From assembly GCA_021798985.1 (NCBI GenBank), contig JAJZBI010000003.1:60861-124860 (forward strand): DNA of 64,000 nucleotides, in the 5' to 3' direction. The notes below the pieces were generated by a model, which was given only the letters and a program-made list of their open reading frames with translations, was not told the origin of the DNA and did not search any database. Below are positions 1-64,000 of the stretch, one piece after another. How positions within the stretch are numbered: position 1 is the stretch's first letter; each line of letters begins with the position of its first letter. A program made the position numbers and the translations under genes. The DNA is from Actinomycetes bacterium. GTDB taxonomy: Bacteria; Actinomycetota; Acidimicrobiia; Acidimicrobiales; Bog-793.

Positions 1-1
1 C

Positions 2-235
2 TTCTTTGCCGAGTACGGCATCAGCCTTCCGACGACGGTGGTGAGCGGCGCGAGCGCGCCGGCGACCACGACGGGAGCTTGCGCACTCGGGGTCAGCATC
101 GAGCAGTCGCTGATCAGCCTGTATGACCAGCAGCTGGCGAACGTCACGAGCTATGCCGACGTCACTCGTGCGTTCTTGGCCCTCCGCAGCGCCTCGGCAG
201 AGAACCACCTGCCGGCGTTCGAGGTGTGCTCGTAG
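2..235 (+). CDS. C-terminal end of a ferritin-like (DUF2202-type) protein, partial
   Basis: The last 77 codons of a gene entering from the left edge; the stop is TAG at 233-235. The visible tail is largely helical. It ends with a segment reading roughly L-R-S-A-S-A-E-N-H-L-P-A-F-E, which resembles the last helix of small ferritin-like DUF2202 proteins, where an ENHLxAF pattern is common. Those proteins are four-helix bundles that may bind two metal ions; many are exported and of unknown role. The metal ligands of the earlier helices lie outside the window, so function cannot be confirmed. The next gene is on the opposite strand, so this ends a transcription unit, followed by a strong inverted repeat at 295-340. 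The family assignment rests only on this tail. Confidence 0.5.
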   Translation, partial: FFAEYGISLPTTVVSGASAPATTTGACALGVSIEQSLISLYDQQLANVTSYADVTRAFLALRSASAENHLPAFEVCS

Positions 236-294
236 CAGCCTTGATGGGCTCGCTCGCGCGGCCGTAAGTCGGGCGAACAGCCTCGCAGCTTTGA

Positions 295-340
295 GCGGGC
301 ATCGTCTCTGTCGACTTGAGTTGGCGGGGACGATGCCCGC
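295..340. terminator. 12-bp perfect inverted repeat between convergent genes
   Basis: GCGGGCATCGTC at 295-306 is exactly complementary to GACGATGCCCGC at 329-340, with a 22-nt loop. It lies between a plus-strand stop (235) and a minus-strand stop (386), where a shared terminator is expected. There is no T-run on either side, so intrinsic termination is an inference from position and symmetry. Confidence 0.5.
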
Positions 341-385
341 AGCGCGCGGCCTGTCATCTCGGGCACGACCAGCCCTTGCCTCCGC

Positions 386-1207
386 TCACACGGCAAGGTC
401 GCGGCGTTCGAATCCGACCACCGCGACCCCCGCAGCGAACAGCGTCATCGCCGCCACGATCGAGACGTGGTCGAGCTGGAGTCCTCGGGAGAGGGGATCG
501 ACCCCGAGTGCGTGGTACCACGGCGACAGTCCCTTCAGCGGCGCAAGCCACGAGATGAGGTTGGCGAGCGAGCTCAGTAGGTAGGAGGCGACGGCAAGGA
601 GGCTGGCAACGCCCCTCGCCAGGCCTCGCCGTCCGCTCGCCGCGCCGAGCGCGAGGGCAACGCTGGCAAAGAGCGCGCCGAGCAGCGCCGTGGCGAGGAT
701 GGCAGCGGCGAGCCGCGACCACGCGATGTCGAGACGAGCGAGCGGGGAGCCGATGGCGAGCCCCGCCGCCAGGCCACCACAGACCGCCACCACGCCCGCG
801 AGCAGCGCAGCCCACTTCTCGAGGAGCACGCGCCATCGGGTGACCGGATTGGAGAGGAGGAGGTTGATCGTTCCGCGTTCTTCCTCGCCGGCGATCGTGT
901 CGCCGCCCCAGAGCACCGCGAGGACGATCACGAGCATCGGGGCGACCACCGAGAACAGCTCGGCGCGGAGAAAGCCGGTGCCGGTCGCCAAGTTGGTGAT
1001 ACCGAACAGGGAGCGGAGCGCCTTTGGGTAGGTCTCGTGGAGCGTCGCCAGTGCGGGATTCGAGCGCACCGTCGGGTACAGCAAGCACATCAAGAGCGCC
1101 AGAGCGAACAGCCCGCTGCCCCAGCCATAGAGGGAGTGGCGCTGCTCGAACATCGCGCGCTCGAAGATCGAGTGCAGCTGGGCGTCACGGTGCCTAGGCA
1201 GCCGCAC
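386..1207 (-). CDS. ABC-2 type transporter permease
   Basis: Integral membrane subunit of an ABC exporter. About six hydrophobic segments are visible: one near the N-terminus, then a pair around the motif G-G-D-T-I-A-G-E-E-E-R-G-T. That motif is the typical loop of ABC-2 permeases in which a conserved E-x-x-x-G-T follows the second helix. It is followed by a segment where the chain meets the ATPase (N-P-V-T-R-W-R). The last helix ends in a short polar tail. The start is uncertain. A GTG at 1207 overlaps the end of the ATPase gene by 14 nt and keeps the N-terminal amphipathic segment; an ATG at 1153 would remove part of it. The pair forms a two-gene operon with the ATPase upstream. The cargo cannot be read from sequence. 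Confidence 0.8.
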   Translation of the reverse strand: MRLPRHRDAQLHSIFERAMFEQRHSLYGWGSGLFALALLMCLLYPTVRSNPALATLHETYPKALRSLFGITNLATGTGFLRAELFSVVAPMLVIVLAVLWGGDTIAGEEERGTINLLLSNPVTRWRVLLEKWAALLAGVVAVCGGLAAGLAIGSPLARLDIAWSRLAAAILATALLGALFASVALALGAASGRRGLARGVASLLAVASYLLSSLANLISWLAPLKGLSPWYHALGVDPLSRGLQLDHVSIVAAMTLFAAGVAVVGFERRDLAV

Positions 1208-2168
1208 CGCGACCCGGCTTCTCGTCGTGTCGGCCCAGTGCTCCGCGAAAGACGGTCTCGAGGTCGGTCTCGCGAATGGTGAGATCGGCAATCGCGTAGC
1301 GCGCGAGGACCGCGATCACGGGATCGAGCGAGCCGGTCACCTCGATGCTCATGGTCGCGCCAGCGTCAGCCGTGATCCGCACGTTCGAGAGCGCGCAAAG
1401 CTCCTCGTATCCGCCTTGGCCCTGAAAGCGGACGTCGACGTAGTGGACGGCAGCGGCGCGCAGCTCCTCGATGCGGACCAGGCGCGCGATCCGACCATCG
1501 CTGATGATCCCGACGCGGTCGGCGACACTGGCAACTTCGGACAGCACGTGCGAAGAGAGGAAGACCGAGCGGCCCGAGCGTGCGGCCGAGCGGATGGTCG
1601 CGTGTACCTGGTCCTGGACCAGTGGGTCCAGGCCCGTCGTGGGCTCGTCCAGGATCAACAGCTCCGGATCGCCCATCAGCGCCTGCACGAGTGCGACCTT
1701 TTGCCGGTTCCCCTTGGACAGGGATCGCACCGGACGCGAGAGCTCGAGCTCGAACCGCTCGGCGAGCTCGGCGAAGGGCTCGGACCTCCCTGCACCGCGC
1801 AGGTAAGCGAAGTGGCTCAAGATCTCCCGGGCGGTCAGTTGCTCGTACAGACCGAGTTCGCCGGGAAGGTACCCGACGCGGCGACGAACTTCGACGCCGT
1901 GGCGCCGGACGTCGAGGCCGAACAGCTGGACGCGGCCAGCATCGGGACGGATCAGGTCGAGCAGGATCCGGATCGTCGTGGTCTTGCCCGCGCCGTTCGG
2001 CCCAAGGAACGCAAAGACCTCGCCGGCGCGGAGCTCGAGGTCCATGTCCTCGATGCCGCGCGCGCCGCGGTAGCGCTTGGTCACGGCCTCCATCTGGATC
2101 GGAGGCCGTGCGCTGGGGGCGCACCGCGCTTCGCTCCGCTTCGGCTCCGACACCGTGGATCCACTCAC
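1194..2168 (-). CDS. ABC transporter ATP-binding protein
   Basis: Nucleotide-binding subunit that powers the ABC-2 permease encoded just downstream. Walker A is GPNGAGKT (residues about 56-63). The signature loop is L-S-K-G-N-R-Q-K rather than LSGGQ, a variant normal in DrrA/CcmA-like exporters. Walker B is L-L-I-L-D-E-P followed by the D-loop T-T-G-L-D-P, and the switch histidine is in S-S-H-V-L-S-E. About 90 residues follow the core, as in other exporters of this class. Start: GTG at 2168 with AAGGAG at 2178-2183 nine bases upstream; a TTG one codon earlier is possible. DrrA-type drug exporters and lipid exporters look alike, so the substrate is unknown. Confidence 0.9.
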   Translation of the reverse strand: MSGSTVSEPKRSEARCAPSARPPIQMEAVTKRYRGARGIEDMDLELRAGEVFAFLGPNGAGKTTTIRILLDLIRPDAGRVQLFGLDVRRHGVEVRRRVGYLPGELGLYEQLTAREILSHFAYLRGAGRSEPFAELAERFELELSRPVRSLSKGNRQKVALVQALMGDPELLILDEPTTGLDPLVQDQVHATIRSAARSGRSVFLSSHVLSEVASVADRVGIISDGRIARLVRIEELRAAAVHYVDVRFQGQGGYEELCALSNVRITADAGATMSIEVTGSLDPVIAVLARYAIADLTIRETDLETVFRGALGRHDEKPGRGAAA

Positions 2169-2486
2169 CAAGAGATTCTCCTTCGAGCACTGCAGCGCGC
2201 ATAGGGGACAACGTCATCGTCCGGCGTCGGCACCCCGCTCGGTGCTCGTGCGGCCGATGCGCCGACCGCTCACCGCTCCGGCATCGGAACAGACGGACGC
2301 GTCGGTGTCCGGCACGTGGGCGGCGCGCCGTTGCGAACGGGGGCCGAAAGTCCACCGGCCGTTGTGACCTCTAGCTCTAATCGCGCACCTCGCGTGTGCT
2401 TAGCGTCAACGCGACGGAGAGTTTCGACATCGACGGTGCCACGCCGAGATGCTGGCGACCGTCCCCCAGAGCGAGGTGACGCCGTC
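2169..2486. other. Divergent intergenic region, 318 bp
   Basis: Separates the minus-strand ABC operon from the plus-strand sulfotransferase-like gene, so it must hold both promoters. It contains the ABC ribosome-binding site (2178-2183), a 7-bp inverted repeat CCGATGC (2254-2260) / GCATCGG (2281-2287) that could be an operator, and TCTAAT at 2376-2381 as a possible -10 for the plus-strand gene. No matching -35 was convincing. GAGGTGA just before 2487 is the ribosome-binding site of the next gene. No credible small gene was seen. Confidence 0.4.
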
Positions 2487-4094
2487 ATGTCCAGTGCATC
2501 GAGCGCCCGCGGTTCGAGCGGGCGAGCTGAGCAAGCCAGCCCGAGCGGAGCGTCCGGCTCGATCCGGCGGGAGCTGAGCCGCCGCGATCTGCTGCGAAGG
2601 GGCGGTGCGCTCGGTGCCGCCGCGGTCGTCGTCTCCGGCTTCGGGCGCGCTGCGCCGAGGGCGAGCTTGGCGCGCTCCACCTCGCTCAGGCCTGGCCAAG
2701 GCGCCCCACCGGCGCACCCGGTGGGGCGCTTCGTCACCGAGCCGGGGCTGGTGCCTCCCGAGATCCAGGCGACCGAGCTCTCGACCCCGGTGCAAGCCGG
2801 CTACGTCATGCTGACCCCGAGCCTCCTGCCTTCTGGCCGCATGCTGACCAATGCCCAATCGGTCGCCGCCGGCAAGGGACAGATGGGGACGTTGATCACC
2901 GACCTGCGCGGCCGGCCGCTTTGGTTCAAGCCGTCGAACCAGCTGACGACGAACCTCCAGGTGCAGAGCTACCGGGGCCAACCGGTATTGACCTACTGGG
3001 AGGGCAAAATCGTCAATGGGATCGGCTATGGCACCGGATACCTCCTCGATGCCCATTACCAGCAGGTCGCGACCGTGAAGGCAGGAAACGGCCTGCAGAC
3101 GGACCTGCACGAGCTCACGCTCACGCCACAGAACACGGCGCTCATCACCGCGTACCGGCTGGTGCCGACGGACACCACTGCCCTCGGCGGCTCGAAAAGA
3201 GGCTCGGTCTATGAGGGAGTGGTGCAAGAGATCGATATCGCCACCGGCAAGTTGCTCTTTGAGTGGCGCAGCCTCGACCACGTGCCGGTGAGCGAGTCCT
3301 ATGTCAAGGCGGCAAAGGGAGCGATCGATTACTTCCACATCAACTCGATCGGCATCTGGGACGACCGCCATCTCCTCGTCTCGGCGCGCAGCACCTGGAC
3401 CGTCTATCTCATCGACCGGCGCACCGGCGCGGTGGTGTGGCGGCTCAACGGCAAGAAGTCGGACTTCGCGATGGGCCCCGGATCGCACTTCTACTGGCAG
3501 CACCACGTGCGCCGCTACGGTGCCGACGCGGTCACGATCTTTGACGACGGAGCGACGCCGGCCGAGGAGGCGGAGTCGCGCGGACTGGTCCTGCGTCTCG
3601 ACCTCGCTGCCAGACGGGCAAGTGTGGCGCAGCAGTTCATCCACCCGACGGACTTGCTCACCTTCTATGAAGGCAGCATGCAGATGCTGGCCGGCGGCCA
3701 CGCCTTTGTCGGCTGGGGAACCGAGCCGTACGCGAGCGAGTTCGACGCCAAGGGGAACCTCGTGCTGGACCTACGCTTGCCGACGGGCGACCAGTCCTAC
3801 CGCGCCTTTCGCTATCTGTGGACCGGCCTGCCCAAGACGTCGCCGCTGGTCGCGGTCGAGCCTGATGGCATCGGTGGCTATGCCGTCTACGTCAGCTGGA
3901 ACGGTGCCACCGAGGTGGCCTCCTGGCAGGTGCTCTCCGGGAGCACGCCAGCGGCTCTGGCGCCGCTGATCAAGGTGGCCCGCTCGGGATTTGAGACGGC
4001 GATCACCGTGCATCCGAAGGGCCACTACCTCGCGGTGGCGGGCCTCGACGCGCAGGGAAGGCGGCTCGGGGTGACGAGGACCGTGAAGCTATGA
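2487..4094 (+). CDS. Tat-exported arylsulfotransferase (ASST)-like protein
   Basis: Predicted secreted protein of 535 residues. The N-terminus carries a twin-arginine signal, S-R-R-D-L-L at residues 31-36, followed by a hydrophobic Ala/Val/Gly stretch. The mature part is built from repeated beta-strand units (D-L-R-G-R-P-L-W-F, D-R-R-T-G-A-V-V-W-R-L-N-G, D-A-K-G-N-L-V-L-D) typical of the ASST-type six-bladed propeller. It includes H-E-L-T-L-T-P, F-H-I-N-S-I and F-Y-W-Q-H-H stretches that supply histidines. ASST enzymes move sulfate between phenolic compounds through a histidine; which histidine does so here cannot be assigned by eye. Start: ATG 2487 with GAGGTGA upstream; an in-frame extension to 2316 has no signal-peptide logic. 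A sulfatase follows 22 bp downstream, suggesting linked sulfate-ester metabolism. Confidence 0.75.
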   Translation: MSSASSARGSSGRAEQASPSGASGSIRRELSRRDLLRRGGALGAAAVVVSGFGRAAPRASLARSTSLRPGQGAPPAHPVGRFVTEPGLVPPEIQATELSTPVQAGYVMLTPSLLPSGRMLTNAQSVAAGKGQMGTLITDLRGRPLWFKPSNQLTTNLQVQSYRGQPVLTYWEGKIVNGIGYGTGYLLDAHYQQVATVKAGNGLQTDLHELTLTPQNTALITAYRLVPTDTTALGGSKRGSVYEGVVQEIDIATGKLLFEWRSLDHVPVSESYVKAAKGAIDYFHINSIGIWDDRHLLVSARSTWTVYLIDRRTGAVVWRLNGKKSDFAMGPGSHFYWQHHVRRYGADAVTIFDDGATPAEEAESRGLVLRLDLAARRASVAQQFIHPTDLLTFYEGSMQMLAGGHAFVGWGTEPYASEFDAKGNLVLDLRLPTGDQSYRAFRYLWTGLPKTSPLVAVEPDGIGGYAVYVSWNGATEVASWQVLSGSTPAALAPLIKVARSGFETAITVHPKGHYLAVAGLDAQGRRLGVTRTVKL

Positions 4095-4116
4095 GGCGGC
4101 GCGGAGGCGATGTGCC

Positions 4117-5721
4117 GTGAGCGCCGCCCCGCCGGGCGGCGATGGCGAGCGTGCTCGCACCGGTCGATCAGGCGGGCGGGGGCTCCGCCGCCCAGCCCGG
4201 GGCCTGCAGCCCGCGACGAGGACACGGCACCGGCGTTGGCGTCTGGCACCGATCGCCGCCAGCGTGGCTTGTGTCCTGACGCTCTTGCTCGCCGTGCTCC
4301 GCCCGCCGTCGACCACCGCCGCCACGGGCAAGCCGAACATCGTCTTCGTCCTCACCGACGACCTCTCGACGAATCTCGTGACCCAGCAGTTCATGCCGAA
4401 CCTGTGGGCGCTGATGCATCAGGGAACCAGCTTCACGAACTACTTCGTGTCCGACTCGCTGTGCTGTCCGTCTCGGGCCAGCATCTTCACGGGCCGCTTC
4501 CCGCATGACACGGGGGTGTACACCAACAGTGGAGCGAACGGCGGCTACCTCGCGTTCTTGAGCCACGGTGACGAGCACTCCACGCTTGCCACGGACCTTC
4601 ATGCTGCCGGCTATCGCACGGCGATGATGGGCAAGTACCTGAATCGCTATCACGTCACCGACCCGCCGGCGCCCGGCTGGGACGTGTGGGACGTGGCCGA
4701 TTGGGGATACCCGGAATTCAACTACTCGCTCAACGAGAACGGCCAGATCGTCCACTGCGGCGGCCCGAACGTGAAGGGGAAGGACAACTACCTCACCGAC
4801 GTGCTCGCTTCGCTTGGCGCATCTTTCATCCGCACGACAGCGAAGAATTCGCCGAACAAGCCCTTCTTCCTCGAGGTGGCGACCTTCGCCCCCCATGCGC
4901 CATTCACGCCCTCCCCCAAGTACGCCAAGCTCTATCCGGGCCTTCGCTATCCAAAGACGCTCGCCTTCGACGCCCCGACCATCAATCCGCCACCATGGCT
5001 GCGCAGCGCGAAGCCGTTGTCATCGACGGCGCTCGCAGTGATCGCCGGCGACTTCCGACTGCGAGCGCAAGCCGTCAAGTCGATCGACGACCTGATCGGC
5101 AACTTGGTTGGCGCCCTGCGCGCCACCGGCAAGCTCGCCGATACGTACTTCGTCTTCAGCTCCGACAACGGCTTCCACATGGGTGAGCACGAGCTCGATC
5201 CCGGGAAGCTCACCGCGTTCGATACGGACATCCAGGTCCCCCTGATCGTGGTGGGGCCGGGTGTGGCGAAGGACCACCAAGCGAGTGCGTTCGCGCAGAA
5301 CGTGGATCTCCGGTCGACCTTCGACGAGTTCGCCGGAACTCGCCCCTCCGAGCCGGTCGACGGTCGAAGCGTCGTGCCGCTGCTCTCCCCGTCGACGCCA
5401 CCGGTTCCCCAAGGCTGGCCCCAAGGCGCGCTCATCGAGCACCAGGGACCAGTGGTCAGCAAGCGAGATCCCGACTACCAGTCGGCGGCAGCAGCGAATC
5501 CTCCGAGCTACCGAGCGCTCCGCCTCCCGGGCGCGCTCTATGTCGAATATTCCGACGGCAGCCGGGAGTACTACAACCTCGACGCCGACCCCTACGAGCT
5601 CGACAACGTCTCTGGCGCGCTGACGAGGGCCGAACGGTCGGCGCTGCACCGCGAGCTCGCCGCAGCCATGAGTTGCCACACCACCGCCAGCTGCGCCGCC
5701 GCCTTCTCGGCGTCGGGCTAG
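4117..5721 (+). CDS. Sulfatase, type I (formylglycine) family, membrane-anchored or secreted
   Basis: Sulfate-ester hydrolase of the alkaline-phosphatase superfamily, 534 residues. The N-terminus is basic with one hydrophobic segment (about 45-61), so the enzyme is exported or anchored. Metal-binding D-D is at 81-82. The sulfatase signature C-C-P-S-R is at 116-120; the first Cys (116) should be oxidised to formylglycine. G-K-Y-L-N-R-Y and the late S-S-D-N-G-F-H-M-G-E-H stretch supply the remaining active-site Lys, Asp, Asn and His. No formylglycine-generating enzyme is in the window. Start: GTG 4117, chosen because GGAGG at 4103-4107 is nine bases upstream. It follows the ASST-like gene in the same direction. 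Specific substrates (glycan, steroid or phenol sulfate) cannot be told. Confidence 0.9.
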   Translation: MSAAPPGGDGERARTGRSGGRGLRRPARGLQPATRTRHRRWRLAPIAASVACVLTLLLAVLRPPSTTAATGKPNIVFVLTDDLSTNLVTQQFMPNLWALMHQGTSFTNYFVSDSLCCPSRASIFTGRFPHDTGVYTNSGANGGYLAFLSHGDEHSTLATDLHAAGYRTAMMGKYLNRYHVTDPPAPGWDVWDVADWGYPEFNYSLNENGQIVHCGGPNVKGKDNYLTDVLASLGASFIRTTAKNSPNKPFFLEVATFAPHAPFTPSPKYAKLYPGLRYPKTLAFDAPTINPPPWLRSAKPLSSTALAVIAGDFRLRAQAVKSIDDLIGNLVGALRATGKLADTYFVFSSDNGFHMGEHELDPGKLTAFDTDIQVPLIVVGPGVAKDHQASAFAQNVDLRSTFDEFAGTRPSEPVDGRSVVPLLSPSTPPVPQGWPQGALIEHQGPVVSKRDPDYQSAAAANPPSYRALRLPGALYVEYSDGSREYYNLDADPYELDNVSGALTRAERSALHRELAAAMSCHTTASCAAAFSASG

Positions 5722-5880
5722 CAGCGCTCGGCACGCGACTCGGATCGGCGCCGCCCGAAGCGACCTCCTCGTGCCTGCCGCTCGCTCGGCGGTCCCGACA
5801 GGCGTCGTTGCCTGCGCCTCGGCTGGGATGCGCGCACAGCCTCGTAGCGATGTTCTCGTGAGCCCGGCGGCTCGCTCCGG

Positions 5881-5886
5881 TACCAT
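5881..5886 (+). promoter_or_regulatory. -10-like TACCAT ahead of a probable leaderless GTG
   Basis: TACCAT lies 7 nt before GTG 5894 and there is no Shine-Dalgarno sequence. This is the same geometry as several other genes in this window, so a leaderless mRNA is likely. Confidence 0.45.
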
Positions 5887-5893
5887 CCGTGTC

Positions 5894-6841
5894 GTGTTGG
5901 TCGTCCGTGGGCGAGCGTTCCATCTCGGCGTGCAGCTGCAGCCGCATCGCGCGACGTGGTCTGAGTACGAGGCGGCGCTTCGTCTCGTTGACGAGCTCGG
6001 CCTGCATTCGGTGTGGAGCGCGGACCATCTCCTGCCCTTCGCCGGTCCCGATGGCGGCGCGTGCTTTGAGACGATGACGTCGCTCTCGGCGATGGCCCTC
6101 GTCACGAGCAGAGCTCGCTTTGGCGTGCTCGTGAACGGGGTCGTCTACCGCGAGCCGGCGATCCTTGCCAAGGCCTGCGCCCAGGTGGACGAGATGAGCG
6201 GGGGCCGCCTGGAGTTCGGTATCGGCGCCGGCTGGGCCGAGCGCGAGTTCACGGCCTACGGGCTGGCGTTCCCAGACGTTGCGGAGCGTTTCGCACGCCT
6301 GGAGGAGGCGATCGAGTTGATCATCTCCCTCTGGACGCGGCCGCGGACGACCTTCGAGGGCCGCTACTACCAGCTCCACGACGCTCCCCTTGTGCCCAAG
6401 CCCGTGCAGTCTCCCCATCCGCCGATCACGCTCGGCGGCACCGGCTGGCGCACCGCTCGCCTCGCGGCGCGCTTCGCCTCGCGCCTCAATGTCGTGGGGT
6501 CGCCCCAGACCGCAGCGGCGGCCTTCGAGCGGCTGCAGCGGTGCTGTGTGGAGGTCGGCCGTGACGTCGAGGAGGTCGAGTGGTCGGCGCACCCGCGGGT
6601 CGCCGTTGCCGCGAACGAGGCGCGAGCCGAAGAGCTCGCGCGTCGTCAGGCGGAGGCGCTCGGTGAGGCGCTGGGTGCGGACCGCAGCGGCTGGATCGTG
6701 GGCACCCCGCCTCAGGCGATCCGCCAGCTGAAGCGATACGCGGAGGTCGGGGTGTCCCACGTGGTGCTCGGGCTCGGGCATCCCTTCGACGCTGAGCTCC
6801 TGCGCTTGCTCGCGACCGAGGTGCTTCCCGGACTGTCCTGA
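5894..6841 (+). CDS. LLM-class F420-dependent oxidoreductase
   Basis: Luciferase-like TIM-barrel oxidoreductase, 315 residues. The N-terminal strand F-H-L-G-V-Q-L, the pattern S-V-W-S-A-D-H-L, and the block G-R-L-E-F-G-I-G-A-G-W are hallmarks of the family, and most actinobacterial members use F420. Later landmarks are the segment around F-E-G-R-Y-Y and P-P-I-T-L-G-G-T-G, which help form the cofactor pocket. The C-terminal A-E-V-G-V-S-H-V-V-L closes the barrel. The start is uncertain. GTG 5894 fits a leaderless transcript from TACCAT 5881-5886; longer in-frame starts reach 5771 but add a poorly structured extension. Substrate unknown. It follows the sulfatase by 172 bp with its own promoter-like sequence. 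Confidence 0.85.
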   Translation: MLVVRGRAFHLGVQLQPHRATWSEYEAALRLVDELGLHSVWSADHLLPFAGPDGGACFETMTSLSAMALVTSRARFGVLVNGVVYREPAILAKACAQVDEMSGGRLEFGIGAGWAEREFTAYGLAFPDVAERFARLEEAIELIISLWTRPRTTFEGRYYQLHDAPLVPKPVQSPHPPITLGGTGWRTARLAARFASRLNVVGSPQTAAAAFERLQRCCVEVGRDVEEVEWSAHPRVAVAANEARAEELARRQAEALGEALGADRSGWIVGTPPQAIRQLKRYAEVGVSHVVLGLGHPFDAELLRLLATEVLPGLS

Positions 6842-8020
6842 TCGCGCCCAGCGCCGGCGCGTCGTTGGCGCGTCACTTGGGCGCCACGGGGCCCCGCGTC
6901 GGCGACAGCGCTTCGACTCCGGCGTCTCGGGCGGGCCGTGTGCCGGGACCTCGTTGGCCGAGCACGGCGTCTGCCGACGTTGCCTCGACTGCCCGACACC
7001 TCGATCCCGTTCGCTCGCGGCCCGTCTCTTGGACCCCGAGCTGCGTTGCGCACGACGCCCGGGCGGGGTTTGCCTGTTCGGGCAGTGGGGAAAGGTGGTG
7101 GTGATGGACGAGATCCAACTTCCCCTGCGGATCCATGCACTGCGCGCCGTCGAGGTCGTGGCGGCGATGCGCGCGGCCGAGTCGCTCACGGGCGATTCGT
7201 GTGCGAGCGCGCGCGAGGCGGATCCGCCCGGATGCGCCAAAGCGCGCCCGGTCGACCACGCGGCATAGTCGCGACGAGCCCCTGTCCGGGTTCGCCGGGC
7301 CGCCACGGCATCCCCCATCGACCGCCTTCGCCTCGGGCGTCGAGGAGCGACTCGGGCGCGCCAAGGCCATTGGCCATGCAGCAGCACTGGACGGCCGGTG
7401 CCGAGCGGTGAGCGAGCCAGGCGACGATGGTCGAGCGACGGCAGCTGGTGTGGAGCGCATCGATGCGAGCCAGGGTGCGGCGGGGCTGTCCCACTCGCCG
7501 CCGCTGGCGACGCTGCGCGACCGGCTCGTGCAGATGGCGGCCAACAAGAATCTGGCAGTGACTGCCATTGATCCGGCCTACACGTCGAAGTGGGGGGCTG
7601 AGCACTGGCTCAGCCCCTTGCAGAAGATCTCTCCGGACATGACCGGCCACCACGCGACAACGGTCGTGATCGGAAGGCGCGGGCTCAGGCACCGGGCGCG
7701 ACGACGGGGAGGGTGTGACTCGACGCGAGCAGCGCATCGCGAAGAGAGGGCTACCGACTCCGCGGGCGCCGAGCTCATCGCGGTCCCTTTCGGGCCGTCC
7801 GGCAGCGGCGCAGCGGCATGCGTCGCGGAAGACCTCTCCTGGTGGGCGATCATCCGATGGGGATCATCCGGCACAAGAGCGTTCGGGGTCGGCAGTGGGC
7901 GCAGTGTTTCAACTGTTACCACGTTGAGGAACGGTTAGGAGCCGGAGGCCCACACCCGCAACGACGCCCTACCCCGGTGGGAGCCGAAGCGATCCGCACC
8001 GAATGCGCCTAACGAGGGGT
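6842..8020. other. Gene-poor, degraded region of about 1.2 kb
   Basis: No intact gene could be supported here. Open frames exist in several phases but lack a credible start, ribosome-binding site or protein-like composition. The only recognisable coding signal is the TnpB-related remnant at about 7498-7710. The region looks like eroded mobile-element DNA lying between the oxidoreductase gene and a toxin-antitoxin-like pair. Confidence 0.6.
7498..7710 (+). pseudogene. Remnant of a TnpB-related (IS605/IS607-associated) protein
   Basis: About 70 codons in one frame encode L-R-D-R-L-V-Q-M-A, then A-I-D-P-A-Y-T-S-K-W-G-A-E-H-W, then T-G-H-H-A-T-T-V-V-I-G-R-R. This matches the C-terminal part of the TnpB-related proteins common in actinomycetes, where the conserved DPAYTSxWGAxHW segment carries the last catalytic Asp region of the RuvC-like fold. 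In intact members this is preceded by several hundred residues that are absent here, and the sequence after it loses similarity. There is no start codon or ribosome-binding site. It is therefore a decayed fragment. Recognition is from remembered family patterns, not a search. Confidence 0.6.
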
Positions 8021-8058
8021 TGGGCACTGTATTGCCCAGGTGGGCATAAATCTGCCCA
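8021..8058. promoter_or_regulatory. Two tandem TGGGCA-N6-TGCCCA palindromes (probable operator)
   Basis: TGGGCA 8021-8026 with TGCCCA 8033-8038, and TGGGCA 8041-8046 with TGCCCA 8053-8058, are two perfect inverted repeats whose centres are 20 bp apart, about two helical turns. A further half-site TGGGCA lies at 8079-8084. The AT-rich spacer of the second repeat (TAAATC) may contain the -10. They sit directly upstream of the HTH-nucleotidyltransferase/HEPN genes, so they are likely the autoregulatory operator of that pair. Confidence 0.65.
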
Positions 8059-8071
8059 TAGAAGACATGGC

Positions 8072-8217
8072 GTGGACCTGGGCAACCCGTCAGCAGCGGT
8101 GCTGCCATCGGTTCGCGGCTCGGTACTGCGCGTGCTCGCCCACACCGAAAGGCCGATGAGCGGCCGAGCTGTGGCTGCGACAGCCGGCCCGGCGTCGGGT
8201 GCCGACGCGTCAGCCAG
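8072..8217 (+). pseudogene. N-terminal helix-turn-helix segment, out of frame with the nucleotidyltransferase
   Basis: From GTG 8072, one frame reads a winged-helix-like start (S-V-R-G-S-V-L-R-V-L-A-H-T, then P-M-S-G-R-A-V-A-A-T-A-G). At roughly 8190-8210 the similarity jumps to the next frame, which continues V-S-Q-V-L-A-E-L-V-D-A-G-I-V, exactly where the recognition helix and wing should follow. One missing base (or two extra) explains this. The intended product would be a single HTH-nucleotidyltransferase starting at 8072. The break could be a real mutation, a sequencing error, or (less likely) programmed frameshifting. Confidence 0.6.
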
Positions 8218-8706
8218 GTGCTCGCCGAACTGGTGGACGCTGGCATCGTCTTACGGGAGTCCCAGCCGCCCGCCTACCTCTACCGGCTGAACCGCGAGCA
8301 CGTCGCCGCGGAGGCGGTCGAAATCCTTGCGGATCTGCGCGGCCATCTTCTTCGCCGGATCGCACAAGCAGCCGGTTCCTGGGAGATCGCTCCCGACGCT
8401 CTTTGGCTGTTCGGCTCGGCAGCGCGAGGCCGCGGCACCACAAGCAGCGACATCGATCTTCTTGTCGTCCGGCCCGGCGCTACGAGCGCCGACGAGCCAA
8501 CCTGGCGGAGACAGCTGGATGGTCTGGCTGAGCGCGTGTCTGCTTGGTCGGGAAACGACTGCCAGATCCTCGAGTACTCGAGCGCCGAGCTCACGGCCCT
8601 GGTCGATGCCGGCGACGCGCTGGTCGATGAGCTGCGACGTGAAGCGATCACTCTCGGCGGCGTACCACCACAGGAGGTGCTGAGACGCCGTAGGACGCGA
8701 CGGTGA
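8218..8706 (+). CDS. MNT-type nucleotidyltransferase, putative antitoxin of a HEPN/MNT pair
   Basis: A 162-residue open frame containing the minimal nucleotidyltransferase fold. The motif L-F-G-S-A-A-R-G with S-S-D-I-D-L-L-V-V downstream supplies the G-S and two metal-binding aspartates. The first 50 residues are the end of a winged-helix domain (V-L-A-E-L-V-D-A-G-I-V, then P-A-Y-L-Y-R-L-N), so the natural protein probably began at 8072 and is now frameshifted. In known HEPN/MNT systems the MNT protein neutralises the HEPN RNase, in HepT/MntA by AMPylation; here the same role is inferred from gene order. Its TGA (8704-8706) overlaps the GTG of the next gene (8703). The start given is simply the first in-frame codon. 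Confidence 0.7.
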   Translation: MLAELVDAGIVLRESQPPAYLYRLNREHVAAEAVEILADLRGHLLRRIAQAAGSWEIAPDALWLFGSAARGRGTTSSDIDLLVVRPGATSADEPTWRRQLDGLAERVSAWSGNDCQILEYSSAELTALVDAGDALVDELRREAITLGGVPPQEVLRRRRTRR

Positions 8707-9086
8707 GCTACCTGGCGGACTCGAGGGTCCACCTGGACAAGGCTCGGGAGTTCCTCGAATCTGCCCGGGACGAATGCGACTTCGAGCGGTACAAGGCCGC
8801 GGTCTCCGCGGCTGTCATCTCAGGCATCAACAGCAAGGACGTCATCTGCTTGAAGGCGACGCGACGAACGACAAAGACCGAGAACCACAATGAAGCTGTC
8901 CGCGAGCTCCGATTGTCTGGACCGGCGGGCGCCTCGCTGGAGACGACCTTCCGGCGCCTGCTCGCACTGAAGCCGAAGTCGCAAAATCAGGCGTCATCGG
9001 TGTCGTCGGCGAGCGCCCGTGACGCCGTCAGCTGGGCACAGAGGATGTACGACGTCGCTGTCGAGGTGGTAAGCCGCCCCAGTTGA
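8703..9086 (+). CDS. HEPN-domain protein, putative toxin partner of the nucleotidyltransferase
   Basis: A 127-residue helical protein starting with GTG in a GTGA overlap, so its translation is coupled to the nucleotidyltransferase. The helices Y-K-A-A-V-S-A-A-V-I-S-G-I-N-S-K-D-V-I and the region R-T-T-K-T-E-N-H (an R-x6-H arrangement) match HEPN domains, where R-x4-6-H is the RNase active site. L-L-A-L-K-P-K-S-Q is a further family-like segment. The HEPN/MNT pairing is a known toxin-antitoxin architecture; RNase activity of this protein is inferred. The pair sits beside decayed transposon DNA, consistent with horizontal acquisition. It could also be a non-toxic HEPN partner. Confidence 0.7.
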   Translation: MSYLADSRVHLDKAREFLESARDECDFERYKAAVSAAVISGINSKDVICLKATRRTTKTENHNEAVRELRLSGPAGASLETTFRRLLALKPKSQNQASSVSSASARDAVSWAQRMYDVAVEVVSRPS

Positions 9087-9210
9087 CGTACCACCACGAG
9101 CGCGCCGGTGGTCCGGCAGCAATCGCGCCCGATGGCGCGGCGGCCCGTGTTTCAGCCCGCGATCCCAGACGTTCTTGCGAAGAGTCTCCGGTCATTCTGC
9201 GAAGACCCCC

Positions 9211-9288
9211 TGGTCGGGGAGGCGGGATTCGAACCCGCGGCCTCCTGCTCCCAAAGCAGGCGCGCTAACCAAGCTGCGCTACTCCCCG
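9211..9288 (-). tRNA. tRNA-Pro (anticodon TGG), CCA encoded
   Basis: Read on the minus strand, the acceptor 5' arm CGGGGAG (from 9288) pairs with CTCCCCG near the 3' end. The discriminator A is at 9214 and the encoded CCA is at 9213-9211. The anticodon stem CCTGC/GCAGG encloses TTTGGGA with anticodon TGG (complement of 9251-9253). The T-arm contains GGTTCGAATCC. All arms pair well, so the gene looks functional. Confidence 0.96.
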
Positions 9289-9403
9289 TCGCGATCGAAC
9301 GAGCGCCGACGGTCCGATCGTAGGAGAGCAGCAGCAGCGGTGCTGGCACGACGGGCGAGCCTCCCATCCCGAGGCGCTGCAGCCGGGCCTTCCGGCGCAC
9401 CAG

Positions 9404-9409
9404 TAAACT
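9404..9409 (+). promoter_or_regulatory. -10-like TAAACT of tig
   Basis: TAAACT ends 10 nt before the tig ATG (9420), and no Shine-Dalgarno sequence is present. A leaderless or nearly leaderless transcript is likely. Confidence 0.5.
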
Positions 9410-9419
9410 GCCGCCTTCT

Positions 9420-10766
9420 ATGCGTACCTCCGTCGAACCCCTCGAGGGGAACAAGGTCAAGCTCTCCGTCGAGGTCGACGAAGAGGAGATCCGTCGCGAA
9501 GAGGATGGGACCCTGCGCCGGCTGACCCGCGAGGTGTCGCTGCCAGGCTTCCGACCTGGTCGCGCCCCACAGCGGCTGATCGCGAGCCGCCTCGGGGCGA
9601 AGGGACTGCGCCAAGAGGTCCTGCGCGACGCGGTGCCCCGGTATCTCGAAGAGGCGGTCGAGGAGCAGTCGCTCGACGTCATCGCCCAGCCCGAGGTGGA
9701 CATCACCGCCGGCGAGGAGGGGGGAGCCCTCAGCTTCGACGCCGTCGTCGAGGTCCGGCCGGAGATCTCGGTGCCAGGCTATGACCAGCTCAGCGTCACG
9801 GTCCCCTCACCTGAGGTCACCGACGCCGACGTCGACGCCCAGCTCGACCGGCTCCGCGAGCAGTTCGCCTCGCTGGCCGAGGTGTCGCGGGAGGCCACCG
9901 AGGGCGACGTCCTCTCGATCGACGTCAAGAGCACCCGCGACGGCGAGGTCGTCGACGGCTTGAGCGTGGAGGACTTCGTCTACGAGGTCGGCAGCGGCGG
10001 GATCGCTCCCGGCCTCGACGAGAAGCTCGTCGGCGCCAAGGCCGGGGAGCAGCTCGAGCTCGACATCGACGATGCGCCCGGTGGGCCGGTGCACATCGAG
10101 GTACAGGTCAAGCAGGTGAGCGAGAAGGTGCTCCCAGAAGCCGACGACGCCTTCGCGTCGGATGCCTCGGAGTTCGACACCCTCGCCGAGCTGCGCGAGG
10201 ACCTCACCAAGCGCACCGCGGAGCGCAAGCGCGCCCAGGCGGCGCTCGCGCTCCAAGAGCAGGCGATCGACGCGCTCGTGGACCTGGTGGGCGACGAGCC
10301 GCCCGCCGCGCTTGTCGACCCCGAGACCAACCAGCTGCTCCATAACTTCGCGCACCGCCTTGCTAACCAGCGCGTCCGTCTCGAGGACTACCTGGCCGCC
10401 ATCGGGCAGGCTCCCGACGATTTCGTCGCCGAGCTGCGCGACCAGGCGGTCCGCCAGGTGAAGGCCGATCTCGCGCTGCGCGCGCTGGCGAGCGCTGAGC
10501 GCATCGAGGTCGAAGAGTCCGACGTGGACGAGGAGATCGTCGCCGCGGCGGCCCAGAACTCCACGACGCCGGCGAGCCTTCGTGAGTCGCTCGAACGGGA
10601 CGGACGACTTGCTGAGCTACGCTCGCAGTTGAAGAAGGCGAAGGCGTTGCGGTGGCTCGTCGAGCACGTCGCCGTCGTCGACGAGGAGGGCAAGCCGGTG
10701 GACCGCTCAGCGCTAGTCGCCGAAGCCGAGGCAGCAGCAAGCTCCGCCGCGGAGGTGGAGGCGTGA
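9420..10766 (+). CDS. tig: Trigger factor, ribosome-associated chaperone and prolyl isomerase
   Basis: Cytoplasmic chaperone that binds the ribosome exit tunnel and catalyses prolyl isomerisation, 448 residues, the usual length. Order: N-terminal ribosome-binding domain with G-F-R-P-G-R-A-P (around residue 42), a close match to the GFRxGKxP signature; FKBP-like isomerase domain about 155-245 (G-D-V-L-S-I-D, then [12 protein letters not shown]); and a helical C-terminal arm from about 250, ending in an Ala/Glu-rich tail. ATG 9420 is the only sensible start. The gene overlaps clpP (GTGA), so the chaperone and the protease are co-translated, the usual tig-clpP-clpX arrangement. Confidence 0.97.
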
Positions 10767-11392
10767 GGGCCTCGAACTACCTCGTGCCCATGGTGGTCGA
10801 GCAGTCGAGCCGCGGCGAGCGCAGCTACGACCTCTACTCGCGCCTGCTGCGCGACCGCATCATCTTCATCGGCACGCCGATCGACGACGCGGTGGCCAAC
10901 TTGGTGTCCGCGCAGATGCTCTTTCTTGAGTCCGAGGACCAGGACAAGGACATCAACCTCTACATCAACTCACCGGGCGGCGACATCACGGCACTGTTCG
11001 CCATCTACGACACCATGAAGTACGTGCGCTCGGACAAGTCCACGTTCTGCTTCGGTCAGGCGGCTTCCGCGGCCGCCGTCCTGCTCGCGGCCGGCACGAA
11101 GGGCAAGCGCTTCGCGCTGCCACACGCACGGATCCTGTTGCACCAGCCCTATGGTGGAGCGGCGGGTCAAGCGAGTGACATCGAGCTGCAGGCGAAGGAG
11201 ATCCTCCGCATGCGGGACATGTTGAACGAGATGTTGGCGAGCGACACCGGCCAGAGCATCGAGCGCATTCAGCGCGACACCGACCGCGACTTCATCATGA
11301 GCGCCGAGGAAGCGCGCGACTACGGCATCATCGATGAGGTCATCACCAATCGGGAAGCGATCGACCAGATGGCCGCCGCTGGCGCTGCTTAG
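10763..11392 (+). CDS. clpP: ATP-dependent Clp protease proteolytic subunit
   Basis: Serine peptidase subunit that forms the 14-mer barrel used by ClpX, 209 residues. Catalytic Ser is in G-Q-A-A-S-A (about residue 102) and His in L-L-H-Q-P (about 127); the Asp lies in the D-R-D-F-I-M-S-A segment near 176. The oxyanion glycines N-S-P-G-G are at 69-73. Start GTG 10763 overlaps the tig stop, with GGAGG at 10751-10755 as ribosome-binding site; longer in-frame starts only read tig in another phase. Actinobacteria often have two clpP genes; only this one is here. It is cotranscribed with clpX 15 bp downstream. Confidence 0.97.
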
Positions 11393-11407
11393 CCGAGGAG
11401 GGGGAAC

Positions 11408-12682
11408 GTGGCGAAGTTCGGTGACGGCGGCGAGCTGGTGAAGTGCAGCTTCTGCGGCAAGTCGCAGAAGCAGGTGAAGAAGCTGATTGCCGGTCCGGGT
11501 GTCTACATCTGTGACGAGTGCATCGAGCTGTGCAACGACATCATCGAGGAGGAGCTCTCTGAGACCTCCGAGGTGCACTTCGAGGATCTTCCCAAGCCCA
11601 AGGAGATCTTCGAGTTCCTGAACGACTACGTGATCGGCCAAGACCAGGCGAAGAAGATCCTTTCGGTCGCCGTCTACAACCACTACAAGCGCGTGCAGGC
11701 CGGCGCGGCGAACGACCAGGACGTCGAGCTCGCCAAGTCCAACATCTTGTTGCTCGGCCCGACCGGCTGCGGCAAGACGCTGCTCGCCCAGACGCTGGCG
11801 CGCATGTTGAACGTGCCCTTTGCCATCGCCGATGCCACCGCCCTCACGGAGGCCGGATACGTCGGCGAGGACGTCGAGAACATCTTGTTGAAGCTGATCC
11901 AGGCGGCCGACTACGACGTCAAGAAGGCCGAGACGGGGATCATCTACATCGACGAGATCGACAAGATCGCCCGCAAGAGCGAGAACCCGTCGATCACCCG
12001 CGACGTCTCGGGCGAAGGCGTGCAGCAGGCGCTGCTCAAAATCTTGGAGGGGACCACGGCGTCGGTGCCGCCCCAGGGGGGCCGCAAGCACCCCCACCAG
12101 GAGTTCATCCAGATCGACACGACGAACATCTTGTTCATCTGCGGCGGTGCCTTCGCTGGCCTCGACCGGATCATCGAGGCGCGCATCGGACGGGCGGGCA
12201 TCGGCTTCCGGGCCGACGTGCGCCGCGCCAAGCGCCGCGACGAGAGCGCCCTGCTGCCCGAGGTCCTTCCTGAGGATCTGTTGAAGTTCGGCCTCATCCC
12301 CGAGTTCGTGGGCCGCCTCCCGGTGATCGGCGCCGTCCAGCACCTCGATCGCGAAGCGCTGGTCCGGATCCTCGTCGAACCAAAGAACGCCCTGGTGAAG
12401 CAGTATCGCCGGGTGTTCGAGCTCGACCACGTCGACCTCGACATCACCTCCGACGCCCTCGAGGCGATCGCCGACCAGGCGCTGCTGCGAGCGACGGGCG
12501 CCCGAGGGTTGCGCGCCATCCTCGAGGAGGTGCTTCTCGAGGTGATGTACGACCTGCCAAGTCGCAGCGACGTCGGACGGTGCGTCGTCGACAAGAACGT
12601 TGTGCTCGAGCGGGTGGCGCCGACCCTGCTGCCGCGCAACGCGGGCGAGAAGACCGACCGCCCGCGCCGTGCGGCATCCTGA
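11408..12682 (+). CDS. clpX: ATP-dependent Clp protease ATPase subunit ClpX
   Basis: AAA+ unfoldase that feeds substrates to ClpP, 424 residues. The N-terminal zinc-binding domain has C-x2-C at 13/16 and C-x2-C at 35/38. Walker A is GPTGCGKT at 117-124. The pore loop G-Y-V-G-E-D is near 155, Walker B I-I-Y-I-D-E-I-D near 180, sensor and arginine-finger region about 290-310, and the C-terminal small domain carries the R-G-A-R-G-L-R type motif (here A-T-G-A-R-G-L-R). GTG 11408 has GAGGAGGGGG upstream. The folC gene overlaps its 3' end. Confidence 0.97.
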
Positions 12683-14069
12683 GGGCGACCAGACCCCCGA
12701 CTGGCTGGAGACCAAGGGGGGGCGCTCGCTCGGCGACGTGCTCGCCTGGCTCGGGCGCCACATCAACCTCGAGGCGATCGAACGCGGGGTTGCCGGACGG
12801 CTCGCGCGCCCCGACCTCAGCCGCATCCGGGTCCTGCTCGCGGCCATGGGCGACCCCCAGGCGTCGGCGCCGATCGTCCACGTCACCGGCACCAACGGCA
12901 AAGGCTCGACCACTCGCATGGTCGCGGCGCTGCTCTCGGCTCAGGGGCTCCAGGTTGGGACCTTCACCAGCCCGCACCTTGAGCGTCTGAACGAGCGGAT
13001 CGCCGTTGCTGGTGAGCCGATCAGCGACCGGGCGCTCGGTGGTGTCCTCGAGGCGCTGGAGGAGCTCGAGGGCTTCCTCGTCCAGCGCGGTCCGGAGGCC
13101 GGCGGCCTCGCCGACCCGCCGACGTGGTTCGAGCTCATGACCGCTGCAGGCTTCCGCCACTTCGCCGACGTCGCCGTCGAGGCGGCGGTGGTCGAGGTCG
13201 GCCTCGGCGGCCGCTACGACGCCACCAACGCGGCGGACGCCGCGGTGGCGGTCGTGACCAACGTCGAGCTCGACCATGTCGACATCCTCGGGCCGACGCG
13301 CCAGCACATCGCCCGGGAGAAGGCCGGCATCATCAAGGCGGGGGCGGTTGCCGTGATCGGCGAGGACGACCCCGAGATCGCCCAGGTCTTTACCGAGGAG
13401 GCCGAAGCCGTCGGCGCGAGCGCGCTCTGGCGCCGGGGGCTGCACTTTGGTGTCGAGGCGAACCAGCTCGCCCATGGCGGCCGGATGCTCGACCTGCGGA
13501 CGCCCGGCGCGCTGTATCGCGACGTCTACCTCTCCTTGCACGGCGCCCACCAGGCCGAGAACGCGTCGGTCGCGCTTGCGGCTGCCGAGGCGTTCTTCGG
13601 CGGCCCGCTTGAAGAATCGGTCGTCGCCGAGGCCTTCGGCCAGGTGCAGGTGCCCGGCCGCCTCGAGGTGATGGGGCGCCATCCGCTCGTTGTGCTCGAC
13701 GGCGGCCACAACGTCGCCGGCGCCGAAGCGCTCGGTGCGGCGCTCGCCGAGGACTTCGCCGGTGCTCGCAATGTGATTGTCGTCATGGGCTGCCTGCGCG
13801 GCCGGGATCCGCGCGCGTTGCTGCGCGCGGTCGTCGACGATCGCTGCCGCCTCGTCGTCGCCTGCTCGCCGCTATCGCCTCGGGCGCTGGGCGCCGACGC
13901 GATCGCCGAGGCGGCGCGCGACCTCGACCTGCCCGTCGAGGTCGCCGGCGACGTCCCGGCGGCGCTCGAGGCGGCGACGCGGGCGGCGACGGACGACGAC
14001 CTCGTCGTCGTCACCGGCTCGCTGTACGTGGTGGGCGAGGCCCGCGCCCTGCTGCGGCGCGCCAGCTGA
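12669..14069 (+). CDS. folC: Folylpolyglutamate / dihydrofolate synthase
   Basis: Adds glutamate to folates (and can make dihydrofolate from dihydropteroate), cytoplasmic, Mur-ligase fold, about 466 residues. The P-loop V-T-G-T-N-G-K-G-S is near residue 73, followed by [13 protein letters not shown], the folate-site signature. The central D-A-T-N and E-L-D-H-V-D-I-L-G stretches bind ATP and metal. The C-terminal domain has V-L-D-G-G-H-N. Start is uncertain: GTG 12669 overlaps clpX by 14 nt; a GTG near 12738 would shorten the first helix. It lies in the common clpX-folC-ndk order, with valS absent from between clpX and folC here. Confidence 0.93.
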
Positions 14070-14100
14070 ACGGCCGTGCTTGGCCGGCTCGGCGGCCGAC

Positions 14101-14106
14101 TAGCCT
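14101..14106 (+). promoter_or_regulatory. -10-like TAGCCT of ndk
   Basis: TAGCCT ends 10 nt before the ndk ATG (14117) and no Shine-Dalgarno sequence precedes the start. The geometry is the same as at tig. Confidence 0.4.
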
Positions 14107-14116
14107 GCACGCGGCC

Positions 14117-14527
14117 ATGGACCGGACCTTCGTCATCATCAAGCCCGACGCCGTCGAGCGCGGCCTGCTCGGTGCGATCCTCGCCCGCTTTGAGGCCAAG
14201 GGGCTGCGCCTCGTCGCCGGCGAGCTCCGCACGATCGATCGCGCGCTCGCCGAGCGCCACTACGCCGAGCACGCCGCCAAGGCGTTCTTCGGCGATCTCG
14301 TCACCTTCATCACGCGGTCGCCCGCGTTCCTCGCCGTGTTCGAAGGGCCCGAGGACACCTGGAAGATCGTGCGCACGATGATGGGGGTGACCAACCCCGC
14401 CGAGGCGGCACCCGGTACGATTCGCGGCGATTACGGCACGCGGACGACCGAGAACCTCGTGCACGGATCCGACGGTCCTGACTCTGCCGCCCGAGAGATC
14501 GCGCTCTTCTTCCCTGCGCTGTCCTAG
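14117..14527 (+). CDS. ndk: Nucleoside diphosphate kinase
   Basis: Transfers the terminal phosphate between nucleoside triphosphates and diphosphates through a phosphohistidine, 136 residues, standard length. The N-terminal R-T-F-V-I-I-K-P-D-A-V and the active-site N-L-V-H-G-S-D-G-P (His about 117) are intact, and the nucleotide-binding Arg in the V-T-F-I-T-R-S and E-N-L region are present. ATG 14117 is the natural start. The adjacent TAGCCT suggests its own start of transcription, although it follows folC closely. Confidence 0.97.
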   Translation: MDRTFVIIKPDAVERGLLGAILARFEAKGLRLVAGELRTIDRALAERHYAEHAAKAFFGDLVTFITRSPAFLAVFEGPEDTWKIVRTMMGVTNPAEAAPGTIRGDYGTRTTENLVHGSDGPDSAAREIALFFPALS

Positions 14528-14547
14528 GGCGGGCGGTGGGGGCCGCC

Positions 14548-14577
14548 TTGTTCCATCCTCGATCTGTCCCCTAACCT
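14548..14577 (+). promoter_or_regulatory. Promoter of the mre operon
   Basis: TTGTTC (14548-14553) and TAACCT (14572-14577) are separated by 18 bp. Transcription would start near 14584, giving a leader of about 25 nt with GGAG at 14601-14604 before the mreB ATG 14611. This is the best -35/-10 pair seen in the window. Confidence 0.55.
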
Positions 14578-14610
14578 TTCGCGGTCCGGTCTGCGATTGT
14601 GGAGCAGCAC

Positions 14611-15642
14611 ATGCCTGACAGCACCTTCGGTTTCGTCGGCCGCGACATGGCGGTCGACCTTGGGACCGCCAACACGCTCGTCTACGTCCGGGGCAAGGGC
14701 ATCGTGCTGAACGAGCCCTCCGTCGTCGCGATCAACGTCAAAGACGGGCATCCGCTCGCCGTGGGCGCCGAAGCGAAACGCATGATCGGGCGCACGCCGA
14801 GCAACATCCAGGCGATCCGGCCCCTGAAGGACGGCGTCATCGCGGATTTCGAGATCTGCGAGATGATGCTGCGCTATTTCATCCGCCGGGTGCACCCGCG
14901 CCGCTTCTCCAAGCCGCGGATGGTGATCTGCGTCCCATCGGGCATCACCGGCGTGGAAAAGCGCGCCGTGCAGGAGGCGGCCGAGTACGCCGGGGCGCGC
15001 AAGGCCTACATCATCGAGGAACCGATGGCCGCGGCGATCGGCGCCGGGCTGCCCATCCACGAGCCGACCGGCAACATGGTCGTCGACATCGGCGGCGGCA
15101 CGACCGAGGTGGCGGTGATCTCCCTCGGCGGCATCGTGACGAGCCAGTCGATCCGCATCGGCGGCGACGAGCTGGACGAGGCGATCATCAGCTTCGTGAA
15201 GAAGGAGTACAGCCTCGCGCTCGGCGACCGCACCGCCGAGGAGATCAAGATCGCGCTCGGCTCGGCCTGCGACCTCGAGGAGGAGCTGCACGCCGAGATC
15301 CGCGGCCGCGACCTGGTGAGCGGCCTGCCCAAGACGATCGTCACCTCGACCCGAGAGATCCGCAAGGCGATCGAGGAGCCGCTCGCGGCGATCGTCGACG
15401 CCGTCAAGGTGACCCTCGACAAGACCCCGCCCGAGCTCGCCGCCGACATCATGACCCAGGGCATCGTGCTGACCGGCGGGGGCGCGCTGCTCCACGGGCT
15501 GGACGTGCGGCTGCAGGCCGAGACGAGCATGCCGATCGTCGTCGCCCCGGACCCCTTGAACTGCGTGGCGCTCGGCAGCGGCATGTGCCTGGAAGAGTTC
15601 GAGGCGCTCCGCCAGGTGCTGGTTTCTTCCTCAGAGCGCTAG
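14611..15642 (+). CDS. mreB: Rod shape-determining protein MreB
   Basis: Actin-like filament protein that positions the elongation machinery under the membrane, 343 residues. The phosphate-1 loop [10 protein letters not shown] is at 13-22. The connect and phosphate-2 region [10 protein letters not shown] is near 155, and the adenosine motif [11 protein letters not shown] near 290. Start: ATG 14611 with GGAG six bases upstream; the earlier in-frame GTG 14599 overlaps that ribosome-binding site and is rejected. It heads mreB-mreC-mreD-PBP2, so the organism is probably rod-shaped, whereas many actinomycetes use polar growth without MreB. Confidence 0.97.
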
Positions 15643-15697
15643 CGCGAGACCGCGCTCGGCGTGAGCCGGCGGGCGAGAAGGGATAGGGAAGCGGCCG

Positions 15698-16543
15698 GTG
15701 GCCACGACGCGAAGGACCAGCCAGCGGGTCACGCTGCTCATGCTCGTGCTGGCCTCCATCACGGTCCTCACCCTCGACTACCACGGCGAGGCGAACAAGG
15801 TCATCACGAGCGTGCGCAACCGTGTCGGGGACGGGCTGAGCCCGATCCAGCGGGCGATCGCCGCCGTGTTGCACCCGATCGGCGACGCGGTGAGCGGGGC
15901 GTTCCACTACGGAGCGGTGCAGCAGCAGAACCAGGTCTTGATGAACGAGATCGGGACGATGCGGCGCGAGCTCGCCGCCAACAACCAGGCGAGCGCCGAG
16001 GCGCGCAGTGTCCTCGCGCTCGACCACCTGCCCTGGGTCGGCAACCTCACCCCGCTCGATGCCGTCGTGCTCGCGGGGCCGAGCTCGAACTTCGAGTACA
16101 CGATGGAGATCGACCGCGGCAGCTCGTCGGGGGTCGCTGCCGGGATGCCGGTCGTCGGCGCCTCGGGCTTCGTCGGCACGGTGGTCTCCACGGGGGCCAA
16201 TCATGCGGTCGTCCGTCTGCTGCAAGATCCGCGCTCGACGATCGGCGTGCGGATCGGCGACCGCGGGACCGACCTCGGCATCGTGACGGGAGCCGGCCGC
16301 CACGCCAACCTCGCCGTCACGCTGTTCTCGAGCCACACGCCGATCCACAAGGGTGAGCTCGTCTACACGAGCGGCACCTCGGGCTCGGGCGTGTCCGCGT
16401 ACCCCGCCGGCATCCCGGTCGCTACGGTGACCTCCGTGCACGCGACCACGGGCGGGCTCGGCGTGACGGTGAGCTTGCGGCCGCTCGTCGACCCGACGAC
16501 GCTCGAGTACGTGGCCGTGCTGCTGTGGACTCCACCCGCGTGA
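15698..16543 (+). CDS. mreC: Rod shape-determining protein MreC
   Basis: Bitopic membrane protein of the elongasome, 281 residues. It has a short basic N-terminus, one transmembrane segment (about 12-27), a coiled-coil stretch (about 65-110, rich in Q, E and L), then the two beta-barrel domains typical of MreC (G-M-P-V-V-G-A-S-G-F-V-G-T-V and the late G-I-P-V-A-T-V-T-S-V). GTG 15698 is the start used here. It is placed between mreB and mreD, as expected; MreC links cytoplasmic MreB to PBP2. Confidence 0.92.
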   Translation: MATTRRTSQRVTLLMLVLASITVLTLDYHGEANKVITSVRNRVGDGLSPIQRAIAAVLHPIGDAVSGAFHYGAVQQQNQVLMNEIGTMRRELAANNQASAEARSVLALDHLPWVGNLTPLDAVVLAGPSSNFEYTMEIDRGSSSGVAAGMPVVGASGFVGTVVSTGANHAVVRLLQDPRSTIGVRIGDRGTDLGIVTGAGRHANLAVTLFSSHTPIHKGELVYTSGTSGSGVSAYPAGIPVATVTSVHATTGGLGVTVSLRPLVDPTTLEYVAVLLWTPPA

Positions 16544-16556
16544 GCGGGAGGCAAGC

Positions 16557-17096
16557 GTGACCGCTTCGAACTGGGCGCGGTTGTTCCTCATCTGCGTCGT
16601 CGCGTTCATCTTGCAGGTCGGCCTCGTCGACCAGGTCGTGGTGGCCGGCTACCACGCCGACGTGATGGTGCTGCTCGCGGCGGGTGCCGGCCTGATCGGC
16701 GGGCCCCAGCGCGGCGCGGTGACCGGCTTTGTCGCCGGCCTGCTCGCCGACCTCGCCCTGCCGACGCCCTATGGCCTGTCTGCGCTCACCTTCGTGCTCG
16801 TCGGCTTCACCGCGGGGCTGCTGGCGGCCCCGCGGGCGACCGAGTCGCTGTTGGCACGTGGCCTCACCTGCCTCGTGTGCGGCGCGGCGGGCACACTGCT
16901 CTACGCGTTCTTGGCGGCGCTCATCGGCCAGAGCGGGATGCTCACGTCCTCGACGCTCGAGGCCACCGTCGCGGTGGCTGCGGGCGGTCTCGTCCTCAGC
17001 TGGCCGTCGCTGGTGGCGCTCTCCTGGGCCTTCGCCACCCCCCGCGGCCTCGGCGACCGCCATGTCGTGCCGAGCGGCGGGAGCGCCACGCTCTGA
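16557..17096 (+). CDS. mreD: Rod shape-determining protein MreD
   Basis: Small integral membrane protein of the elongasome, 179 residues with about five hydrophobic segments spread along its length. The segment G-L-L-A-D-L-A-L-P-T-P-Y-G matches the MreD pattern in which a conserved Gly-Leu-Xaa-x-Asp precedes P-x-G. GTG 16557 has GGGAGG upstream. Its stop overlaps the ATG of the PBP2 gene (TGATG at 17094-17098), so the two are translationally coupled. Confidence 0.88.
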   Translation: MTASNWARLFLICVVAFILQVGLVDQVVVAGYHADVMVLLAAGAGLIGGPQRGAVTGFVAGLLADLALPTPYGLSALTFVLVGFTAGLLAAPRATESLLARGLTCLVCGAAGTLLYAFLAALIGQSGMLTSSTLEATVAVAAGGLVLSWPSLVALSWAFATPRGLGDRHVVPSGGSATL

Positions 17097-19222
17097 TGCC
17101 CCGCCGCAGGCGCCGCTACCCGGGCCGAATCGAGCTGCCCCGCGAGGTCTCCGACGGCAACCTGGCGCGGTTGCGCTCGGCCCTGTCCAAGGGCCAGAGC
17201 GGCTCGGCGCTCGACGCGATGGAGGCGCGCCAGCGCGCCGAGCAGGCGGCGCGCGAGCCCGGGCGGCCGCACTTCGCGCTGCGCATCTCGGTCATCACCG
17301 TGCTGGTCGCCCTGGCCTTCTCGGTGCTCGTGGTCCGGCTGTGGTCGATCCAGGTGATCCAGGTCCAGAGCTATCGCAAGAACGCCATCCAGACCACGAC
17401 CCGCAACGTTCCGACCGCCGCTCCGCGCGGCCGCATCCTCGCGAGCGGCGGCCAGGTGCTCGCCGGCGACACCGCCGAGCTCGTCGTCACCCTCAAGACC
17501 TCGATCGACGCCAACACCAATCCGCCGACGCGCGTCGCGAGCGCCAAGGCCGAGCAGAACCTCGTGGCGTTGATCCCCGGCCTCAGCCTCGCCCACATCC
17601 GCTCGCAGCTGAACAACGAGCAGTACGGGCCGTACCAGCCGGTCCCCGTCGCCGAGGGCATCAGCCAGGGCGCGGCGACGACCATCGTGGAGAACCCCAG
17701 CGACTTCCCTGGCGCCGCGGTCTCCAAGCAGTACGTGCGGGACTATCCCGGCGGCGCCCTCGCTGCGCAGATGATCGGCTACCTCGGGCCGATCACCTGC
17801 CCCTCGGGCCACAGCGTGACCCAGTGCGCCCAGATCCTGAAGGGCTATGAGAATCGCGGCTACCAGCCCACCGACCTGATCGGGACCACCGGGCTCGAGG
17901 CACAGTACGAGTCGGTCCTTCGCGGCAAGGACGGTATCGAGCAGGTCCAGGTCGACCCGTCAAACAACCCGATCGGGATCATCGGCGTGACCCCGCCGAC
18001 CCAGGGCGACGATGTCGTCTTGAACCTCAACGTGAACCTCGAGAAGGTCCTCACCAACGCCTTGAACAACCAGATGACCTGCCTGCGCGCCGACTGCAAG
18101 GGTGGCGGGGCGGTGCCGGCGGACTGGGGCGCGGCGGTGGTCATGAAGGCGAACACCGGCGCCGTGCTCGCCATCGCGTCGGTGCCGTCCTACAACAACA
18201 ACGAGTGGGTGGGTGGCATCTCCCAGGCCAACTACAAGGCGCTGCAGAGCCAGCCGGGAAACCCCCTCATCGACTACGCGCTCGAGGGCACCCAGCCGCC
18301 GGGCTCCACCTTCAAGCTGGCGACCGCCACCGCCGCGCTCGACGACGGGCTGGTCTCGCCCTACACGATCATCAACGACCCGGGGTATTTCAACCTGTCG
18401 CCCACCCAGACCCTGCATGATGCGGCGGGCGAGTCCTTCGGACCGATCGACATCACCAAGGCGATCACGGTCTCGAGCGACGTCTTCTTCTACACGCTCG
18501 GCGCCTGGTTCTATCAGGACCGGGCGAAGTACGGCATGACGCCCATCCAGGACATGGCGGCCCGTTACGGCTACGGCCAGAACACCGGCATCGACCTGCC
18601 GGGCCAGTCCTACGGCTGGGTCGACAGCCCGCAGATCCGAAAGGAGCTGCACGCGCAGTACCCCAACGTCTACGCGAACACCTGGTACCTCGGCGACAAC
18701 GTCGAGATGGCCTTCGGCCAGGGTGAGACGCTCGTCACCCCGCTCGAGCAGGCGGTCGCCTACTCGACCTTCGCCAACGGGGGGACCCGCTACGCGCCCG
18801 AGATGGCCGCGGGGATCGTCGGTCCGAGCGGCAAGCTGGTGCGCCGCATCGCCCCCAAGGTCGAAGGTCACGTGCCGCTGCCGCCGAGCACCTACAACGC
18901 GATGCTGGCGGGCTTTGAGGGCGCGGTGCAGCAGAGCGACGGCACGGCCTACGCCGACTTCGTCGGCTTCAACTTCAACAAGTGGCTGCTCGCAGGCAAG
19001 ACCGGCACGGCGGACGTCGCGCCGGGCAGCGCCAAGCAGCCGACGGCGTGGTTCGTCGCCTTCGGCGGACCGAAGAACTCCGCTCAGCGCTACGTCGTCG
19101 CCGTCGAGATCGACCAGGCCGGCTACGGCGCCGACGCCTCAGCGCCGGTGGCCCGGCAGGTCTTCAACTACCTCTACCAGCACAACGGGGTGCCGTCACC
19201 GGCGTTGAGCAGCGGTTCTTAG
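17096..19222 (+). CDS. mrdA: Penicillin-binding protein 2 (elongation transpeptidase)
   Basis: Class B PBP that cross-links peptidoglycan during elongation, 708 residues. It has a basic cytoplasmic tail, one membrane anchor (about 61-82), a pedestal/dimerisation domain, and a transpeptidase domain. The active site is S404-T-F-K407 (PGSTFK), the second motif is S-S-D (around 470), and the third is K-T-G-T-A near 633. Two extracytoplasmic cysteine pairs (235/244 and 329/334) lie in short insertions, which is unusual for PBP2 and suggests disulfides. ATG 17096 overlaps the mreD stop. No rodA follows; the operon ends here. Confidence 0.95.
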   Translation: MPRRRRRYPGRIELPREVSDGNLARLRSALSKGQSGSALDAMEARQRAEQAAREPGRPHFALRISVITVLVALAFSVLVVRLWSIQVIQVQSYRKNAIQTTTRNVPTAAPRGRILASGGQVLAGDTAELVVTLKTSIDANTNPPTRVASAKAEQNLVALIPGLSLAHIRSQLNNEQYGPYQPVPVAEGISQGAATTIVENPSDFPGAAVSKQYVRDYPGGALAAQMIGYLGPITCPSGHSVTQCAQILKGYENRGYQPTDLIGTTGLEAQYESVLRGKDGIEQVQVDPSNNPIGIIGVTPPTQGDDVVLNLNVNLEKVLTNALNNQMTCLRADCKGGGAVPADWGAAVVMKANTGAVLAIASVPSYNNNEWVGGISQANYKALQSQPGNPLIDYALEGTQPPGSTFKLATATAALDDGLVSPYTIINDPGYFNLSPTQTLHDAAGESFGPIDITKAITVSSDVFFYTLGAWFYQDRAKYGMTPIQDMAARYGYGQNTGIDLPGQSYGWVDSPQIRKELHAQYPNVYANTWYLGDNVEMAFGQGETLVTPLEQAVAYSTFANGGTRYAPEMAAGIVGPSGKLVRRIAPKVEGHVPLPPSTYNAMLAGFEGAVQQSDGTAYADFVGFNFNKWLLAGKTGTADVAPGSAKQPTAWFVAFGGPKNSAQRYVVAVEIDQAGYGADASAPVARQVFNYLYQHNGVPSPALSSGS

Positions 19223-19559
19223 CTCGAGCGGGCGAGCGGCCCAGGCCTGGGGGCCCCCGGTCGCTAGACTGGCTGCAGGATGAGCATGCACACGCCAGGA
19301 CCTGGGCTCGCGTCCCCTGGTGCCGCGTGCGCTCCGGGCTGCGCCGGACCCGCTGCGATCAGCGACGGGCACGCGGCGCGCCACCGGCCGGATCGCCCCA
19401 GCCGCCCCCGTCGGTGGCGGATCGGCGCCGGCACGCGAACCAGGTCAACACCCGTCGGCACCCGTTCCGGACGCCCCGCGGCGGTCCTTTCGCCGCGCTG
19501 TTGCGCCGGGGTGCCAGGGGAGCGCGCCAGCCGCGCTCCCGCGAGAAGGGATCCCCCCG
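19223..19559 (+). other. Intergenic leader ahead of the RNase E/G gene
   Basis: A GGCCC-N8-GGGCC hairpin (19238-19255) just after the PBP2 stop may terminate the mre operon; no T-run follows. TAGACT at 19265-19270 is a good -10 box and would give the RNase gene a leader of about 285 nt. An ATG at 19280, 9 nt after that box, opens a 131-codon frame (19280-19675) that overlaps the start of the RNase gene in another phase. Whether it is translated is unknown. Confidence 0.45.
19265..19270 (+). promoter_or_regulatory. -10-like TAGACT of the rne leader
   Basis: TAGACT precedes an ATG at 19280 by 9 nt and lies about 290 nt upstream of the rne ATG. It is the only good -10 match in the interval. Confidence 0.45.
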
Positions 19560-21329
19560 ATGTCCGAGCAGTCGAACGACCAGCGCGATGGTCGCCACAG
19601 CCAGGTGAGCGAGGCGGTCGGCACCGCACCGAGCACCCTCACCACCTCGATCGAGCCCGCGGGTCCACCCCCTAGCGCTCCGGTCGCCCCCCGCAAGCCT
19701 CAGATCGGCGACTCCCGCCCGGCCCCATCTGGGCCCACCGAGGCCTCGGGCCGCCCCGCGATGGGCACGTCACAGCGCTCGGCCGGCGAGAACGGCGAGG
19801 GTGGCGCCACCGGCAAGCCGCGCCGCCGTCGGCGCGGCGGGCGCGGGCGAGGTGGCGGCGGCCGGGCGGCCGGCGAGGCGGAGGCCACGGGCACCGAGGC
19901 CGAGTCCACACCACCGCCGACGCCAGCGACGCCCACCGGCTCGCCCCGCACCCGTTCCCGCCCCGCTGCGCGCGCCGTCGGCGTTACCGACGACGACGAG
20001 CCGACGGCCGAGACGCGCTCGTCGCGCCGGCGCCGTGGGCGCGAGCGCAAGGGCCGGCCCGTCGGCCGCTACTTGATGTGCGTGCACGCCGAGCGCGACG
20101 TGACCCAGATCGCCGTGCTCGAGGGTCGCTCGCTCATCGAACACCACGTGGCGCGTAACCACGCGGACGCCAACCAGATCGACGGCAACATCTACCGCGG
20201 CCGGGTGAAGAACGTCCTCCCGGGCATGGAGGCGGCCTTCGTCGACATCGGCACGCCGAAGAACGCCGTCTTGTACTGGGGCGACGTGCACGCCGAGCGC
20301 GACGACTCGATCGAGCGCGAGCCGGGGGCGACGCGCATCGAGCACCTCTTGCGCCCCGGCCAGACGATTGTCTGCCAGGTCACCAAGAACCCGATCGGCC
20401 TGAAGGGGGCACGTCTCACCGAAGAGGTGTCGCTGCCGGGTCGCTTCGTCGTGCTCGTGCCGAACTCGACGGCGAGCGGCATCTCCAAGCGCCTGGACGA
20501 CAACGAGCGCAAGCGGCTCCGCAAGCTGCTCGACGACGTGCGGCCGGAGGGCCACGGCATCATCGTGCGGACCGCGGCGGAGGGCGTGAGCGCCCAGGAG
20601 CTGCGCCGCGACGTCGAGGCGCTCCTCGAGCGCTGGCATGAGATCGAGGAGAAGGCGAGGCACCTCCCCGCTCCGGCGCTGCTGCACGCCGAGCCGCACC
20701 TCGCGCTGCGGGCGATCCGCGAGGAGTTCACCGAGGAGTACCGGGGCGTCATCATCGACGACCCCGACCTCTACGACGCCGTGCGCGCCTATGTCGCCGA
20801 CATCGACCCGGCGCTCGCCGACCGGGTCGAGCTCTACGACCCAGAGGTGGAGGCGCTCCCGCTCTTTGAGCGTCATCACGTCCACGAGCAGCTCCACAAG
20901 GCGCTCGACCGCAAGGTGTGGCTGCCCTCGGGGGGATCGCTCATCATCGAGCGCACCGAGGCGCTCACGGTCATCGACGTCAACACGGGCAAGAACGTGG
21001 GCTCGTCCAGCCTGGAAGAGACCGTGTTCCGCAACAACCTCGAGGCGGCCGAGGAGATCGCCCGCCAGCTGCGCCTGCGCGACATCGGCGGCATCATCGT
21101 CATCGACTTCATCGACATGGAGGTCAAGGGCAACCGCCAGGAGGTCGTGACCACCCTGCGCCAGGCGCTGATGCGGGATAAGACGCCGACGCAGGTCTGC
21201 GACATCTCCGAGCTCGGCCTCATCGAGATGACCCGAAAGCGCGTCGGGGAGGGCCTGGTGGAGTCGCTGTCGGAGACCTGCCCGGTGTGCAAGGGCCGCG
21301 GGATCGTCTTCCCCGACGCGCTCGAGTGA
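19560..21329 (+). CDS. rne: Ribonuclease E/G
   Basis: Endoribonuclease for mRNA decay and rRNA/tRNA maturation, 589 residues. The first 165 or so residues are disordered and rich in Gly, Pro, Arg and Ser (two Arg-rich patches), resembling the RNA- and partner-binding tails of actinobacterial RNase E. The S1 domain begins near G-N-I-Y-R-G-R-V-K-N-V. The RNase H-like and 5'-sensor parts follow. Catalytic aspartates lie in T-V-I-D-V-N-T-G-K-N and I-I-V-I-D-F-I-D-M. The Zn-link C-P-V-C-K-G-R-G near the C-terminus shows the dimer-tetramer type. ATG 19560 is chosen as the first start giving this tail; the upstream in-frame GTG 19320 is less likely. Long leaders on rne genes are used for autoregulation in E. 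coli. Confidence 0.93.
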   Translation: MSEQSNDQRDGRHSQVSEAVGTAPSTLTTSIEPAGPPPSAPVAPRKPQIGDSRPAPSGPTEASGRPAMGTSQRSAGENGEGGATGKPRRRRRGGRGRGGGGRAAGEAEATGTEAESTPPPTPATPTGSPRTRSRPAARAVGVTDDDEPTAETRSSRRRRGRERKGRPVGRYLMCVHAERDVTQIAVLEGRSLIEHHVARNHADANQIDGNIYRGRVKNVLPGMEAAFVDIGTPKNAVLYWGDVHAERDDSIEREPGATRIEHLLRPGQTIVCQVTKNPIGLKGARLTEEVSLPGRFVVLVPNSTASGISKRLDDNERKRLRKLLDDVRPEGHGIIVRTAAEGVSAQELRRDVEALLERWHEIEEKARHLPAPALLHAEPHLALRAIREEFTEEYRGVIIDDPDLYDAVRAYVADIDPALADRVELYDPEVEALPLFERHHVHEQLHKALDRKVWLPSGGSLIIERTEALTVIDVNTGKNVGSSSLEETVFRNNLEAAEEIARQLRLRDIGGIIVIDFIDMEVKGNRQEVVTTLRQALMRDKTPTQVCDISELGLIEMTRKRVGEGLVESLSETCPVCKGRGIVFPDALE

Positions 21330-21362
21330 GGGGGGGCGGTCAGCGGGGTCGCTCAGGCTTGC

Positions 21363-21368
21363 TAGCAT
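21363..21368 (+). promoter_or_regulatory. -10-like TAGCAT of rplU
   Basis: TAGCAT ends 8 nt before the rplU ATG (21377), and no Shine-Dalgarno sequence is seen. A leaderless start for the ribosomal-protein/Obg operon is likely. Confidence 0.5.
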
Positions 21369-21376
21369 CTGCGCCG

Positions 21377-21712
21377 ATGTACGCGGTGATCGCCACAGGC
21401 GGAAAACAGGAGCGGGTCGAGATCGGCTCGCGGATCGACGTCGAGTTGCTCGGAGCCGCTGAGGGAGAGGAAGTCTCCTTCAGCCCGGTGCTCCTCGTCG
21501 ACGGCGAGCAGGTGACGGCGACCGGCGCCGCGCTCGAGGGCGCGACGGTCACCGGCAGGGTGGTCGGCTGGTCCAAGGGACCGAAGATCGTCGGCTTCAC
21601 CTACAAGCCCAAAGCCCGCGGCCGCCGCCGCTTTGGCCACCGCCAGCACTACACGACGGTCGAGATCACCGGCATCGCCGCCGGTGCCGGCTCGTCCGGC
21701 GCCCGCGCCTAG
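21377..21712 (+). CDS. rplU: 50S ribosomal protein L21
   Basis: Large-subunit protein, 111 residues, of which about 100 form the usual L21 core. The start M-Y-A-V-I-A-T-G-G-K-Q and the C-terminal Y-K-P-K-A-R-G-R-R-R-F-G-H-R-Q block are diagnostic. ATG 21377 follows TAGCAT closely, so the transcript may be leaderless. It is followed 9 bp later by rpmA. Confidence 0.97.
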   Translation: MYAVIATGGKQERVEIGSRIDVELLGAAEGEEVSFSPVLLVDGEQVTATGAALEGATVTGRVVGWSKGPKIVGFTYKPKARGRRRFGHRQHYTTVEITGIAAGAGSSGARA

Positions 21713-21721
21713 GAGGGATCG

Positions 21722-21973
21722 ATGTCGAAGACCAAGGGCGGGGGCTCAACCCGCAACGGCCGGGACTCCCACGCGCAGCGCCTGGGCGTCAAGGCGTCGG
21801 ACGGCACCGCGGTGCATGCCGGCACGATCCTCGTGCGCCAGCGCGGCACGCGCTTCCACCCCGGCGAGAACGTCGGTCGCGGCGGGGACGACACCTTGTT
21901 CGCCCTCGCATCGGGGACCGTCCGCTTCGCCAGCCGGCGCGGCCGGCGCCTCGTCGACATCGTCGAGGCCTAG
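21722..21973 (+). CDS. rpmA: 50S ribosomal protein L27
   Basis: Large-subunit protein near the peptidyl-transferase centre, 83 residues. [12 protein letters not shown] and L-G-V-K are the invariant N-terminal features. There is no Firmicutes-type cleavable extension before the mature start. AGGAGGG lies 4 nt before ATG 21722. It sits in the standard rplU-rpmA-obg order. Confidence 0.97.
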
Positions 21974-22048
21974 CGCCGCTGCACCACGGGGCGCCGCGCG
22001 GCGCCCGAGCGCGCCGTCGTGGCGCCACCAGGTGCGGCGCCATCTGCG

Positions 22049-23320
22049 ATGGCGAGCTTCGTCGACGAGGCCCAGGTCCACGTCAAGGCCGGTGACGGCG
22101 GTGCCGGCGCCGTCTCGTTCCGGCGCGAGGCCCACGTCGCGCGCGGCGGGCCGGACGGTGGGGACGGCGGTGGCGGAGGCGACGTCATCTTGGAGGCCTC
22201 GACGCGGGCGGTCTCGTTGCTCGCCTTCCGCGACTACCCGCACCGGCGCGCCGAGAACGGCACGCACGGCAGCGGGGCCAAGCGGCACGGTCACAGCGGC
22301 GCACCGCTCGTTGTCCCGGTCCCTGAGGGCACCGTGGTCCGCGACCGGGACGGGTCGGTCCTCGCGGATCTCACCGGCGCCGGCGATCGCCTCGTCGCCG
22401 CGAGCGGCGGGCGTGGCGGGCGCGGCAACGCCCGCTTCCTCTCGAACCGCCTGCGCGCCCCGGCCTTTGCCGAGCAGGGCGAGATCGGCGAGGAGCGCTG
22501 GCTCAACCTCGAGCTGAAGCTGCTCGCCGATGTGGCGCTCGTTGGCTTTCCCAACGCCGGCAAGTCCTCGCTGATCTCGCGGATCTCCGCCGCCCGGCCG
22601 AAGATCGCCGACTACCCCTTCACCACGCTCGAGCCGCACCTCGGTGTCGTGCGCGTTGGCGGGCGGGGAGCGGCCGGGGAGGAGTTCGTCGTCGCCGACA
22701 TCCCCGGGCTCGTCGAGGGGGCGAGCGAAGGCCGCGGGCTCGGCCACCGCTTCTTGCGCCACGTCGAGCGCGCCCGGGTGCTCGTGGTGCTCGTCGACCT
22801 CGCCGAGGACGCCGGCCGCGCCCCGGACGAGCAGATCGCCGTGCTCCTCGACGAGCTCGGGCGTCACCGCACCGACCTACTCGAGCGGCCGCGGCTCGTC
22901 GTCGGCTCGCGCGCCGACCGGGTCGGCGACGCGGCGCGAGCGGACCGGGCCCGCTATCACGGCGATCTCGTCGTCTCCTCGGCGACGGGGGAGGGGCTGG
23001 ACGAGCTCGTGCGGCGCTGCGCCCACCTCGTGGCCGATGCCCGCGCCGCGGCACCGCTGCGCGCCGGGGAGCCGGTGGTGCACCGCCCGCTCGCCGAGGG
23101 CGTGCGCGTCGTGCGCGACGGGGAGGCCTATGTCGTCGAGGGCCGCGAGGCGGTGCGCGCGGTGGCGCTGTCGGACCTCACCGACACCGACGCGCTGGCG
23201 CTCGTTCAGGCGCGGCTGCGCCGCCTCGGCGTCTTCAAGGCCCTGGCGCGCGCCGGGGCGCGCGAGGGCGACCCCGTGCGCATCGGGGGGCTCGTCTTCG
23301 ACTACGAGCCGGATCAGTAG
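22049..23320 (+). CDS. obgE: GTPase Obg
   Basis: Large-subunit assembly and stress GTPase, about 423 residues. The N-terminal Gly-rich Obg fold covers about 1-155 (V-K-A-G-D-G-G-A-G, then G-P-D-G-G-D-G-G). G1 of the GTPase domain is G-F-P-N-A-G-K-S at 166-173, switch region Y-P-F-T-T-L-E-P-H, and G3 D-I-P-G-L-V. The usual N-K-x-D motif is replaced here by a stretch reading V-G-S-R-A-D-R, a weak G4. A C-terminal OCT-type domain follows (about 345-423). Start: ATG 22049; a GTG at 22019 would add ten unstructured residues. Confidence 0.94.
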   Translation: MASFVDEAQVHVKAGDGGAGAVSFRREAHVARGGPDGGDGGGGGDVILEASTRAVSLLAFRDYPHRRAENGTHGSGAKRHGHSGAPLVVPVPEGTVVRDRDGSVLADLTGAGDRLVAASGGRGGRGNARFLSNRLRAPAFAEQGEIGEERWLNLELKLLADVALVGFPNAGKSSLISRISAARPKIADYPFTTLEPHLGVVRVGGRGAAGEEFVVADIPGLVEGASEGRGLGHRFLRHVERARVLVVLVDLAEDAGRAPDEQIAVLLDELGRHRTDLLERPRLVVGSRADRVGDAARADRARYHGDLVVSSATGEGLDELVRRCAHLVADARAAAPLRAGEPVVHRPLAEGVRVVRDGEAYVVEGREAVRAVALSDLTDTDALALVQARLRRLGVFKALARAGAREGDPVRIGGLVFDYEPDQ

Positions 23321-23351
23321 CGACCCGGCGCCGGTGTGCCACAGTGGCGCC

Positions 23352-24449
23352 GTGATCGTCGTCGCGAAGATCGGGACCTCCTCGGTGACCGGGCCATCGG
23401 GTCTCGTCGACGACGAGGCGGTGCACAAGCTCTGCAGCGAGGTCGCCGAGCTCACCGCGAACGGGCACCAGGTCGTCGTGGTGACCTCGGGCGCGGTCAC
23501 CGCCGGGGTGGCGACGCTTCGTCCCGAGGGCGGGCGCCCGGCCGACGGGACGACCCTGCAGGCGCTCTCCGCGATCGGCCAGCACCGCTTGATGCGCGTC
23601 TATGACGATGCGCTCGCGAAGCGGGGCCTGCTCGCCGCCCAGGTGCTCCTCGCCCCCTCCGATTTTGGCGAGCGCCGCCGATATTTGCACGCGCGTGCTA
23701 CCTTGTGGCGGCTGCTCGAGCTCGGGGTCGTGCCGGTGGTCAACGAGAACGACGCGGTCGCCGACGACGAGATCCGCTTCGGCGACAACGACCGCCTCGC
23801 GGCGTTGGTCGCCACCTTGCTCGGCGCCGAGCTCTTGGTGCTGCTCACCGACACCGCCGGGCTGCTGAGTGCCGATCCGCGCGAGGTCGCCGACGCGTCC
23901 CTCGTCGAGCAGGTCCGTGCCGCCGACGCGGGCTACGCGGCGATCGCCGGCGGCCCAGGGACGCCGGGGGGCTCGGGGGGCATGGCCTCCAAGCTCGCCG
24001 CCGCCCGCATGGCGGCGTGGTCGGGGATCCGCGCCGTGATCGCCGCGGCCCGCCGCCCGGCGGTGCTGTCGGCGGCTCTGGCGGGCGTCCCGGGGACAGG
24101 GACGGTGGTGCTGCCCGAGGCGCGCCGCCTCGGCGCGCGCCGCTGCTGGATCGCCTTCGCGCTGCCGGCGACCGGGCGCCTCAGGGTCGACGCGGGGGCG
24201 CGCGCCGCGCTCGTCGAGCGCGAGGCCTCCTTGCTCGCCGCGGGCGTGGTCGCCGCCGAGGGGGCCTTTGGCGTCGACGACGCGGTCGAGATCGCGGGGC
24301 CCGACGGCGAGGTGTTCGCCAAGGGCATCGTGCGTGTCCCGGCGATCCGCCAGGGCGAGTGGCTCGGCCGGCGCACGGCCGAGCTGCCCGCCGACCTCGC
24401 GGTCGAAGTCGTCCATCGTGACGACCTCGTCGTGCTCGCTCCCACCTGA
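23352..24449 (+). CDS. proB: Glutamate 5-kinase
   Basis: First enzyme of proline synthesis, phosphorylates glutamate, 365 residues. An amino-acid-kinase domain starts with V-V-A-K-I-G-T-S-S, with the glutamate-site V-T-S-G-A-V and substrate loop V-N-E-N-D-A-V. A glycine-rich G-G-S-G-G-M-A-S-K binds ATP. The C-terminal PUA domain (about 270-365) is complete. GTG 23352 starts a protein of normal length. CACAGT at 23340-23345, 6 nt upstream, is a weak -10-like sequence. The proA gene follows 38 bp downstream. Confidence 0.95.
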   Translation: MIVVAKIGTSSVTGPSGLVDDEAVHKLCSEVAELTANGHQVVVVTSGAVTAGVATLRPEGGRPADGTTLQALSAIGQHRLMRVYDDALAKRGLLAAQVLLAPSDFGERRRYLHARATLWRLLELGVVPVVNENDAVADDEIRFGDNDRLAALVATLLGAELLVLLTDTAGLLSADPREVADASLVEQVRAADAGYAAIAGGPGTPGGSGGMASKLAAARMAAWSGIRAVIAAARRPAVLSAALAGVPGTGTVVLPEARRLGARRCWIAFALPATGRLRVDAGARAALVEREASLLAAGVVAAEGAFGVDDAVEIAGPDGEVFAKGIVRVPAIRQGEWLGRRTAELPADLAVEVVHRDDLVVLAPT

Positions 24450-24476
24450 GCGCCCTCGCCCAATTCGCCGAGCCGT

Positions 24477-24482
24477 TAGGCT
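24477..24482 (+). promoter_or_regulatory. -10-like TAGGCT of proA
   Basis: TAGGCT is followed by 5 nt (GGGGC-like spacer) and the proA ATG 24488. The DAHP synthase gene uses the identical hexamer and spacing, supporting a leaderless start. Confidence 0.5.
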
Positions 24483-24487
24483 GGGGC

Positions 24488-25753
24488 ATGGCCACGTCCC
24501 CCACGAAGGCACCCGCAGCGCTGCGTGAGCTCGGCGAGCGGGCACGTCGGGCGTCCTATGTGCTTGCCACCGCCTCGAGCGCCGCCAAGGACGCGGCGCT
24601 GTCGGCGGCGGCAGACTGCCTCGAGGCGGCCGGAGCGGCCATCTTGGCCGCCAATCGTGCCGATCTCGAGCGGGCGCGCGCCGAGGGGTCCTCCGACACC
24701 GTCCTCGACCGGCTGCGCTTGGACGAGCGGCGGGTCGCGGCGATGGCCGAGGGCCTGCGGGCGGTCATGGCGCTCGCCGACCCGGTCGGGGCGATCGTGT
24801 CCGGCAGCGTGCGACCGAACGGCCTCAAGGTGCGGCGTGTGCGGGTCCCGCTCGGTGTCATCGGCATCGTCTATGAGAACCGGCCGAACGTCACCTCGGA
24901 TGCGGCGGCGCTGTGTGTGAAGTCCGGGAACGCCGTGCTGCTTCGGGGATCGGCGGGAGCGCTCGAGTCGAACAAGGCGATCACCACCGCGCTGCGCGAG
25001 GGGATCGCCAAGGCGGGGCTGCCGGCCGATGCGGTCCAGCTCGTCGAGGACGCCCGGCGCGAGACCGTGGCCGAGTTCGTCCGGCTGCGCGGCCTGATCG
25101 ACTGCCTCGTGCCCCGCGGCGGCCACGGGCTCGTCTCGCTCGTGATGGAGCAGGCCACGGTGCCCTTCGTCCTCGACGGCGACGGCAACTGCCACGTCTA
25201 TGTGGACGCCGCCGCGGATCTCGCGATGGCCGAGGAGATCGTGCGCAACGCCAAGACCCAGCGCCCGAGCGTGTGCAACGCGGCCGAGACGCTGCTCGTG
25301 CACGAGCAGATCGCCGCCGAGTTCCTGCCCCGCCTCGCCGCGGCGATGCCCGACGTCGTGCTCTATGGGGACCCCGCCACGCGGGCCCTCGTGCCGAGGG
25401 CCGAGCCGGCGAGCGAGGTGGAGTACGCGACCGAGTTCTTGGACCTCCGCCTGGCGGTCGCGGTGGTCGCCGACCTCGACGCCGCGATCGCCCACATCCG
25501 GCGGTACTCGACGGGCCATTCCGAGGCGATCGTCACCGGCGACCTCGCGGCGGCGAACCGGTTCGTGCGCGAGGTCGACGCGGCGGCGGTGCTCGTCAAC
25601 GCCTCGACGCGCTTTGTGGACGGCGGCGAGCTCGGCCTCGGCGCCGAGATCGGGATCTCCACCCAAAAGCTGCACGCCCGTGGGCCGATGGGCCTCGAGG
25701 AGCTCACGTGCCTGAAGTACGTGATCGAGGGCGAGGGCCAGATCCGCCGATGA
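24488..25753 (+). CDS. proA: Gamma-glutamyl phosphate reductase
   Basis: Second enzyme of proline synthesis, NADPH-dependent, 421 residues, aldehyde-dehydrogenase-like fold. V-P-L-G-V-I-G-I-V-Y-E-N-R-P and K-S-G-N-A-V-L-L-R-G are the NADP-binding and substrate blocks. The catalytic cysteine lies in R-P-S-V-C-N-A-A-E-T. The C-terminal E-I-G-I-S-T-Q-K-L-H-A-R-G-P-M-G-L signature is intact. Its TGA overlaps the ATG of the MoxR gene (ATGA at 25750), so the following pair is coupled to proline synthesis genes by transcription. Confidence 0.97.
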   Translation: MATSPTKAPAALRELGERARRASYVLATASSAAKDAALSAAADCLEAAGAAILAANRADLERARAEGSSDTVLDRLRLDERRVAAMAEGLRAVMALADPVGAIVSGSVRPNGLKVRRVRVPLGVIGIVYENRPNVTSDAAALCVKSGNAVLLRGSAGALESNKAITTALREGIAKAGLPADAVQLVEDARRETVAEFVRLRGLIDCLVPRGGHGLVSLVMEQATVPFVLDGDGNCHVYVDAAADLAMAEEIVRNAKTQRPSVCNAAETLLVHEQIAAEFLPRLAAAMPDVVLYGDPATRALVPRAEPASEVEYATEFLDLRLAVAVVADLDAAIAHIRRYSTGHSEAIVTGDLAAANRFVREVDAAAVLVNASTRFVDGGELGLGAEIGISTQKLHARGPMGLEELTCLKYVIEGEGQIRR

Positions 25754-26676
25754 GCCCTGCGGAGCTTCCCCTGACACCGTCGCGCTTTTCGGATGCGCCG
25801 AGCTTCGCGAGCCCGGCCGCGCTCGTGGAGGCCTTGCGCCGTGTCGGCTACCTCGCCGACGAGCAGATCGCCACGGTGCTCTACCTCGCCAACCAGCTGC
25901 ACAAGCCGATCCTCGTCGAGGGTCCGGCGGGCACCGGAAAGACTGAGCTCGCCAAGTCCGTCGCGGCGCTCGCCGGCTCGCGGCTTATCCGGCTGCAGTG
26001 CTACGAGGGCCTCGATGAGTCCAAGGCGCTCTATGAGTGGAACTACCGCAAGCAGCTGCTGCGGATCCAGGCCGACCGACCAGACGAGGAGCGCAGCGAC
26101 GGGCGCTGGGCTTCGCTCGAGGCGGACCTGTTCTCCGAGGAGTTCCTCCTCGCCCGGCCGCTGCTCGAGGCGATCGGCGCCAGCGAGCCAGTGGTGCTTT
26201 TGATCGACGAGGTGGACCGCGTCGAGCTCGAGACCGAGGCGCTGATGCTCGAGGTGCTCGCCGAGTACCAGGTGTCGATCCCCGAGCTCGGCACCGTCCG
26301 GGCCCGCTCCATCCCGTTCGTCGTGCTGACCTCGAACGACACCCGCGAGCTCTCCGAGGCCTTGAAGCGGCGCTGTCTGTACTTGCACCTCGACTACCCG
26401 AGCCTCGAGCGCGAGCGGGAGATTGTGCTCGAGCGCGTGCCGCAGATCGGCGCGGCGCTCGCCGGCGAGGTCGCCCAGATGGTGGCGAGCCTGCGCAAGC
26501 TCGAGCTCGAGAAGCGGCCGTCGGTCTCCGAGACGCTGGACTGGGCGCGCACCTTGGTGCTGTTGGAGGTGGAGCACCTCTCGAGCGAGGTGACGACGGC
26601 CACGCTGAGCTTGTTGTTGAAGCACCGCCACGACCTCGAGCTGGCGGCGAGAGAGCTGGCCGGTGAACGCGCCTGA
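25750..26676 (+). CDS. MoxR-family AAA+ ATPase
   Basis: AAA+ chaperone-like ATPase, 308 residues. Walker A G-P-A-G-T-G-K-T is at 58-65, Walker B L-L-I-D-E-V-D-R near 155, sensor-1 T-S-N-D-T near 197, arginine region A-L-K-R-R-C near 206, and a C-terminal helical lid. MoxR proteins usually help insert cofactors or mature enzymes together with a von Willebrand A protein. Here the partner is the VWA/CoxE-type gene starting at 26701. No dehydrogenase structural genes are nearby, so the client is unknown. Start ATG 25750 overlaps proA. Confidence 0.9.
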   Translation: MSPAELPLTPSRFSDAPSFASPAALVEALRRVGYLADEQIATVLYLANQLHKPILVEGPAGTGKTELAKSVAALAGSRLIRLQCYEGLDESKALYEWNYRKQLLRIQADRPDEERSDGRWASLEADLFSEEFLLARPLLEAIGASEPVVLLIDEVDRVELETEALMLEVLAEYQVSIPELGTVRARSIPFVVLTSNDTRELSEALKRRCLYLHLDYPSLEREREIVLERVPQIGAALAGEVAQMVASLRKLELEKRPSVSETLDWARTLVLLEVEHLSSEVTTATLSLLLKHRHDLELAARELAGERA

Positions 26677-26700
26677 CGCCGAGGCGCCGGGCGGTCGCCG

Positions 26701-28128
26701 GTGATCGGGACGCTCACGGCATTCTCCGACGAGCTGCGTCGGGCCGGGCTGCCGGTGTCGCTCACTGAGACGCTCGACGCGGTGCGCGCCACCGAGGCGC
26801 TGCCGTTGGCGAATCCGGCAGTCCTGCGGGCGGCGCTGGCGGCGAGCTTTGTGAAAGACGTCACCCATCAGCGCGCCTTCGACACCGTCTTCGACGTCTT
26901 TTTCTCCGGAGCTCCCCCCCGCGCGCGCCTCGACGAGCCGGCCCTTGCCGGTGAGCTGGCGGACGGCGGCCAAGGGGGAGGCGACGCCACCGGGGAGCTC
27001 GATGCGGCCTCGCTCGCCGACGCCCTTGCCGACGCCCTGTCCGGGCGCGGCGAGCTCGACCTCAATCGGCTCGCCGCGCTCGCCGTCGAGCGCTTTGCCG
27101 GCATCGAGGCGAATCGGCCGGTCGGCCTCTCCTACTACCTCTACCGGGTGCTCCGCGGGCTCGACCTCGACGCCACGGTGTCGGGCCTGCTCGAGCAGGT
27201 CCGCGCGGGCACGATCGAGTCGCCCCCCGAGCTCGACCAGATCCCGGACCTCGGCCTGCGCCGCCGCCTCCAGCGCGAGGGGGTCGCCGACCGCTCCGAG
27301 GCGCTGCGCCAGGCGATCGAGGCCGAGCTGGCGCGCCGACTCGCGGCGGTGCGCGGCGCCGTGCCGGTCGCCCGCAGCCTGCGACGCAACCTCGTCGAGG
27401 ACGTCGACTTCATGCACGCTTCGCGCACCGACCTCGCGGCCATGCGCCGCTCGCTCGCGCCGCTCGCCCGGGTGCTCGCCGCCCGCCTGGCTCGCCGGCG
27501 CCGCCTCGGCCGCCAGGGGGCGCTCGACTTCCGCTCCACGATCCGGCACTCGCTGTCGACCGGGGGCGTCCCGGTCGCGCCGCGCTTTCGCCTGCCCCGG
27601 CGCACCAAGCCCGAGCTCGTGGTGCTCGCCGACGTCTCGGGCTCGGTCGCGGCCTTCGCACGCTTCACCTTGCACCTCGTCTACGCGCTCGGGTCACAGT
27701 TCTCCGCCGTGCGCAGCTTCGCGTTCATCGACGGCATCGACGAGGTGAGCCGGATCTTCGCCCAGTCTTCGAGCATCACCGAGGCGATCGAGCGCGTCGA
27801 GACCGAGGCGGCCGTCGTGGCCGCCGACGGCCACTCGGACTACGGCGGGGCCTTCAGCCGCTTTTCCGCCCGCTACCTCGACGCCGTCACGGCGCGCTCG
27901 ACGGTCCTCGTCCTCGGGGACGGGCGCGGCAACTACCACCCGGCGCACCCCGAGGTGCTCGCCGGCCTCGCCCGGCGCGCCCGGCGCCTGTACTGGCTGA
28001 ACCCCGAGCCCCGCGCCTACTGGGGAAGCGGCGACTCGCTGATCGCGCAGTACGCACCGAGCTGCGACGCGGTGGTCGAGTGCCGCAATCTGCGCCAGCT
28101 CGAGCGCTTCGTGTCCGAGCTGAGCTGA
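26701..28128 (+). CDS. VWA-domain protein, CoxE-like, MoxR partner
   Basis: 475 residues. The N-terminal half is helical (F-S-D-E-L-R-R-A-G-L-P-V-S pattern of the CoxE family). The C-terminal half is a von Willebrand A domain with MIDAS D-V-S-G-S at 311-315 and a later T-acidic region, so it should bind a divalent ion and a protein client. It pairs with the MoxR ATPase 24 bp upstream, a known two-component maturation module. GTG 26701 is the start used. In carbon-monoxide dehydrogenase operons the homologous pair matures the enzyme; here there is no such operon, so the role is open. Confidence 0.85.
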   Translation: MIGTLTAFSDELRRAGLPVSLTETLDAVRATEALPLANPAVLRAALAASFVKDVTHQRAFDTVFDVFFSGAPPRARLDEPALAGELADGGQGGGDATGELDAASLADALADALSGRGELDLNRLAALAVERFAGIEANRPVGLSYYLYRVLRGLDLDATVSGLLEQVRAGTIESPPELDQIPDLGLRRRLQREGVADRSEALRQAIEAELARRLAAVRGAVPVARSLRRNLVEDVDFMHASRTDLAAMRRSLAPLARVLAARLARRRRLGRQGALDFRSTIRHSLSTGGVPVAPRFRLPRRTKPELVVLADVSGSVAAFARFTLHLVYALGSQFSAVRSFAFIDGIDEVSRIFAQSSSITEAIERVETEAAVVAADGHSDYGGAFSRFSARYLDAVTARSTVLVLGDGRGNYHPAHPEVLAGLARRARRLYWLNPEPRAYWGSGDSLIAQYAPSCDAVVECRNLRQLERFVSELS

Positions 28129-28160
28129 CCCCGGCCGCTTGCGGCCGCGCCCGGCCGGGG
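28129..28160 (+). terminator. Hairpin just after the VWA gene
   Basis: CCCCGGCCG (28129-28137) pairs with CGGCCGGGG (28152-28160) around a 14-nt loop. It begins at the base after the stop codon. No T-run follows, so termination is inferred from position. Confidence 0.45.
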
Positions 28161-28177
28161 CGTGGCACGATCGCGCG

Positions 28178-29097
28178 ATGGAGCCGCTCGAGGTCGTGGT
28201 CGACGGGGGCATCGACGACGCCGTGGCGCTCGCGGTGCTCCGCGGCGCCGGCGCCGTGCTCGGCCAGGTGATCGCCACCGAGGGCAGCGTCGGGCTCGAG
28301 ATCACGGCGCGCACGACCGCCCGGTTCCTCGCCAGCATCGGCGCCGGCGACGTCCCGGTCCGTCTGGGCGCGGGCCGTGGGCTCGAGGGCCGAGCGGCCG
28401 GGACCCCTTTCACGGCACCGGTGCGTTCGGGGGCTTCAGCGCGGATCTGGCGGACGTCGCGCTCCCCGCAAAGGCGCCGGCGCGCCTTGGCGGTCCAGTC
28501 TTCGTCTCCTCGGCGATGACGGTGGTGGCCAAGGCGCTTCGCCGGAGGGACCCGATCACCTCACTGGTATGGATGGGCGGCGCCGTCGCGGCGGGGGGCA
28601 ACATGACGGCCGCGGCCGAGTTCGACGCCTGGATGGACCCGGCGGCGGCCGACGAGGTCCTCACGAGCGGGCTCCCCGTGGCCATGGTGCCCTTGGATCT
28701 GACCGCCAGCTGTCGCTGGAGCCGGGAGGATCTCGCCGCCTTGGCGGCGCTCGGACCCGTCGGCGCGCTCCTCAGCCGGCCCGTCGGCGCGCTCTGCGCT
28801 CGCGACGGCGGCTTTGTCCCCCACGACGCCGTCACTGCCATCGCCCTCCTCGAGCCGGCCCGCTTGTCTTGGAGCGAGCGCCACGTGTGCTGCGAGCGTG
28901 CCGGGAGCGTCACGACGGGGGCGACCGTCGTCGACCGCCGCCATCACGCGCCACCGCCGAACGCGCGGCTCGCCGAGGGTTGCGATCCCGTCGAGATCCG
29001 CGCCGCGATCTTCGCGGCGATCGCCAAGCTGGCGGGCGGAGCGTCCCCCGGCGCGCCCAGCTCAGCAGGCGTAGTCGGGGTCGATGCCGTCCGGTGA
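28178..29097 (+). pseudogene. Nucleoside-hydrolase-like gene interrupted by one frameshift
   Basis: From ATG 28178 one frame encodes V-V-V-D-G-G-I-D-D-A-V-A-L-A-V, which resembles the metal-binding start of inosine-uridine nucleoside hydrolases (normally DxDxGxDD; the first Asp is Val here). It runs to about 28410 (A-A-G-T-P-F). The next frame then continues with H-G-T-G-A-F-G-G-F, the expected following block, and runs to 29097 with M-G-G-A-V and N-A-A-A-E-F-like elements (A-A-A-E-F-D-A-W). One missing base at about 28410-28412 in CCTTTCAC restores the frame. It is either a recent pseudogene or a sequencing error. CACGAT 28166-28171, 6 nt before the ATG, is a weak -10. The 3' end overlaps the converging gene by 36 bp. 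Confidence 0.65.
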
Positions 29098-31245
29098 GGG
29101 CAGGACGCCCGGGGTCTCTTGCAGCAACCAGGGCACCCCGCCGGCGAACAGGTCGCTCGCCGTGCTGTTGGCGTAGTGGGCGGTGCCGGCGCACCACGCC
29201 GTGAGCGCGGCGGTGCTCGGGAGCCCCTTCTCGCCGTAGGGGGGGCTCGTCCAGGGCACGCCGGCGACCCACAGCGGCACGCGGGAGCCTCTCGGCACGT
29301 AGTTCCCCGTGATCTTCGCGTACTGCTCGCTCGTCGAGTAGATGCCGACGGTGATGCCCTCGGCGCGCAGCGCGTCGATCGCCCCTTGGATCGTGTCGGC
29401 GTTGAGCACCGAGTTCGCCGACCAGTACTGGCCGGCCGAGAAGTTCGAGAAGTCCCCGGACGCGAGCGCCGCGCCCTCGACGTCGAGCCACCACAGCGAG
29501 GAGCGGGCGCCCTCGGTGGTGGCGTAGCTGTAGGCGTTGCGGGCGCCGTTGTAGCCGTAGTTGTAGGCACGGCAGGCGGGCTGGGCCGTGTTTGCCAAGA
29601 GCGCGCACGCCCCGGCCGGCCCGGCTGCGTCCTGGGCGGTGGCGGAGGTGCTGTTGTCGGGGGAGTTCATGAAGATGTAGAGGCTGAGGCCCCGCGTCCC
29701 CGCCCCGGCGCGCTCGGCCCAGGACACCTCAGCGGAAAGACAGGAGTTCTTGGAGTTGTCGAGCCAGCCGGCCACTTGCAGTACGGCGATCCCGCTCACC
29801 ACGGGGAGCTTGGCCTGGGCGAGGCTCGAGCCGGGCTTTTGGCACTGGAAGTTGGAGATGTCATAGCCGATCGCGCCGTGCGCGAACGGGTCGCCGGTGA
29901 GCGGCGGGAGCGGGGGGAGCGTCGTCGTCGTGGTGGTGCTGGACGTGCTCGAGGTGCTCGGCGGGCTCGGCTGCTCGACGATGGCGGTCGCCAAGATGGC
30001 GGCGATGCGCACCGGCGGCTTTGGCGGGTGGTGGACCAGCGAGCCGTAGAAGGGAGCGTTTCCGTACTGGAACATCGTGCCGTCCGCCTCGATGAGCCAG
30101 TAGCCGGTGCCCTGCGAATTGGCGGCGAAGGCGGCGATCGGGCTGCGAAGGCGGTGGTGCGCCGCCGAGCCGAAGAAGGGGGCGTCGCCGAACTGGCGCA
30201 CGGCACCGTCGTTGTAGGCGAGCCAGTAGCCGTGCCCGTCGGGGGTCGCGGCCATGCCGATCACCGGGGAGTGGGCGGGCCCGACGCCTCCCCCGTAGCC
30301 GTGCGCGTCGCCGTAGGCGAAGACCTGCCCGCCGCTCGTGTAGACCCAGTAGCCGTTGCCGTCGGGGGTGTCGACGATCCCCGCCACGTGCCCGTCGAGC
30401 TTCGCGTGCACCGGCGAGCCGCAAAACGGCGCGTCCCCGTAGTGCTCGACGCTCCCCTTGGTCGTGGCGACGAGGAACCCCTTTCCGTCCGGTGTCGTCG
30501 CGATGCCGACGTAGGTGCCGAGGTGGTGAGTGCGCAGGGGCGAGCCATAGTCGATGGCGCTCCCGAAGTTGTAGAGGTTGCCCCGCGAGGTGAGGAGCCA
30601 GTAGCCCGTGTCGCCGGGCACGACGGCGCCGGCGACGACGAGCGGCACCATCTTCTTGGTGATGGTGAAGGCGGCCGCGCTGCCGTCGTTCACGACCGAG
30701 CCGTTGGACTCAACGAGGTAGTAACCAAACAGGACGCCGCCGGCCCCCGGAATCGTCGTGGTGGTGGCGGTGCCGCTCGTCCCCGAGGTTCCCGACGTGC
30801 CGGCCGCCAAGGTGCTCGGTGGGAGCGCCAGCGTGCTCGAGGTGGTGGTCGTCGCCGGCTGCTCGGGCGCGCCGAGCGAGGAGGTGCTCGCCGCGGTGCC
30901 GCTCGTCCCCGAGGTGCCGCTCGTCCCCGAGGTGCCGCTCGTCCCCGAGGTGCCCCGCGTGCCCGAAGTGCCGCTCGTGGCCGAGGTGCCGGTCGCCGTC
31001 GTGGTCGCCGACGTGGCCGGGGCCCGGCAGGACAGGCTGAGGGGCGCGGTGGGGACCGTCGTGGTGGTGCTCGACGACGTGCTGGTCGGCACAGGGGGGG
31101 ACGTGGTCGTCGTCGAGGTGGTCGTGCTGGCAGCGCCGCTCGCCGGAGTGGGCGGGGCGAGCGTCGTGGCGAGCCAGGCGAGGGAGCTGAGCGCGACTGC
31201 CACCGCAGCGCGCCGAGGCCGGCGCAGCCCGAAGGCGCGCCGCAT
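29062..31245 (-). CDS. Secreted protein: Thr/Ser-Gly repeats, propeller-like repeats and a GH25-like C-terminal domain
   Basis: 727 residues with an N-terminal signal (basic start, then an Ala/Leu stretch to about 30). A Thr/Ser-rich linker of about 140 residues follows, holding tandem G-T-S repeats. Then come six or so repeats of about 44 residues with the pattern G-Y-W-L-x-x-x-D-G-x-V-x-x-F-G-D-A and A-T-P-D-G, a propeller-like repeat common in Acidimicrobiia surface proteins. A second Ser/Thr-rich linker leads to a C-terminal domain starting G-Y-D-I-S-N-F and containing W-W-L-D-V-E-G, which resembles DUF1906/GH25-type lysozyme barrels with acidic catalytic residues. It probably acts on or binds the cell wall. 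Its ATG overlaps the stop of DAHP synthase (TGATG), so it shares that transcript. Confidence 0.75.
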   Translation of the reverse strand: MRRAFGLRRPRRAAVAVALSSLAWLATTLAPPTPASGAASTTTSTTTTSPPVPTSTSSSTTTTVPTAPLSLSCRAPATSATTTATGTSATSGTSGTRGTSGTSGTSGTSGTSGTSGTAASTSSLGAPEQPATTTTSSTLALPPSTLAAGTSGTSGTSGTATTTTIPGAGGVLFGYYLVESNGSVVNDGSAAAFTITKKMVPLVVAGAVVPGDTGYWLLTSRGNLYNFGSAIDYGSPLRTHHLGTYVGIATTPDGKGFLVATTKGSVEHYGDAPFCGSPVHAKLDGHVAGIVDTPDGNGYWVYTSGGQVFAYGDAHGYGGGVGPAHSPVIGMAATPDGHGYWLAYNDGAVRQFGDAPFFGSAAHHRLRSPIAAFAANSQGTGYWLIEADGTMFQYGNAPFYGSLVHHPPKPPVRIAAILATAIVEQPSPPSTSSTSSTTTTTTLPPLPPLTGDPFAHGAIGYDISNFQCQKPGSSLAQAKLPVVSGIAVLQVAGWLDNSKNSCLSAEVSWAERAGAGTRGLSLYIFMNSPDNSTSATAQDAAGPAGACALLANTAQPACRAYNYGYNGARNAYSYATTEGARSSLWWLDVEGAALASGDFSNFSAGQYWSANSVLNADTIQGAIDALRAEGITVGIYSTSEQYAKITGNYVPRGSRVPLWVAGVPWTSPPYGEKGLPSTAALTAWCAGTAHYANSTASDLFAGGVPWLLQETPGVLPSPDGIDPDYAC
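30896..30985. repeat. Five tandem 18-bp repeats within the linker of the secreted protein
   Basis: GTGCCGCTCGTCCCCGAG occurs three times exactly (30896-30949), followed by two variant copies to 30985. A further copy lies near 30769. In the protein they encode G-T-S repeats. Copy number may vary by slippage. Confidence 0.85.
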
Positions 31246-32630
31246 CAGCCGCGCAGCAGCTCGGCGACCCGGAAGGCGAGATCGATCGACTGGCGAGCGT
31301 TCAGGCGCGGGTCACAGGTCGTCGTGTAGCGCAGCGGCAGCTGCTCTTCGAGGATGTCCTCCACACCACCGAGGCATTCGGTGACGTCATCGCCGGTCAG
31401 CTCGACGTGCACGCCGCCAGGCCAGGTCCCCTCCGCCCGGTGGGCAGCGAAAAAGCCGCGGATCTCGCCCAGCACGTCATCGAAGTGGCGCGTCTTGCGC
31501 CCGTTCTCGGAGGTGAAGGTGTTGCCGTGCATCGGGTCGCACTCCCACACGACGGGATGGCCGGCATCGCTCACGGCGCGGATGAGCGGGGGGAGGAGGC
31601 TCGTGACCTTGGCGACGCCGAGGCGGCAGATCAAGGTGAGGCGGCCGGGGATCCGCTCAGGGTTCAACCGCTCGCACAGCTCGACGGCCTCTTCGGGGGT
31701 GGCGGTCGGGCCGAGCTTGACGCCGATCGGGTTGCGGACCCCGGCGAGGAAGCCCACGTGCGCGCCGTCGAGCTCCCGGGTGCGCTCGCCGATCCAGAGC
31801 ATGTGCGCCGAGCAGTCGTACCAGTCCCCGGTGAGCGAGTCGCGCCGGGTCAGCATCTCCTCGTAGTCGAGCAGCAGCGCCTCGTGGGAGGTGTAGAAGT
31901 CGACCTGGTGGATCGGTGCGCCGGCCGACAGGTCGACGCCACAGGCGCGCATGAAGCGCAGGGCGCGGTCGATCTCCTCGGCGATCGCCTCGTAGCGGCG
32001 CCCCTCGGCGCTCGAGGCGAGGAACTCCTGGTTCCAGGCGTGCACGTGCGAGAGGTCGGCGAAGCCGCCGTTGGTGAAGGCACGCAGCAGGTTCAAGGTG
32101 GCTGCCGCGTGGTGGTAGGCGGTGACCATGCGGTTCGGGTCCGGCACGCGGGCCGCGGGCACGGGCGCGTCGTCATTGATGATGTGGCCGCGAAACGCCG
32201 GCATCTCGACATCGCCGACGCGCTCGGTGAGTGAAGAGCGGGGCTTCGCGTACTGCCCGGCGATCCGGCCCACCTTGACGACCGGGACGCCCGAGGCGTA
32301 GGTCAGCACGACCGCCATCTGCAAGATCACCTTGAGCTTGTCGCGGATCTGGTCCGCGCCCTGCTCGGCGAAGGACTCGGCGCAGTCGCCGGCCTGCAAG
32401 ACGAATGCCCGCCCGCGGCTCACGTCGGCGAGCGCGTCGGTGAGCTTGCGGGCCTCGCCGGCAAAGACGAGCGGGGGCAGGCTGGCGAGCGCGGCGCGGG
32501 CGGACTCGAGGGCGGTCCCCTCCGGCCAGCTCGGCAGCTGGGACGCCGGCAGACCCTTCCAGGCTGCGGGCTGCCACGACGCGGCGGGCGCCGCGAGCGA
32601 AGCGGGGGACGAAGGCAAGTTCCCGGCCAT
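31245..32630 (-). CDS. aroG: 3-deoxy-7-phosphoheptulonate synthase, class II
   Basis: First enzyme of the shikimate pathway, joins phosphoenolpyruvate and erythrose 4-phosphate, 461 residues, typical class II length. Diagnostic stretches: L-Q-A-G-D-C-A-E-S-F near the N-terminal third, V-G-R-I-A-G-Q-Y-A-K-P-R-S, W-I-G-E-R-T-R, G-V-K-L-G-P, and W-E-C-D-P-M-H-G-N-T. The metal ligands Cys, His, Glu and Asp are in these blocks. Start: ATG 32630, preceded by TAGGCT on the minus strand with 5 nt spacing; an ATG six codons earlier (32648) would lie upstream of that box. The overlapping 3' gene is the secreted repeat protein. Confidence 0.95.
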   Translation of the reverse strand: MAGNLPSSPASLAAPAASWQPAAWKGLPASQLPSWPEGTALESARAALASLPPLVFAGEARKLTDALADVSRGRAFVLQAGDCAESFAEQGADQIRDKLKVILQMAVVLTYASGVPVVKVGRIAGQYAKPRSSLTERVGDVEMPAFRGHIINDDAPVPAARVPDPNRMVTAYHHAAATLNLLRAFTNGGFADLSHVHAWNQEFLASSAEGRRYEAIAEEIDRALRFMRACGVDLSAGAPIHQVDFYTSHEALLLDYEEMLTRRDSLTGDWYDCSAHMLWIGERTRELDGAHVGFLAGVRNPIGVKLGPTATPEEAVELCERLNPERIPGRLTLICRLGVAKVTSLLPPLIRAVSDAGHPVVWECDPMHGNTFTSENGRKTRHFDDVLGEIRGFFAAHRAEGTWPGGVHVELTGDDVTECLGGVEDILEEQLPLRYTTTCDPRLNARQSIDLAFRVAELLRG

Positions 32631-32635
32631 GCCCA

Positions 32636-32641
32636 AGCCTA
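32636..32641 (-). promoter_or_regulatory. -10-like TAGGCT of DAHP synthase gene
   Basis: On the minus strand TAGGCT is followed by 5 nt and the ATG at 32630. The hexamer and spacing are identical to proA, supporting a leaderless mRNA. Confidence 0.5.
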
Positions 32642-32723
32642 GGCACACCGCCGCAACCTCTGCGCACGAGGGCCGGGGGCCCCTAACAGACCGCTCAAAC
32701 GGCGCTGTCGGCGCCCGGGCGCC

Positions 32724-32729
32724 TAATCT
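32724..32729 (+). promoter_or_regulatory. -10-like TAATCT upstream of nadD
   Basis: TAATCT ends 6 nt before GTG 32736, the first codon of an 8-codon ORF. It forms the divergent partner of the DAHP synthase promoter, 82 bp apart. Confidence 0.5.
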
Positions 32730-32735
32730 GCCGCC

Positions 32736-32762
32736 GTGCGGCGTGTGTGGCGGGTCGGCTAG
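32736..32762 (+). CDS. Possible 8-codon leader ORF ahead of nadD
   Basis: GTG 32736 starts a frame of eight codons (M-R-R-V-W-R-V-G) and stops at TAG 32760-32762. The last G of the stop is the first base of GTG 32762, the best nadD start, giving a TAGTG overlap. With TAATCT 6 nt upstream it would be leaderless. No homology can be claimed at this length; it is proposed only from geometry. Confidence 0.3.
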   Translation: MRRVWRVG

Positions 32763-33361
32763 TGCGGCTGGGCATCTTCGGCGGGACCTTCGATCCCGTG
32801 CACGTCGGCCATCTCGTCGCCGCCGTGAACGCCCGCCACAGCCTGGCGCTCGATCGCGTACTGCTCGTCGTGGCCAATGAACCCTGGCAGAAGGTGGGCA
32901 ACCGGCCGGTGACGCCGGCCGAGGACCGCCTGGCGATGGTCGCGGCGGCGGTCGCTGGCCACCCGGGCCTCGAGGCCTCGACGATCGAGATCGAGCGCGG
33001 CGGGCTCTCCTACACCGCCGACACGGTCGAGCAGCTGGCAGGCGAGCACCCCGGCGCCGAGCTGTTCCTCCTCGTGGGCGCCGACGTTGTCGCCAGCCTG
33101 GACAGCTGGGAGCACATCGAGGCGATCCGGGCGCTCGTGACCTTGGTGGCCATCAACCGCCCGGGCACCGAGATGGTCGAGCTCGGTGCCAACGGGCCGC
33201 TGTCGGGTTGGCGGGCACTCGCCATCGAGGTGCCTGACCTCGAGATCTCGAGCACCGACCTGCGTGACCGCGCCCGTACGGGGCGCCCGCTCGACTACCT
33301 GGTGCCCGAGCCCGCCATCCGCGTGATCCGCTCGCGGCGGCTGTACGCTGAGCGAGGATGA
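32762..33361 (+). CDS. nadD: Nicotinate-nucleotide adenylyltransferase
   Basis: Transfers AMP to nicotinate mononucleotide in NAD synthesis, 199 residues. The N-terminal L-G-I-F-G-G-T-F-D-P-V-H-x-G-H-L is the nucleotidyltransferase signature. D-x-x-x-S-L-D-S-W-E-H and the late I-S-S-T-D-L-R motif complete the site. Start is uncertain: GTG 32762 puts the signature at residue 3; GTG 32747 adds five residues. No Shine-Dalgarno sequence is seen before either. A 28-codon ORF overlaps its stop, then rsfS follows, so nadD-rsfS keep their usual neighbourhood. Confidence 0.94.
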   Translation: MRLGIFGGTFDPVHVGHLVAAVNARHSLALDRVLLVVANEPWQKVGNRPVTPAEDRLAMVAAAVAGHPGLEASTIEIERGGLSYTADTVEQLAGEHPGAELFLLVGADVVASLDSWEHIEAIRALVTLVAINRPGTEMVELGANGPLSGWRALAIEVPDLEISSTDLRDRARTGRPLDYLVPEPAIRVIRSRRLYAERG

Positions 33362-33444
33362 ACGAGTACCTCGATGCGCACCGGGCCGAGCGGGCCCTTG
33401 GCCTCGGCTCCGGTCGCCCCGCCCGCGTGGACGTCGCCCGTTGA
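33358..33444 (+). CDS. 28-codon small ORF linking nadD to rsfS
   Basis: ATG 33358 overlaps the nadD stop (ATGA) and its TGA (33442-33444) overlaps the TTG start of rsfS (33441), giving TTGA. The peptide starts M-N-E-Y-L-D-A-H-R-A-E-R-A and is Arg/Ala-rich. Overlap on both sides suggests coupled translation from nadD through to rsfS. The product itself may have no function; it might only carry ribosomes to rsfS. It resembles no family I know. Confidence 0.45.
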   Translation: MNEYLDAHRAERALGLGSGRPARVDVAR

Positions 33445-33821
33445 GCCTGCGACTCGCCACGATCGCGGCCCGGGCCGCGTCCGGCAAGACGCTGGAAGAG
33501 ACGCTGGTCCTCGACGTCGGTGACCTGATCGGCATCACCGACCACTTCGTGATCACCGGAGGTCGCAACGACCGCCAGGTGCGCGCCGTGCTCGATGAGG
33601 TGCAAAAGGCCGTCCGCGACGCCGGCGGCAAGTTGCTGCGCAGCGAGGGCCTGGACGACTTGAAGTGGGTGCTGCTCGACTACGGCGACTTCGTCGTCCA
33701 CGTCTTCGAGCAAGAGGCCCGCGCCTACTACGGCCTCGAGCGGCTCTGGGCCGACTCGGACCGCGTCGAGTTCGCGCCCGAGGGCGACGACGCGCTCCGC
33801 GCGCCCGCGGCGCGGCGCTGA
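33441..33821 (+). CDS. rsfS: Ribosomal silencing factor RsfS
   Basis: Binds L14 and blocks subunit joining when nutrients are scarce, 126 residues. The segment I-T-D-H-F-V-I-T-G-G-R-N-D-R-Q-V and the W-V-L-L-D-Y-G-D-F-V-V-H-V-F block are diagnostic, as is the Y-Y-G-L-E-R-L-W-A-D C-terminus. TTG 33441 is chosen because it overlaps the previous small ORF (TTGA) and places S-L-R-L-A-T in the normal first helix. It converges with the lipoprotein gene, stop to stop, 7 bp apart. Confidence 0.95.
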   Translation: MSLRLATIAARAASGKTLEETLVLDVGDLIGITDHFVITGGRNDRQVRAVLDEVQKAVRDAGGKLLRSEGLDDLKWVLLDYGDFVVHVFEQEARAYYGLERLWADSDRVEFAPEGDDALRAPAARR

Positions 33822-33828
33822 GGTCGCC

Positions 33829-34488
33829 TCAGGCCTTGGCCTTCTTGGTGCTCGAGGGCTTCTTCGCCGGCAGCGGCGCCAGCGCGGCGTAGGTTGCCTT
33901 GGTCACCGGATGGGTGACCGTCGCCCCCGAGGGCGTGTAGTTGTAGGGGATCGGCCCGAAACCCTCGCCGCTCAGGCGGAAGTCGATCGCGTCGATGTGG
34001 AACGCGACGTGGCTGATCAAGGTGTAGACGATCTGGGCGAGCGCCGTGTAGAGCGTCGGGCCGAAGAGCGTCGAGAACGAGGCGTAGTCGAGGTTGACGC
34101 GCGCCAGGCCGTGGCGGAGGACGATCCGCACCTGGGGCGAGGGCGGCACGGAGTTGGTGAGGTCCTTCTCGCTCGCCGTCGGTGGCCCAGCCAACAAGCC
34201 GACCGCGACGGTCGGGGTGAGCTTGGTCGCGGTCCACGGCCGGGGCACCGGCACGAGATGGCCGTCGTGGCCGACGAGATAGACCTGGAGCTCTTTGGAC
34301 GAGGGCACCTTGGGCGGCACCGTCGTCGTCGTCGGGGTCGTCGTGGTGGAGCCGCCCTGGGGCGGCACGGTGAGGTTCGGCGGCAGGCCGACGGCGGTCG
34401 GGCTGGTGGGCACGCCGCAGCCACCGAGGCCGATCGCGAGCGCGCCGAGGGCGCCGAGCACCCCGAGGTGGCGTGGGCGCGTCCTCAA
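33829..34488 (-). CDS. GerMN-domain lipoprotein, LpqB-like
   Basis: 219-residue exported lipoprotein. It has a basic start, a hydrophobic stretch (about 10-22) and a lipobox L-G-G-C at about 22-25. A Thr/Pro-rich linker follows and then a GerMN-type domain (the V-L-R-H-G-L-A-R-V-N-L-D region, then a helical stretch). Actinobacterial LpqB proteins sit downstream of mtrB and bind MtrB; they also carry a C-terminal propeller, which is absent here. TTG 34488 overlaps the kinase stop (TTGA), so it is coupled to it. GerMN proteins also occur in spore germination, but the context here favours LpqB. Confidence 0.75.
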   Translation of the reverse strand: MRTRPRHLGVLGALGALAIGLGGCGVPTSPTAVGLPPNLTVPPQGGSTTTTPTTTTVPPKVPSSKELQVYLVGHDGHLVPVPRPWTATKLTPTVAVGLLAGPPTASEKDLTNSVPPSPQVRIVLRHGLARVNLDYASFSTLFGPTLYTALAQIVYTLISHVAFHIDAIDFRLSGEGFGPIPYNYTPSGATVTHPVTKATYAALAPLPAKKPSSTKKAKA

Positions 34489-36080
34489 CTCGACCGCCCT
34501 GCGCCGGAGCGTCCGCGCTCGCCGCCCCGCCCCGCGCGCTTGGACAAGGGTGCCGCCGCCTCGTCGGCCGGTTCGGCCTCGGTGGCCGCGTCCTCGCCGA
34601 CTCCGGGCGGCGCGAGCGGCAGCTCGATGACAAAGCGGGAGCCGCCTTCTTCGCGCCCTTCGACCCACACCCGGCCGCCGTGCAGCTTGACGTGCTCGAG
34701 CACGAGGGAGAGGCCGAGGCCGGTCCCCCCGCCCGTGCCCCGGCTGCCGGCGGCCACCGAGCCGCGGGCGAAGCGCTCGAAGATGCGTTCGCGCTCAGCG
34801 GGGGGGATCCCCGGCCCGGCGTCCTCGACGCCGATGCGGACGCTCGCGTCGCGCGCGGTGGCGGTGACCTTGGTGGCACCGCCGGCGTAGCGCTCGGCGT
34901 TCTCGATCAGGTTGGCGAGGATCCGCTCAAAGCGCCGCTTGTCGACGATCACCTTGCGCGACTCGACCGCCGGGTCGATCTCGAGCGGGATCGGCTCGCG
35001 GCTCGAGGTGCTGACCGAGCGCCGCAGGACCTCGCCGACGAGCACGACGCTCGCCTGGAAGTCTGCCGAGCCGGCATCGAGGCGGGAGATCTCGAGCAGC
35101 TCACCGACCATGCGCTGGAAGCGCCGGACCTCGTCGCTCACGAGCTGCAGGGCTTGGCGGGACCGCTCGGGGAGCTCGTCGCGGCGCGCCTCGATGACCG
35201 ACAGGGACGTCGCGAGCGTCGTGAGCGGCGAGCGCAGCTCGTGGCTGACGTCGGAGGTGAAGCGGGCGTCGCGCTCGATGCGCTGCTGGAGGCGGTCCAC
35301 CATCCGGTTGAACGACGAGGCGAGCACGGCGAGGTCGGGGGCGTCGCCGGTCTCGAGGCGCGTGCCCAGCCGGCCGCTGGCGATCGCGAGGGCCGCCTGG
35401 GAGACCTCCCGCAGCGGCCGCAGGGCGAAGCCGGCGGCCCAGCGCCCGACGACCGCCCCCGCCAGCGTGGTGACGAGGCCGGCGACCGCCAGCGCGACGA
35501 GGATGATGCGCAAGGTGCGCGCCGTCTGCTCGAGCGAGAAGGACTCGACGAAGGTGGCCTTCAGGTCGCTCACCGGCACGGCGACGGCCACCCAGGGGTT
35601 CCCGCCGTAGTTGAAGACCTGGTAGGCAGGCTCGTCGAAGGACTCCACGCGGCCCTTCAGCGAAGCGGGCAGCAGCGAGGTGAACTCGGGGTTGGCGTTG
35701 GTCCAGCTGGCGTCGGTGCGCGAGTAGTAGAACGCGACCGCCGGGGGTGTCGTGCTCGTCGAGGTCGCCCCTGTCGGCGAGGCGTTCACCGCCGCCTCGT
35801 CGATCGTCAAGATCGCCAGCAGCGGGTCGACCGGCGTGCTGCCCGTCACCATGTTGTCGAGCTGCCCCGCCCCCGCCAGGGCCTCCTTCTGGAAGGCGGT
35901 GAGCTGCTGGCTGACGATCTGGGAGCGCGTCGTGAAGTAGGTGATGCCGGCGATCGCGCTCGAGAGCACCAACGCGCCGAGCGCGAAGCCCAAGGTGATG
36001 CGGGCGCGCAGGCTGAGGTGTAGGGCGCGCCGGTGCGATCGGCGGACGCGGGGCGCGGGCGGCGGCGGCGCCGCGCCCAT
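34485..36080 (-). CDS. mtrB: Sensor histidine kinase, MtrB-like
   Basis: Membrane sensor kinase, 531 residues. Two transmembrane helices (about 28-49 and 190-212) enclose an extracytoplasmic sensor of about 140 residues. A HAMP domain follows, then the dimerisation/phosphoacceptor helix with H280 in S-D-V-S-H-E-L-R-S-P. The ATPase domain has N-L-I-E-N-A-E-R-Y (N-box), D-A-G-P-G-I (G1), F-E-R-F and G-G-G-T-G-L-G-L. The Ala/Glu/Arg tail is disordered. Its ATG overlaps the regulator stop (TGATG). In mycobacteria MtrAB controls cell division and cell-wall genes; the same role is inferred. Confidence 0.88.
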   Translation of the reverse strand: MGAAPPPPAPRVRRSHRRALHLSLRARITLGFALGALVLSSAIAGITYFTTRSQIVSQQLTAFQKEALAGAGQLDNMVTGSTPVDPLLAILTIDEAAVNASPTGATSTSTTPPAVAFYYSRTDASWTNANPEFTSLLPASLKGRVESFDEPAYQVFNYGGNPWVAVAVPVSDLKATFVESFSLEQTARTLRIILVALAVAGLVTTLAGAVVGRWAAGFALRPLREVSQAALAIASGRLGTRLETGDAPDLAVLASSFNRMVDRLQQRIERDARFTSDVSHELRSPLTTLATSLSVIEARRDELPERSRQALQLVSDEVRRFQRMVGELLEISRLDAGSADFQASVVLVGEVLRRSVSTSSREPIPLEIDPAVESRKVIVDKRRFERILANLIENAERYAGGATKVTATARDASVRIGVEDAGPGIPPAERERIFERFARGSVAAGSRGTGGGTGLGLSLVLEHVKLHGGRVWVEGREEGGSRFVIELPLAPPGVGEDAATEAEPADEAAAPLSKRAGRGGERGRSGAGRSS

Positions 36081-36775
36081 CAGGGGGCCAGCTTGTAGCC
36101 GAGCCCGCGCACCGTGAGGACGTGGCGCGGGTTCGCCGGGTCGAGCTCGACCTTGGTCCGCAGGCGGCGCACGTGGACGTCGACGAGGCGCCCGTCGCCG
36201 AAGTAGTCATAGCTCCAGACCCGCTCGAGCAGCTGCTCGCGCGACAGGACCTTGCCGGCGTTCGCCGCCAGCTCGCAGAGCAGGAGGAACTCGGTCCGCG
36301 TGAGGTGGACCTCCTCGCCCGAGAGGCGGACGACGCCGGCCTCGGGCTCGATCTCGAGCTCGCCGAAGCTGAGCGATCCAGGGCCGCTCTCGCTGTTGCG
36401 GGCGCGGCGCAACAGCGCCCGGATGCGCGCCGCCAGCTCCTTTGGCTCGAAGGGCTTGGTGACGTAGTCATCGGCGCCGGCCTCGAGGCCGGCCACGATG
36501 TCGTGGGTGTCGGTGCGCGCCGTCACCATGATGATCGGGACCGCGCTGTGGCGCCGCAGCTCCCGGCAGGCGGCAAAGCCGTCCATGCCCGGCAGCATGA
36601 TGTCGACGATCAGCAGGTCGAAGGGGATCTGACCCGGTGCGCAGAGCTCGAGCGCCTGCTCGCCGCTCGCCGCCTCGGACAGCTCGTAGCCCTCGTCTTC
36701 GAGCGCGAGGCGCATCGAGGTGCGAATCCGCTCATCGTCCTCGACGAGGAGGATGTGGCCCGACATGTCGGTCAT
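36080..36775 (-). CDS. mtrA: Response regulator, OmpR/PhoB type, MtrA-like
   Basis: DNA-binding response regulator, 231 residues. Receiver domain: acidic pair E-D-D at 12-14, phosphoacceptor D58 in L-L-I-V-D-I-M-L-P-G, switch T in M-V-T-A-R, and K near 107 in Y-V-T-K-P-F. The winged-helix output (about 135-231) has L-T-R-T-E-F-L-L-L and the recognition segment V-D-V-H-V-R-R-L-R. ATG 36775 or a second ATG three codons later (36766) may start the protein. Upstream TAGGCT (36820-36825, minus) and a 7-bp palindrome are probable control elements. It heads the regulator-kinase-lipoprotein operon. Confidence 0.9.
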   Translation of the reverse strand: MTDMSGHILLVEDDERIRTSMRLALEDEGYELSEAASGEQALELCAPGQIPFDLLIVDIMLPGMDGFAACRELRRHSAVPIIMVTARTDTHDIVAGLEAGADDYVTKPFEPKELAARIRALLRRARNSESGPGSLSFGELEIEPEAGVVRLSGEEVHLTRTEFLLLCELAANAGKVLSREQLLERVWSYDYFGDGRLVDVHVRRLRTKVELDPANPRHVLTVRGLGYKLAP

Positions 36776-36796
36776 TGTCTCTCAGTCCACCCCTTG

Positions 36797-36815
36797 GTGC
36801 CGACCAGATCGGCAC
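36797..36815. promoter_or_regulatory. 7-bp inverted repeat between the regulator and Xer genes
   Basis: GTGCCGA (36797-36803) and TCGGCAC (36809-36815) are exact complements around 5 nt. The repeat lies near the likely transcription start of the regulator operon and in the -35 zone of the Xer gene. It could be an operator for either side. Confidence 0.45.
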
Positions 36816-36819
36816 ACGG

Positions 36820-36829
36820 AGCCTACGAT
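36820..36829. promoter_or_regulatory. Overlapping divergent -10 boxes
   Basis: AGCCTACGAT contains TAGGCT on the minus strand (36820-36825, for the regulator) and TACGAT on the plus strand (36824-36829, for the Xer gene). They share two base pairs, so the two promoters should compete. TACGAT is 6 nt before GTG 36836. Confidence 0.45.
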
Positions 36830-36835
36830 CTCGCC

Positions 36836-37720
36836 GTGGCCTGGCAGCTCGAGGAGTTCGTGGCCTCGCTCACGGGGTGCGCGCCGGCCACGGTGCGCGC
36901 CTATCGCAGCGACCTCGAGGGCTTTTTCGACTGGGCCGGGCGTGCCGGGACGCTCGGCCCCGAGGCGGTCGACCGCCTCCTGCTCCGGCGCTACCTCGCC
37001 TACCTCGCCACCCGACGCCTCGCCCGCGGCTCGCTCGCCCGCAAGGCGGCGGCGCTGCGCCGCTACTTCTCCTGGTGCCGGCGGCGCGGCCTGATCGGCG
37101 AGGACCCCTCGCGCCGCCTCAGCGTGCCGGGGGGCCCCGAACGCCTGCCCCGCGTGCTCAACGCGAGCGAGCTCGACGCGCTCTTGGACGGCGCCAGCGA
37201 GCCGGCAGCGGGCGATCCGGTGGCGCTCGCCTCGGCGCGGCGCGACGACGCCGTCGTGGAGCTGCTGTATGGCGCCGGGCTGCGCGTCAGCGAGTGCTGC
37301 TCGCTCGACCTCGGTGACGTCGATTTGCGCCGCGGCGAGCTCGTCGCGTTCGGCAAGGGCGCGAAGCAGCGGCGGTTGCCGATCGGCGAGCCCGCCGTGA
37401 GCGCGGTGGCGTCCTGGCTCGACCACCGGGCGGCGCTGATGCGCGAGGACAGCCCGGCCGCTGCCTTGTTCTTCAACCGGCGGGGCCGTCGCCTCGGCCC
37501 TCGCGACGTCTACCGGATCGTGCAGGCGCGCTCGGTGGTGCCGACGCACCCCCACGCGCTCCGCCACAGCTACGCGACGCACCTGCTCGACCACGGGGCC
37601 GACCTGCGCGTGGTGCAGGAGCTGCTCGGACACGCGAGCCTGTCGACCACCCAGGTGTACACGCACGTGTCGCGAGAGCGGCTGGCGGCCGTCTACCGCC
37701 AGGCACACCCACGGGCCTGA
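36836..37720 (+). CDS. Tyrosine recombinase, XerC/XerD family
   Basis: Site-specific recombinase, 294 residues, full length. SAM-like N-terminal DNA-binding domain about 1-95. Catalytic residues are R150 in G-A-G-L-R-V-S-E, K175, H240-x-x-R243 in H-A-L-R-H-S-Y-A-T-H, H266 in L-G-H-A-S-L-S-T-T, and nucleophile Y275. Chromosomal Xer proteins resolve dimers at dif with FtsK; integrases of mobile elements look alike, but the position upstream of rpsB, as in other actinobacteria, favours a housekeeping Xer. GTG 36836 with TACGAT 6 nt upstream suggests a leaderless start. XerC versus XerD cannot be decided from this window. Confidence 0.9.
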   Translation: MAWQLEEFVASLTGCAPATVRAYRSDLEGFFDWAGRAGTLGPEAVDRLLLRRYLAYLATRRLARGSLARKAAALRRYFSWCRRRGLIGEDPSRRLSVPGGPERLPRVLNASELDALLDGASEPAAGDPVALASARRDDAVVELLYGAGLRVSECCSLDLGDVDLRRGELVAFGKGAKQRRLPIGEPAVSAVASWLDHRAALMREDSPAAALFFNRRGRRLGPRDVYRIVQARSVVPTHPHALRHSYATHLLDHGADLRVVQELLGHASLSTTQVYTHVSRERLAAVYRQAHPRA

Positions 37721-37725
37721 GGGGC

Positions 37726-37843
37726 TAGCATTGCCCGGGGCCAATCCGGGCCCCTGTATTCGTCCGTCTGCGCGTCCCCACGGTCGCCCCGCAACGGGGT
37801 GTAGCGCGCCGACTCACCAAGAACCGTTGGGAAGGAGCCAGCT
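37726..37843 (+). promoter_or_regulatory. Promoter and structured leader of rpsB
   Basis: TAGCAT (37726-37731) is a -10 box; the leader to GTG 37844 is about 105 nt. Two hairpins are visible: GGGGCC/GGCCCC (37737-37742 with 37749-37754), followed by TGTATT, which could end the xer transcript, and CCCCG/CGGGG (37787-37799). GAAGGAG at 37831-37837 is the ribosome-binding site. A long leader would suit S2 autoregulation, but this is inference. Confidence 0.45.
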
Positions 37844-38647
37844 GTGGCTGTCGTCACCATGAAGCAACTGCTCGAGGCGGGCGTGCACTTCGGGCACCAG
37901 ACCCGCCGGTGGAACCCGAAGATGAAGCGCTTCCTCTACGGCGAGCGCAACGGGATCTACATCATCGACTTGCACCAGACCCTGACCCTGCTCGAGCGCG
38001 CCTACTCCTATGTGCGCGACCTCGTCGCCGAGGGCGGCACGGTCATGTTCGTCGGGACCAAAAAGCAGACCCAGGACCCCGTCGCCGAGTTCGCCAGCCA
38101 GTGCGGCATGCCCTATGTGAACGAGCGCTGGCTCGGCGGCATGCTCACCAACTTCCAGACGATCGCCGGGCGTGTGCGCAAGCTGTCGGAGCTCGAGAGC
38201 GCCCGCAGCTCTGGTGAGTTCGACGCGATGCCGAAGAAGGAAGCGCTGTTGTTGTCGCGCGAGCTCGAGAAGCTCGAGCGCAACCTCGGCGGCATCCGGC
38301 GCCTCAACCGCCTGCCCGATGCCATCTTCGTGATCGACACGAAAAAGGAGCACATCGCGGTGACCGAGGCGCGAAAGCTCGGCCTCCCCGTCGTCGCCGT
38401 GGTCGACACCAACTGCGACCCCGACATCATCAACTACGTCATCCCCGGCAACGACGACGCGATCCGCTCGGGTCGCTTGATGTGCCGGGTGATCGCCGAT
38501 GCGGTCAACGAGGGCCGCTACATCTACTCAAAGCGCGCCGCCTCCCGCCTGCAGGGCGAGGGCGCCGGGCGCGCCAACCCCGCGGCCGCCGGCGCCGCTG
38601 CGGATTCTTCGACGCCCGTCGCCGCCGGCGCGACGGTGGAGGGCTGA
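37844..38647 (+). CDS. rpsB: 30S ribosomal protein S2
   Basis: Small-subunit protein, 267 residues. [17 protein letters not shown] and the later [11 protein letters not shown] and D-T-N-C-D-P[13 protein letters not shown] motifs are diagnostic. An Ala/Gly-rich tail of about 35 residues follows the core. GTG 37844 has GAAGGAG seven bases upstream. It starts the rpsB-tsf-pyrH-frr translation operon. Confidence 0.97.
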
Positions 38648-38652
38648 CTGGC

Positions 38653-39453
38653 ATGGCTGAGGTAACCGCCAAGGACGTGGCTGAGCTGCGCCGCCGAACC
38701 GGCGCCGGCATCTTGGATGCCCGCCGGGCGCTGCTCGAGAGCGACGCCGACATGGACAAGGCCACGAAGTGGCTGCGCGAGCAGGGTCTCGCCGGCGTCT
38801 CCAAGCGCGGGGAGCGCGAGCGCGCCGAGGGCGCCGTCTCGGTCGTCGTCACCGGCAAGGGCCGCCTCGGCGCGATCGTGGCGCTCGAGTGCGAGACCGA
38901 CTTCGTGGCCAAGTCGGCCGACTTCGTCCGCCTCGTCGACACCCTCGCCGAGAAGCTGGCGAGCGACGGCGAGGGGGCGATCGAGGCGCTGAAGGGCGAG
39001 ATCGAGCAGCTCCAGATCACCTTGAAGGAGAACATCGCGGTCGGCCGCCACGTGCGCTTCGAGGCAGGCGAGGGCGCGATCTTGGAGAGCTACCTGCACG
39101 TGCAGAACGGCCGTGGTGTGAATGGCGTCCTCGTCGAGCTGGCCGGCGGCAACGCCGAGATCGCCCACGACATCGCGGTGAGCATCGCCTTCTCGCGCCC
39201 GGAGTACCTGCGGCGCGAGGACGTCCCGGCGGACGCGATCGCGGCCGAGCGCGCCACGATCGAGACGATCGCCCGCAACGAGAACAAGCCCGAGGCCCAG
39301 CTCGAAAAGATCATCGAGGGACGACTGAACGGCTGGTTCCGCGAGCGCGTCCTGCTCGAGCAGCCCTTCGCCAAGGACGACAAGAAGTCGATCGCCCAGG
39401 TGCTCGGGGGCGCCGAGATCCGCCGCTTCGCCCAGGTGGTCACGGGGGCGTGA
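38653..39453 (+). CDS. tsf: Elongation factor Ts
   Basis: Guanine-nucleotide exchange factor for EF-Tu, 266 residues. The N-terminal UBA-like part K-D-V-A-E-L-R-R-R-T-G-A-G-I-L-D-A and the core V-A-L-E-C-E-T-D-F-V-A motif are intact, with the C-terminal dimerisation module also present. It is preceded by rpsB and overlaps pyrH by GTGA at 39450. Confidence 0.97.
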   Translation: MAEVTAKDVAELRRRTGAGILDARRALLESDADMDKATKWLREQGLAGVSKRGERERAEGAVSVVVTGKGRLGAIVALECETDFVAKSADFVRLVDTLAEKLASDGEGAIEALKGEIEQLQITLKENIAVGRHVRFEAGEGAILESYLHVQNGRGVNGVLVELAGGNAEIAHDIAVSIAFSRPEYLRREDVPADAIAAERATIETIARNENKPEAQLEKIIEGRLNGWFRERVLLEQPFAKDDKKSIAQVLGGAEIRRFAQVVTGA

Positions 39454-40256
39454 GCGCCGCTGGCCCGGGGAGCGCCGGGCCAAAGGGCGCCGAGGTGCAC
39501 CCGTCGGGGACGTTGCCCGCCATCGCGGTGGACCCGTCTCGGCGCTGGCGCCGTGCCGTGCTCAAGATCTCGGGCGAGGCGCTCGCCAGTGAGGCGAACA
39601 ACGAGACGATCGACGCCACGGTCGTGCGCCGCATGGCCAAGGAGATCGCCGAGAGCGTCATGGAGCTCGGCACCGAGCTCGCGGTGATGGTCGGCGGCGG
39701 CAACATCTGGCGCGGCAGCACCGGCCAGGGCGAGGGCATCGACCGGGCGACCTCGGACACGATGGGCATGCTCGGCACGGTGATCAACGCGCTCGCCCTC
39801 CAGGACGCGATCGAGCGCGAGGGCCAGCCGACGCGGGTGCTCTCGGCGATCTCGATGGCCGAGGTGTGCGAGCCCTACATCCGCCGTCGGGCGGTGCGCC
39901 ACCTGGAGAAGGGTCGGGTCGTGATCTTCGCGGCAGGCATGGGCCAGCCCTACTTCACCACCGACACCCCGGCCGCGCTGCGGGCTGCTGAGATCGAGGC
40001 GCAGGTCATCTTGAAGGGAACCCATTCGGGCGTCGATGGCGTCTATGACGCCGACCCCCGCCTGCACCAAGGGGCCCAGCGCTTCGACGAGATCGGCTTC
40101 ATGGAGGTCGTGGCGCGCGACCTGCGGGTGATGGACCTCACGGCGATCACCTTCTGTCGCGACAACCGGCTGCCGATCCTCGTGTTCGACCTGATGACCC
40201 CCGGCAACATCCGCACCGCGCTCAGCGGCGAGGCGATAGGTACGCTGATTCGATGA
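39450..40256 (+). CDS. pyrH: UMP kinase
   Basis: Hexameric kinase making UDP for pyrimidine synthesis, 268 residues. A Pro/Ala-rich N-terminal extension of about 33 residues precedes R-A-V-L-K-I-S-G-E-A. V-G-G-G-N-I-W-R-G and D-x-M-G-M-L-G-T-V-I-N are the substrate and ATP loops; G-V-D-G-V-Y-D-A-D-P follows. The start is GTG 39450 (overlap with tsf). Its stop overlaps frr (ATGA). TACGCT at 40241-40246 is inside this gene and 6 nt before the frr ATG; it may be an internal promoter. Confidence 0.95.
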   Translation: MSAAGPGSAGPKGAEVHPSGTLPAIAVDPSRRWRRAVLKISGEALASEANNETIDATVVRRMAKEIAESVMELGTELAVMVGGGNIWRGSTGQGEGIDRATSDTMGMLGTVINALALQDAIEREGQPTRVLSAISMAEVCEPYIRRRAVRHLEKGRVVIFAAGMGQPYFTTDTPAALRAAEIEAQVILKGTHSGVDGVYDADPRLHQGAQRFDEIGFMEVVARDLRVMDLTAITFCRDNRLPILVFDLMTPGNIRTALSGEAIGTLIR

Positions 40257-40825
40257 CCGACGGCTCACTGGTGGAAGCGGCCCTCGAGGACACGCGGGAG
40301 AAGATGGCGCGGGCCGTCGAGCACGCCCGGGCCGAGTTCGCCGCCGTGCGCACCGGGCGAGCCGCCCCCGCCCTGGTCGAGCGCCTGCGTGTCGACTACT
40401 ACGGCAGCGAGGTGCCCCTCCAGCAGCTTGCCGGCTTCAACGTCCCTGAGGCCCGCGTCCTCATCATCAACCCCTACGACAAGGGCGCGATGAAAGCAAT
40501 CGAGAAGGCGATCCAGCTCGCCGACCTCGGCGTCAACCCGTCGAACGACGGTCAGGTGATCCGGCTCGTCTTCCCCCAGCTCACGGCCGAGCGCCGCAAG
40601 GACCTCGTGAAGGTCGTGCGCCAGCGGGCCGAGGACGCGCGCGTTGCCGTGCGCGGCTGCCGCCGCGCCGCGCGCCACGACCTCGAGGCGCTCGAGAAGG
40701 ACGGCGAGCTGTCCTCAGACGACCTTGAGTGGGCCGAGAAGGAGCTCGAGAAGATCACCCACGAGCGCGTCGGCGAGATCGATCGCCTGCTCGCCCACAA
40801 AGAGCAGGAGCTCCTGGAGGGATGA
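40253..40825 (+). CDS. frr: Ribosome recycling factor
   Basis: Splits the post-termination ribosome with EF-G, 190 residues, standard length. V-R-T-G-R-A-A-P-A-L-V-E-R-L-x-V-D-Y-Y-G-S and V-I-R-L-V-F-P-Q-L-T-A-E-R-R-K-D are diagnostic, and the C-terminal helix is complete. ATG 40253 overlaps the pyrH stop, and its own stop overlaps the cdsA start (ATGA at 40822). Confidence 0.97.
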   Translation: MTDGSLVEAALEDTREKMARAVEHARAEFAAVRTGRAAPALVERLRVDYYGSEVPLQQLAGFNVPEARVLIINPYDKGAMKAIEKAIQLADLGVNPSNDGQVIRLVFPQLTAERRKDLVKVVRQRAEDARVAVRGCRRAARHDLEALEKDGELSSDDLEWAEKELEKITHERVGEIDRLLAHKEQELLEG

Positions 40826-42300
40826 GCGAGCCCCGGGCCAACGAGCGGCCCGGCCGCAACGAGGCCGGAGCACCCCGGCCCGAGCCCGAGCCCGAGGGGC
40901 GAGCCCCTGAGGCAGCGGACGCCCCTGAGGCGCCCGAGCGGGGACCGAGCACCGAGCAGCTGCGCATCACCGCCGTCCAGGCCGCCGTCGCCGCCGGGCT
41001 CGTGCCCTCGACCGGGCGGCGCCCGAGCGAGGACGAGGAGGAGGCGCCCCCGGCGCCCCCGGCGCTGCCGGACTGGACCGACCCCCCGACGGGGCAGATC
41101 CCCCGGGTGCTGATCGACCGCGAGCATCTGGACGAGGACGGTCAGGAGATCGAGCGCCAGATGCGCGGGCCGACCTGGCGCGAGGCCGCCTCGGACTGGG
41201 ACGACGACGCCGACCTCGGGCTGTCGTTCCTCCTCGAGGACGAGGGCGAGGACGAGCCGTCGCCGAAGATCGCTGGCCGCGAGGACACCGCCACCGACCT
41301 CGAGGAGCTCTACGCCGACCTCGACGCCATCGCCCCTCCGGCCGGCCGTCCTGCGCCGGCGAGCGCGCCGCCGGCCTTCGCCCGCGTCGACGAGCCCGCC
41401 GCCGCCACCTCCGAGCCGGCGTTGGCGCCCGACCCGCCCGCCGCCGCGCCCGCCGAGCCCGCCGCCCCGCCACCCACCGCCCACAAGCGCAACCCGGTCG
41501 TCGCCACGGCGACCGGCGTCGGCATCGGGGCGGTGGCACTGGCCTGCTTCTACGGGGGCGCCGCCAGCACCTTGGCGCTTGTCGCCGTCGTGCTCACCCT
41601 GGCCGCCGGCGAGGCCTTCGCCACCTTGCGCCGCGCCGGCCGCCGGCCGCTGACGCTGCTCGGCCTGGCGGCGGTGCCCATGGCGGCCGTCGGTGCCTAC
41701 CTGTGGGGAGCACGAGTGCTCCCCGACGTGCTCGCGGCCAGCTTGATCATCGCCATCGTCGCCACCTTGGCGCGCGGCCGGCGATCCGCGCCGGTGCGCG
41801 ATCTCGGGGCCACCTTCTTCGTGATCACCTGGGTCGGCGTGCCGGGCGTGTTCGCCGCCTTGTTGATCTCCCCGGCGCACTTCCCCGACCGCCACGGCGT
41901 GGCGTTCTGCTTCGCCGCGGTGGCGGTCACCGTTGCCCACGACGTCGGCAGCTACGCGGTCGGCAGCCGCCTCGGCAAGCACCCCCTCGCCGCCCGGGTG
42001 AGCCCGAACAAGACCGTCGAGGGCTTGATCGGTGGCACGGTTGCTGCCGTCGTGGTGGCGCTCGCAGGGACGAGCTTCATCCATCCGATCTCGATGCTCG
42101 CCGCCGGCCTGCTGGCGCTGGTCGTGGCGGTGCTGGCGCCGCTTGGCGACCTCGCCGAGTCCCTGGTCAAGCGGGACACCGGCGTGAAGGACATGGGCCG
42201 CCTCCTGCCCGCGCACGGCGGGGTCTTCGACCGGGTCGACGCGCTGCTGTTCGTGCTGCCCGCCGCCTACGGTCTGTTCACCGCCCTCGCCCTGCGGTGA
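40822..42300 (+). CDS. cdsA: Phosphatidate cytidylyltransferase with a long acidic N-terminal extension
   Basis: Makes CDP-diacylglycerol for phospholipids, membrane-bound, 492 residues. The C-terminal 265 residues carry eight or so hydrophobic segments and the family signature S-L-V-K-R-D-T-G-V-K-D with P-A-H-G-G-V-F-D-R-V-D near the end. The first 230 residues are unusual: disordered, rich in Ala, Pro, Glu and Asp, with a partly ordered part at about 85-165 (W-T-D-P-P-T-G-Q-I-P-R-V-L). That extension is on the cytoplasmic side and may bind a partner. The family is normally about 260-300 residues, so the enzyme is almost doubled. It lies in the usual frr-cdsA-dxr-rseP order. Confidence 0.93.
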   Translation: MSEPRANERPGRNEAGAPRPEPEPEGRAPEAADAPEAPERGPSTEQLRITAVQAAVAAGLVPSTGRRPSEDEEEAPPAPPALPDWTDPPTGQIPRVLIDREHLDEDGQEIERQMRGPTWREAASDWDDDADLGLSFLLEDEGEDEPSPKIAGREDTATDLEELYADLDAIAPPAGRPAPASAPPAFARVDEPAAATSEPALAPDPPAAAPAEPAAPPPTAHKRNPVVATATGVGIGAVALACFYGGAASTLALVAVVLTLAAGEAFATLRRAGRRPLTLLGLAAVPMAAVGAYLWGARVLPDVLAASLIIAIVATLARGRRSAPVRDLGATFFVITWVGVPGVFAALLISPAHFPDRHGVAFCFAAVAVTVAHDVGSYAVGSRLGKHPLAARVSPNKTVEGLIGGTVAAVVVALAGTSFIHPISMLAAGLLALVVAVLAPLGDLAESLVKRDTGVKDMGRLLPAHGGVFDRVDALLFVLPAAYGLFTALALR

Positions 42301-42337
42301 GGCCAGAGCGCGACGACAGCCAAGGAGGCTCTCGGCG

Positions 42338-43654
42338 ATGAGCGATCAACAGGCGCCGATGCCCGCCAGCGGCCTTGCGGCCGCGGTGGCCGCCGCGGCG
42401 GCGACGCGGCCCGAGGGCGCGCTCGCCGCGCCCTCGGTGCGCAGCGTGTCGATCGTCGGCTCGACCGGCTCGATCGGCGTGCAGGCGGTCGACGTCGTGA
42501 GCGCCGAGCCCGAGCGCCTGCGCGTCGTCGCGCTCGGCGCCAACCGCTCGGTGGCCGCGCTCGCCGAGCAGGCCAGGGCCTTGCGCCCCGAGGTCGTGGC
42601 GATCGCGGACGAGACGCTCGCCGGCGAGCTGGCGGCGGCGGTGCCAAAGGGCACCGAGGTCCTCGCCGGGCCGGCCTCGCTCGCCTTGATCGCCGGGCGC
42701 GGCGACGTCGTCCTCAACGCCGTGGTCGGCTTCGCCGGCCTGCCGGTCACCCTGGCCGCGCTCGAACACGGCCGCCGGCTGGCGCTCGCCAACAAAGAGT
42801 CCCTCGTCGCCGCCGCGCCGGTCGTCCAGGCGGCGCGCGCCCGGGGCGGCGAGATCGTGCCGGTCGACTCCGAGCACTGCGCCATCCACCAGTGCCTCGG
42901 CGAGCGCCGCCATACCGGCACCGACTGGCCGGGCAACCCGACGCCCGGGGGGCGCCACAGCGGGGCGCCGGCGTCGCCCGCCGATGTCGACCGCCTCATC
43001 GTGACCGCCAGCGGCGGGCCCTTCCGGGGGCGGCGCGCCGAGGACCTGATCGGCGTCGGGGTCGAGGACGCGCTCGCCCATCCGACCTGGAAGATGGGGC
43101 CGAAGATCACCATCGACTCGTCGACGTTGATGAACAAGGGCCTCGAGGTGCTCGAAGCCCACGAGCTGTTCGGGGTGGACTACGACGACATCGAGGTCGT
43201 CGTGCATCCCCAGTCGATCATCCACTCGATGGTCGAGTTCTCCGACGGCACGACGCTCGCCCAGCTCTCCCATCCCGACATGCGCCTGCCGATTGCCTAT
43301 GCGCTCACCTATCCCGAGCGCGTCACGCGGCGCTTCGGGGCCATCGACTGGCGCGAGCTCAGCCAGCTGGACTTCGAGTCGCCCGATCTCGAGACCTTCG
43401 CCTGTCTGCGCCTCGCCTATGCGGCCGGGCGCGAGGGCGGGAGCGCCCCGACCTTTTTGAACGCCGCCAACGAGGTGGCCGTGGCGGCCTTCCTCGAGCG
43501 CCGGATCAGCTGGCTCGAGATCGCGACGGTGGTCGAGGCGGTGCTCGAGTCACACGACCAGCGCCCGCTGCGCAGCACCGAGGACGTGCTGGCGGCCGAC
43601 GCCGAGGCGCGCCGCCTGGCGGCGCGCGCGGTCGCCGGGCGGGACCGCGGGTGA
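42338..43654 (+). CDS. dxr: 1-deoxy-D-xylulose 5-phosphate reductoisomerase
   Basis: Second step of the MEP isoprenoid pathway, 438 residues (normally about 390-400). NADPH loop G-S-T-G-S-I-G is at 41-47. A-N-K-E-S-L-V is conserved, and the metal ligands are in P-V-D-S-E-H-C-A-I. The substrate loop T-A-S-G-G-P-F-R is followed by P-T-W-x-M-G-x-K-I-T-I-D-S-S-T-L-M-N-K-G-L-E. The extra length comes from a 30-residue N-terminal tail and an insertion of about 20 residues (about 189-208, Gly/Pro/Thr-rich) between the metal site and the substrate loop. AAGGAGG lies upstream of ATG 42338. rseP overlaps its stop. Confidence 0.95.
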   Translation: MSDQQAPMPASGLAAAVAAAAATRPEGALAAPSVRSVSIVGSTGSIGVQAVDVVSAEPERLRVVALGANRSVAALAEQARALRPEVVAIADETLAGELAAAVPKGTEVLAGPASLALIAGRGDVVLNAVVGFAGLPVTLAALEHGRRLALANKESLVAAAPVVQAARARGGEIVPVDSEHCAIHQCLGERRHTGTDWPGNPTPGGRHSGAPASPADVDRLIVTASGGPFRGRRAEDLIGVGVEDALAHPTWKMGPKITIDSSTLMNKGLEVLEAHELFGVDYDDIEVVVHPQSIIHSMVEFSDGTTLAQLSHPDMRLPIAYALTYPERVTRRFGAIDWRELSQLDFESPDLETFACLRLAYAAGREGGSAPTFLNAANEVAVAAFLERRISWLEIATVVEAVLESHDQRPLRSTEDVLAADAEARRLAARAVAGRDRG

Positions 43655-44997
43655 GCAGCGCCCCGGCGAGCCTGCCGCCGCCGGCGCCACCGCGCTCGAA
43701 CCGGGCGGCGCTCGTGCGCCTCGCAGTCGTCGTCGCGCTCGGTGTCGTCCTCGCCGTCGTCCTGCACGGCCTCGCCATCTTGGTCGTCATCGTCTCGCTG
43801 ATCGCGATGGTCATGCTGCACGAGGCCGGGCACTTCGCGACGGCCAAGTGGTCGGGCATGAAGGTGACCGAGTACTTCTTGGGCTTCGGGCCCCGGCTGT
43901 GGTCGATCCGGCGCGGCGAGACCGAGTACGGGATCAAGGCGATCCCCGCCGGCGGCTACGTCCGCATCGTCGGCATGACCAACCTCGAGCAGGTCGCCCC
44001 CGAGGACGAGGGCCGCAGCTACCGCCAGGCGAGCTTCCCGCGCCGCCTGGCGGTCGGAGTCGCTGGCTCGGCGATGCACTTCGTCATGGCCTTCGGCCTG
44101 TTGTGGGGGATGTGCGCCTTCTCCGGGCTGCCCCAGGGCACCGCCGTGACGCGCCAGGTGGCCGCGGTCGTGCCCTTCGTGAGCGGTCCCTCGCCGGCCG
44201 AGCGCGCCGGGCTGCGCGCCGGGGACGTCATCGTGGCGGTCGACGGCCGTCGGGTGAACAGCGAGGAGGAGCTCAAGCGGATCATCCTCAACAGCGCCGG
44301 TGTGGCGCTGCACCTCACCGTCGAGCGCAACGGCGCGCGCGTCCCGCTCACCATCACCCCGGCGCCCGAACGGGGCCAGGAGGTGCGCGCCCCGAACGGT
44401 GCGATCGAGCACTTCGCCACGACCCGGCGCGGCGCCGGGGTGATCGGCGTCGACTTCGCCACCGTGGCGGTGAACCGCACCTATGGCATCGGCGGCGGCC
44501 TCGTCGAGGCCGGCCACCAGCTCGGGGTCTACACGAGGGAGACCGCCACCGGCATCGCCGACGTCTTCTCGCTCCACGGCCTCGGCAACCTCTACCACGC
44601 CGTGGCGACCGCCACCCAGCACCAGCCGGCGGGCGGCGCGGGAGCCGGCAGCGCGTCGGGGAACAGCACGTCGTCGTCGAACAACCAGGTGCTCTCCACC
44701 CTCGGGGCGGCCGAGGTGGCGGTGCAGGCCGCGCACCGCGGCGTCTCGGACCTGCTCGTCATCTTGGTGGCGATCAACATCTTCGTCGGGATGGTCAACC
44801 TGTTCCCGATGCTGCCGCTCGACGGTGGCCACGTCCTGATCGCCTGCTACGAGCGGATCCGGTCGCGCCGCGGCCGCCGTTACCACGCCGATGTGGCCAA
44901 GCTGATGCCGATCGCCTACCTGTTCCTGGCGCTGATCCTGCTCGTCGGCCTGAGCGCTCTGTACGTCAACTTGCTGCATCCCCCGACGCTCGGCTGA
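43651..44997 (+). CDS. rseP: Site-2 intramembrane zinc metalloprotease RseP
   Basis: Cuts anti-sigma factors and remnant signal peptides within the membrane, 448 residues. Zinc ligands H57-E-A-G-H61 lie in the first helix region. A PDZ domain is visible in the middle (A-G-L-R-A-G-D-V-I-V-A-V-D-G), and the third metal ligand lies in L-P-L-D-G-G-H near residue 395. There is a hydrophilic Ser/Asn-rich loop (about 330-350) before the last helices. GTG 43651 overlaps dxr. The order dxr-rseP-ispG is usual in actinobacteria. Confidence 0.95.
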   Translation: MSSAPASLPPPAPPRSNRAALVRLAVVVALGVVLAVVLHGLAILVVIVSLIAMVMLHEAGHFATAKWSGMKVTEYFLGFGPRLWSIRRGETEYGIKAIPAGGYVRIVGMTNLEQVAPEDEGRSYRQASFPRRLAVGVAGSAMHFVMAFGLLWGMCAFSGLPQGTAVTRQVAAVVPFVSGPSPAERAGLRAGDVIVAVDGRRVNSEEELKRIILNSAGVALHLTVERNGARVPLTITPAPERGQEVRAPNGAIEHFATTRRGAGVIGVDFATVAVNRTYGIGGGLVEAGHQLGVYTRETATGIADVFSLHGLGNLYHAVATATQHQPAGGAGAGSASGNSTSSSNNQVLSTLGAAEVAVQAAHRGVSDLLVILVAINIFVGMVNLFPMLPLDGGHVLIACYERIRSRRGRRYHADVAKLMPIAYLFLALILLVGLSALYVNLLHPPTLG

Positions 44998-45091
44998 GGC
45001 CCCGGCCATGCCCGGTGGCGCCGCGGCCTACGCTTGGGGGTGGCTGAGCGCTCCGTCGCCGCGACGGCAGCGGGGCCGAGGAGGACCGACA

Positions 45092-46366
45092 ATGGCGAAA
45101 GCCGGCGTGAGCGTTGCCGCGAGGAAGACGACCCGCCAGATCATGCTCGGCGGCGTGCCGATCGGCGGGGGCGCCCCGGTCAGCGTCCAGTCGATGACGA
45201 CGACCAAGACCGCCGACGTCGACGGCACCTTGCAACAGATCTACGCCCTCGCCGCGGCGGGTGCCGACATCGTGCGGTGCACCTGCAACGAGCGGGAGGC
45301 GGCCGAGGGTCTGGCGCGCATCGTGCCCCGCTCACCGGTGCCGATCGTCGCCGACATCCACTTCCACGTCGAGATGGCCCTCGCCGCGCTCGACGCCGGC
45401 GTGAACGGCCTGCGCCTCAACCCGGGCAACCTGCGAAAGCCCGAGGAGATCAAGCTCGTGGCCAAAGAGGCCAAGGACCGTGGCGTGCCGATCCGCGTCG
45501 GGGTCAACGCCGGCTCGCTGCACCCCGAGCTCTACAAGCGCTTCGGCGGCGCGACGCCCGAGGCGCTCGTCGAATCCGCCCGCCAGGAGCTCGCCTACTT
45601 CGACGAGGTCGACTTCCACGACGTCAAGATCTCCGTCAAGGCCTCGAGCGTGCCGCTCATGATCGAGGCCTACCGCCTCGCCTCGGAGACCTTCGACGCC
45701 CCCCTGCACCTCGGGGTGACCGAGGCAGGGCCGCCGCCGAGCGGCCTCATCAAGGCGACCGCCGGCATCGCCACCTTGCTCGCCGAGGGCATCGGCGACA
45801 CGATCCGCTACTCGCTCACGGCCGACCCCGTCGAGGAGGCCCGCGCCGGGCGCCAGCTCCTCGAGGCGCTCGGGCTGCGCGAGCGCCGGGGCCTCGACCT
45901 CATCGCCTGTCCGTCGTGCGGCCGCGCCGAGATCGACGTCATCGGCGTCGCGAAGCGCGCCCAGGAGGCCCTCGAGGCGCGCAAGCTCCCCTTGCAGGTC
46001 GCCGTGATGGGCTGTGTGGTGAACGGCCCCGGGGAGGCCCGCGAGGCCGACCTCGGCATCGCCGCCGGGCGCCACAAGGGCCACCTGTTCATCAAGGGCA
46101 AGATCGTGCGCGTCGTGCCCGAGTCTGAGATGGTGGAGGCGCTCGTCGCCGAGGCGGACAGGATCGTCGCCGAGGGCATCGAGGCCCGCCTCGCCGCCGC
46201 CGACGCCGCGGCCGAGGCCGAGGCCGAGGCCGACCGGCGCCAGCTGCTCGACGAGAAGGGCGCCGACGCCAACCGCTCCGAGGAGGTCGTGATGCGGATC
46301 CGCAAGCACCTCGACGAGCGCAAGCAGGACCCAGGAAGCGGCGACGGACCCCCCCCGCGGGCCTGA
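45092..46366 (+). CDS. ispG: 4-hydroxy-3-methylbut-2-en-1-yl diphosphate synthase
   Basis: Iron-sulfur enzyme of the MEP pathway, 424 residues. It contains V-Q-S-M-T-T-T-K-T-A-D-V and a TIM-barrel with D-I-R-like blocks (here A-D-I-H-F). The C-terminal cluster ligands are C-P-S-C-G-R and G-C-V-V-N-G-P-G-E. A 30-residue Glu/Ala-rich tail is extra. ATG 45092 has an AGGAGG-type ribosome-binding site 10 nt upstream. TACGCT at 45029-45034 may be a -10, giving a leader of about 50 nt. With dxr in the same cluster it gives two MEP enzymes in one operon. Confidence 0.95.
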   Translation: MAKAGVSVAARKTTRQIMLGGVPIGGGAPVSVQSMTTTKTADVDGTLQQIYALAAAGADIVRCTCNEREAAEGLARIVPRSPVPIVADIHFHVEMALAALDAGVNGLRLNPGNLRKPEEIKLVAKEAKDRGVPIRVGVNAGSLHPELYKRFGGATPEALVESARQELAYFDEVDFHDVKISVKASSVPLMIEAYRLASETFDAPLHLGVTEAGPPPSGLIKATAGIATLLAEGIGDTIRYSLTADPVEEARAGRQLLEALGLRERRGLDLIACPSCGRAEIDVIGVAKRAQEALEARKLPLQVAVMGCVVNGPGEAREADLGIAAGRHKGHLFIKGKIVRVVPESEMVEALVAEADRIVAEGIEARLAAADAAAEAEAEADRRQLLDEKGADANRSEEVVMRIRKHLDERKQDPGSGDGPPPRA

Positions 46367-46391
46367 GGCCCACGGCGGTGGCGAGCGGATC

Positions 46392-47621
46392 GTGATCCGC
46401 CGCCCCGCCGCCCACGAGCTCGACGCCGTGCTCGAGATCGACGAGGCGAGCTTTTCCTGGAAGATGTCGCCCGCCGAGCGGGCGCGCGCCGCCGAGAGCG
46501 TCGAGGCCGGGGTGGTGCGCGTCGCCGAGCTCGGCGGCGAGCTCGTCGGTGCGCTCGGCGCCTTCTCGGCCGAGATGACCTGCCCGGGCGGGGGGCTCGT
46601 GCGTGCCGTGGCGGTGAGCAACGTCGCCGTCCTGCCGACCCACCGGCGCCGGGGCGTCATGTCGGCGTTGCTCGCCCACCTGTTCGCCGAGGCGCGAGGC
46701 TCCGGTCACCTGCTCTGCGCGCTCTATGCCAGCGAGGGCGGCATCTACGGCCGCTTCGGCTTCGCCCCGGGCAGCTTTGCCGCCACCTACCGCCTCGAGC
46801 GCGGCGCGGCGCGCCTCGCCCGGACCGCAGCCGGCCAGCCCGCGGTCCGCCTGCTGCGCCCCACTGAGGCGGCCGAGGTGCTGCCGGCGGTCTTCGACCT
46901 CGCCCGGCGCCAGCGCGCCGGGGAGCTGGAGCGCACCCCGGGCGGCTGGGCGGCGCTGCTCGAGGAGCCGACCGGCCCGGCGGCGCGCTTTGTGGCCGCT
47001 GCGGTCGCCGCCGGCGAGGTGATGGGCTATGCGATCTACGAGGTCGTCTCGAACGCCCCGGCCGGGTGCGCCCAGCCCGAAGCGCCGGTCGCCGAGCGTG
47101 TGGCGCGCCTTGTCGAGCTCGTCGCTCTCGACGACGCCGCCTATCGCGCCCTGTGGTCCTACCTGATCGGCGTCGACCTCGTCGCCACGCTCGTCACCGG
47201 GCCGCGCCCGCTCGACGAGCCGCTGCGGTTCTTGCTCGAGGACCCCCGGGCGCTCGAGGTCCGTCGGCTCGAGGACCACACGTGGCTGCGGCTGCTCGAC
47301 GTGCCCCGGGCGCTCGCGGCGCGCCGCTACCGCGGTGCGGGCTCGCTCGTCTTGGAGCTGAGCGACGACCACTGCCCCGGAAACGCCGGCCGCTTCGCGC
47401 TCGTGGTCGACGCCTCCGGGCAGGCGAGCGTCGCGCCGAGCGGCGAGCCAGCCGACCTCGTCTGTGATGTCGCCGCCCTGGCGGCCAGCTACCTCGGCGC
47501 CACGAGCTGGTGGACGCTCGCGCGCGCCGGCGCCGCCAGCGCGGCCACCCCGGCAGCGCTTGACCGGGCGGATCTCCTCTTCGGCACCGCTGAGCAGCCA
47601 TTTTGCACGCCTGGGTTCTGA
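46392..47621 (+). CDS. GNAT acetyltransferase, Eis-like
   Basis: 409-residue protein with two GNAT-type domains and an SCP2-like C-terminal part, the layout of Eis acetyltransferases. The acetyl-CoA loop V-L-P-T-H-R-R-R-G-V-M near residue 75 is intact. The chain ends in a phenylalanine; in Eis the C-terminal carboxylate acts as general base. Eis acetylates amines of several aminoglycosides and of proteins, but the natural substrate here is unknown. It is 25 bp after ispG and may share that transcript. GTG 46392 has no strong ribosome-binding site. Confidence 0.78.
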   Translation: MIRRPAAHELDAVLEIDEASFSWKMSPAERARAAESVEAGVVRVAELGGELVGALGAFSAEMTCPGGGLVRAVAVSNVAVLPTHRRRGVMSALLAHLFAEARGSGHLLCALYASEGGIYGRFGFAPGSFAATYRLERGAARLARTAAGQPAVRLLRPTEAAEVLPAVFDLARRQRAGELERTPGGWAALLEEPTGPAARFVAAAVAAGEVMGYAIYEVVSNAPAGCAQPEAPVAERVARLVELVALDDAAYRALWSYLIGVDLVATLVTGPRPLDEPLRFLLEDPRALEVRRLEDHTWLRLLDVPRALAARRYRGAGSLVLELSDDHCPGNAGRFALVVDASGQASVAPSGEPADLVCDVAALAASYLGATSWWTLARAGAASAATPAALDRADLLFGTAEQPFCTPGF

Positions 47622-47664
47622 GGGCTCCGCCGGGGTGCTCAGCAAATGTCCAGGGAGCAGAAGG

Positions 47665-47670
47665 TAGAAT
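47665..47670 (+). promoter_or_regulatory. -10-like TAGAAT upstream of the DUF929 gene
   Basis: TAGAAT would start a transcript with a leader of about 70 nt, ending in GGGAGG at 47731-47736 before ATG 47748. Unlike most starts here, this gene appears to use a normal leader. Confidence 0.4.
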
Positions 47671-47747
47671 GAGCGCTCGGCCCTCCGCATGACGCGCACG
47701 TCGCCGTCGGCCGCGGCCCGGGGGCATACAGGGAGGACATCGCAGTC

Positions 47748-48839
47748 ATGGCATCGTCGAGCCGGCCCCAGTCCGGTCAGGGCCCGAGCGGGGGTCCCCG
47801 CCGCCTCGGCCAGCAGCCAGCGCGCTCGGGCGGCGGCCGCCAGAACGCCAACCGCCGTCCCGCCAGCAACCAGCCGCCCCGCCGCCAGAGCGGCGCCCAG
47901 CGCCGCTACGACCGCTCCCGCCGGCGCCGCACCAACTGGGTGGGCTGGGGGGCCGTCGCCGTCGTCGTGATCGCCCTCGGGACGATCCTCGGGATCCGCT
48001 TCTCGAGCGGCTCGAGCGGCTCGAGCGGCTCGAAGTCGTCGGCGATCACCGGCGCGGACCGCAACCCCGCGCCGGCACCCGCCGCCGAGGTCAAGGCGAT
48101 CACGACCATCCCCGCCGCGGTCTTCAACTCCGTGGGGACCGGCGGCCAGCCGGTGCCCTTCTCGGTGACCGCCAAGCAGCCGGCGCTCACGAGTGGGGGC
48201 AAGCCCCGACTCGTCTACGAGGGCGGCGAGTACTGCCCCTACTGCGCCGTCACGCGCTACGCGATGGTCGCCGCGCTCAGCCGCTTCGGGACCTTCTCGA
48301 ACCTGAAGGAGACGGCGTCTGGGCCGAACGACGGCGACATCCCGACCTTCAGCTTCGTCGGCTCCAGCTACCACAGCAAGTACGTCGCCTTCAGCCCTTA
48401 TGAGGCCGCAGACCGCAGCGGCAACCCGCTGATGAAGGTGCCCGCCCAGGTCTCGGCGCTCTATACGAAATACGACGGCAACCCGAACACCGGCAAGGCG
48501 TCCAAGTTCGCCAACGGCAACTGGTCCCAGCCCGGCATCCCCTTCCTCGATCTCGCCAACCGCTTCGTGGTGGCGGGCACGTCACCCGGCCTCTACCAGG
48601 TCGTGGCGAGCGGCGTCCTCACCAACGGCGGCCCGGGTCGCCAGGCGATCGCGAACGCCATCCACGACCCCTCCTCGGCGATCGGCAAGTCGATCCAAGC
48701 CAGCCAGTTCATCGCCGAGGCGAACTACCTCACCGGCGCGATCTGCATGAGCGACGGCGGCAAGCCCTCCTCGGTCTGCGCCTCACCGGGCGTGAAGGCG
48801 GCGATCTCGGCCCTCTCCAAGGCCAAGACGGTTAGCTAG
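47748..48839 (+). CDS. Membrane-anchored thioredoxin-fold protein (DUF929), probable disulfide oxidase partner of VKOR
   Basis: 363 residues. There is a basic, Gly/Gln/Arg-rich cytoplasmic tail of about 62 residues, one transmembrane helix (about 65-83) and an extracytoplasmic domain. It contains E-Y-C-P-Y-C-A (CPYC at 163-166), the redox motif of a thioredoxin-like fold as in DsbA. The remainder matches the DUF929 region that follows this motif. The VKOR gene starts 5 bp downstream, so the pair should form disulfides in exported proteins, VKOR re-oxidising the CPYC pair. DUF929 proteins also occur in archaea with similar context. The function is inferred from context and motif. Confidence 0.75.
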   Translation: MASSSRPQSGQGPSGGPRRLGQQPARSGGGRQNANRRPASNQPPRRQSGAQRRYDRSRRRRTNWVGWGAVAVVVIALGTILGIRFSSGSSGSSGSKSSAITGADRNPAPAPAAEVKAITTIPAAVFNSVGTGGQPVPFSVTAKQPALTSGGKPRLVYEGGEYCPYCAVTRYAMVAALSRFGTFSNLKETASGPNDGDIPTFSFVGSSYHSKYVAFSPYEAADRSGNPLMKVPAQVSALYTKYDGNPNTGKASKFANGNWSQPGIPFLDLANRFVVAGTSPGLYQVVASGVLTNGGPGRQAIANAIHDPSSAIGKSIQASQFIAEANYLTGAICMSDGGKPSSVCASPGVKAAISALSKAKTVS

Positions 48840-48844
48840 ACGCG

Positions 48845-49417
48845 ATGGCCAAGCGATCGAGCGCGACCCGCGGGCGCCAGGCGCCCGCGGGTGCCACCGC
48901 GGCGCCGATCCCCGCCAGCAGGCCGGATCGAGACGCGGCGGGTGAGGCAGGCGTGGGGGTGACCTGGCGCGCCTATGCGACGCCGATCATCTGTCTGCTC
49001 GGCCTGGCGGCCGCCACCTACCTCACCGTCGCCCATTACACCCAGTCCGGCCTCGCCGTCTGCCCGGAGAACTCGGTCGTCAACTGCTTGAAGGTGACGA
49101 CGAGCCCCGAGTCGTTCATCTTCGGGATCCCCGTCGCGCTCCTCGGGGCGATCTACTTCGTGCCGATGCTGGCGCTCTGTGTGCCCGCGGCGTGGCGCTC
49201 GGCGAACCCCTACGTGGCACCGGCGCGCATGGTGGGGGCGCTTGCTGGGATCGGCTTCGTCTTCTACCTGCTCTATGCCGAGCTCTTTGAGATCAAGGCG
49301 ATCTGTCTTTGGTGCACGAGCGTGCACGTGCTGACGTTCCTGCTCTTTTTGTGCGTGATGACCGGGTGGGCGGATGGGCGCGCCGCCTACTGGGCGCGCC
49401 TCGACGCCGCCGCGTAG
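48845..49417 (+). CDS. Vitamin K epoxide reductase (VKOR) family protein
   Basis: 190-residue membrane protein with about four transmembrane helices. Loop cysteines C73 and C81 and active-site C154-L-W-C157 are all present, as in bacterial VKOR. VKOR proteins replace DsbB in actinobacteria: they pass electrons from a DsbA-like partner to quinone. The partner here is the CPYC protein just upstream. An N-terminal basic tail of about 35 residues precedes the first helix. It converges with the minus-strand aminotransferase gene, 10 bp between stops. Confidence 0.88.
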   Translation: MAKRSSATRGRQAPAGATAAPIPASRPDRDAAGEAGVGVTWRAYATPIICLLGLAAATYLTVAHYTQSGLAVCPENSVVNCLKVTTSPESFIFGIPVALLGAIYFVPMLALCVPAAWRSANPYVAPARMVGALAGIGFVFYLLYAELFEIKAICLWCTSVHVLTFLLFLCVMTGWADGRAAYWARLDAAA

Positions 49418-49427
49418 GCGGCACCGC

Positions 49428-50591
49428 TCAGGCGAGGCTGCGCACCACGGCGTCGATCACGGCGTCGAGGATCTTTCGGCTCGTGGCAAAGTTGAGGCGG
49501 AAAAAGCCACGCCCTTGCGGCCCGAAGTCCACCCCCGGCGAGAGCGCGACCCGGCCCCGCTCGAGCGCGAGGTCCGCCGGCTCGGCACCGAGCTGCAGCG
49601 GCCGGGCGTCCACCCAGGCGAGGTAGGTGGCCTGCGGCGGCACGAGCTCGAGCGCCGTCTCGGCGGAAAGGCGCGCCGCGAGGTGGTCGCGGTTGGCGGC
49701 GAGGTGCGCGATGACCGCGGCCAGCCAGGCGTCGCCCCCGCGCCAGGCGGCGAGGGTGGCCGCGACACCGAGCACGCTCGGGGTGCCATAGAGCGCGAAG
49801 GGGGCGGCGTCGCGGCGCTCGCGCAGGGCGGGCGGGCCGATGTGGGCGAGCGCGCAGCGGATGCCGGCGAGGTTGAAGGCCTTGGTGGCCGAGGTGAGCG
49901 TCACCGTGCGGGCGGCTTGCGCCTCGCCGAGCGAGGCGAAGGGGACGTGGTGCGCCCCGGGGTAGGTGAGCTCGGCGTGCACCTCGTCACTGATCACGAG
50001 GAGATCCAGGCGCTCGGCGATCTCGGCGAGCGCCTCGAGCTCGTCGCGGGCGAACACCTTGCCGGTGGGGTTGTGCGGATGCACGAGCAGCAGCGCCCGG
50101 CAGCCGGCGCGTTCGAGCTCGCTCGCCGCGCGCTCGACGTCAAAGCGCCAGGCGCCCGCGCGCTGCTCCATCGGGATCCCCACGATGCGGCGTCGCATCG
50201 CCCGCAGGCTGGAGAGGAAGGGCGGGTAGGTGGGCGTGTGCAGGGCGACGGCGTCGCCGACTGCGGTGCCAAGCTCGAGCGCGAGCTGCACGCCCTGGAT
50301 GATGTCGCACAGCTCTCGCACCGCGCCCGGCTCGACCTGCCAGCCATAGCGGGCCGCCATCCGCTCGCTCAGCGCCTCACGCAGCGGCGATCCGGTGGGC
50401 CAGTCGGGATAGCCGAGGTCGCCGCGGTCAACCATCGTCACGATCGCCTCGCGCACCGCCGGCAGCGGTGCGAAGTCCATGTCTGCCACCCAGGCGGCCA
50501 GCACGTCGGGGCCATACCGCCGCCACTTCTGCCCGCCGCGGCGTCGCAGCTCGGCGAGCTCCACCCGGTCGAAGCCGAAGTCGTTGCTCAT
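49428..50591 (-). CDS. PatB/MalY-type PLP-dependent aminotransferase or C-S lyase
   Basis: 387-residue fold-type I PLP enzyme. It has the N-terminal W-V-A-D-M-D-F segment, the cofactor block V-H-P-H-N-P-T-G-K, the aspartate in V-I-S-D-E-V-H-A, the Schiff-base Lys in S-A-T-K-A-F-N, and a late Arg in F-R-L-N-F. MalY/PatB proteins remove thiols from cystathionine or related C-S bonds; they cannot be told from simple aminotransferases by eye. ATG 50591 overlaps the stop of the ATPase gene upstream (ATGA), an odd partner for a DNA-repair operon. Confidence 0.85.
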   Translation of the reverse strand: MSNDFGFDRVELAELRRRGGQKWRRYGPDVLAAWVADMDFAPLPAVREAIVTMVDRGDLGYPDWPTGSPLREALSERMAARYGWQVEPGAVRELCDIIQGVQLALELGTAVGDAVALHTPTYPPFLSSLRAMRRRIVGIPMEQRAGAWRFDVERAASELERAGCRALLLVHPHNPTGKVFARDELEALAEIAERLDLLVISDEVHAELTYPGAHHVPFASLGEAQAARTVTLTSATKAFNLAGIRCALAHIGPPALRERRDAAPFALYGTPSVLGVAATLAAWRGGDAWLAAVIAHLAANRDHLAARLSAETALELVPPQATYLAWVDARPLQLGAEPADLALERGRVALSPGVDFGPQGRGFFRLNFATSRKILDAVIDAVVRSLA

Positions 50592-53386
50592 CGGGCGCGC
50601 TCCAGCTCGACGACGCGTAGATCGGCGACCTCTCTCCCCAAGAGCTCGAGGACGTGGGGATGGCAGGTGAACACGAGCACCTGATGGCTGGCAGCGGTGG
50701 CGGCGAGCGCTCGGGCGAGCGCCGCGGCGCGCTCGGGGTCGAAGTTGACGAGGACGTCGTCGAGCACGAGCGGCAGGCGCACCGAGCGCTCGGCGAAGGT
50801 CCCGGCGAGCGCCAGGCGCAAGCAGAGGTAGAGCTGTTCGGCGGTTCCCCGGCTGAGGGCGCCGGAGTCGACGCGCGCCCCGGTCGGAGCGAGCGCGTCG
50901 AGCCCGTGGCTGCGGCCACCCTCGGACTGCTCGCGGGCGACGAGGCGGTCGTAGCGGCCGGCGGTCACCTCGCTGAACAGCTCGCCCGCCCGGCGGATCA
51001 CGAGCGGCTGGCGCTCTTGCTCGTAGCGGCGCAGCGCCCGCTCGAGCAGGGCGCGCGCGAGGCCGAGCTCGGCCCACTCGCGCAGGGCGCTGGTGAGCTC
51101 CTCGCGCACGGCCGCCGCCTCGAGCTCGAGCTCGGCGATCTCGCTCGAGTGCAAGAGGGCCTCTCGCCGGGCCGCGAGCTCCGCCCGCTCACCCACCCGC
51201 GCGTCGTGCTGCGCGTCGCGCTCGGCGAGCTCGGCCTCGAGGCGGCGCTGCTCGAGCTCCCATTCGAGCACGGCACCGCGCTCGAGCTCGTCGCGCAGGC
51301 GCTCGGCGGTGGCATCGGCGCCGAGGCCGCGGCGCAGGTCGGCGCGGGCCGCCGCGATGCGCTCGCTCAGCTCGCTGCGCCGCCGAGCCGCTGCCGCCGA
51401 GCGCTCGGAGCGGCCGAGCAGCTCGGCGAGGAGCGCCAGCGCGTCGCCCTCGACCGCACGGCGCTCGCCGAGCTTGTCCGCCAGCGCCTCGAGCTCGCTG
51501 CGGTAGCCGATCAGTGAGCGCTCGATGCCCTCGCGCTCGCGCTCGAGGCGGGCGCGCTGGGCGAGGAGGCCTTGGAGGTGCGCGAGGCGGCGCAGGAGGG
51601 CGGCCAGCGCGGCCGGCTCGGCGCGCGGAACCCCGAGCCGGCGGGCGAGCGCGGTGGCGGACTCTTCGAGCAAGGACGCGTCGCGCTCGAGCTCGTCCGC
51701 GCGCGCCGTCAGTCGCTCGAAGGTCGCGGTGGCGGCCTGCTGGCTGCGGATGTGTGCGTCGAGGTCGCGCCGCTGGCGCTGGTGGTCCTCGTGGCGGCGA
51801 GCCCGTGCCTCGAGCGCGGTCACTGCCACCGGCTCGAGGCCGAGGCGTTCGGCGGCGCCTTGTGCCGCCCGGTTCGCCTCCTCGAGGCGGACCCGAAGTG
51901 CCGACGCGCCGTCCGTTGCGTCGGTCGCGGCCATGCGACGCTCCTGGCGCAGGGCCACGGCGACCAGCGCCAGGAGGATCCCGGCACCAACGAGCGTGAC
52001 GATCCCGGCGAGCGCGGCCCCGCGCTGCAGCGCCCAGGCGCCGCCGGCCGCGAAGACCACGACGAGCCCCATCAAGAGCACGGACGTGGCGCGCGGAAGG
52101 CGGCCACCCCGTCGAGCGGCAAGCTCGGCGAGGCGCTCCTCGCGCGCGGCGGCGTCGAGCTCGCTCGCCAACCGGTCCCGCTCTGTGATCCACGCCCGCG
52201 CCTCGGCGAGCTCGAGCGTCTCGGTGGCGAGCGCGTCCGCACCGGGCACCTCGGCGCCGACCGCCGGCGCCTCGGCGAGGAGTTGGTCGAGCGCGGCGCG
52301 CGCCGCGTCGCATTGGAGGCTGGCCTCGCGGCGGGCGGCGCCGGCGGCGAGGCAGGCCTCGGCGAGCTCCTCCGCCGCGGCGAGGTCCTCCGCTCCGACG
52401 GTTGCGGCCCGCTCCCACCACGCCTCACCACCGGTCTCGGCGAGCGCGGCGATCTGCTCCTCGCCGCGACGGTCCAGCAGGGCGAGCTCGGCCTCGAGCT
52501 CGACGAGGCGGGCCCGGCGCGCCTCGTCGCCAGACAGGGCGGCTTGCAGCGCCTCGAGCTCGGGTCGCAGCGCGATCAAGAGCTCCTCGTCCTCGTCGGG
52601 CGCGAGCGCCTCGAGCTCGTCCTCGGCGTGCCGCAGGCGCTCGAGGCTCGGCCAGCTCGCAGCGAGCCGCTCCAGCTCGCCGATCCGCCGGCGCAGTGCC
52701 TCGCCGTGGCGCCGGCTGGCGGCGAGCTCATCGTCGAGCGCCTCGAGGCGCTGCGCGACGCTCGAGAAGCCGGCTGCCTCGCCGCGCAGCTCGCGCAGGC
52801 GGCCCTCGATCTCCTCGCCGCGTCGCTGCAGTGCGTTGGCGGGGGCGTCCTCCTTGCGCGGCCGGAGGATCTCCCCGCGGCGCTGTTCGAGCGCCTTGAT
52901 CGCCGCGCCGGCCGAACGGCCGGCGCCGAGGATCCCGGCGGAGAAGACGCGGTCGCGGACCTCGTCGGCCTCGAGCGAGTCGAGCGAAGCGAGCTCGGAC
53001 AGGCCGAAGGCGAAGACCGAGGAGAACAGGCCGGCGTCGGCCTCGCCGAGCAGGGCGCGCAGCTCGTCCTCCCCGCCGAGCGAGCCGTCGGGCAGCGTGA
53101 GGACCGCCTTGCGCGTCTCGACGTGGCGCTCGAGGACATAGGGCCGGCCCGAGTCGTCGGCGAGCAGCAGTGCCCCGCCGTGGCGACCGCCACCGAGCGC
53201 GCCGTAGAGGCGCTCTTTTCGGCGGCGGTCGGGATAGCCGAAGAGCACCTGGCGGATGAAGGCGAGGAGCGTCGTCTTGCCGGCTTCGTTCGGGCCGAAC
53301 ACAACGGTCATCCCCGCCGACAGGTCGCTCACCTGGTGGTCGACGTGCACGCCGTAGCCGTCGATGCGCCATCCGGTGATCCTCAC
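50588..53386 (-). CDS. SMC-like ATPase, YhaN family
   Basis: 932-residue chromosome-type ATPase. The N-terminal half of the ATPase head has Walker A G-P-N-E-A-G-K-T-T near residue 33. Two long Ala/Glu/Arg/Leu-rich coiled-coil arms follow. Between the arms lie two hydrophobic stretches (about 425-475), typical of YhaN and not of SbcC, so the tip is likely membrane-associated. The C-terminal head has L-S-R-G-T-A-E-Q-L signature and Walker B L-P-L-V-L-D-D-V. YhaN works with the YhaO nuclease, here the next gene upstream. GTG 53386 overlaps the nuclease stop (GTGA). Confidence 0.88.
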   Translation of the reverse strand: MRITGWRIDGYGVHVDHQVSDLSAGMTVVFGPNEAGKTTLLAFIRQVLFGYPDRRRKERLYGALGGGRHGGALLLADDSGRPYVLERHVETRKAVLTLPDGSLGGEDELRALLGEADAGLFSSVFAFGLSELASLDSLEADEVRDRVFSAGILGAGRSAGAAIKALEQRRGEILRPRKEDAPANALQRRGEEIEGRLRELRGEAAGFSSVAQRLEALDDELAASRRHGEALRRRIGELERLAASWPSLERLRHAEDELEALAPDEDEELLIALRPELEALQAALSGDEARRARLVELEAELALLDRRGEEQIAALAETGGEAWWERAATVGAEDLAAAEELAEACLAAGAARREASLQCDAARAALDQLLAEAPAVGAEVPGADALATETLELAEARAWITERDRLASELDAAAREERLAELAARRGGRLPRATSVLLMGLVVVFAAGGAWALQRGAALAGIVTLVGAGILLALVAVALRQERRMAATDATDGASALRVRLEEANRAAQGAAERLGLEPVAVTALEARARRHEDHQRQRRDLDAHIRSQQAATATFERLTARADELERDASLLEESATALARRLGVPRAEPAALAALLRRLAHLQGLLAQRARLEREREGIERSLIGYRSELEALADKLGERRAVEGDALALLAELLGRSERSAAAARRRSELSERIAAARADLRRGLGADATAERLRDELERGAVLEWELEQRRLEAELAERDAQHDARVGERAELAARREALLHSSEIAELELEAAAVREELTSALREWAELGLARALLERALRRYEQERQPLVIRRAGELFSEVTAGRYDRLVAREQSEGGRSHGLDALAPTGARVDSGALSRGTAEQLYLCLRLALAGTFAERSVRLPLVLDDVLVNFDPERAAALARALAATAASHQVLVFTCHPHVLELLGREVADLRVVELERAR

Positions 53387-54681
53387 GTCGCTCGGTCCTC
53401 TCCGAGGCAGGCGAGGGCGCGTTCCAAGGCGGCGTCGATGAGCGCGGCGGTGCCCTCGGCGTCGAGCAGGTCGCCGAGCCGCCGCGCCATGGAGCGTGGG
53501 GGAGCGCCGATCTCGGCGAGCAGCGCCTCGGCCGCCGCAGGATCGCCGAGGAGGCCCTCGCCAAGCGCCAGGAGGTCGGCGGCGAAATCGCCGCGCGAGC
53601 GGAGCGCCGCACGCTCGAGCGGAGCCGCCGACGCAACGACGAGCGAGTCCCACCAGCACAACGGGCTCGCCCCCTCGGCATCGTCTCGCAACGCGGCGAG
53701 CAGTTCGTCGTGCACGCCCTGGCGGACGAGCTCGTGGTGGAGCGGGCCCCGGCCGACGAGTCGACCGCGCAGGACGACGGCGCGCCCCTCGGCGCGCTCG
53801 ACTTCGGCGCGCCCCGCCTCGACGAGCGCCGTCGCGAGGCCAGAGAGATCCGAGCTGGCGGCGATGTCGAGCGTTGCGGTGCAAAAGCGGACAAGATCGC
53901 AGGGCACGAGCTCGACCTCGCGCACCGCCCCGTCCTCAACGGTCGCGACGACCGCGCCCTTCGCACCCTGCTCGCTGGCACGGGGACTCCGCGCCTGGCT
54001 GTTGCCCGGATAGACGACCCATGGCCCTCCGGCGCCCCCTCGGGCGAGCACCTGGTGCTCGTGGATGTGGCCGAGCGCGAGGTAGTCGAGTCCCGTCCGG
54101 CGCAGGTCCTCGAGGCTGCAGGGGCTGTAGTTGGCGTGGCCTTCGGCGGCACCTTCGACGTTGCAGTGCAACAGTCCGATGTGCACGCCGGGGCCTCGTG
54201 GCCGCGTGAAGTGGCGCGCGAGGTTCTCGGTCGTCGCCGCCTTGGCGTAGCTGAGGCCCTGCACGGTCGCGATCACCTCACCGGCGCGCTCGACCGTGAC
54301 GACGTGGACCTCGTGGGGATCGCAGCCGAAGATCGTCACACGCTCGGGCCAGGACGTGATCGCCGACCAGCCGGTGCGCAGCGGGTCGTGGTTGCCGTGC
54401 ACCACGAACGAGGAGATGCCGACGTCAGCGAGGCGGGCCAGCCCGTCACGAAATCGCAGCTGGGCGCGCAGGCCCCGTTCGGCCCCGTCATAGACGTCCC
54501 CCGCGACGAGCAAGAACGCCGCGTCGCGCTCGAGGGCCAACTCGACGATGGCGTCGAAGGCGGCAAGGGACGCCTCGCGCAGCTCGCGGGCGACGCGTGG
54601 CGCGACCGAGCCGATACCGCTGAAGGGCGTGTCGAGGTGGAGATCCGCCGCGTGGACGAAACAGAAACTAGAGGCCGCCAC
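53383..54681 (-). CDS. YhaO/SbcD-like metallophosphoesterase nuclease
   Basis: 432-residue Mre11-type nuclease, partner of the ATPase. Metal-binding motifs: A-D-L-H-L-D near the start, G-D-V-Y-D, V-H-G-N-H-D and L-G-H-I-H-E-H. The C-terminal capping domain is Ala/Arg/Glu-rich. It is expected to process DNA ends with the YhaN-type ATPase. GTG 54681 has TAACCT (minus, 54690-54695) 8 nt upstream and no Shine-Dalgarno sequence, so it may be leaderless. The IS110 element inserted about 13 bp upstream of that box, in the region of the -35. Confidence 0.88.
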   Translation of the reverse strand: MAASSFCFVHAADLHLDTPFSGIGSVAPRVARELREASLAAFDAIVELALERDAAFLLVAGDVYDGAERGLRAQLRFRDGLARLADVGISSFVVHGNHDPLRTGWSAITSWPERVTIFGCDPHEVHVVTVERAGEVIATVQGLSYAKAATTENLARHFTRPRGPGVHIGLLHCNVEGAAEGHANYSPCSLEDLRRTGLDYLALGHIHEHQVLARGGAGGPWVVYPGNSQARSPRASEQGAKGAVVATVEDGAVREVELVPCDLVRFCTATLDIAASSDLSGLATALVEAGRAEVERAEGRAVVLRGRLVGRGPLHHELVRQGVHDELLAALRDDAEGASPLCWWDSLVVASAAPLERAALRSRGDFAADLLALGEGLLGDPAAAEALLAEIGAPPRSMARRLGDLLDAEGTAALIDAALERALACLGEDRAT

Positions 54682-54689
54682 GAGCGCTC

Positions 54690-54695
54690 AGGTTA
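54690..54695 (-). promoter_or_regulatory. -10-like TAACCT of the nuclease gene
   Basis: On the minus strand TAACCT lies 8 nt before GTG 54681. The IS110 left end begins near 54708, so the native -35 is likely displaced. Confidence 0.45.
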
Positions 54696-54726
54696 CCGAC
54701 GGGCTGTGACTCTCATGATGGTCAAG

Positions 54727-54905
54727 TCCCGGGAACGGGAGCTTGGCCTGACCCGAAGCGTGTGACTGGCTTCGTGCCTTGTCGTGTGATCTGTCGGTCG
54801 AGCTCTCGTCCCGAGAACGCGCACCAGCCGGTCGGACGGACGTGACCTGATAGGAGCCTTGGCCAGCACCATGAGAGTCCTGTCCGCCGTCCCGGCCGGT
54901 GGTGC
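54727..54905 (+). ncRNA. Candidate bridge RNA in the IS110 left end
   Basis: Structure seen: hairpin TCCCG-GGAA-CGGGA (54727-54740); hairpin CGAAGC/GCTTCG (54754-54759 with 54769-54774); short hairpin TCTCG/CGAGA (54804-54816). A long stem follows, with GCACCA (54821-54826) pairing TGGTGC (54900-54905), CGGAC/GGAC segments (54833-54841) pairing GTCC segments (54882-54892), and a 40-nt internal loop. In that loop, GATAGGAGC (54849-54857) equals the right end at 56191-56199, and CATGAGAGTC (54870-54879) is the reverse complement of the left end at 54708-54717. This is the arrangement of left and right donor guides in IS110 bridge RNAs. The target-binding loop would be 5' of it, about 54750-54815. 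RNA ends are approximate. Confidence 0.6.
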
Positions 54906-54932
54906 CAACCCCATCGGCGACGAGGAAGGCCA

Positions 54933-56186
54933 ATGACCAGCATGACAAGGACGAGCCGGGTTGTCATCGGCGGGGTGGACACCCACAAGGATGTCCACGT
55001 CGCGGCGGTGGTCGACGAGGTCGGCAAGATCATCGACACGGCGAGCTTGGCCACGAGCGCGAAGGGCTGCAACGAGCTTCTCGCGTGGATGCGCTCGCAC
55101 GGTGAGCTCGCGAAGGTCGCTGTCGAGGGCACCGGCTGCTATGGCGCAGGCCTCGCCCGGCTGCTCGAGGACGAGGGCGTCGAGGTCGTCGAGGTGAACC
55201 GGCCGAACCGCCAGGCCCGGCGCCGGCGGGGCAGGTCCGACACCGTGGACGCCGAGGCAGCGGCGCGTGCCGCGCTCAACGGCGAGGCGACCGTGGCACC
55301 GAAGGCCAAGACCAGCGTCGTCGAGTCGATCCGGGTGCTGCGCGTCGCCTTCACCTCGGCGCGCCGGGCCCGCACCCAGGCGGCACTCCAGATCCGGGAT
55401 CTCATCGTCACCGCCCCCGACGAGTTGCGTGCGGAGCTCGGGTCGCTGTCGAGCGCCGATCGGGTGGCTCGCTGTGCGCGCTTTCGTCTCGGAGTGGACG
55501 CCTCCGAGCCGCTCGCGGCGACCCGGGTCGCCCTTCGCACGCTCGCCCGTCGCTACGAGGCGCTGAGTGAGGAGATGGGCGGGCTCGAACAGCACCTCGA
55601 CGAGCTGACCGCGAAGGCCAACCCGGTGCTTCGCGGCGTGAAGGGCGTCGGGGTCGACGTCGCCGCCATCTTGCTCACCGCGGCGGGCGAGAACCCTGAT
55701 CGCCTGCGTAACGAGGCGGCGTTCGCCGCCCTCTGTGGCGTCTCGCCCGTGGAGGCGTCCTCCGGCAAGGTCGTCCGCCACCGGCTCAACCGAAGTGGCA
55801 ACCGCCAGGCGAACCACGCCCTGTGGCGCATCGTCATGGTGCGCCTCACCTGCGACGAGAGGACGAAGACCTATGCCGCTCGCCGACGCGCCGAGGGCAA
55901 GTCCGACCGTGACATCGTCCGCTGCCTGAAGCGCTACGTCGCCCGCGAGGTCTTCCGCCACCTGACCGCCCCGGAGACCATCCCCGCCGGCGAGGAACTC
56001 CGTGCTGCACGCCAAGGCGCCGGTCTCAGCCTCGCCATCGTCGCCCAAGCCCTCGGCACCTGGCCGATTCGCATCTCTCGCCTCGAGCGCTCTCTTGACT
56101 TCGACACGGCGCTCGCCCGTCGCTACGAGGCCTTCCTCGCCGCCGAGCTCGATGCCGGTGCCCGCCAGGAGGAGAATGCCGCTTGA
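54933..56186 (+). CDS. IS110-family transposase (bridge-RNA-guided recombinase type)
   Basis: 417 residues. The RuvC-like DEDD N-terminal domain has D16 in G-G-V-D-T-H-K-D, E65 in V-E-G-T-G-C-Y-G and D103/D106 in R-S-D-T-V-D-A. A coiled coil follows (about 180-215). The Tnp domain starts near L-R-G-V-K-G-V-G-V with the Gly-rich L-C-G-V-S-P-V and S-S-G-K, and the serine region N-R-S-G-N-R-Q. After about residue 345 there is an extra helix-turn-helix-like segment (A-A-R-Q-G-A-G-L-S-L-A-I-V-A-Q-A-L). ATG 54933 is used; a second ATG lies three codons later. The reading frame is intact, so the element may be active. Confidence 0.92.
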   Translation: MTSMTRTSRVVIGGVDTHKDVHVAAVVDEVGKIIDTASLATSAKGCNELLAWMRSHGELAKVAVEGTGCYGAGLARLLEDEGVEVVEVNRPNRQARRRRGRSDTVDAEAAARAALNGEATVAPKAKTSVVESIRVLRVAFTSARRARTQAALQIRDLIVTAPDELRAELGSLSSADRVARCARFRLGVDASEPLAATRVALRTLARRYEALSEEMGGLEQHLDELTAKANPVLRGVKGVGVDVAAILLTAAGENPDRLRNEAAFAALCGVSPVEASSGKVVRHRLNRSGNRQANHALWRIVMVRLTCDERTKTYAARRRAEGKSDRDIVRCLKRYVAREVFRHLTAPETIPAGEELRAARQGAGLSLAIVAQALGTWPIRISRLERSLDFDTALARRYEAFLAAELDAGARQEENAA

Positions 56187-56358
56187 CAACGATAGGAGCA
56201 TCGCGCTGCGGGATCCCGCGTGCGCGCAGATCCGTACGCGCGGCGGCGCTCCGGCGCAACTTCACACCCTCTTCTCAGTTTCTCGTACCCCTGCACCCAG
56301 CTGAGCGCGAGACGATGCCCTATCGGGGGCCGTGCGGGGCGCGGGCCGCGGCCCGCTC

Positions 56359-58581
56359 ATGAGCGGAGGGCGGCGGGTGAGGCGAAGCGCAGGGGCGAGT
56401 CGGCGAAGCGTCGGGCTTAGCGGTGAGCACGACCCAGCGGGTGCACGTCAGCGGAGCCGCTGGCGGATCGCCGGCTTCTACGCGATGCTCGTTGGCGCAT
56501 TCGGTGCCCTGCTTGGCTTCGGGCTCACGTCGATCTTCTCGACCAATACCGGTGCCAGCGAGGCAGTCCGCACCGCGACCGTCGGCACGGGCACGGTGCA
56601 ATTGCTCGAGACGGCGACGGGCAACCTGTCGGCTGGGCAGACGGCGGTGCTCAACTTTCCCCTGAGCGGCACCTTGCGCGAGCTGAAGGCGGTCGTCGGC
56701 CAGAAGGTTCACGCCGGTGAGGTGCTGGCACGAATCGACGCGACCTCGGCCGCCGACACCTTGGCCCAGGCGCGCGCCCAGCTGGCGAGCGCAGAGCAGA
56801 GCCTGAGCCAGGCAGAGCAGGGCACGACGGCATCAAGCGCCGCCGCCAACGCGCAAAGTCTCGTGAGTGCCGAGTCGTCGCTCACCAGTGCCGAGCAGAC
56901 CCTGCAGACCGACGAGACGGCACTGCGCCAGGCTCAGTCTGCCAACGCCGCCCTCGAGGCAGCCGGCTGCCCGCCGGCGGCGAGCTCCACAGGCGCGTCA
57001 GGCTCCTCGGCGGTCAGCAACAGCGGAGGATCGGCTGCCTCCACCTCCTCGACGAGCGGCGCGCCCTCGCCTGGGAGCAGTAGCACGGGATCGAGCTCGA
57101 GCACGGCCACGGGATCGAGTGGCGGCTCGTCAGGTGTCGGGTCGAGCAATTCGCAGAACGCGAGCACCGGCGCGCCGGGTGGTACCTCCTCGGGCGCTGC
57201 AGGCGCCACGACCACGGCGGCGGATCACACCGCCGGGGCGAGCTCCACCAGCACCGAGCTGCTCGCGGCGCTGGCCGAATCGAACAACACCGTGGCGCCA
57301 CCGAGCGCGCAGACCGGCGCCGCGAGCGGCATCGGGGACAACGACGCGACCGTGAGCGGATCGCTTGACCCGAACGGCAGCGACACGAGCTATGTCTTTG
57401 AGTACGGTAGGTCTCAACGCTACGGCCACACGACGCCAGCGGCGAGTGCCGGCTCGGCGACGACCGCCCAGTCAGTGAGCGCGTCGATCAGCGGACTCAA
57501 GCCCAACACGCTCTATGTGTTCCGCCTCGTGGCGACCAACGCCGCCGGGACTACCGTCGGCGCGGCTGAAAGCTTCACCACCGCCGAGAACGCGTGTGTG
57601 AGCGAGCAGCAGACGCTGGTGAGCGATCGTCAGGACCTCGCACACGCCGAGGCGTCGTTGACTGCCGCCCGTGATGGGCTCAGCGCCACCAAGGCCCAGA
57701 TCGCCGAGTCGACGGCGCCGAACGCCGCGACGATCGCCGAGGATCAGGCCGCCGTCGACCAGGACCAGGCGACCGTGTCTGAGGACGAGGCAAACCTCTC
57801 CCAGACCGTACTCGCCTCCCCGATCGACGGGACCGTGACTGCCGTGAATGGCGCGCCCGGACAGAGCGTCTCTGCGGGGACGAGCAGCACCACGGTGGCG
57901 AGCTCGGCCGCGATCGCGAGCTCGTCGTCAGGTTCTGGCTCGGCCGGCAACGGATCGAGCTCGTCGAGCGGGCTCGTCACGGTCGAGAACCTTCAGGCAA
58001 TGGATGTCGTGGTGGACTTCCCTGAGGCCGACATCGGCGTGCTCGCGGTCGGCGAGCCGGCGACCGTCACCCTCCCGGCGCTCCCCACGGTGGAGCTCAC
58101 CGGCAAGCTCACGGCAATCGCCCCGATCCCGATCTCATCCTCAGGGGTCGTCGAGTACCCGGTGACGATCGCCGTGGGCGACCCTGGCTCGCAGGTGCAC
58201 GTTGGCATGACGGCTGACGTGAGCGTTGTTGCAAAGAGCGCCACTGACGTCTTGGAGGTTCCCTCTTCGGCGATCACAACGGTCGGTCGCACCTCCACAG
58301 TGACGCTGCTCGAAAGCGGGCAGCAGGTGCAACAGACGGTGAGCGTGGGGATCGTCGGCAGTTCGACGACCCAGATCCTGAGCGGCCTCCACGTCGGTGA
58401 GACGGTCGTGTTGCCGACCGTTGCCCTTGCAAGTGGGAGTGCAACCTCCCCAGGCGGTGGCGGTGGCGGTGGCGGTGGCGGTGGCGGTGGCGGTGGCGGT
58501 GGCTTCGGCGGGGGCGGTGGCTTCGGCGGGGGCGGTGGCTTCGGCGGGGGCGGCTTCTTCCGGGCAGGTGGCGGAGGGTGA
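56359..58581 (+). CDS. MacA/HlyD-like membrane-fusion protein with an inserted fibronectin-like domain and poly-Gly tail
   Basis: About 740 residues, with one N-terminal membrane anchor (about 38-58) and the rest outside. Order: barrel/lipoyl half (V-V-G-Q-K-V-H-A-G-E-V-L-A-R-I-D), a coiled coil (about 105-190), a Ser/Gly/Thr-rich linker of about 130 residues, a fibronectin-type-III-like segment (D-P-N-G-S-D-T-S-Y-V-F-E-Y-G, then L-K-P-N-T-L-Y-V-F-R-L), a second coil, and the closing lipoyl/barrel part (L-A-S-P-I-D-G-T-V). The tail is Gly-rich, with about 18 consecutive Gly. Its stop overlaps the ATPase gene (GTGA). Adaptors of this kind pass cargo from MacB-like pumps. The inserted domain is unusual. 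The start could also be GTG 56332. Confidence 0.8.
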   Translation: MSGGRRVRRSAGASRRSVGLSGEHDPAGARQRSRWRIAGFYAMLVGAFGALLGFGLTSIFSTNTGASEAVRTATVGTGTVQLLETATGNLSAGQTAVLNFPLSGTLRELKAVVGQKVHAGEVLARIDATSAADTLAQARAQLASAEQSLSQAEQGTTASSAAANAQSLVSAESSLTSAEQTLQTDETALRQAQSANAALEAAGCPPAASSTGASGSSAVSNSGGSAASTSSTSGAPSPGSSSTGSSSSTATGSSGGSSGVGSSNSQNASTGAPGGTSSGAAGATTTAADHTAGASSTSTELLAALAESNNTVAPPSAQTGAASGIGDNDATVSGSLDPNGSDTSYVFEYGRSQRYGHTTPAASAGSATTAQSVSASISGLKPNTLYVFRLVATNAAGTTVGAAESFTTAENACVSEQQTLVSDRQDLAHAEASLTAARDGLSATKAQIAESTAPNAATIAEDQAAVDQDQATVSEDEANLSQTVLASPIDGTVTAVNGAPGQSVSAGTSSTTVASSAAIASSSSGSGSAGNGSSSSSGLVTVENLQAMDVVVDFPEADIGVLAVGEPATVTLPALPTVELTGKLTAIAPIPISSSGVVEYPVTIAVGDPGSQVHVGMTADVSVVAKSATDVLEVPSSAITTVGRTSTVTLLESGQQVQQTVSVGIVGSSTTQILSGLHVGETVVLPTVALASGSATSPGGGGGGGGGGGGGGGGGFGGGGGFGGGGGFGGGGFFRAGGGG
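58456..58561 (+). repeat. (GGTGGC)8 and 18-bp repeats at the end of the adaptor gene
   Basis: GGTGGC occurs eight times in a row (58456-58503), then two 18-bp units TTCGGCGGGGGCGGTGGC (58504-58539) and a partial third. They encode Gly-rich and F-G-G-G-G-G repeats. The tract could change length by slippage; a six-base unit keeps the frame. Confidence 0.85.
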
Positions 58582-59345
58582 CCCCCGGACCGCCTCGGCA
58601 CCCGCCGGTCATCGCCCTGCGCGGGATCGAGAAGACCTATCGGACGGGTGGCAATGTCGTGCGGGCGTTGCGCGGCATGAGCCTGGCCGTCGAGCGAGGC
58701 GACTTCGTGGCGATCATGGGCGCCTCGGGCTCGGGCAAGTCGACGCTGATGAACATCATCGGCTGCCTGGACGTGCCGACGCGTGGTCACTTCTGGCTCG
58801 ACGGCGTGGACGTGCGCTCGCTCGACGAAGAGATGCTCGCGCATTTGCGCTCGCGCAAGATCGGCTTCGTCTTCCAAGCCTTCAACCTCATCGCGCGCAC
58901 CACAGCACTCGCGAACGTCGAGCTCCCGCTCGTCTACGCCGGCGTGCGTCCCGCAGCGCGGCGCCAGCGCGCGCTCGATGCGCTGGCAGCAGTCGGGCTG
59001 GCGGGACGGGAGGACCATCTGCCTTCGGAGCTCTCGGGTGGCCAGCAACAGCGCGTGGCGATCGCCCGAGCGACCGTCACGAACCCGGCGCTGTTGCTCG
59101 CCGACGAGCCGACCGGGAACCTCGACAGCACCGCTCAGCACGAGGTGATGTCGATGCTCACCAAGATGAGCCTTGAGGGCCGCACGATCGTGCTCATCAC
59201 CCATGAGCACGACGTCGCCCAGTACGCGAAGCGCATCGTCCAATTCCGGGACGGCCAGATCATTTCCGACCGTCGCGCGGTCGCGGTCGGAGATCCCCCT
59301 CCGCTCATCGAGAGCCATCCGGTCGAGCAGGTCGCATCGCCATGA
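58578..59345 (+). CDS. ABC transporter ATP-binding protein, MacB type
   Basis: 255-residue ATPase of the MacB/LolD family. It has Walker [10 protein letters not shown] near residue 48, the Q-loop F-V-F-Q-A-F-N-L, the signature L-S-G-G-Q-Q-Q-R, Walker [13 protein letters not shown] and H-loop T-H-E-H-D. The T-G-N-L-D-S block is typical of MacB-like exporters. GTG 58578 overlaps the adaptor stop and its own stop overlaps the permease ATG (ATGA), so the three form one module. Confidence 0.93.
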
Positions 59346-60553
59346 AAGCGCTCGACGGGATCGCGATCGCCCTTCGTGGCATCGCGGCGAACAAGCTGCG
59401 TTCGGCGCTCACCATGCTCGGGGTGCTGATCGGCGTCGCCGCCGTCATCATCTTGATCGCGGTCGGAACCGGTTCCTCACAGGCGGTCGAGGCGAGGATC
59501 AATGCGCTCGGGACCAATACGGTCACCGTGCTCAGTCGTGGAAGCTTCTCGAGCAGCTCGGCTCAGATCGAGCCGACGCAGCTGACGCTCGCGGATCTCC
59601 ACCAGATCCAGGATCGAAGCCTCGCGCCCGATGTCGCCTCCGCCTCGCCGGTCATCTCAACGAGCGTGACGGCGGCCTACGGGACGGGCTCGACCACTGC
59701 CTCGGTCGTCGGTACAACACCCTCGTACCTCAGCGCCGACGACTACCAGGTGGAGGCGGGAAGTCCGCTGACGAGCGCCGAGGTGACCGATGGCGCCCAG
59801 GACGTCTTGATCGGACAGACGGTCGCCGCCGATCTCTTTAGCGGCGGGCAGAGCCCGCTCGGCCAGACGATCTTGCTGAATGGAGCGAGCTTCAAGATCG
59901 TCGGTTTGCTCGCCGCCAAGGGTTCGAGCGGGCTGACCAATCAAGACAACGTCGTCATCGCCCCCTATACGGCGGTCCAGAGCGAGCTCACAGGAGAAGC
60001 CTCGACGTTCAACGAGCTCATCGTTCAGGCAACGTCGCAGAACGCCCTCCCGGCCGCGGAGGCCGAGGTCGAGCAGATCCTCGCGACCGCCGAGGACACG
60101 ACCATCTCCAATCTCCCCTTCACGATCATCAACCAGGCGTCCCTGCTACAGACCGCGGCGTCCACGACGGGCACCTTCACCGTCTTGTTGGCTGCGGTTG
60201 CGGCGATCTCACTCCTCGTTGGCGGTATCGGCGTCATGAACATCATGCTCGTGTCGGTCACCGAGCGCACCCGCGAGATCGGCATCCGCAAGGCCATCGG
60301 TGCGCCAAAGCGAGCGATCCTCGCCCAGTTCCTCTATGAAGCGGTCGTGCTCTCGCTGCTCGGCGCCGTTGCCGGCGTGATCGTCGGCGTCATCGGCTCG
60401 CATTTCCGAATCGACGGGGTCCAGCCGGCGGTCGCTCCCTATTCGATCTTCCTGGCACTCGGCGTGGCGCTCGTGATCGGCGTGTTCTTTGGCTTCTACC
60501 CCGCGAATCGCGCCGCCTCGCTCCGGCCGATCGACGCGCTTCGCTACGAATGA
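59342..60553 (+). CDS. ABC transporter permease, MacB type
   Basis: 403-residue permease with one N-terminal helix (about 23-45), a large extracytoplasmic domain of about 230 residues and three C-terminal helices. The segment G-G-I-G-V-M-N-I-M-L-V-S-V-T-E-R-T-R-E-I-G-I-R-K-A-I-G-A is the FtsX/MacB signature, and it ends R-A-A-S-L-R-P-I-D-A-L-R-Y-E as usual. With the adaptor and ATPase it forms a MacAB-like export system; actinobacteria lack an outer membrane, so cargo is probably a peptide, lipid or toxic compound moved to the cell surface. Confidence 0.93.
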   Translation: MKALDGIAIALRGIAANKLRSALTMLGVLIGVAAVIILIAVGTGSSQAVEARINALGTNTVTVLSRGSFSSSSAQIEPTQLTLADLHQIQDRSLAPDVASASPVISTSVTAAYGTGSTTASVVGTTPSYLSADDYQVEAGSPLTSAEVTDGAQDVLIGQTVAADLFSGGQSPLGQTILLNGASFKIVGLLAAKGSSGLTNQDNVVIAPYTAVQSELTGEASTFNELIVQATSQNALPAAEAEVEQILATAEDTTISNLPFTIINQASLLQTAASTTGTFTVLLAAVAAISLLVGGIGVMNIMLVSVTERTREIGIRKAIGAPKRAILAQFLYEAVVLSLLGAVAGVIVGVIGSHFRIDGVQPAVAPYSIFLALGVALVIGVFFGFYPANRAASLRPIDALRYE

Positions 60554-60577
60554 CGCACCAAGGACGAGGACGTTCTC

Positions 60578-61279
60578 ATGGCGACTGATGACGAGCCAAC
60601 ACGAGACCTACCGCAAAGCTCGGCGCGGGGGTATCCCTTCGATGATGATGATGAGAGCGTCTTTTCGAGCCTGTCGGCCAATGATGACGGCGATGCGTGG
60701 CCCGAGCGCCCGCGGCGCCGTGGCCTGACGATGCGCGTCCCGACCGCTGTGCTGGGCGCGCTCGTCATCGCTGCCGGTGCCTTCTGGGTCGGGGCGATTG
60801 TCCAGAAATCGGACGGGACGACCACCGCCAGCGGCATCAGCTCGGCGGCATCCCGGTTTCGCAGCCTGTTTCGCGCTTCGGGATCCTTTGGTCGAGGCGG
60901 GGGATCGACGCCGGCGGGCGCCACCAGCTTTGGCGCTGCGGCGACGGGGATCTTGACGGACGTGAAGGGCAACACGCTCTACCTCACAGACGCGAGCGGC
61001 AAGCTCGTGACGGTGACGATCTCGCAGTCGACGGCGATCACGCGCGAGAGCGCGGCAACGCCTGCGACCCTGCAGCTTGGCGACACCATCGTGGTCCGAG
61101 GTGCGACCGCGAGCTCCGGCGTCGTCCGTGCGACTTCGGTGGTCGCGAGCGCGAAGGGTGTCTCGACTGCTGCTGGTGCTGTCGGCACCGGTGCCGTGAG
61201 CGGATCGAGTGCAGGCGGCTCGGCCTTTGGTCCATCGGGTGCCCAGCGTGCTCGTGGGCGGGGGACTTCAGGTGGATAG
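60578..61279 (+). CDS. Membrane-anchored protein with a small DUF5666-like beta domain
   Basis: 233 residues. There is an acidic cytoplasmic tail of about 48 residues containing a run of four Asp, one transmembrane helix (about 55-75), a Gly/Ser-rich linker and a small beta domain. The domain reads T-G-I-L-T-D-V-K-G-N-T-L-Y-L-T-D-A-S-G-K, then T-L-Q-L-G-D-T-I-V-V-R-G and I-T-R-E-S. It resembles DUF5666-type domains, which often sit in exported proteins next to MacAB-like genes. The Gly/Ser-rich C-terminus is disordered. It follows the permease by 24 bp, so it belongs to the same unit. Function unknown. Confidence 0.6.
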   Translation: MATDDEPTRDLPQSSARGYPFDDDDESVFSSLSANDDGDAWPERPRRRGLTMRVPTAVLGALVIAAGAFWVGAIVQKSDGTTTASGISSAASRFRSLFRASGSFGRGGGSTPAGATSFGAAATGILTDVKGNTLYLTDASGKLVTVTISQSTAITRESAATPATLQLGDTIVVRGATASSGVVRATSVVASAKGVSTAAGAVGTGAVSGSSAGGSAFGPSGAQRARGRGTSGG

Positions 61280-61325
61280 TCGATCAAAGGCGAGCCGCCG
61301 GCTCCGCGGCGTGCAAGGAGGAATC

Positions 61326-63698
61326 GTGGAGGTTCTTGGTAATCCTGCATCGCTACGGCGCGCCCCGGTGCTCGCCGCAGGCATCGCTGCGTTCGCGATG
61401 GCGGTGATCGCGACGTGGTCGGCGACCGCCACGGCGAGTGCCCGCGCCCCCGGCGCGCATCGCTGCGCGGCCAGCGCTCATCCCGGCGCGAACTTCGCGA
61501 ACTGCAACCTGACTGGGAGGAGATTCATTGGCGCCGAGCTGAACGGCGCGGACTTCGCTGGCGCGAATCTTGCGCGGACGCGCTTCATCGGCGCCGACCT
61601 CGAGTCGGCCAACTTCTCCGGAGCGGATCTTCGCGGGGCGACACTGCAGCGCGTGTCGCTCGGCGGCGCCAACCTCCTCACGGCGAGCCTCGCGGGGGCG
61701 TCGGCGAGCGGTGTCGCCGGTGCCCGGATTGTCCTGCCGCCGGGTTGGAACCGCGTGGCTGGGTACCTCGTTGGCCCGGGCGCGCGCCTGGTCGGTGCTG
61801 ACCTGCGTCGTGCGGACCTCGCGTCGATGTCGCTCGCGGGCGCGAACCTGATGGCCGCCAACCTCACCGGTGCTGATCTCGCAGGCGCCAACCTCGACGC
61901 CACGGTGCTCGCCCGCGCAGCTCTCGATGGCGTGAAGTCGGGAGCAGGCTCGATTACCGGCACGCCGGCCTCGCTGCCGGGCGGCTGGGCGCTGATCTCA
62001 GGATATCTCGTCGGCGCCAAGACGGACCTGTCCGGTGTGACGTTGGCGAACGACGATCTGCGCCACATCAACTTCGCCGGCGCCGATCTGACGGGGGCCA
62101 ACTTGTCTGGTGCGACGCTGTCGGGCGCGAGCTTGAAGGGCGCGAGCTTGAAGGGCGCCAACCTCTCGTCGGTCGTCTTGAGCGGTGCGAACCTGTCCCG
62201 GCTCGATCTCGCAAACGCCAACTTGTCGGGTGCCACGCTCACCGACGCGAACCTGCTCGGTGCCGACCTCGCAAGCGCCGACCTGTCGGGAGCGACACTC
62301 ACGGGTGCGAAGCTGCGCGCGAGCGATCTGGTCCGTGCCAATCTTCGTAACGCCACGGTCACCGGGGTGAGCATCACGGCGGCGAATTTCTCCCGTGCCA
62401 CTCTCGGCGGCGTCGTGTCCGGCGAGATATCTGGTCACCCGAAGGCGCTCGCTGCGCACTACAAGCTCGTTGCTGGGTACCTCGTCGGCCCGAATGCCGA
62501 CCTCCAGGGCGCCATTTTCACGAACGCCAACCTTGCCCACGTCGACCTCGCGGGTGCGACGCTTGCGAACGCCGATCTGACCGGAGCGCGCTCGGGCAAG
62601 ATCAGCGGCACGCCGGCGTCGCTCCCGTCTGGGTGGAGCCTCATCGATGGCTATCTCCTCGGGACGGGTGCCAACCTGGCGGGAGCGAACCTCTCCAGGG
62701 CACACCTGGCGGGCCTCGCGATCGGCCAGACGGTTGGCAACCCCGCCGCTCTGCCGGTCGGATGGGGCGCAGCGAACGGCTATCTCGTCGGCCCGGGTGC
62801 CGACCTTGCGGGTGCGAACCTGACCAACGCGAGCCTGGCTGACGTCGACGTGTCGGGCACGAACCTTGCGGGTGCGACGCTCACCGGAATCTCCTCTGGC
62901 GGAGTCAGTGGACAGCCGCTCGCGCTCCCGAGCGGCTGGCAGCTCATCGACGGCTACCTCCTTGGCGCCGGCGCAGATCTCAATAACGCGACGCTGAGCG
63001 GTGCCGATCTCGCCGGAGTGAACCTGAGCGGCGCCAGCCTGGAGGGGGCGAGCCTCACCAATGCCAACCTGTCGGGAGTCAACATGTCGGGAGCCAACCT
63101 TCTCGATGCTTCGCTGACCGGCGCGGGAATGGGCGCGGCGCAGCTGTCGGGCGCGACGGTGACCGGGCTGGTGTCGGGAAGTCTGTCGGGGACGCCCGCG
63201 TCGTTGCCGAGCGGCTTCCAGGTCGTCTCGGGCTACCTCGCCGGGCCTGGCGCCAACCTCGTCGGGGCCAACTTCAGCAATGCTCAGCTCCCCTCGGGCC
63301 TCTCGCTTTCGGACGCCGACCTGCAAGGCGACGATCTGCTCGGCGCCAAGCTCACCGGTGTGAGCTTCGCCGGGGCGAACCTAGCCGGGGCGGAGCTTGG
63401 CGACGTCGTGGCACCGGGCGTCAATTTCTCCGGTGCCGATCTCTCCGGTGCCGATCTGTCCTTCGGCGTGCTCTCGAGCGCGAACTTCAGCGGCGCCGAC
63501 TTGACGGGTGCCAATGTGAGCTCGGCGACGTGCTCGAGCGCCAACTTCTCGGGCGCGATCCTGAGCGACGCCAACGTGACTGCCGCCACGCTCAGCGGAG
63601 CGAACTTCGCGGGCGCCTATGCGTCGGCGATCATCGGCACATCGACGCCAGCGTTGACGGAGACGGCGGGCACCGTCAACCTGTCGACCGCGGCCTGA
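61326..63698 (+). CDS. Secreted or surface pentapeptide-repeat protein
   Basis: 790 residues. A signal/anchor segment (about 14-32) precedes a very long run of pentapeptide repeats, A(D/N)LxG-type (A-N-L-S-G, A-D-L-T-G, A-T-L-S-G), which fold as a right-handed quadrilateral beta helix. The run is broken by seven short blocks with the pattern G-T-P-A-S-L-P-S-G-W-x-L-I-x-G-Y-L-x-G-P-G-A-x-L, about 28 residues each, spaced irregularly by about 50-110 residues. Two Cys lie at the start of the mature part. AAGGAGG at 61315-61321 is 4 nt before GTG 61326. Such proteins in Acidimicrobiia are secreted or wall-bound; binding partners are unknown. It follows the MacAB-like module and may be its product or structural neighbour. 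Confidence 0.8.
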   Translation: MEVLGNPASLRRAPVLAAGIAAFAMAVIATWSATATASARAPGAHRCAASAHPGANFANCNLTGRRFIGAELNGADFAGANLARTRFIGADLESANFSGADLRGATLQRVSLGGANLLTASLAGASASGVAGARIVLPPGWNRVAGYLVGPGARLVGADLRRADLASMSLAGANLMAANLTGADLAGANLDATVLARAALDGVKSGAGSITGTPASLPGGWALISGYLVGAKTDLSGVTLANDDLRHINFAGADLTGANLSGATLSGASLKGASLKGANLSSVVLSGANLSRLDLANANLSGATLTDANLLGADLASADLSGATLTGAKLRASDLVRANLRNATVTGVSITAANFSRATLGGVVSGEISGHPKALAAHYKLVAGYLVGPNADLQGAIFTNANLAHVDLAGATLANADLTGARSGKISGTPASLPSGWSLIDGYLLGTGANLAGANLSRAHLAGLAIGQTVGNPAALPVGWGAANGYLVGPGADLAGANLTNASLADVDVSGTNLAGATLTGISSGGVSGQPLALPSGWQLIDGYLLGAGADLNNATLSGADLAGVNLSGASLEGASLTNANLSGVNMSGANLLDASLTGAGMGAAQLSGATVTGLVSGSLSGTPASLPSGFQVVSGYLAGPGANLVGANFSNAQLPSGLSLSDADLQGDDLLGAKLTGVSFAGANLAGAELGDVVAPGVNFSGADLSGADLSFGVLSSANFSGADLTGANVSSATCSSANFSGAILSDANVTAATLSGANFAGAYASAIIGTSTPALTETAGTVNLSTAA

Positions 63699-63753
63699 AC
63701 CGGCTGCTCAGAGCGCCCTGTCCTGCGCCCGATCGCGCGCGAGACGGCGCCGC

Positions 63754-64000
63754 TCAGTTCGCGTTGGCCTCGCCGGATGGCGAGGCGACCCGAGAGGCGA
63801 TCGCCACGGCGCCAGCCAGTGCCGCGCCGGCCGAGGAGGCAAGGACCAGCCAGCGCCCCTTGGCCGGAAGGCGACGGAAGGAGATCAGCGTGGCGATCGT
63901 GTCGCCGCTATCGGACAGGGCACCGAGACCGACCCAACGCGACAGCGCCGCCGGGTCCCGGCGCGATCCGAGCGCCCCGAGACCAAGCGCCAGGTCGCGC
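63754..64000 (-). CDS. C-terminal part of a small membrane protein, partial
   Basis: A reading frame enters from the right edge and stops at TGA (63754-63756 on the plus strand). The visible 81 residues include R-D-L-A-L-G-L-G-A-L-G-S-R-R, then G-A-L-S-D-S-G-D-T-I-A-T-L, a basic loop, and a final hydrophobic stretch with a polar tail. This looks like the C-terminal half of a three- or four-helix protein of the DUF4267 or DoxX-like kind; the family is not certain. It converges with the pentapeptide gene. Confidence 0.55.
   Translation of the reverse strand, partial: RDLALGLGALGSRRDPAALSRWVGLGALSDSGDTIATLISFRRLPAKGRWLVLASSAGAALAGAVAIASRVASPSGEANAN

What the first reader, a model, noticed from the sequence alone, without database searches (positions are those of the whole stretch)
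54708..56199. Decoded bridge-RNA logic in an IS110 element
The left non-coding end folds into a 5' hairpin, a first loop region and a second long stem-loop. In the second loop, GATAGGAGC (54849-54857) copies the right end (56191-56199) and CATGAGAGTC (54870-54879) is the reverse complement of the left end (54708-54717). Nine and ten exact matches in the expected order and polarity (left donor guide same strand, right donor guide complementary) fit the donor-binding loop of an IS110 bridge RNA, and they locate the element ends. GA is shared by both ends and is a candidate core. In the upstream loop, TGTGA and GCTC could be short target guides for the sequence ...TGT-GA-GC... that would exist without the insertion; these matches are short and only suggestive.
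Basis: partly seen in the sequence, partly recalled or inferred. Interest (0 to 1): 0.88.

Follow-up and report, generated by a model that had tools for sequence, protein, structure and literature searches.

The report
IS110 jumping gene with guide RNA
This is a bacterial jumping gene of the known IS110 family whose own RNA names both the element's ends and its landing site; comparing it with dozens of relatives shows which RNA letters read which DNA and corrects where the element really ends.

Summary
Both donor-guide matches are exact; shuffles of the left end give both in 1 of 2000. A 42-pair two-loop RNA is conserved in 17 relatives (model hit 54739-54905). Tests over 39 left and 34 right ends fix the guides: LTG GCGTGTGA 54758-54765, RTG GTCGTGTGAT 54781-54790, LDG 54849-54857, RDG 54870-54879; observed pairing exceeds all 20,000 permutations. 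'GA' at 54708-54709 is target DNA, read by the handshake bases of the RDG. The right end runs two bases further ('AT'). Only one base, C, is shared by the two junctions (30 of 30 elements; the next base agrees in 7 of 30, chance 8.8). Four relatives sit in an IS3 transposase gene whose motif is restored only if one C is shared. Joined ends give TTGACA-17 bp-CATGAT. The recombinase keeps the catalytic residues and has an extra C-terminal HTH domain. Side finding: in two other branches of this clade the bridge RNA sits in the right end. New member of a known kind.

The parts
   Evidence: in relatives inserted in an IS3 gene the equivalent bases are target coding sequence
54710..54711 (+). left junction core: C (shared) plus donor base T; first bases of the element
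   Evidence: RDG core guide equals the left core in every one of 39 unique left ends; position 8 C shared in 30/30
54712..54717 (+). right donor sequence CTCATG at the left end
   Evidence: complement of RDG CATGAG
54714..54719 (+). -10-like box CATGAT of the promoter formed when the ends join in the circle
   Evidence: 17 bp from TTGACA across the junction; constant in most relatives
54739..54905 (+). bridge RNA core: target-binding stem-loop then donor-binding stem-loop
   Evidence: covariance model R1 162.3 bits (the window is in the training set); 42 pairs, 20 with double changes
54758..54765 (+). left target guide GCGTGTGA (followed by CT 54766-54767)
   Evidence: 6 of 8 to own left flank; 225 matches over 39 relatives against permuted mean 110, maximum 149
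54781..54790 (+). right target guide GTCGTG-TG plus handshake bases AT
   Evidence: pairs with AT-CGCGCTGC 56200-56209 using G.U pairs, 7 of 8 beyond the handshake; 34 relatives 168 exact against mean 95, maximum 128
54849..54857 (+). left donor guide GATAGGAGC (then C, mismatched, and T, matched)
   Evidence: copies 56191-56199; covaries with RE in relatives
54870..54879 (+). right donor guide CATGAG-AG plus handshake bases TC
   Evidence: complement of 54708-54717; handshake against target positions 6-7: 64 matches, permuted mean 43, maximum 55
54933..56186 (+). IS110 recombinase gene, 417 aa: RuvC-like DEDD domain, Tnp domain with serine 277, C-terminal XRE-like HTH (about 353-416)
   Evidence: PF01548, PF02371, NF033542; residues; AF2 model mean pLDDT 88.6 and Foldseek hits to IS621
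56183..56188 (+). -35 box TTGACA; overlaps the recombinase stop codon TGA 56184-56186
   Evidence: conserved in most relatives' right ends
56191..56201 (+). left donor sequence at the right end: GATAGGAGC-AT
   Evidence: AGGAGC-NTC conserved in relatives
56202..56209 (+). right junction: shared C (56202) plus target base G, then right target half-site

Best explanation
A 1.5-kb IS110-group insertion sequence. Excision as a circle (inferred) joins the right end to the left end and so creates a promoter (TTGACA-17 bp-CATGAT) that would transcribe a bridge RNA of about 170-180 nt from the left end. In the donor-binding loop the LDG reads the bottom strand of the right-end sequence and the RDG reads the top strand of the left-end sequence. 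In the target-binding loop the LTG and RTG read the two halves of the chromosomal site. The last two bases of RDG and RTG match the partner DNA (target positions 6-7 and donor positions 6-7), as the handshake guides of IS621 do. The DEDD/serine recombinase would then exchange strands at one shared C. Shown by sequence comparison: guides, handshake bases, junctions, promoter spacing, RNA structure. Inferred from IS621/ISEc21: RNA production, circle formation, recombination and present activity.
For: LTG-LT, RTG-RT, RDG-RD, core and handshake pairing each exceed all 20,000 permutations among relatives. RDG core guide equals the left core 78/78 bases in 39 elements. A single shared C restores GDSYDN(A/S)(L/M)xES in four IS3 genes. 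Structure with covariation. Promoter spacing across the circle junction. Protein families, catalytic residues, fold.
Against: The window's own target guides match less well than average (LTG 6/8; RTG 4/8 exact, 7/8 with G.U). No empty site for this locus was found: the 35 relatives searched hold no close copy of the right flank. Only one full copy in the genome. No RNA data.
Confidence: 0.93

Rival explanations
1. One reading: the core is GA, and TGTGA (54785-54789) and GCTC are the target guides.
For: GA occurs at both ends (54708-54709, 56196-56197) and the RDG match includes it.
Against: GA is target coding sequence in relatives; other elements have AA, AC or GG there, and AA and AC are read by changed handshake bases; 'TGTGA' lies inside the RTG; the true LTG lies upstream and covaries with the left flank.
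Confidence: 0.02
2. The core is a normal dinucleotide (C plus one base), as in IS621. The second base differs between donor and target, and the mismatch is resolved after strand exchange.
For: RDG and RTG each carry a guide base for position 9 that matches donor (30/30) or target (26/30); IS621 works with a two-base core (PMC11208158).
Against: Positions 9 of the two junctions agree no more than chance (7/30, expected 8.8), with the donor base on the left and the target base on the right, so the second base need not be shared.
Confidence: 0.4
3. A decayed copy that no longer moves or makes a guide RNA.
For: Single copy, imperfect target guides.
Against: Intact reading frame with catalytic residues, intact donor guides, intact promoter halves.
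Confidence: 0.2
4. The left-end RNA is only a regulatory leader of the recombinase gene.
For: The RNA ends just upstream of the gene's ribosome-binding region.
Against: Loop bases covary with DNA outside the element on both sides.
Confidence: 0.02

Closest known systems
IS621 (IS110 group) bridge RNA and recombinase, PMC11208160 and PMC11208158
   Same: Left-end bridge RNA with target loop before donor loop; LTG/RTG/LDG/RDG order and polarity; handshake bases; promoter formed at the circle junction; RuvC plus Tnp-serine recombinase (Foldseek 8wt9).
   Different: Shared core is one C, not CT; LDG has a conserved mismatch at donor position 6; no separate 5' stem-loop found; recombinase longer, with a C-terminal HTH; RTG pairing longer than four bases.
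ISEc21 / IS1111 seekRNA elements, PMC11187229
   Same: RNA from a non-coding end with two short segments that read the two target strands.
   Different: IS1111 carries the RNA mostly downstream of the gene and has subterminal inverted repeats; the window's element carries it upstream.
ISCro4 transposase (PDB 9t56)
   Same: Similar fold; solved as a bridge-RNA synaptic complex.
   Different: Weak sequence similarity only (E 3e-11).

Membership tests
IS110 family | N-terminal RuvC-like DEDD domain (PF01548) | tested here: met
   E 1.5e-19; D16, E65, D103, D106 present
IS110 family | C-terminal Tnp domain (PF02371) with catalytic serine | tested here: met
   E 9.9e-18; S277 aligns with IS621 S241
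IS110 group | Bridge RNA in a long left non-coding end, short right end | tested here: met
   223 nt left end, 15 nt right end; model hit 54739-54905
IS110 group | Donor and target loops that pair with both DNA strands | tested here: met
   permutation tests over relatives
IS110 group | -35 and -10 boxes brought together in the circle | tested here: met
   TTGACA-17-CATGAT; sequence only, circle not shown
IS621-type core | Identical dinucleotide core at both junctions, included in all four guide pairings | tested here: not met
   only C shared, 30/30; next base 7/30
IS1111 group | Bridge RNA in the right end | tested here: not met
   right non-coding end 15 nt
IS1111 group | Subterminal inverted repeats of 7-17 bp | not tested
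   not searched for systematically
IS110 family | Guide RNA is made and directs recombination | not testable with these tools
   needs RNA-seq and a recombination assay

The most novel reading that the evidence does not exclude
In this actinobacterial clade of IS110 elements strand exchange needs only one shared base, C. The bridge RNA moved from the left to the right end of the element at least twice, by copying followed by decay: several relatives carry RNA-model hits at both ends, and right-end elements keep a guide-less relic of the donor loop on the left.
Probability: 0.55. Interest if true: 0.6.

Novelty: new member of a known kind. Interest (0 to 1): 0.42.

Why it matters
Bridge RNAs are being developed as programmable recombination tools. 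This clade gives more than 40 naturally reprogrammed elements with readable guides, natural covariation for the handshake bases, and a core that seems to need one shared base instead of two, which would loosen target constraints if confirmed. The relatives with RNA at both ends bear on how the IS110 and IS1111 arrangements arose.

Tried and rejected
The search for related loci with the protein found only one relative in genome contigs and none in viral contigs. Rfam has no bridge-RNA family hit: the only match, PtaRNA1, lies on the other strand far below its cutoff. A single-sequence fold pairs the RDG with the element's own left end and hides the loops; the alignment fold was used instead. 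The right flank has no close copy in relatives, so no empty site for this locus. A pattern for uninterrupted IS3 genes in the relatives' genomes found none; the reading-frame test replaced it. My first register for RTG was one base off and gave no signal (right side); corrected. An early idea that the 5' guide of the target loop reads the right flank was dropped once the LTG was located upstream.

Full report
What was checked. In 2000 shuffles of the left-end interior only one had both a 9-base same-strand match to the right end and a 10-base complementary match to the left end. The gene 54933-56186 is an IS110 recombinase (PF01548, PF02371, NCBIfam 'IS110 family RNA-guided transposase').

Relatives. 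Whole-genome searches gave one full copy in the own genome plus remnants on two contigs, and relatives of 45-74% identity in many genomes of the same order and class.

Guide assignment. I aligned the left ends of 54 relatives, cut out the four guide regions, located left ends by the right donor guide alone, and compared each element's guides with its own flanks, using the flanks of other elements as the control. Left target guide against left flank: 225 matches over 39 unique elements, permuted mean 110, highest of 20,000 permutations 149. Right donor guide: its core bases equal the left core in all 78 positions; its last two bases match target positions 6-7, 64 against mean 43, maximum 55. 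The left ends were located with a string that includes the core and handshake bases of the RDG, so those two RDG counts are partly favoured by the search; the LTG and RTG counts are not. Right target guide against right flank: 168 exact matches over 34 elements, mean 95, maximum 128; its last two bases match donor positions 6-7, 64 against mean 52.7, maximum 61. Long single cases: L059 TGGTCCCG both in guide and flank; L077 GCGTGAAA; L051 CAACGCAA; L010 ACACCAAC. The two trailing bases of RDG and RTG behave as the handshake guides described for IS621 (PMC11208158). In the window they are TC, reading the target's GA, and AT, reading the right end's AT.

Core. In 30 elements with both ends known, C at position 8 is shared by both junctions in 30, while position 9 agrees in 7 (8.8 expected); the left junction has the base that the RDG predicts in all 30, and the right junction the base that the RTG predicts in 26 of 30. 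Four relatives (L031, L033, L034, L035) lie in an IS3 transposase gene: the motif GDSYDN(A/S)(L/M)xESxNG is restored in frame when the flanks are joined with exactly one C; joining with none or with the extra core bases destroys one side of it. So the shared core is one C, in contrast to the CT of IS621. Whether the enzyme still cuts two bases apart is not decided by this.

RNA structure. RNAalifold on 17 left ends gives two stem-loops whose internal loops hold the four guides. With the guide-guide pairs removed, 42 pairs are 94.4% paired, 20 have changes on both sides (9.0 in shuffles), and slid controls fall to 26-46% paired. A covariance model finds the RNA in the window at 54739-54905 (162 bits; the window is in the training set) and in relatives not used for training, e.g. 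L037 149, L060 134 bits.

Promoter. Joining right and left ends gives TTGACA-17 bp-CATGAT here, and CATACT, GATAAT or CATTAT at the same spacing in many relatives. The recombinase stop codon TGA overlaps the -35 box. The -10 box is only 4 of 6 to the sigma-70 consensus.

Protein. D16, E65, D103, D106 and S277 are present. An AlphaFold model (mean pLDDT 88.6) matches IS621 in complex with bridge RNA as the best solved structures. The extra C-terminus is a helix-turn-helix domain: HTH_31 or HTH_3 in 19 and 14 of 29 relatives scanned, confident helices 353-416. On the tree the extension needs two changes. I found no description of it in the held papers (for the main paper); its role is unknown, autoregulation being my guess.

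Side finding. Model hits fall downstream of the gene in two groups of relatives that the tree separates. Holding all right-end elements as one clade is rejected (AU p 0.003; the group was named with knowledge of the data, so this is indicative). Their right-end RTGs match their flanks (46 of 72 against mean 23.8, maximum 40; guides were picked by eye for some). Model hits at both ends occur in L022, L025, L095, L096, L097, L152, L132 and L151. In L132 the right-end LTG matches the left flank AAAACGTAC over nine bases and the left-end one does not (read from the sequences). Left ends of most right-end elements keep the outer arms of the donor loop. The seekRNA paper already noted IS110 members with a downstream or double non-coding region (PMC11187229), and the bridge-RNA paper proposed a translocation between ends (PMC11208160); guide pairing and relics are what is added here.

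Limits. No empty site for this locus; the window's own target guides match moderately; no RNA or activity data; many genomes searched are in many contigs, and several element ends are cut by contig ends.

Noticed in passing
L022, L095, L096, L097, L152, L132, L151: IS110 relatives with bridge-RNA model hits in both the left and the right end; in the L022 group the left copy keeps a target loop, but its donor loop is replaced by a plain hairpin.
   Followed up: partly
L052, L054, L055, L057, L082 and L008, L016, L019, L025, L032, L053, L080: Two separate branches with the bridge RNA in the right end and, in most, a guide-less relic on the left.
   Followed up: partly
window 55989-56183 (residues 353-417): XRE-like helix-turn-helix domain fused to the recombinase; also in a second, separate branch (L014, L015, L017, L048, L070, L071).
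   Followed up: partly
window 56183-56188: The recombinase stop codon TGA lies inside the -35 box TTGACA of the circle promoter, also in many relatives.
   Followed up: partly
G000 contig C56 (L004) and C45 (L002, L003): Remnants of two other IS110 elements in the same genome: one with its guide RNA in the right end, one split by other DNA.
   Followed up: no
L006, right end: The right end is present twice in tandem (TTGACATAGGAGCGAGTTAGTTGACATAGGAGCGTC), perhaps from two insertion events at one site.
   Followed up: no
L050 2575-2907, L078 2474-3020: Two bridge-RNA model hits in a row in the left end of two sister elements.
   Followed up: no
L037, L039 left ends: Left end longer by about 130 bp between the promoter half and the bridge RNA.
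   Followed up: no
left flanks of L001, L006, L013, L037, L040-L042, L063-L065, L068, L069: The close clade inserts next to GGGTGTGA or a near match in many genomes; what this target is was not identified.
   Followed up: no
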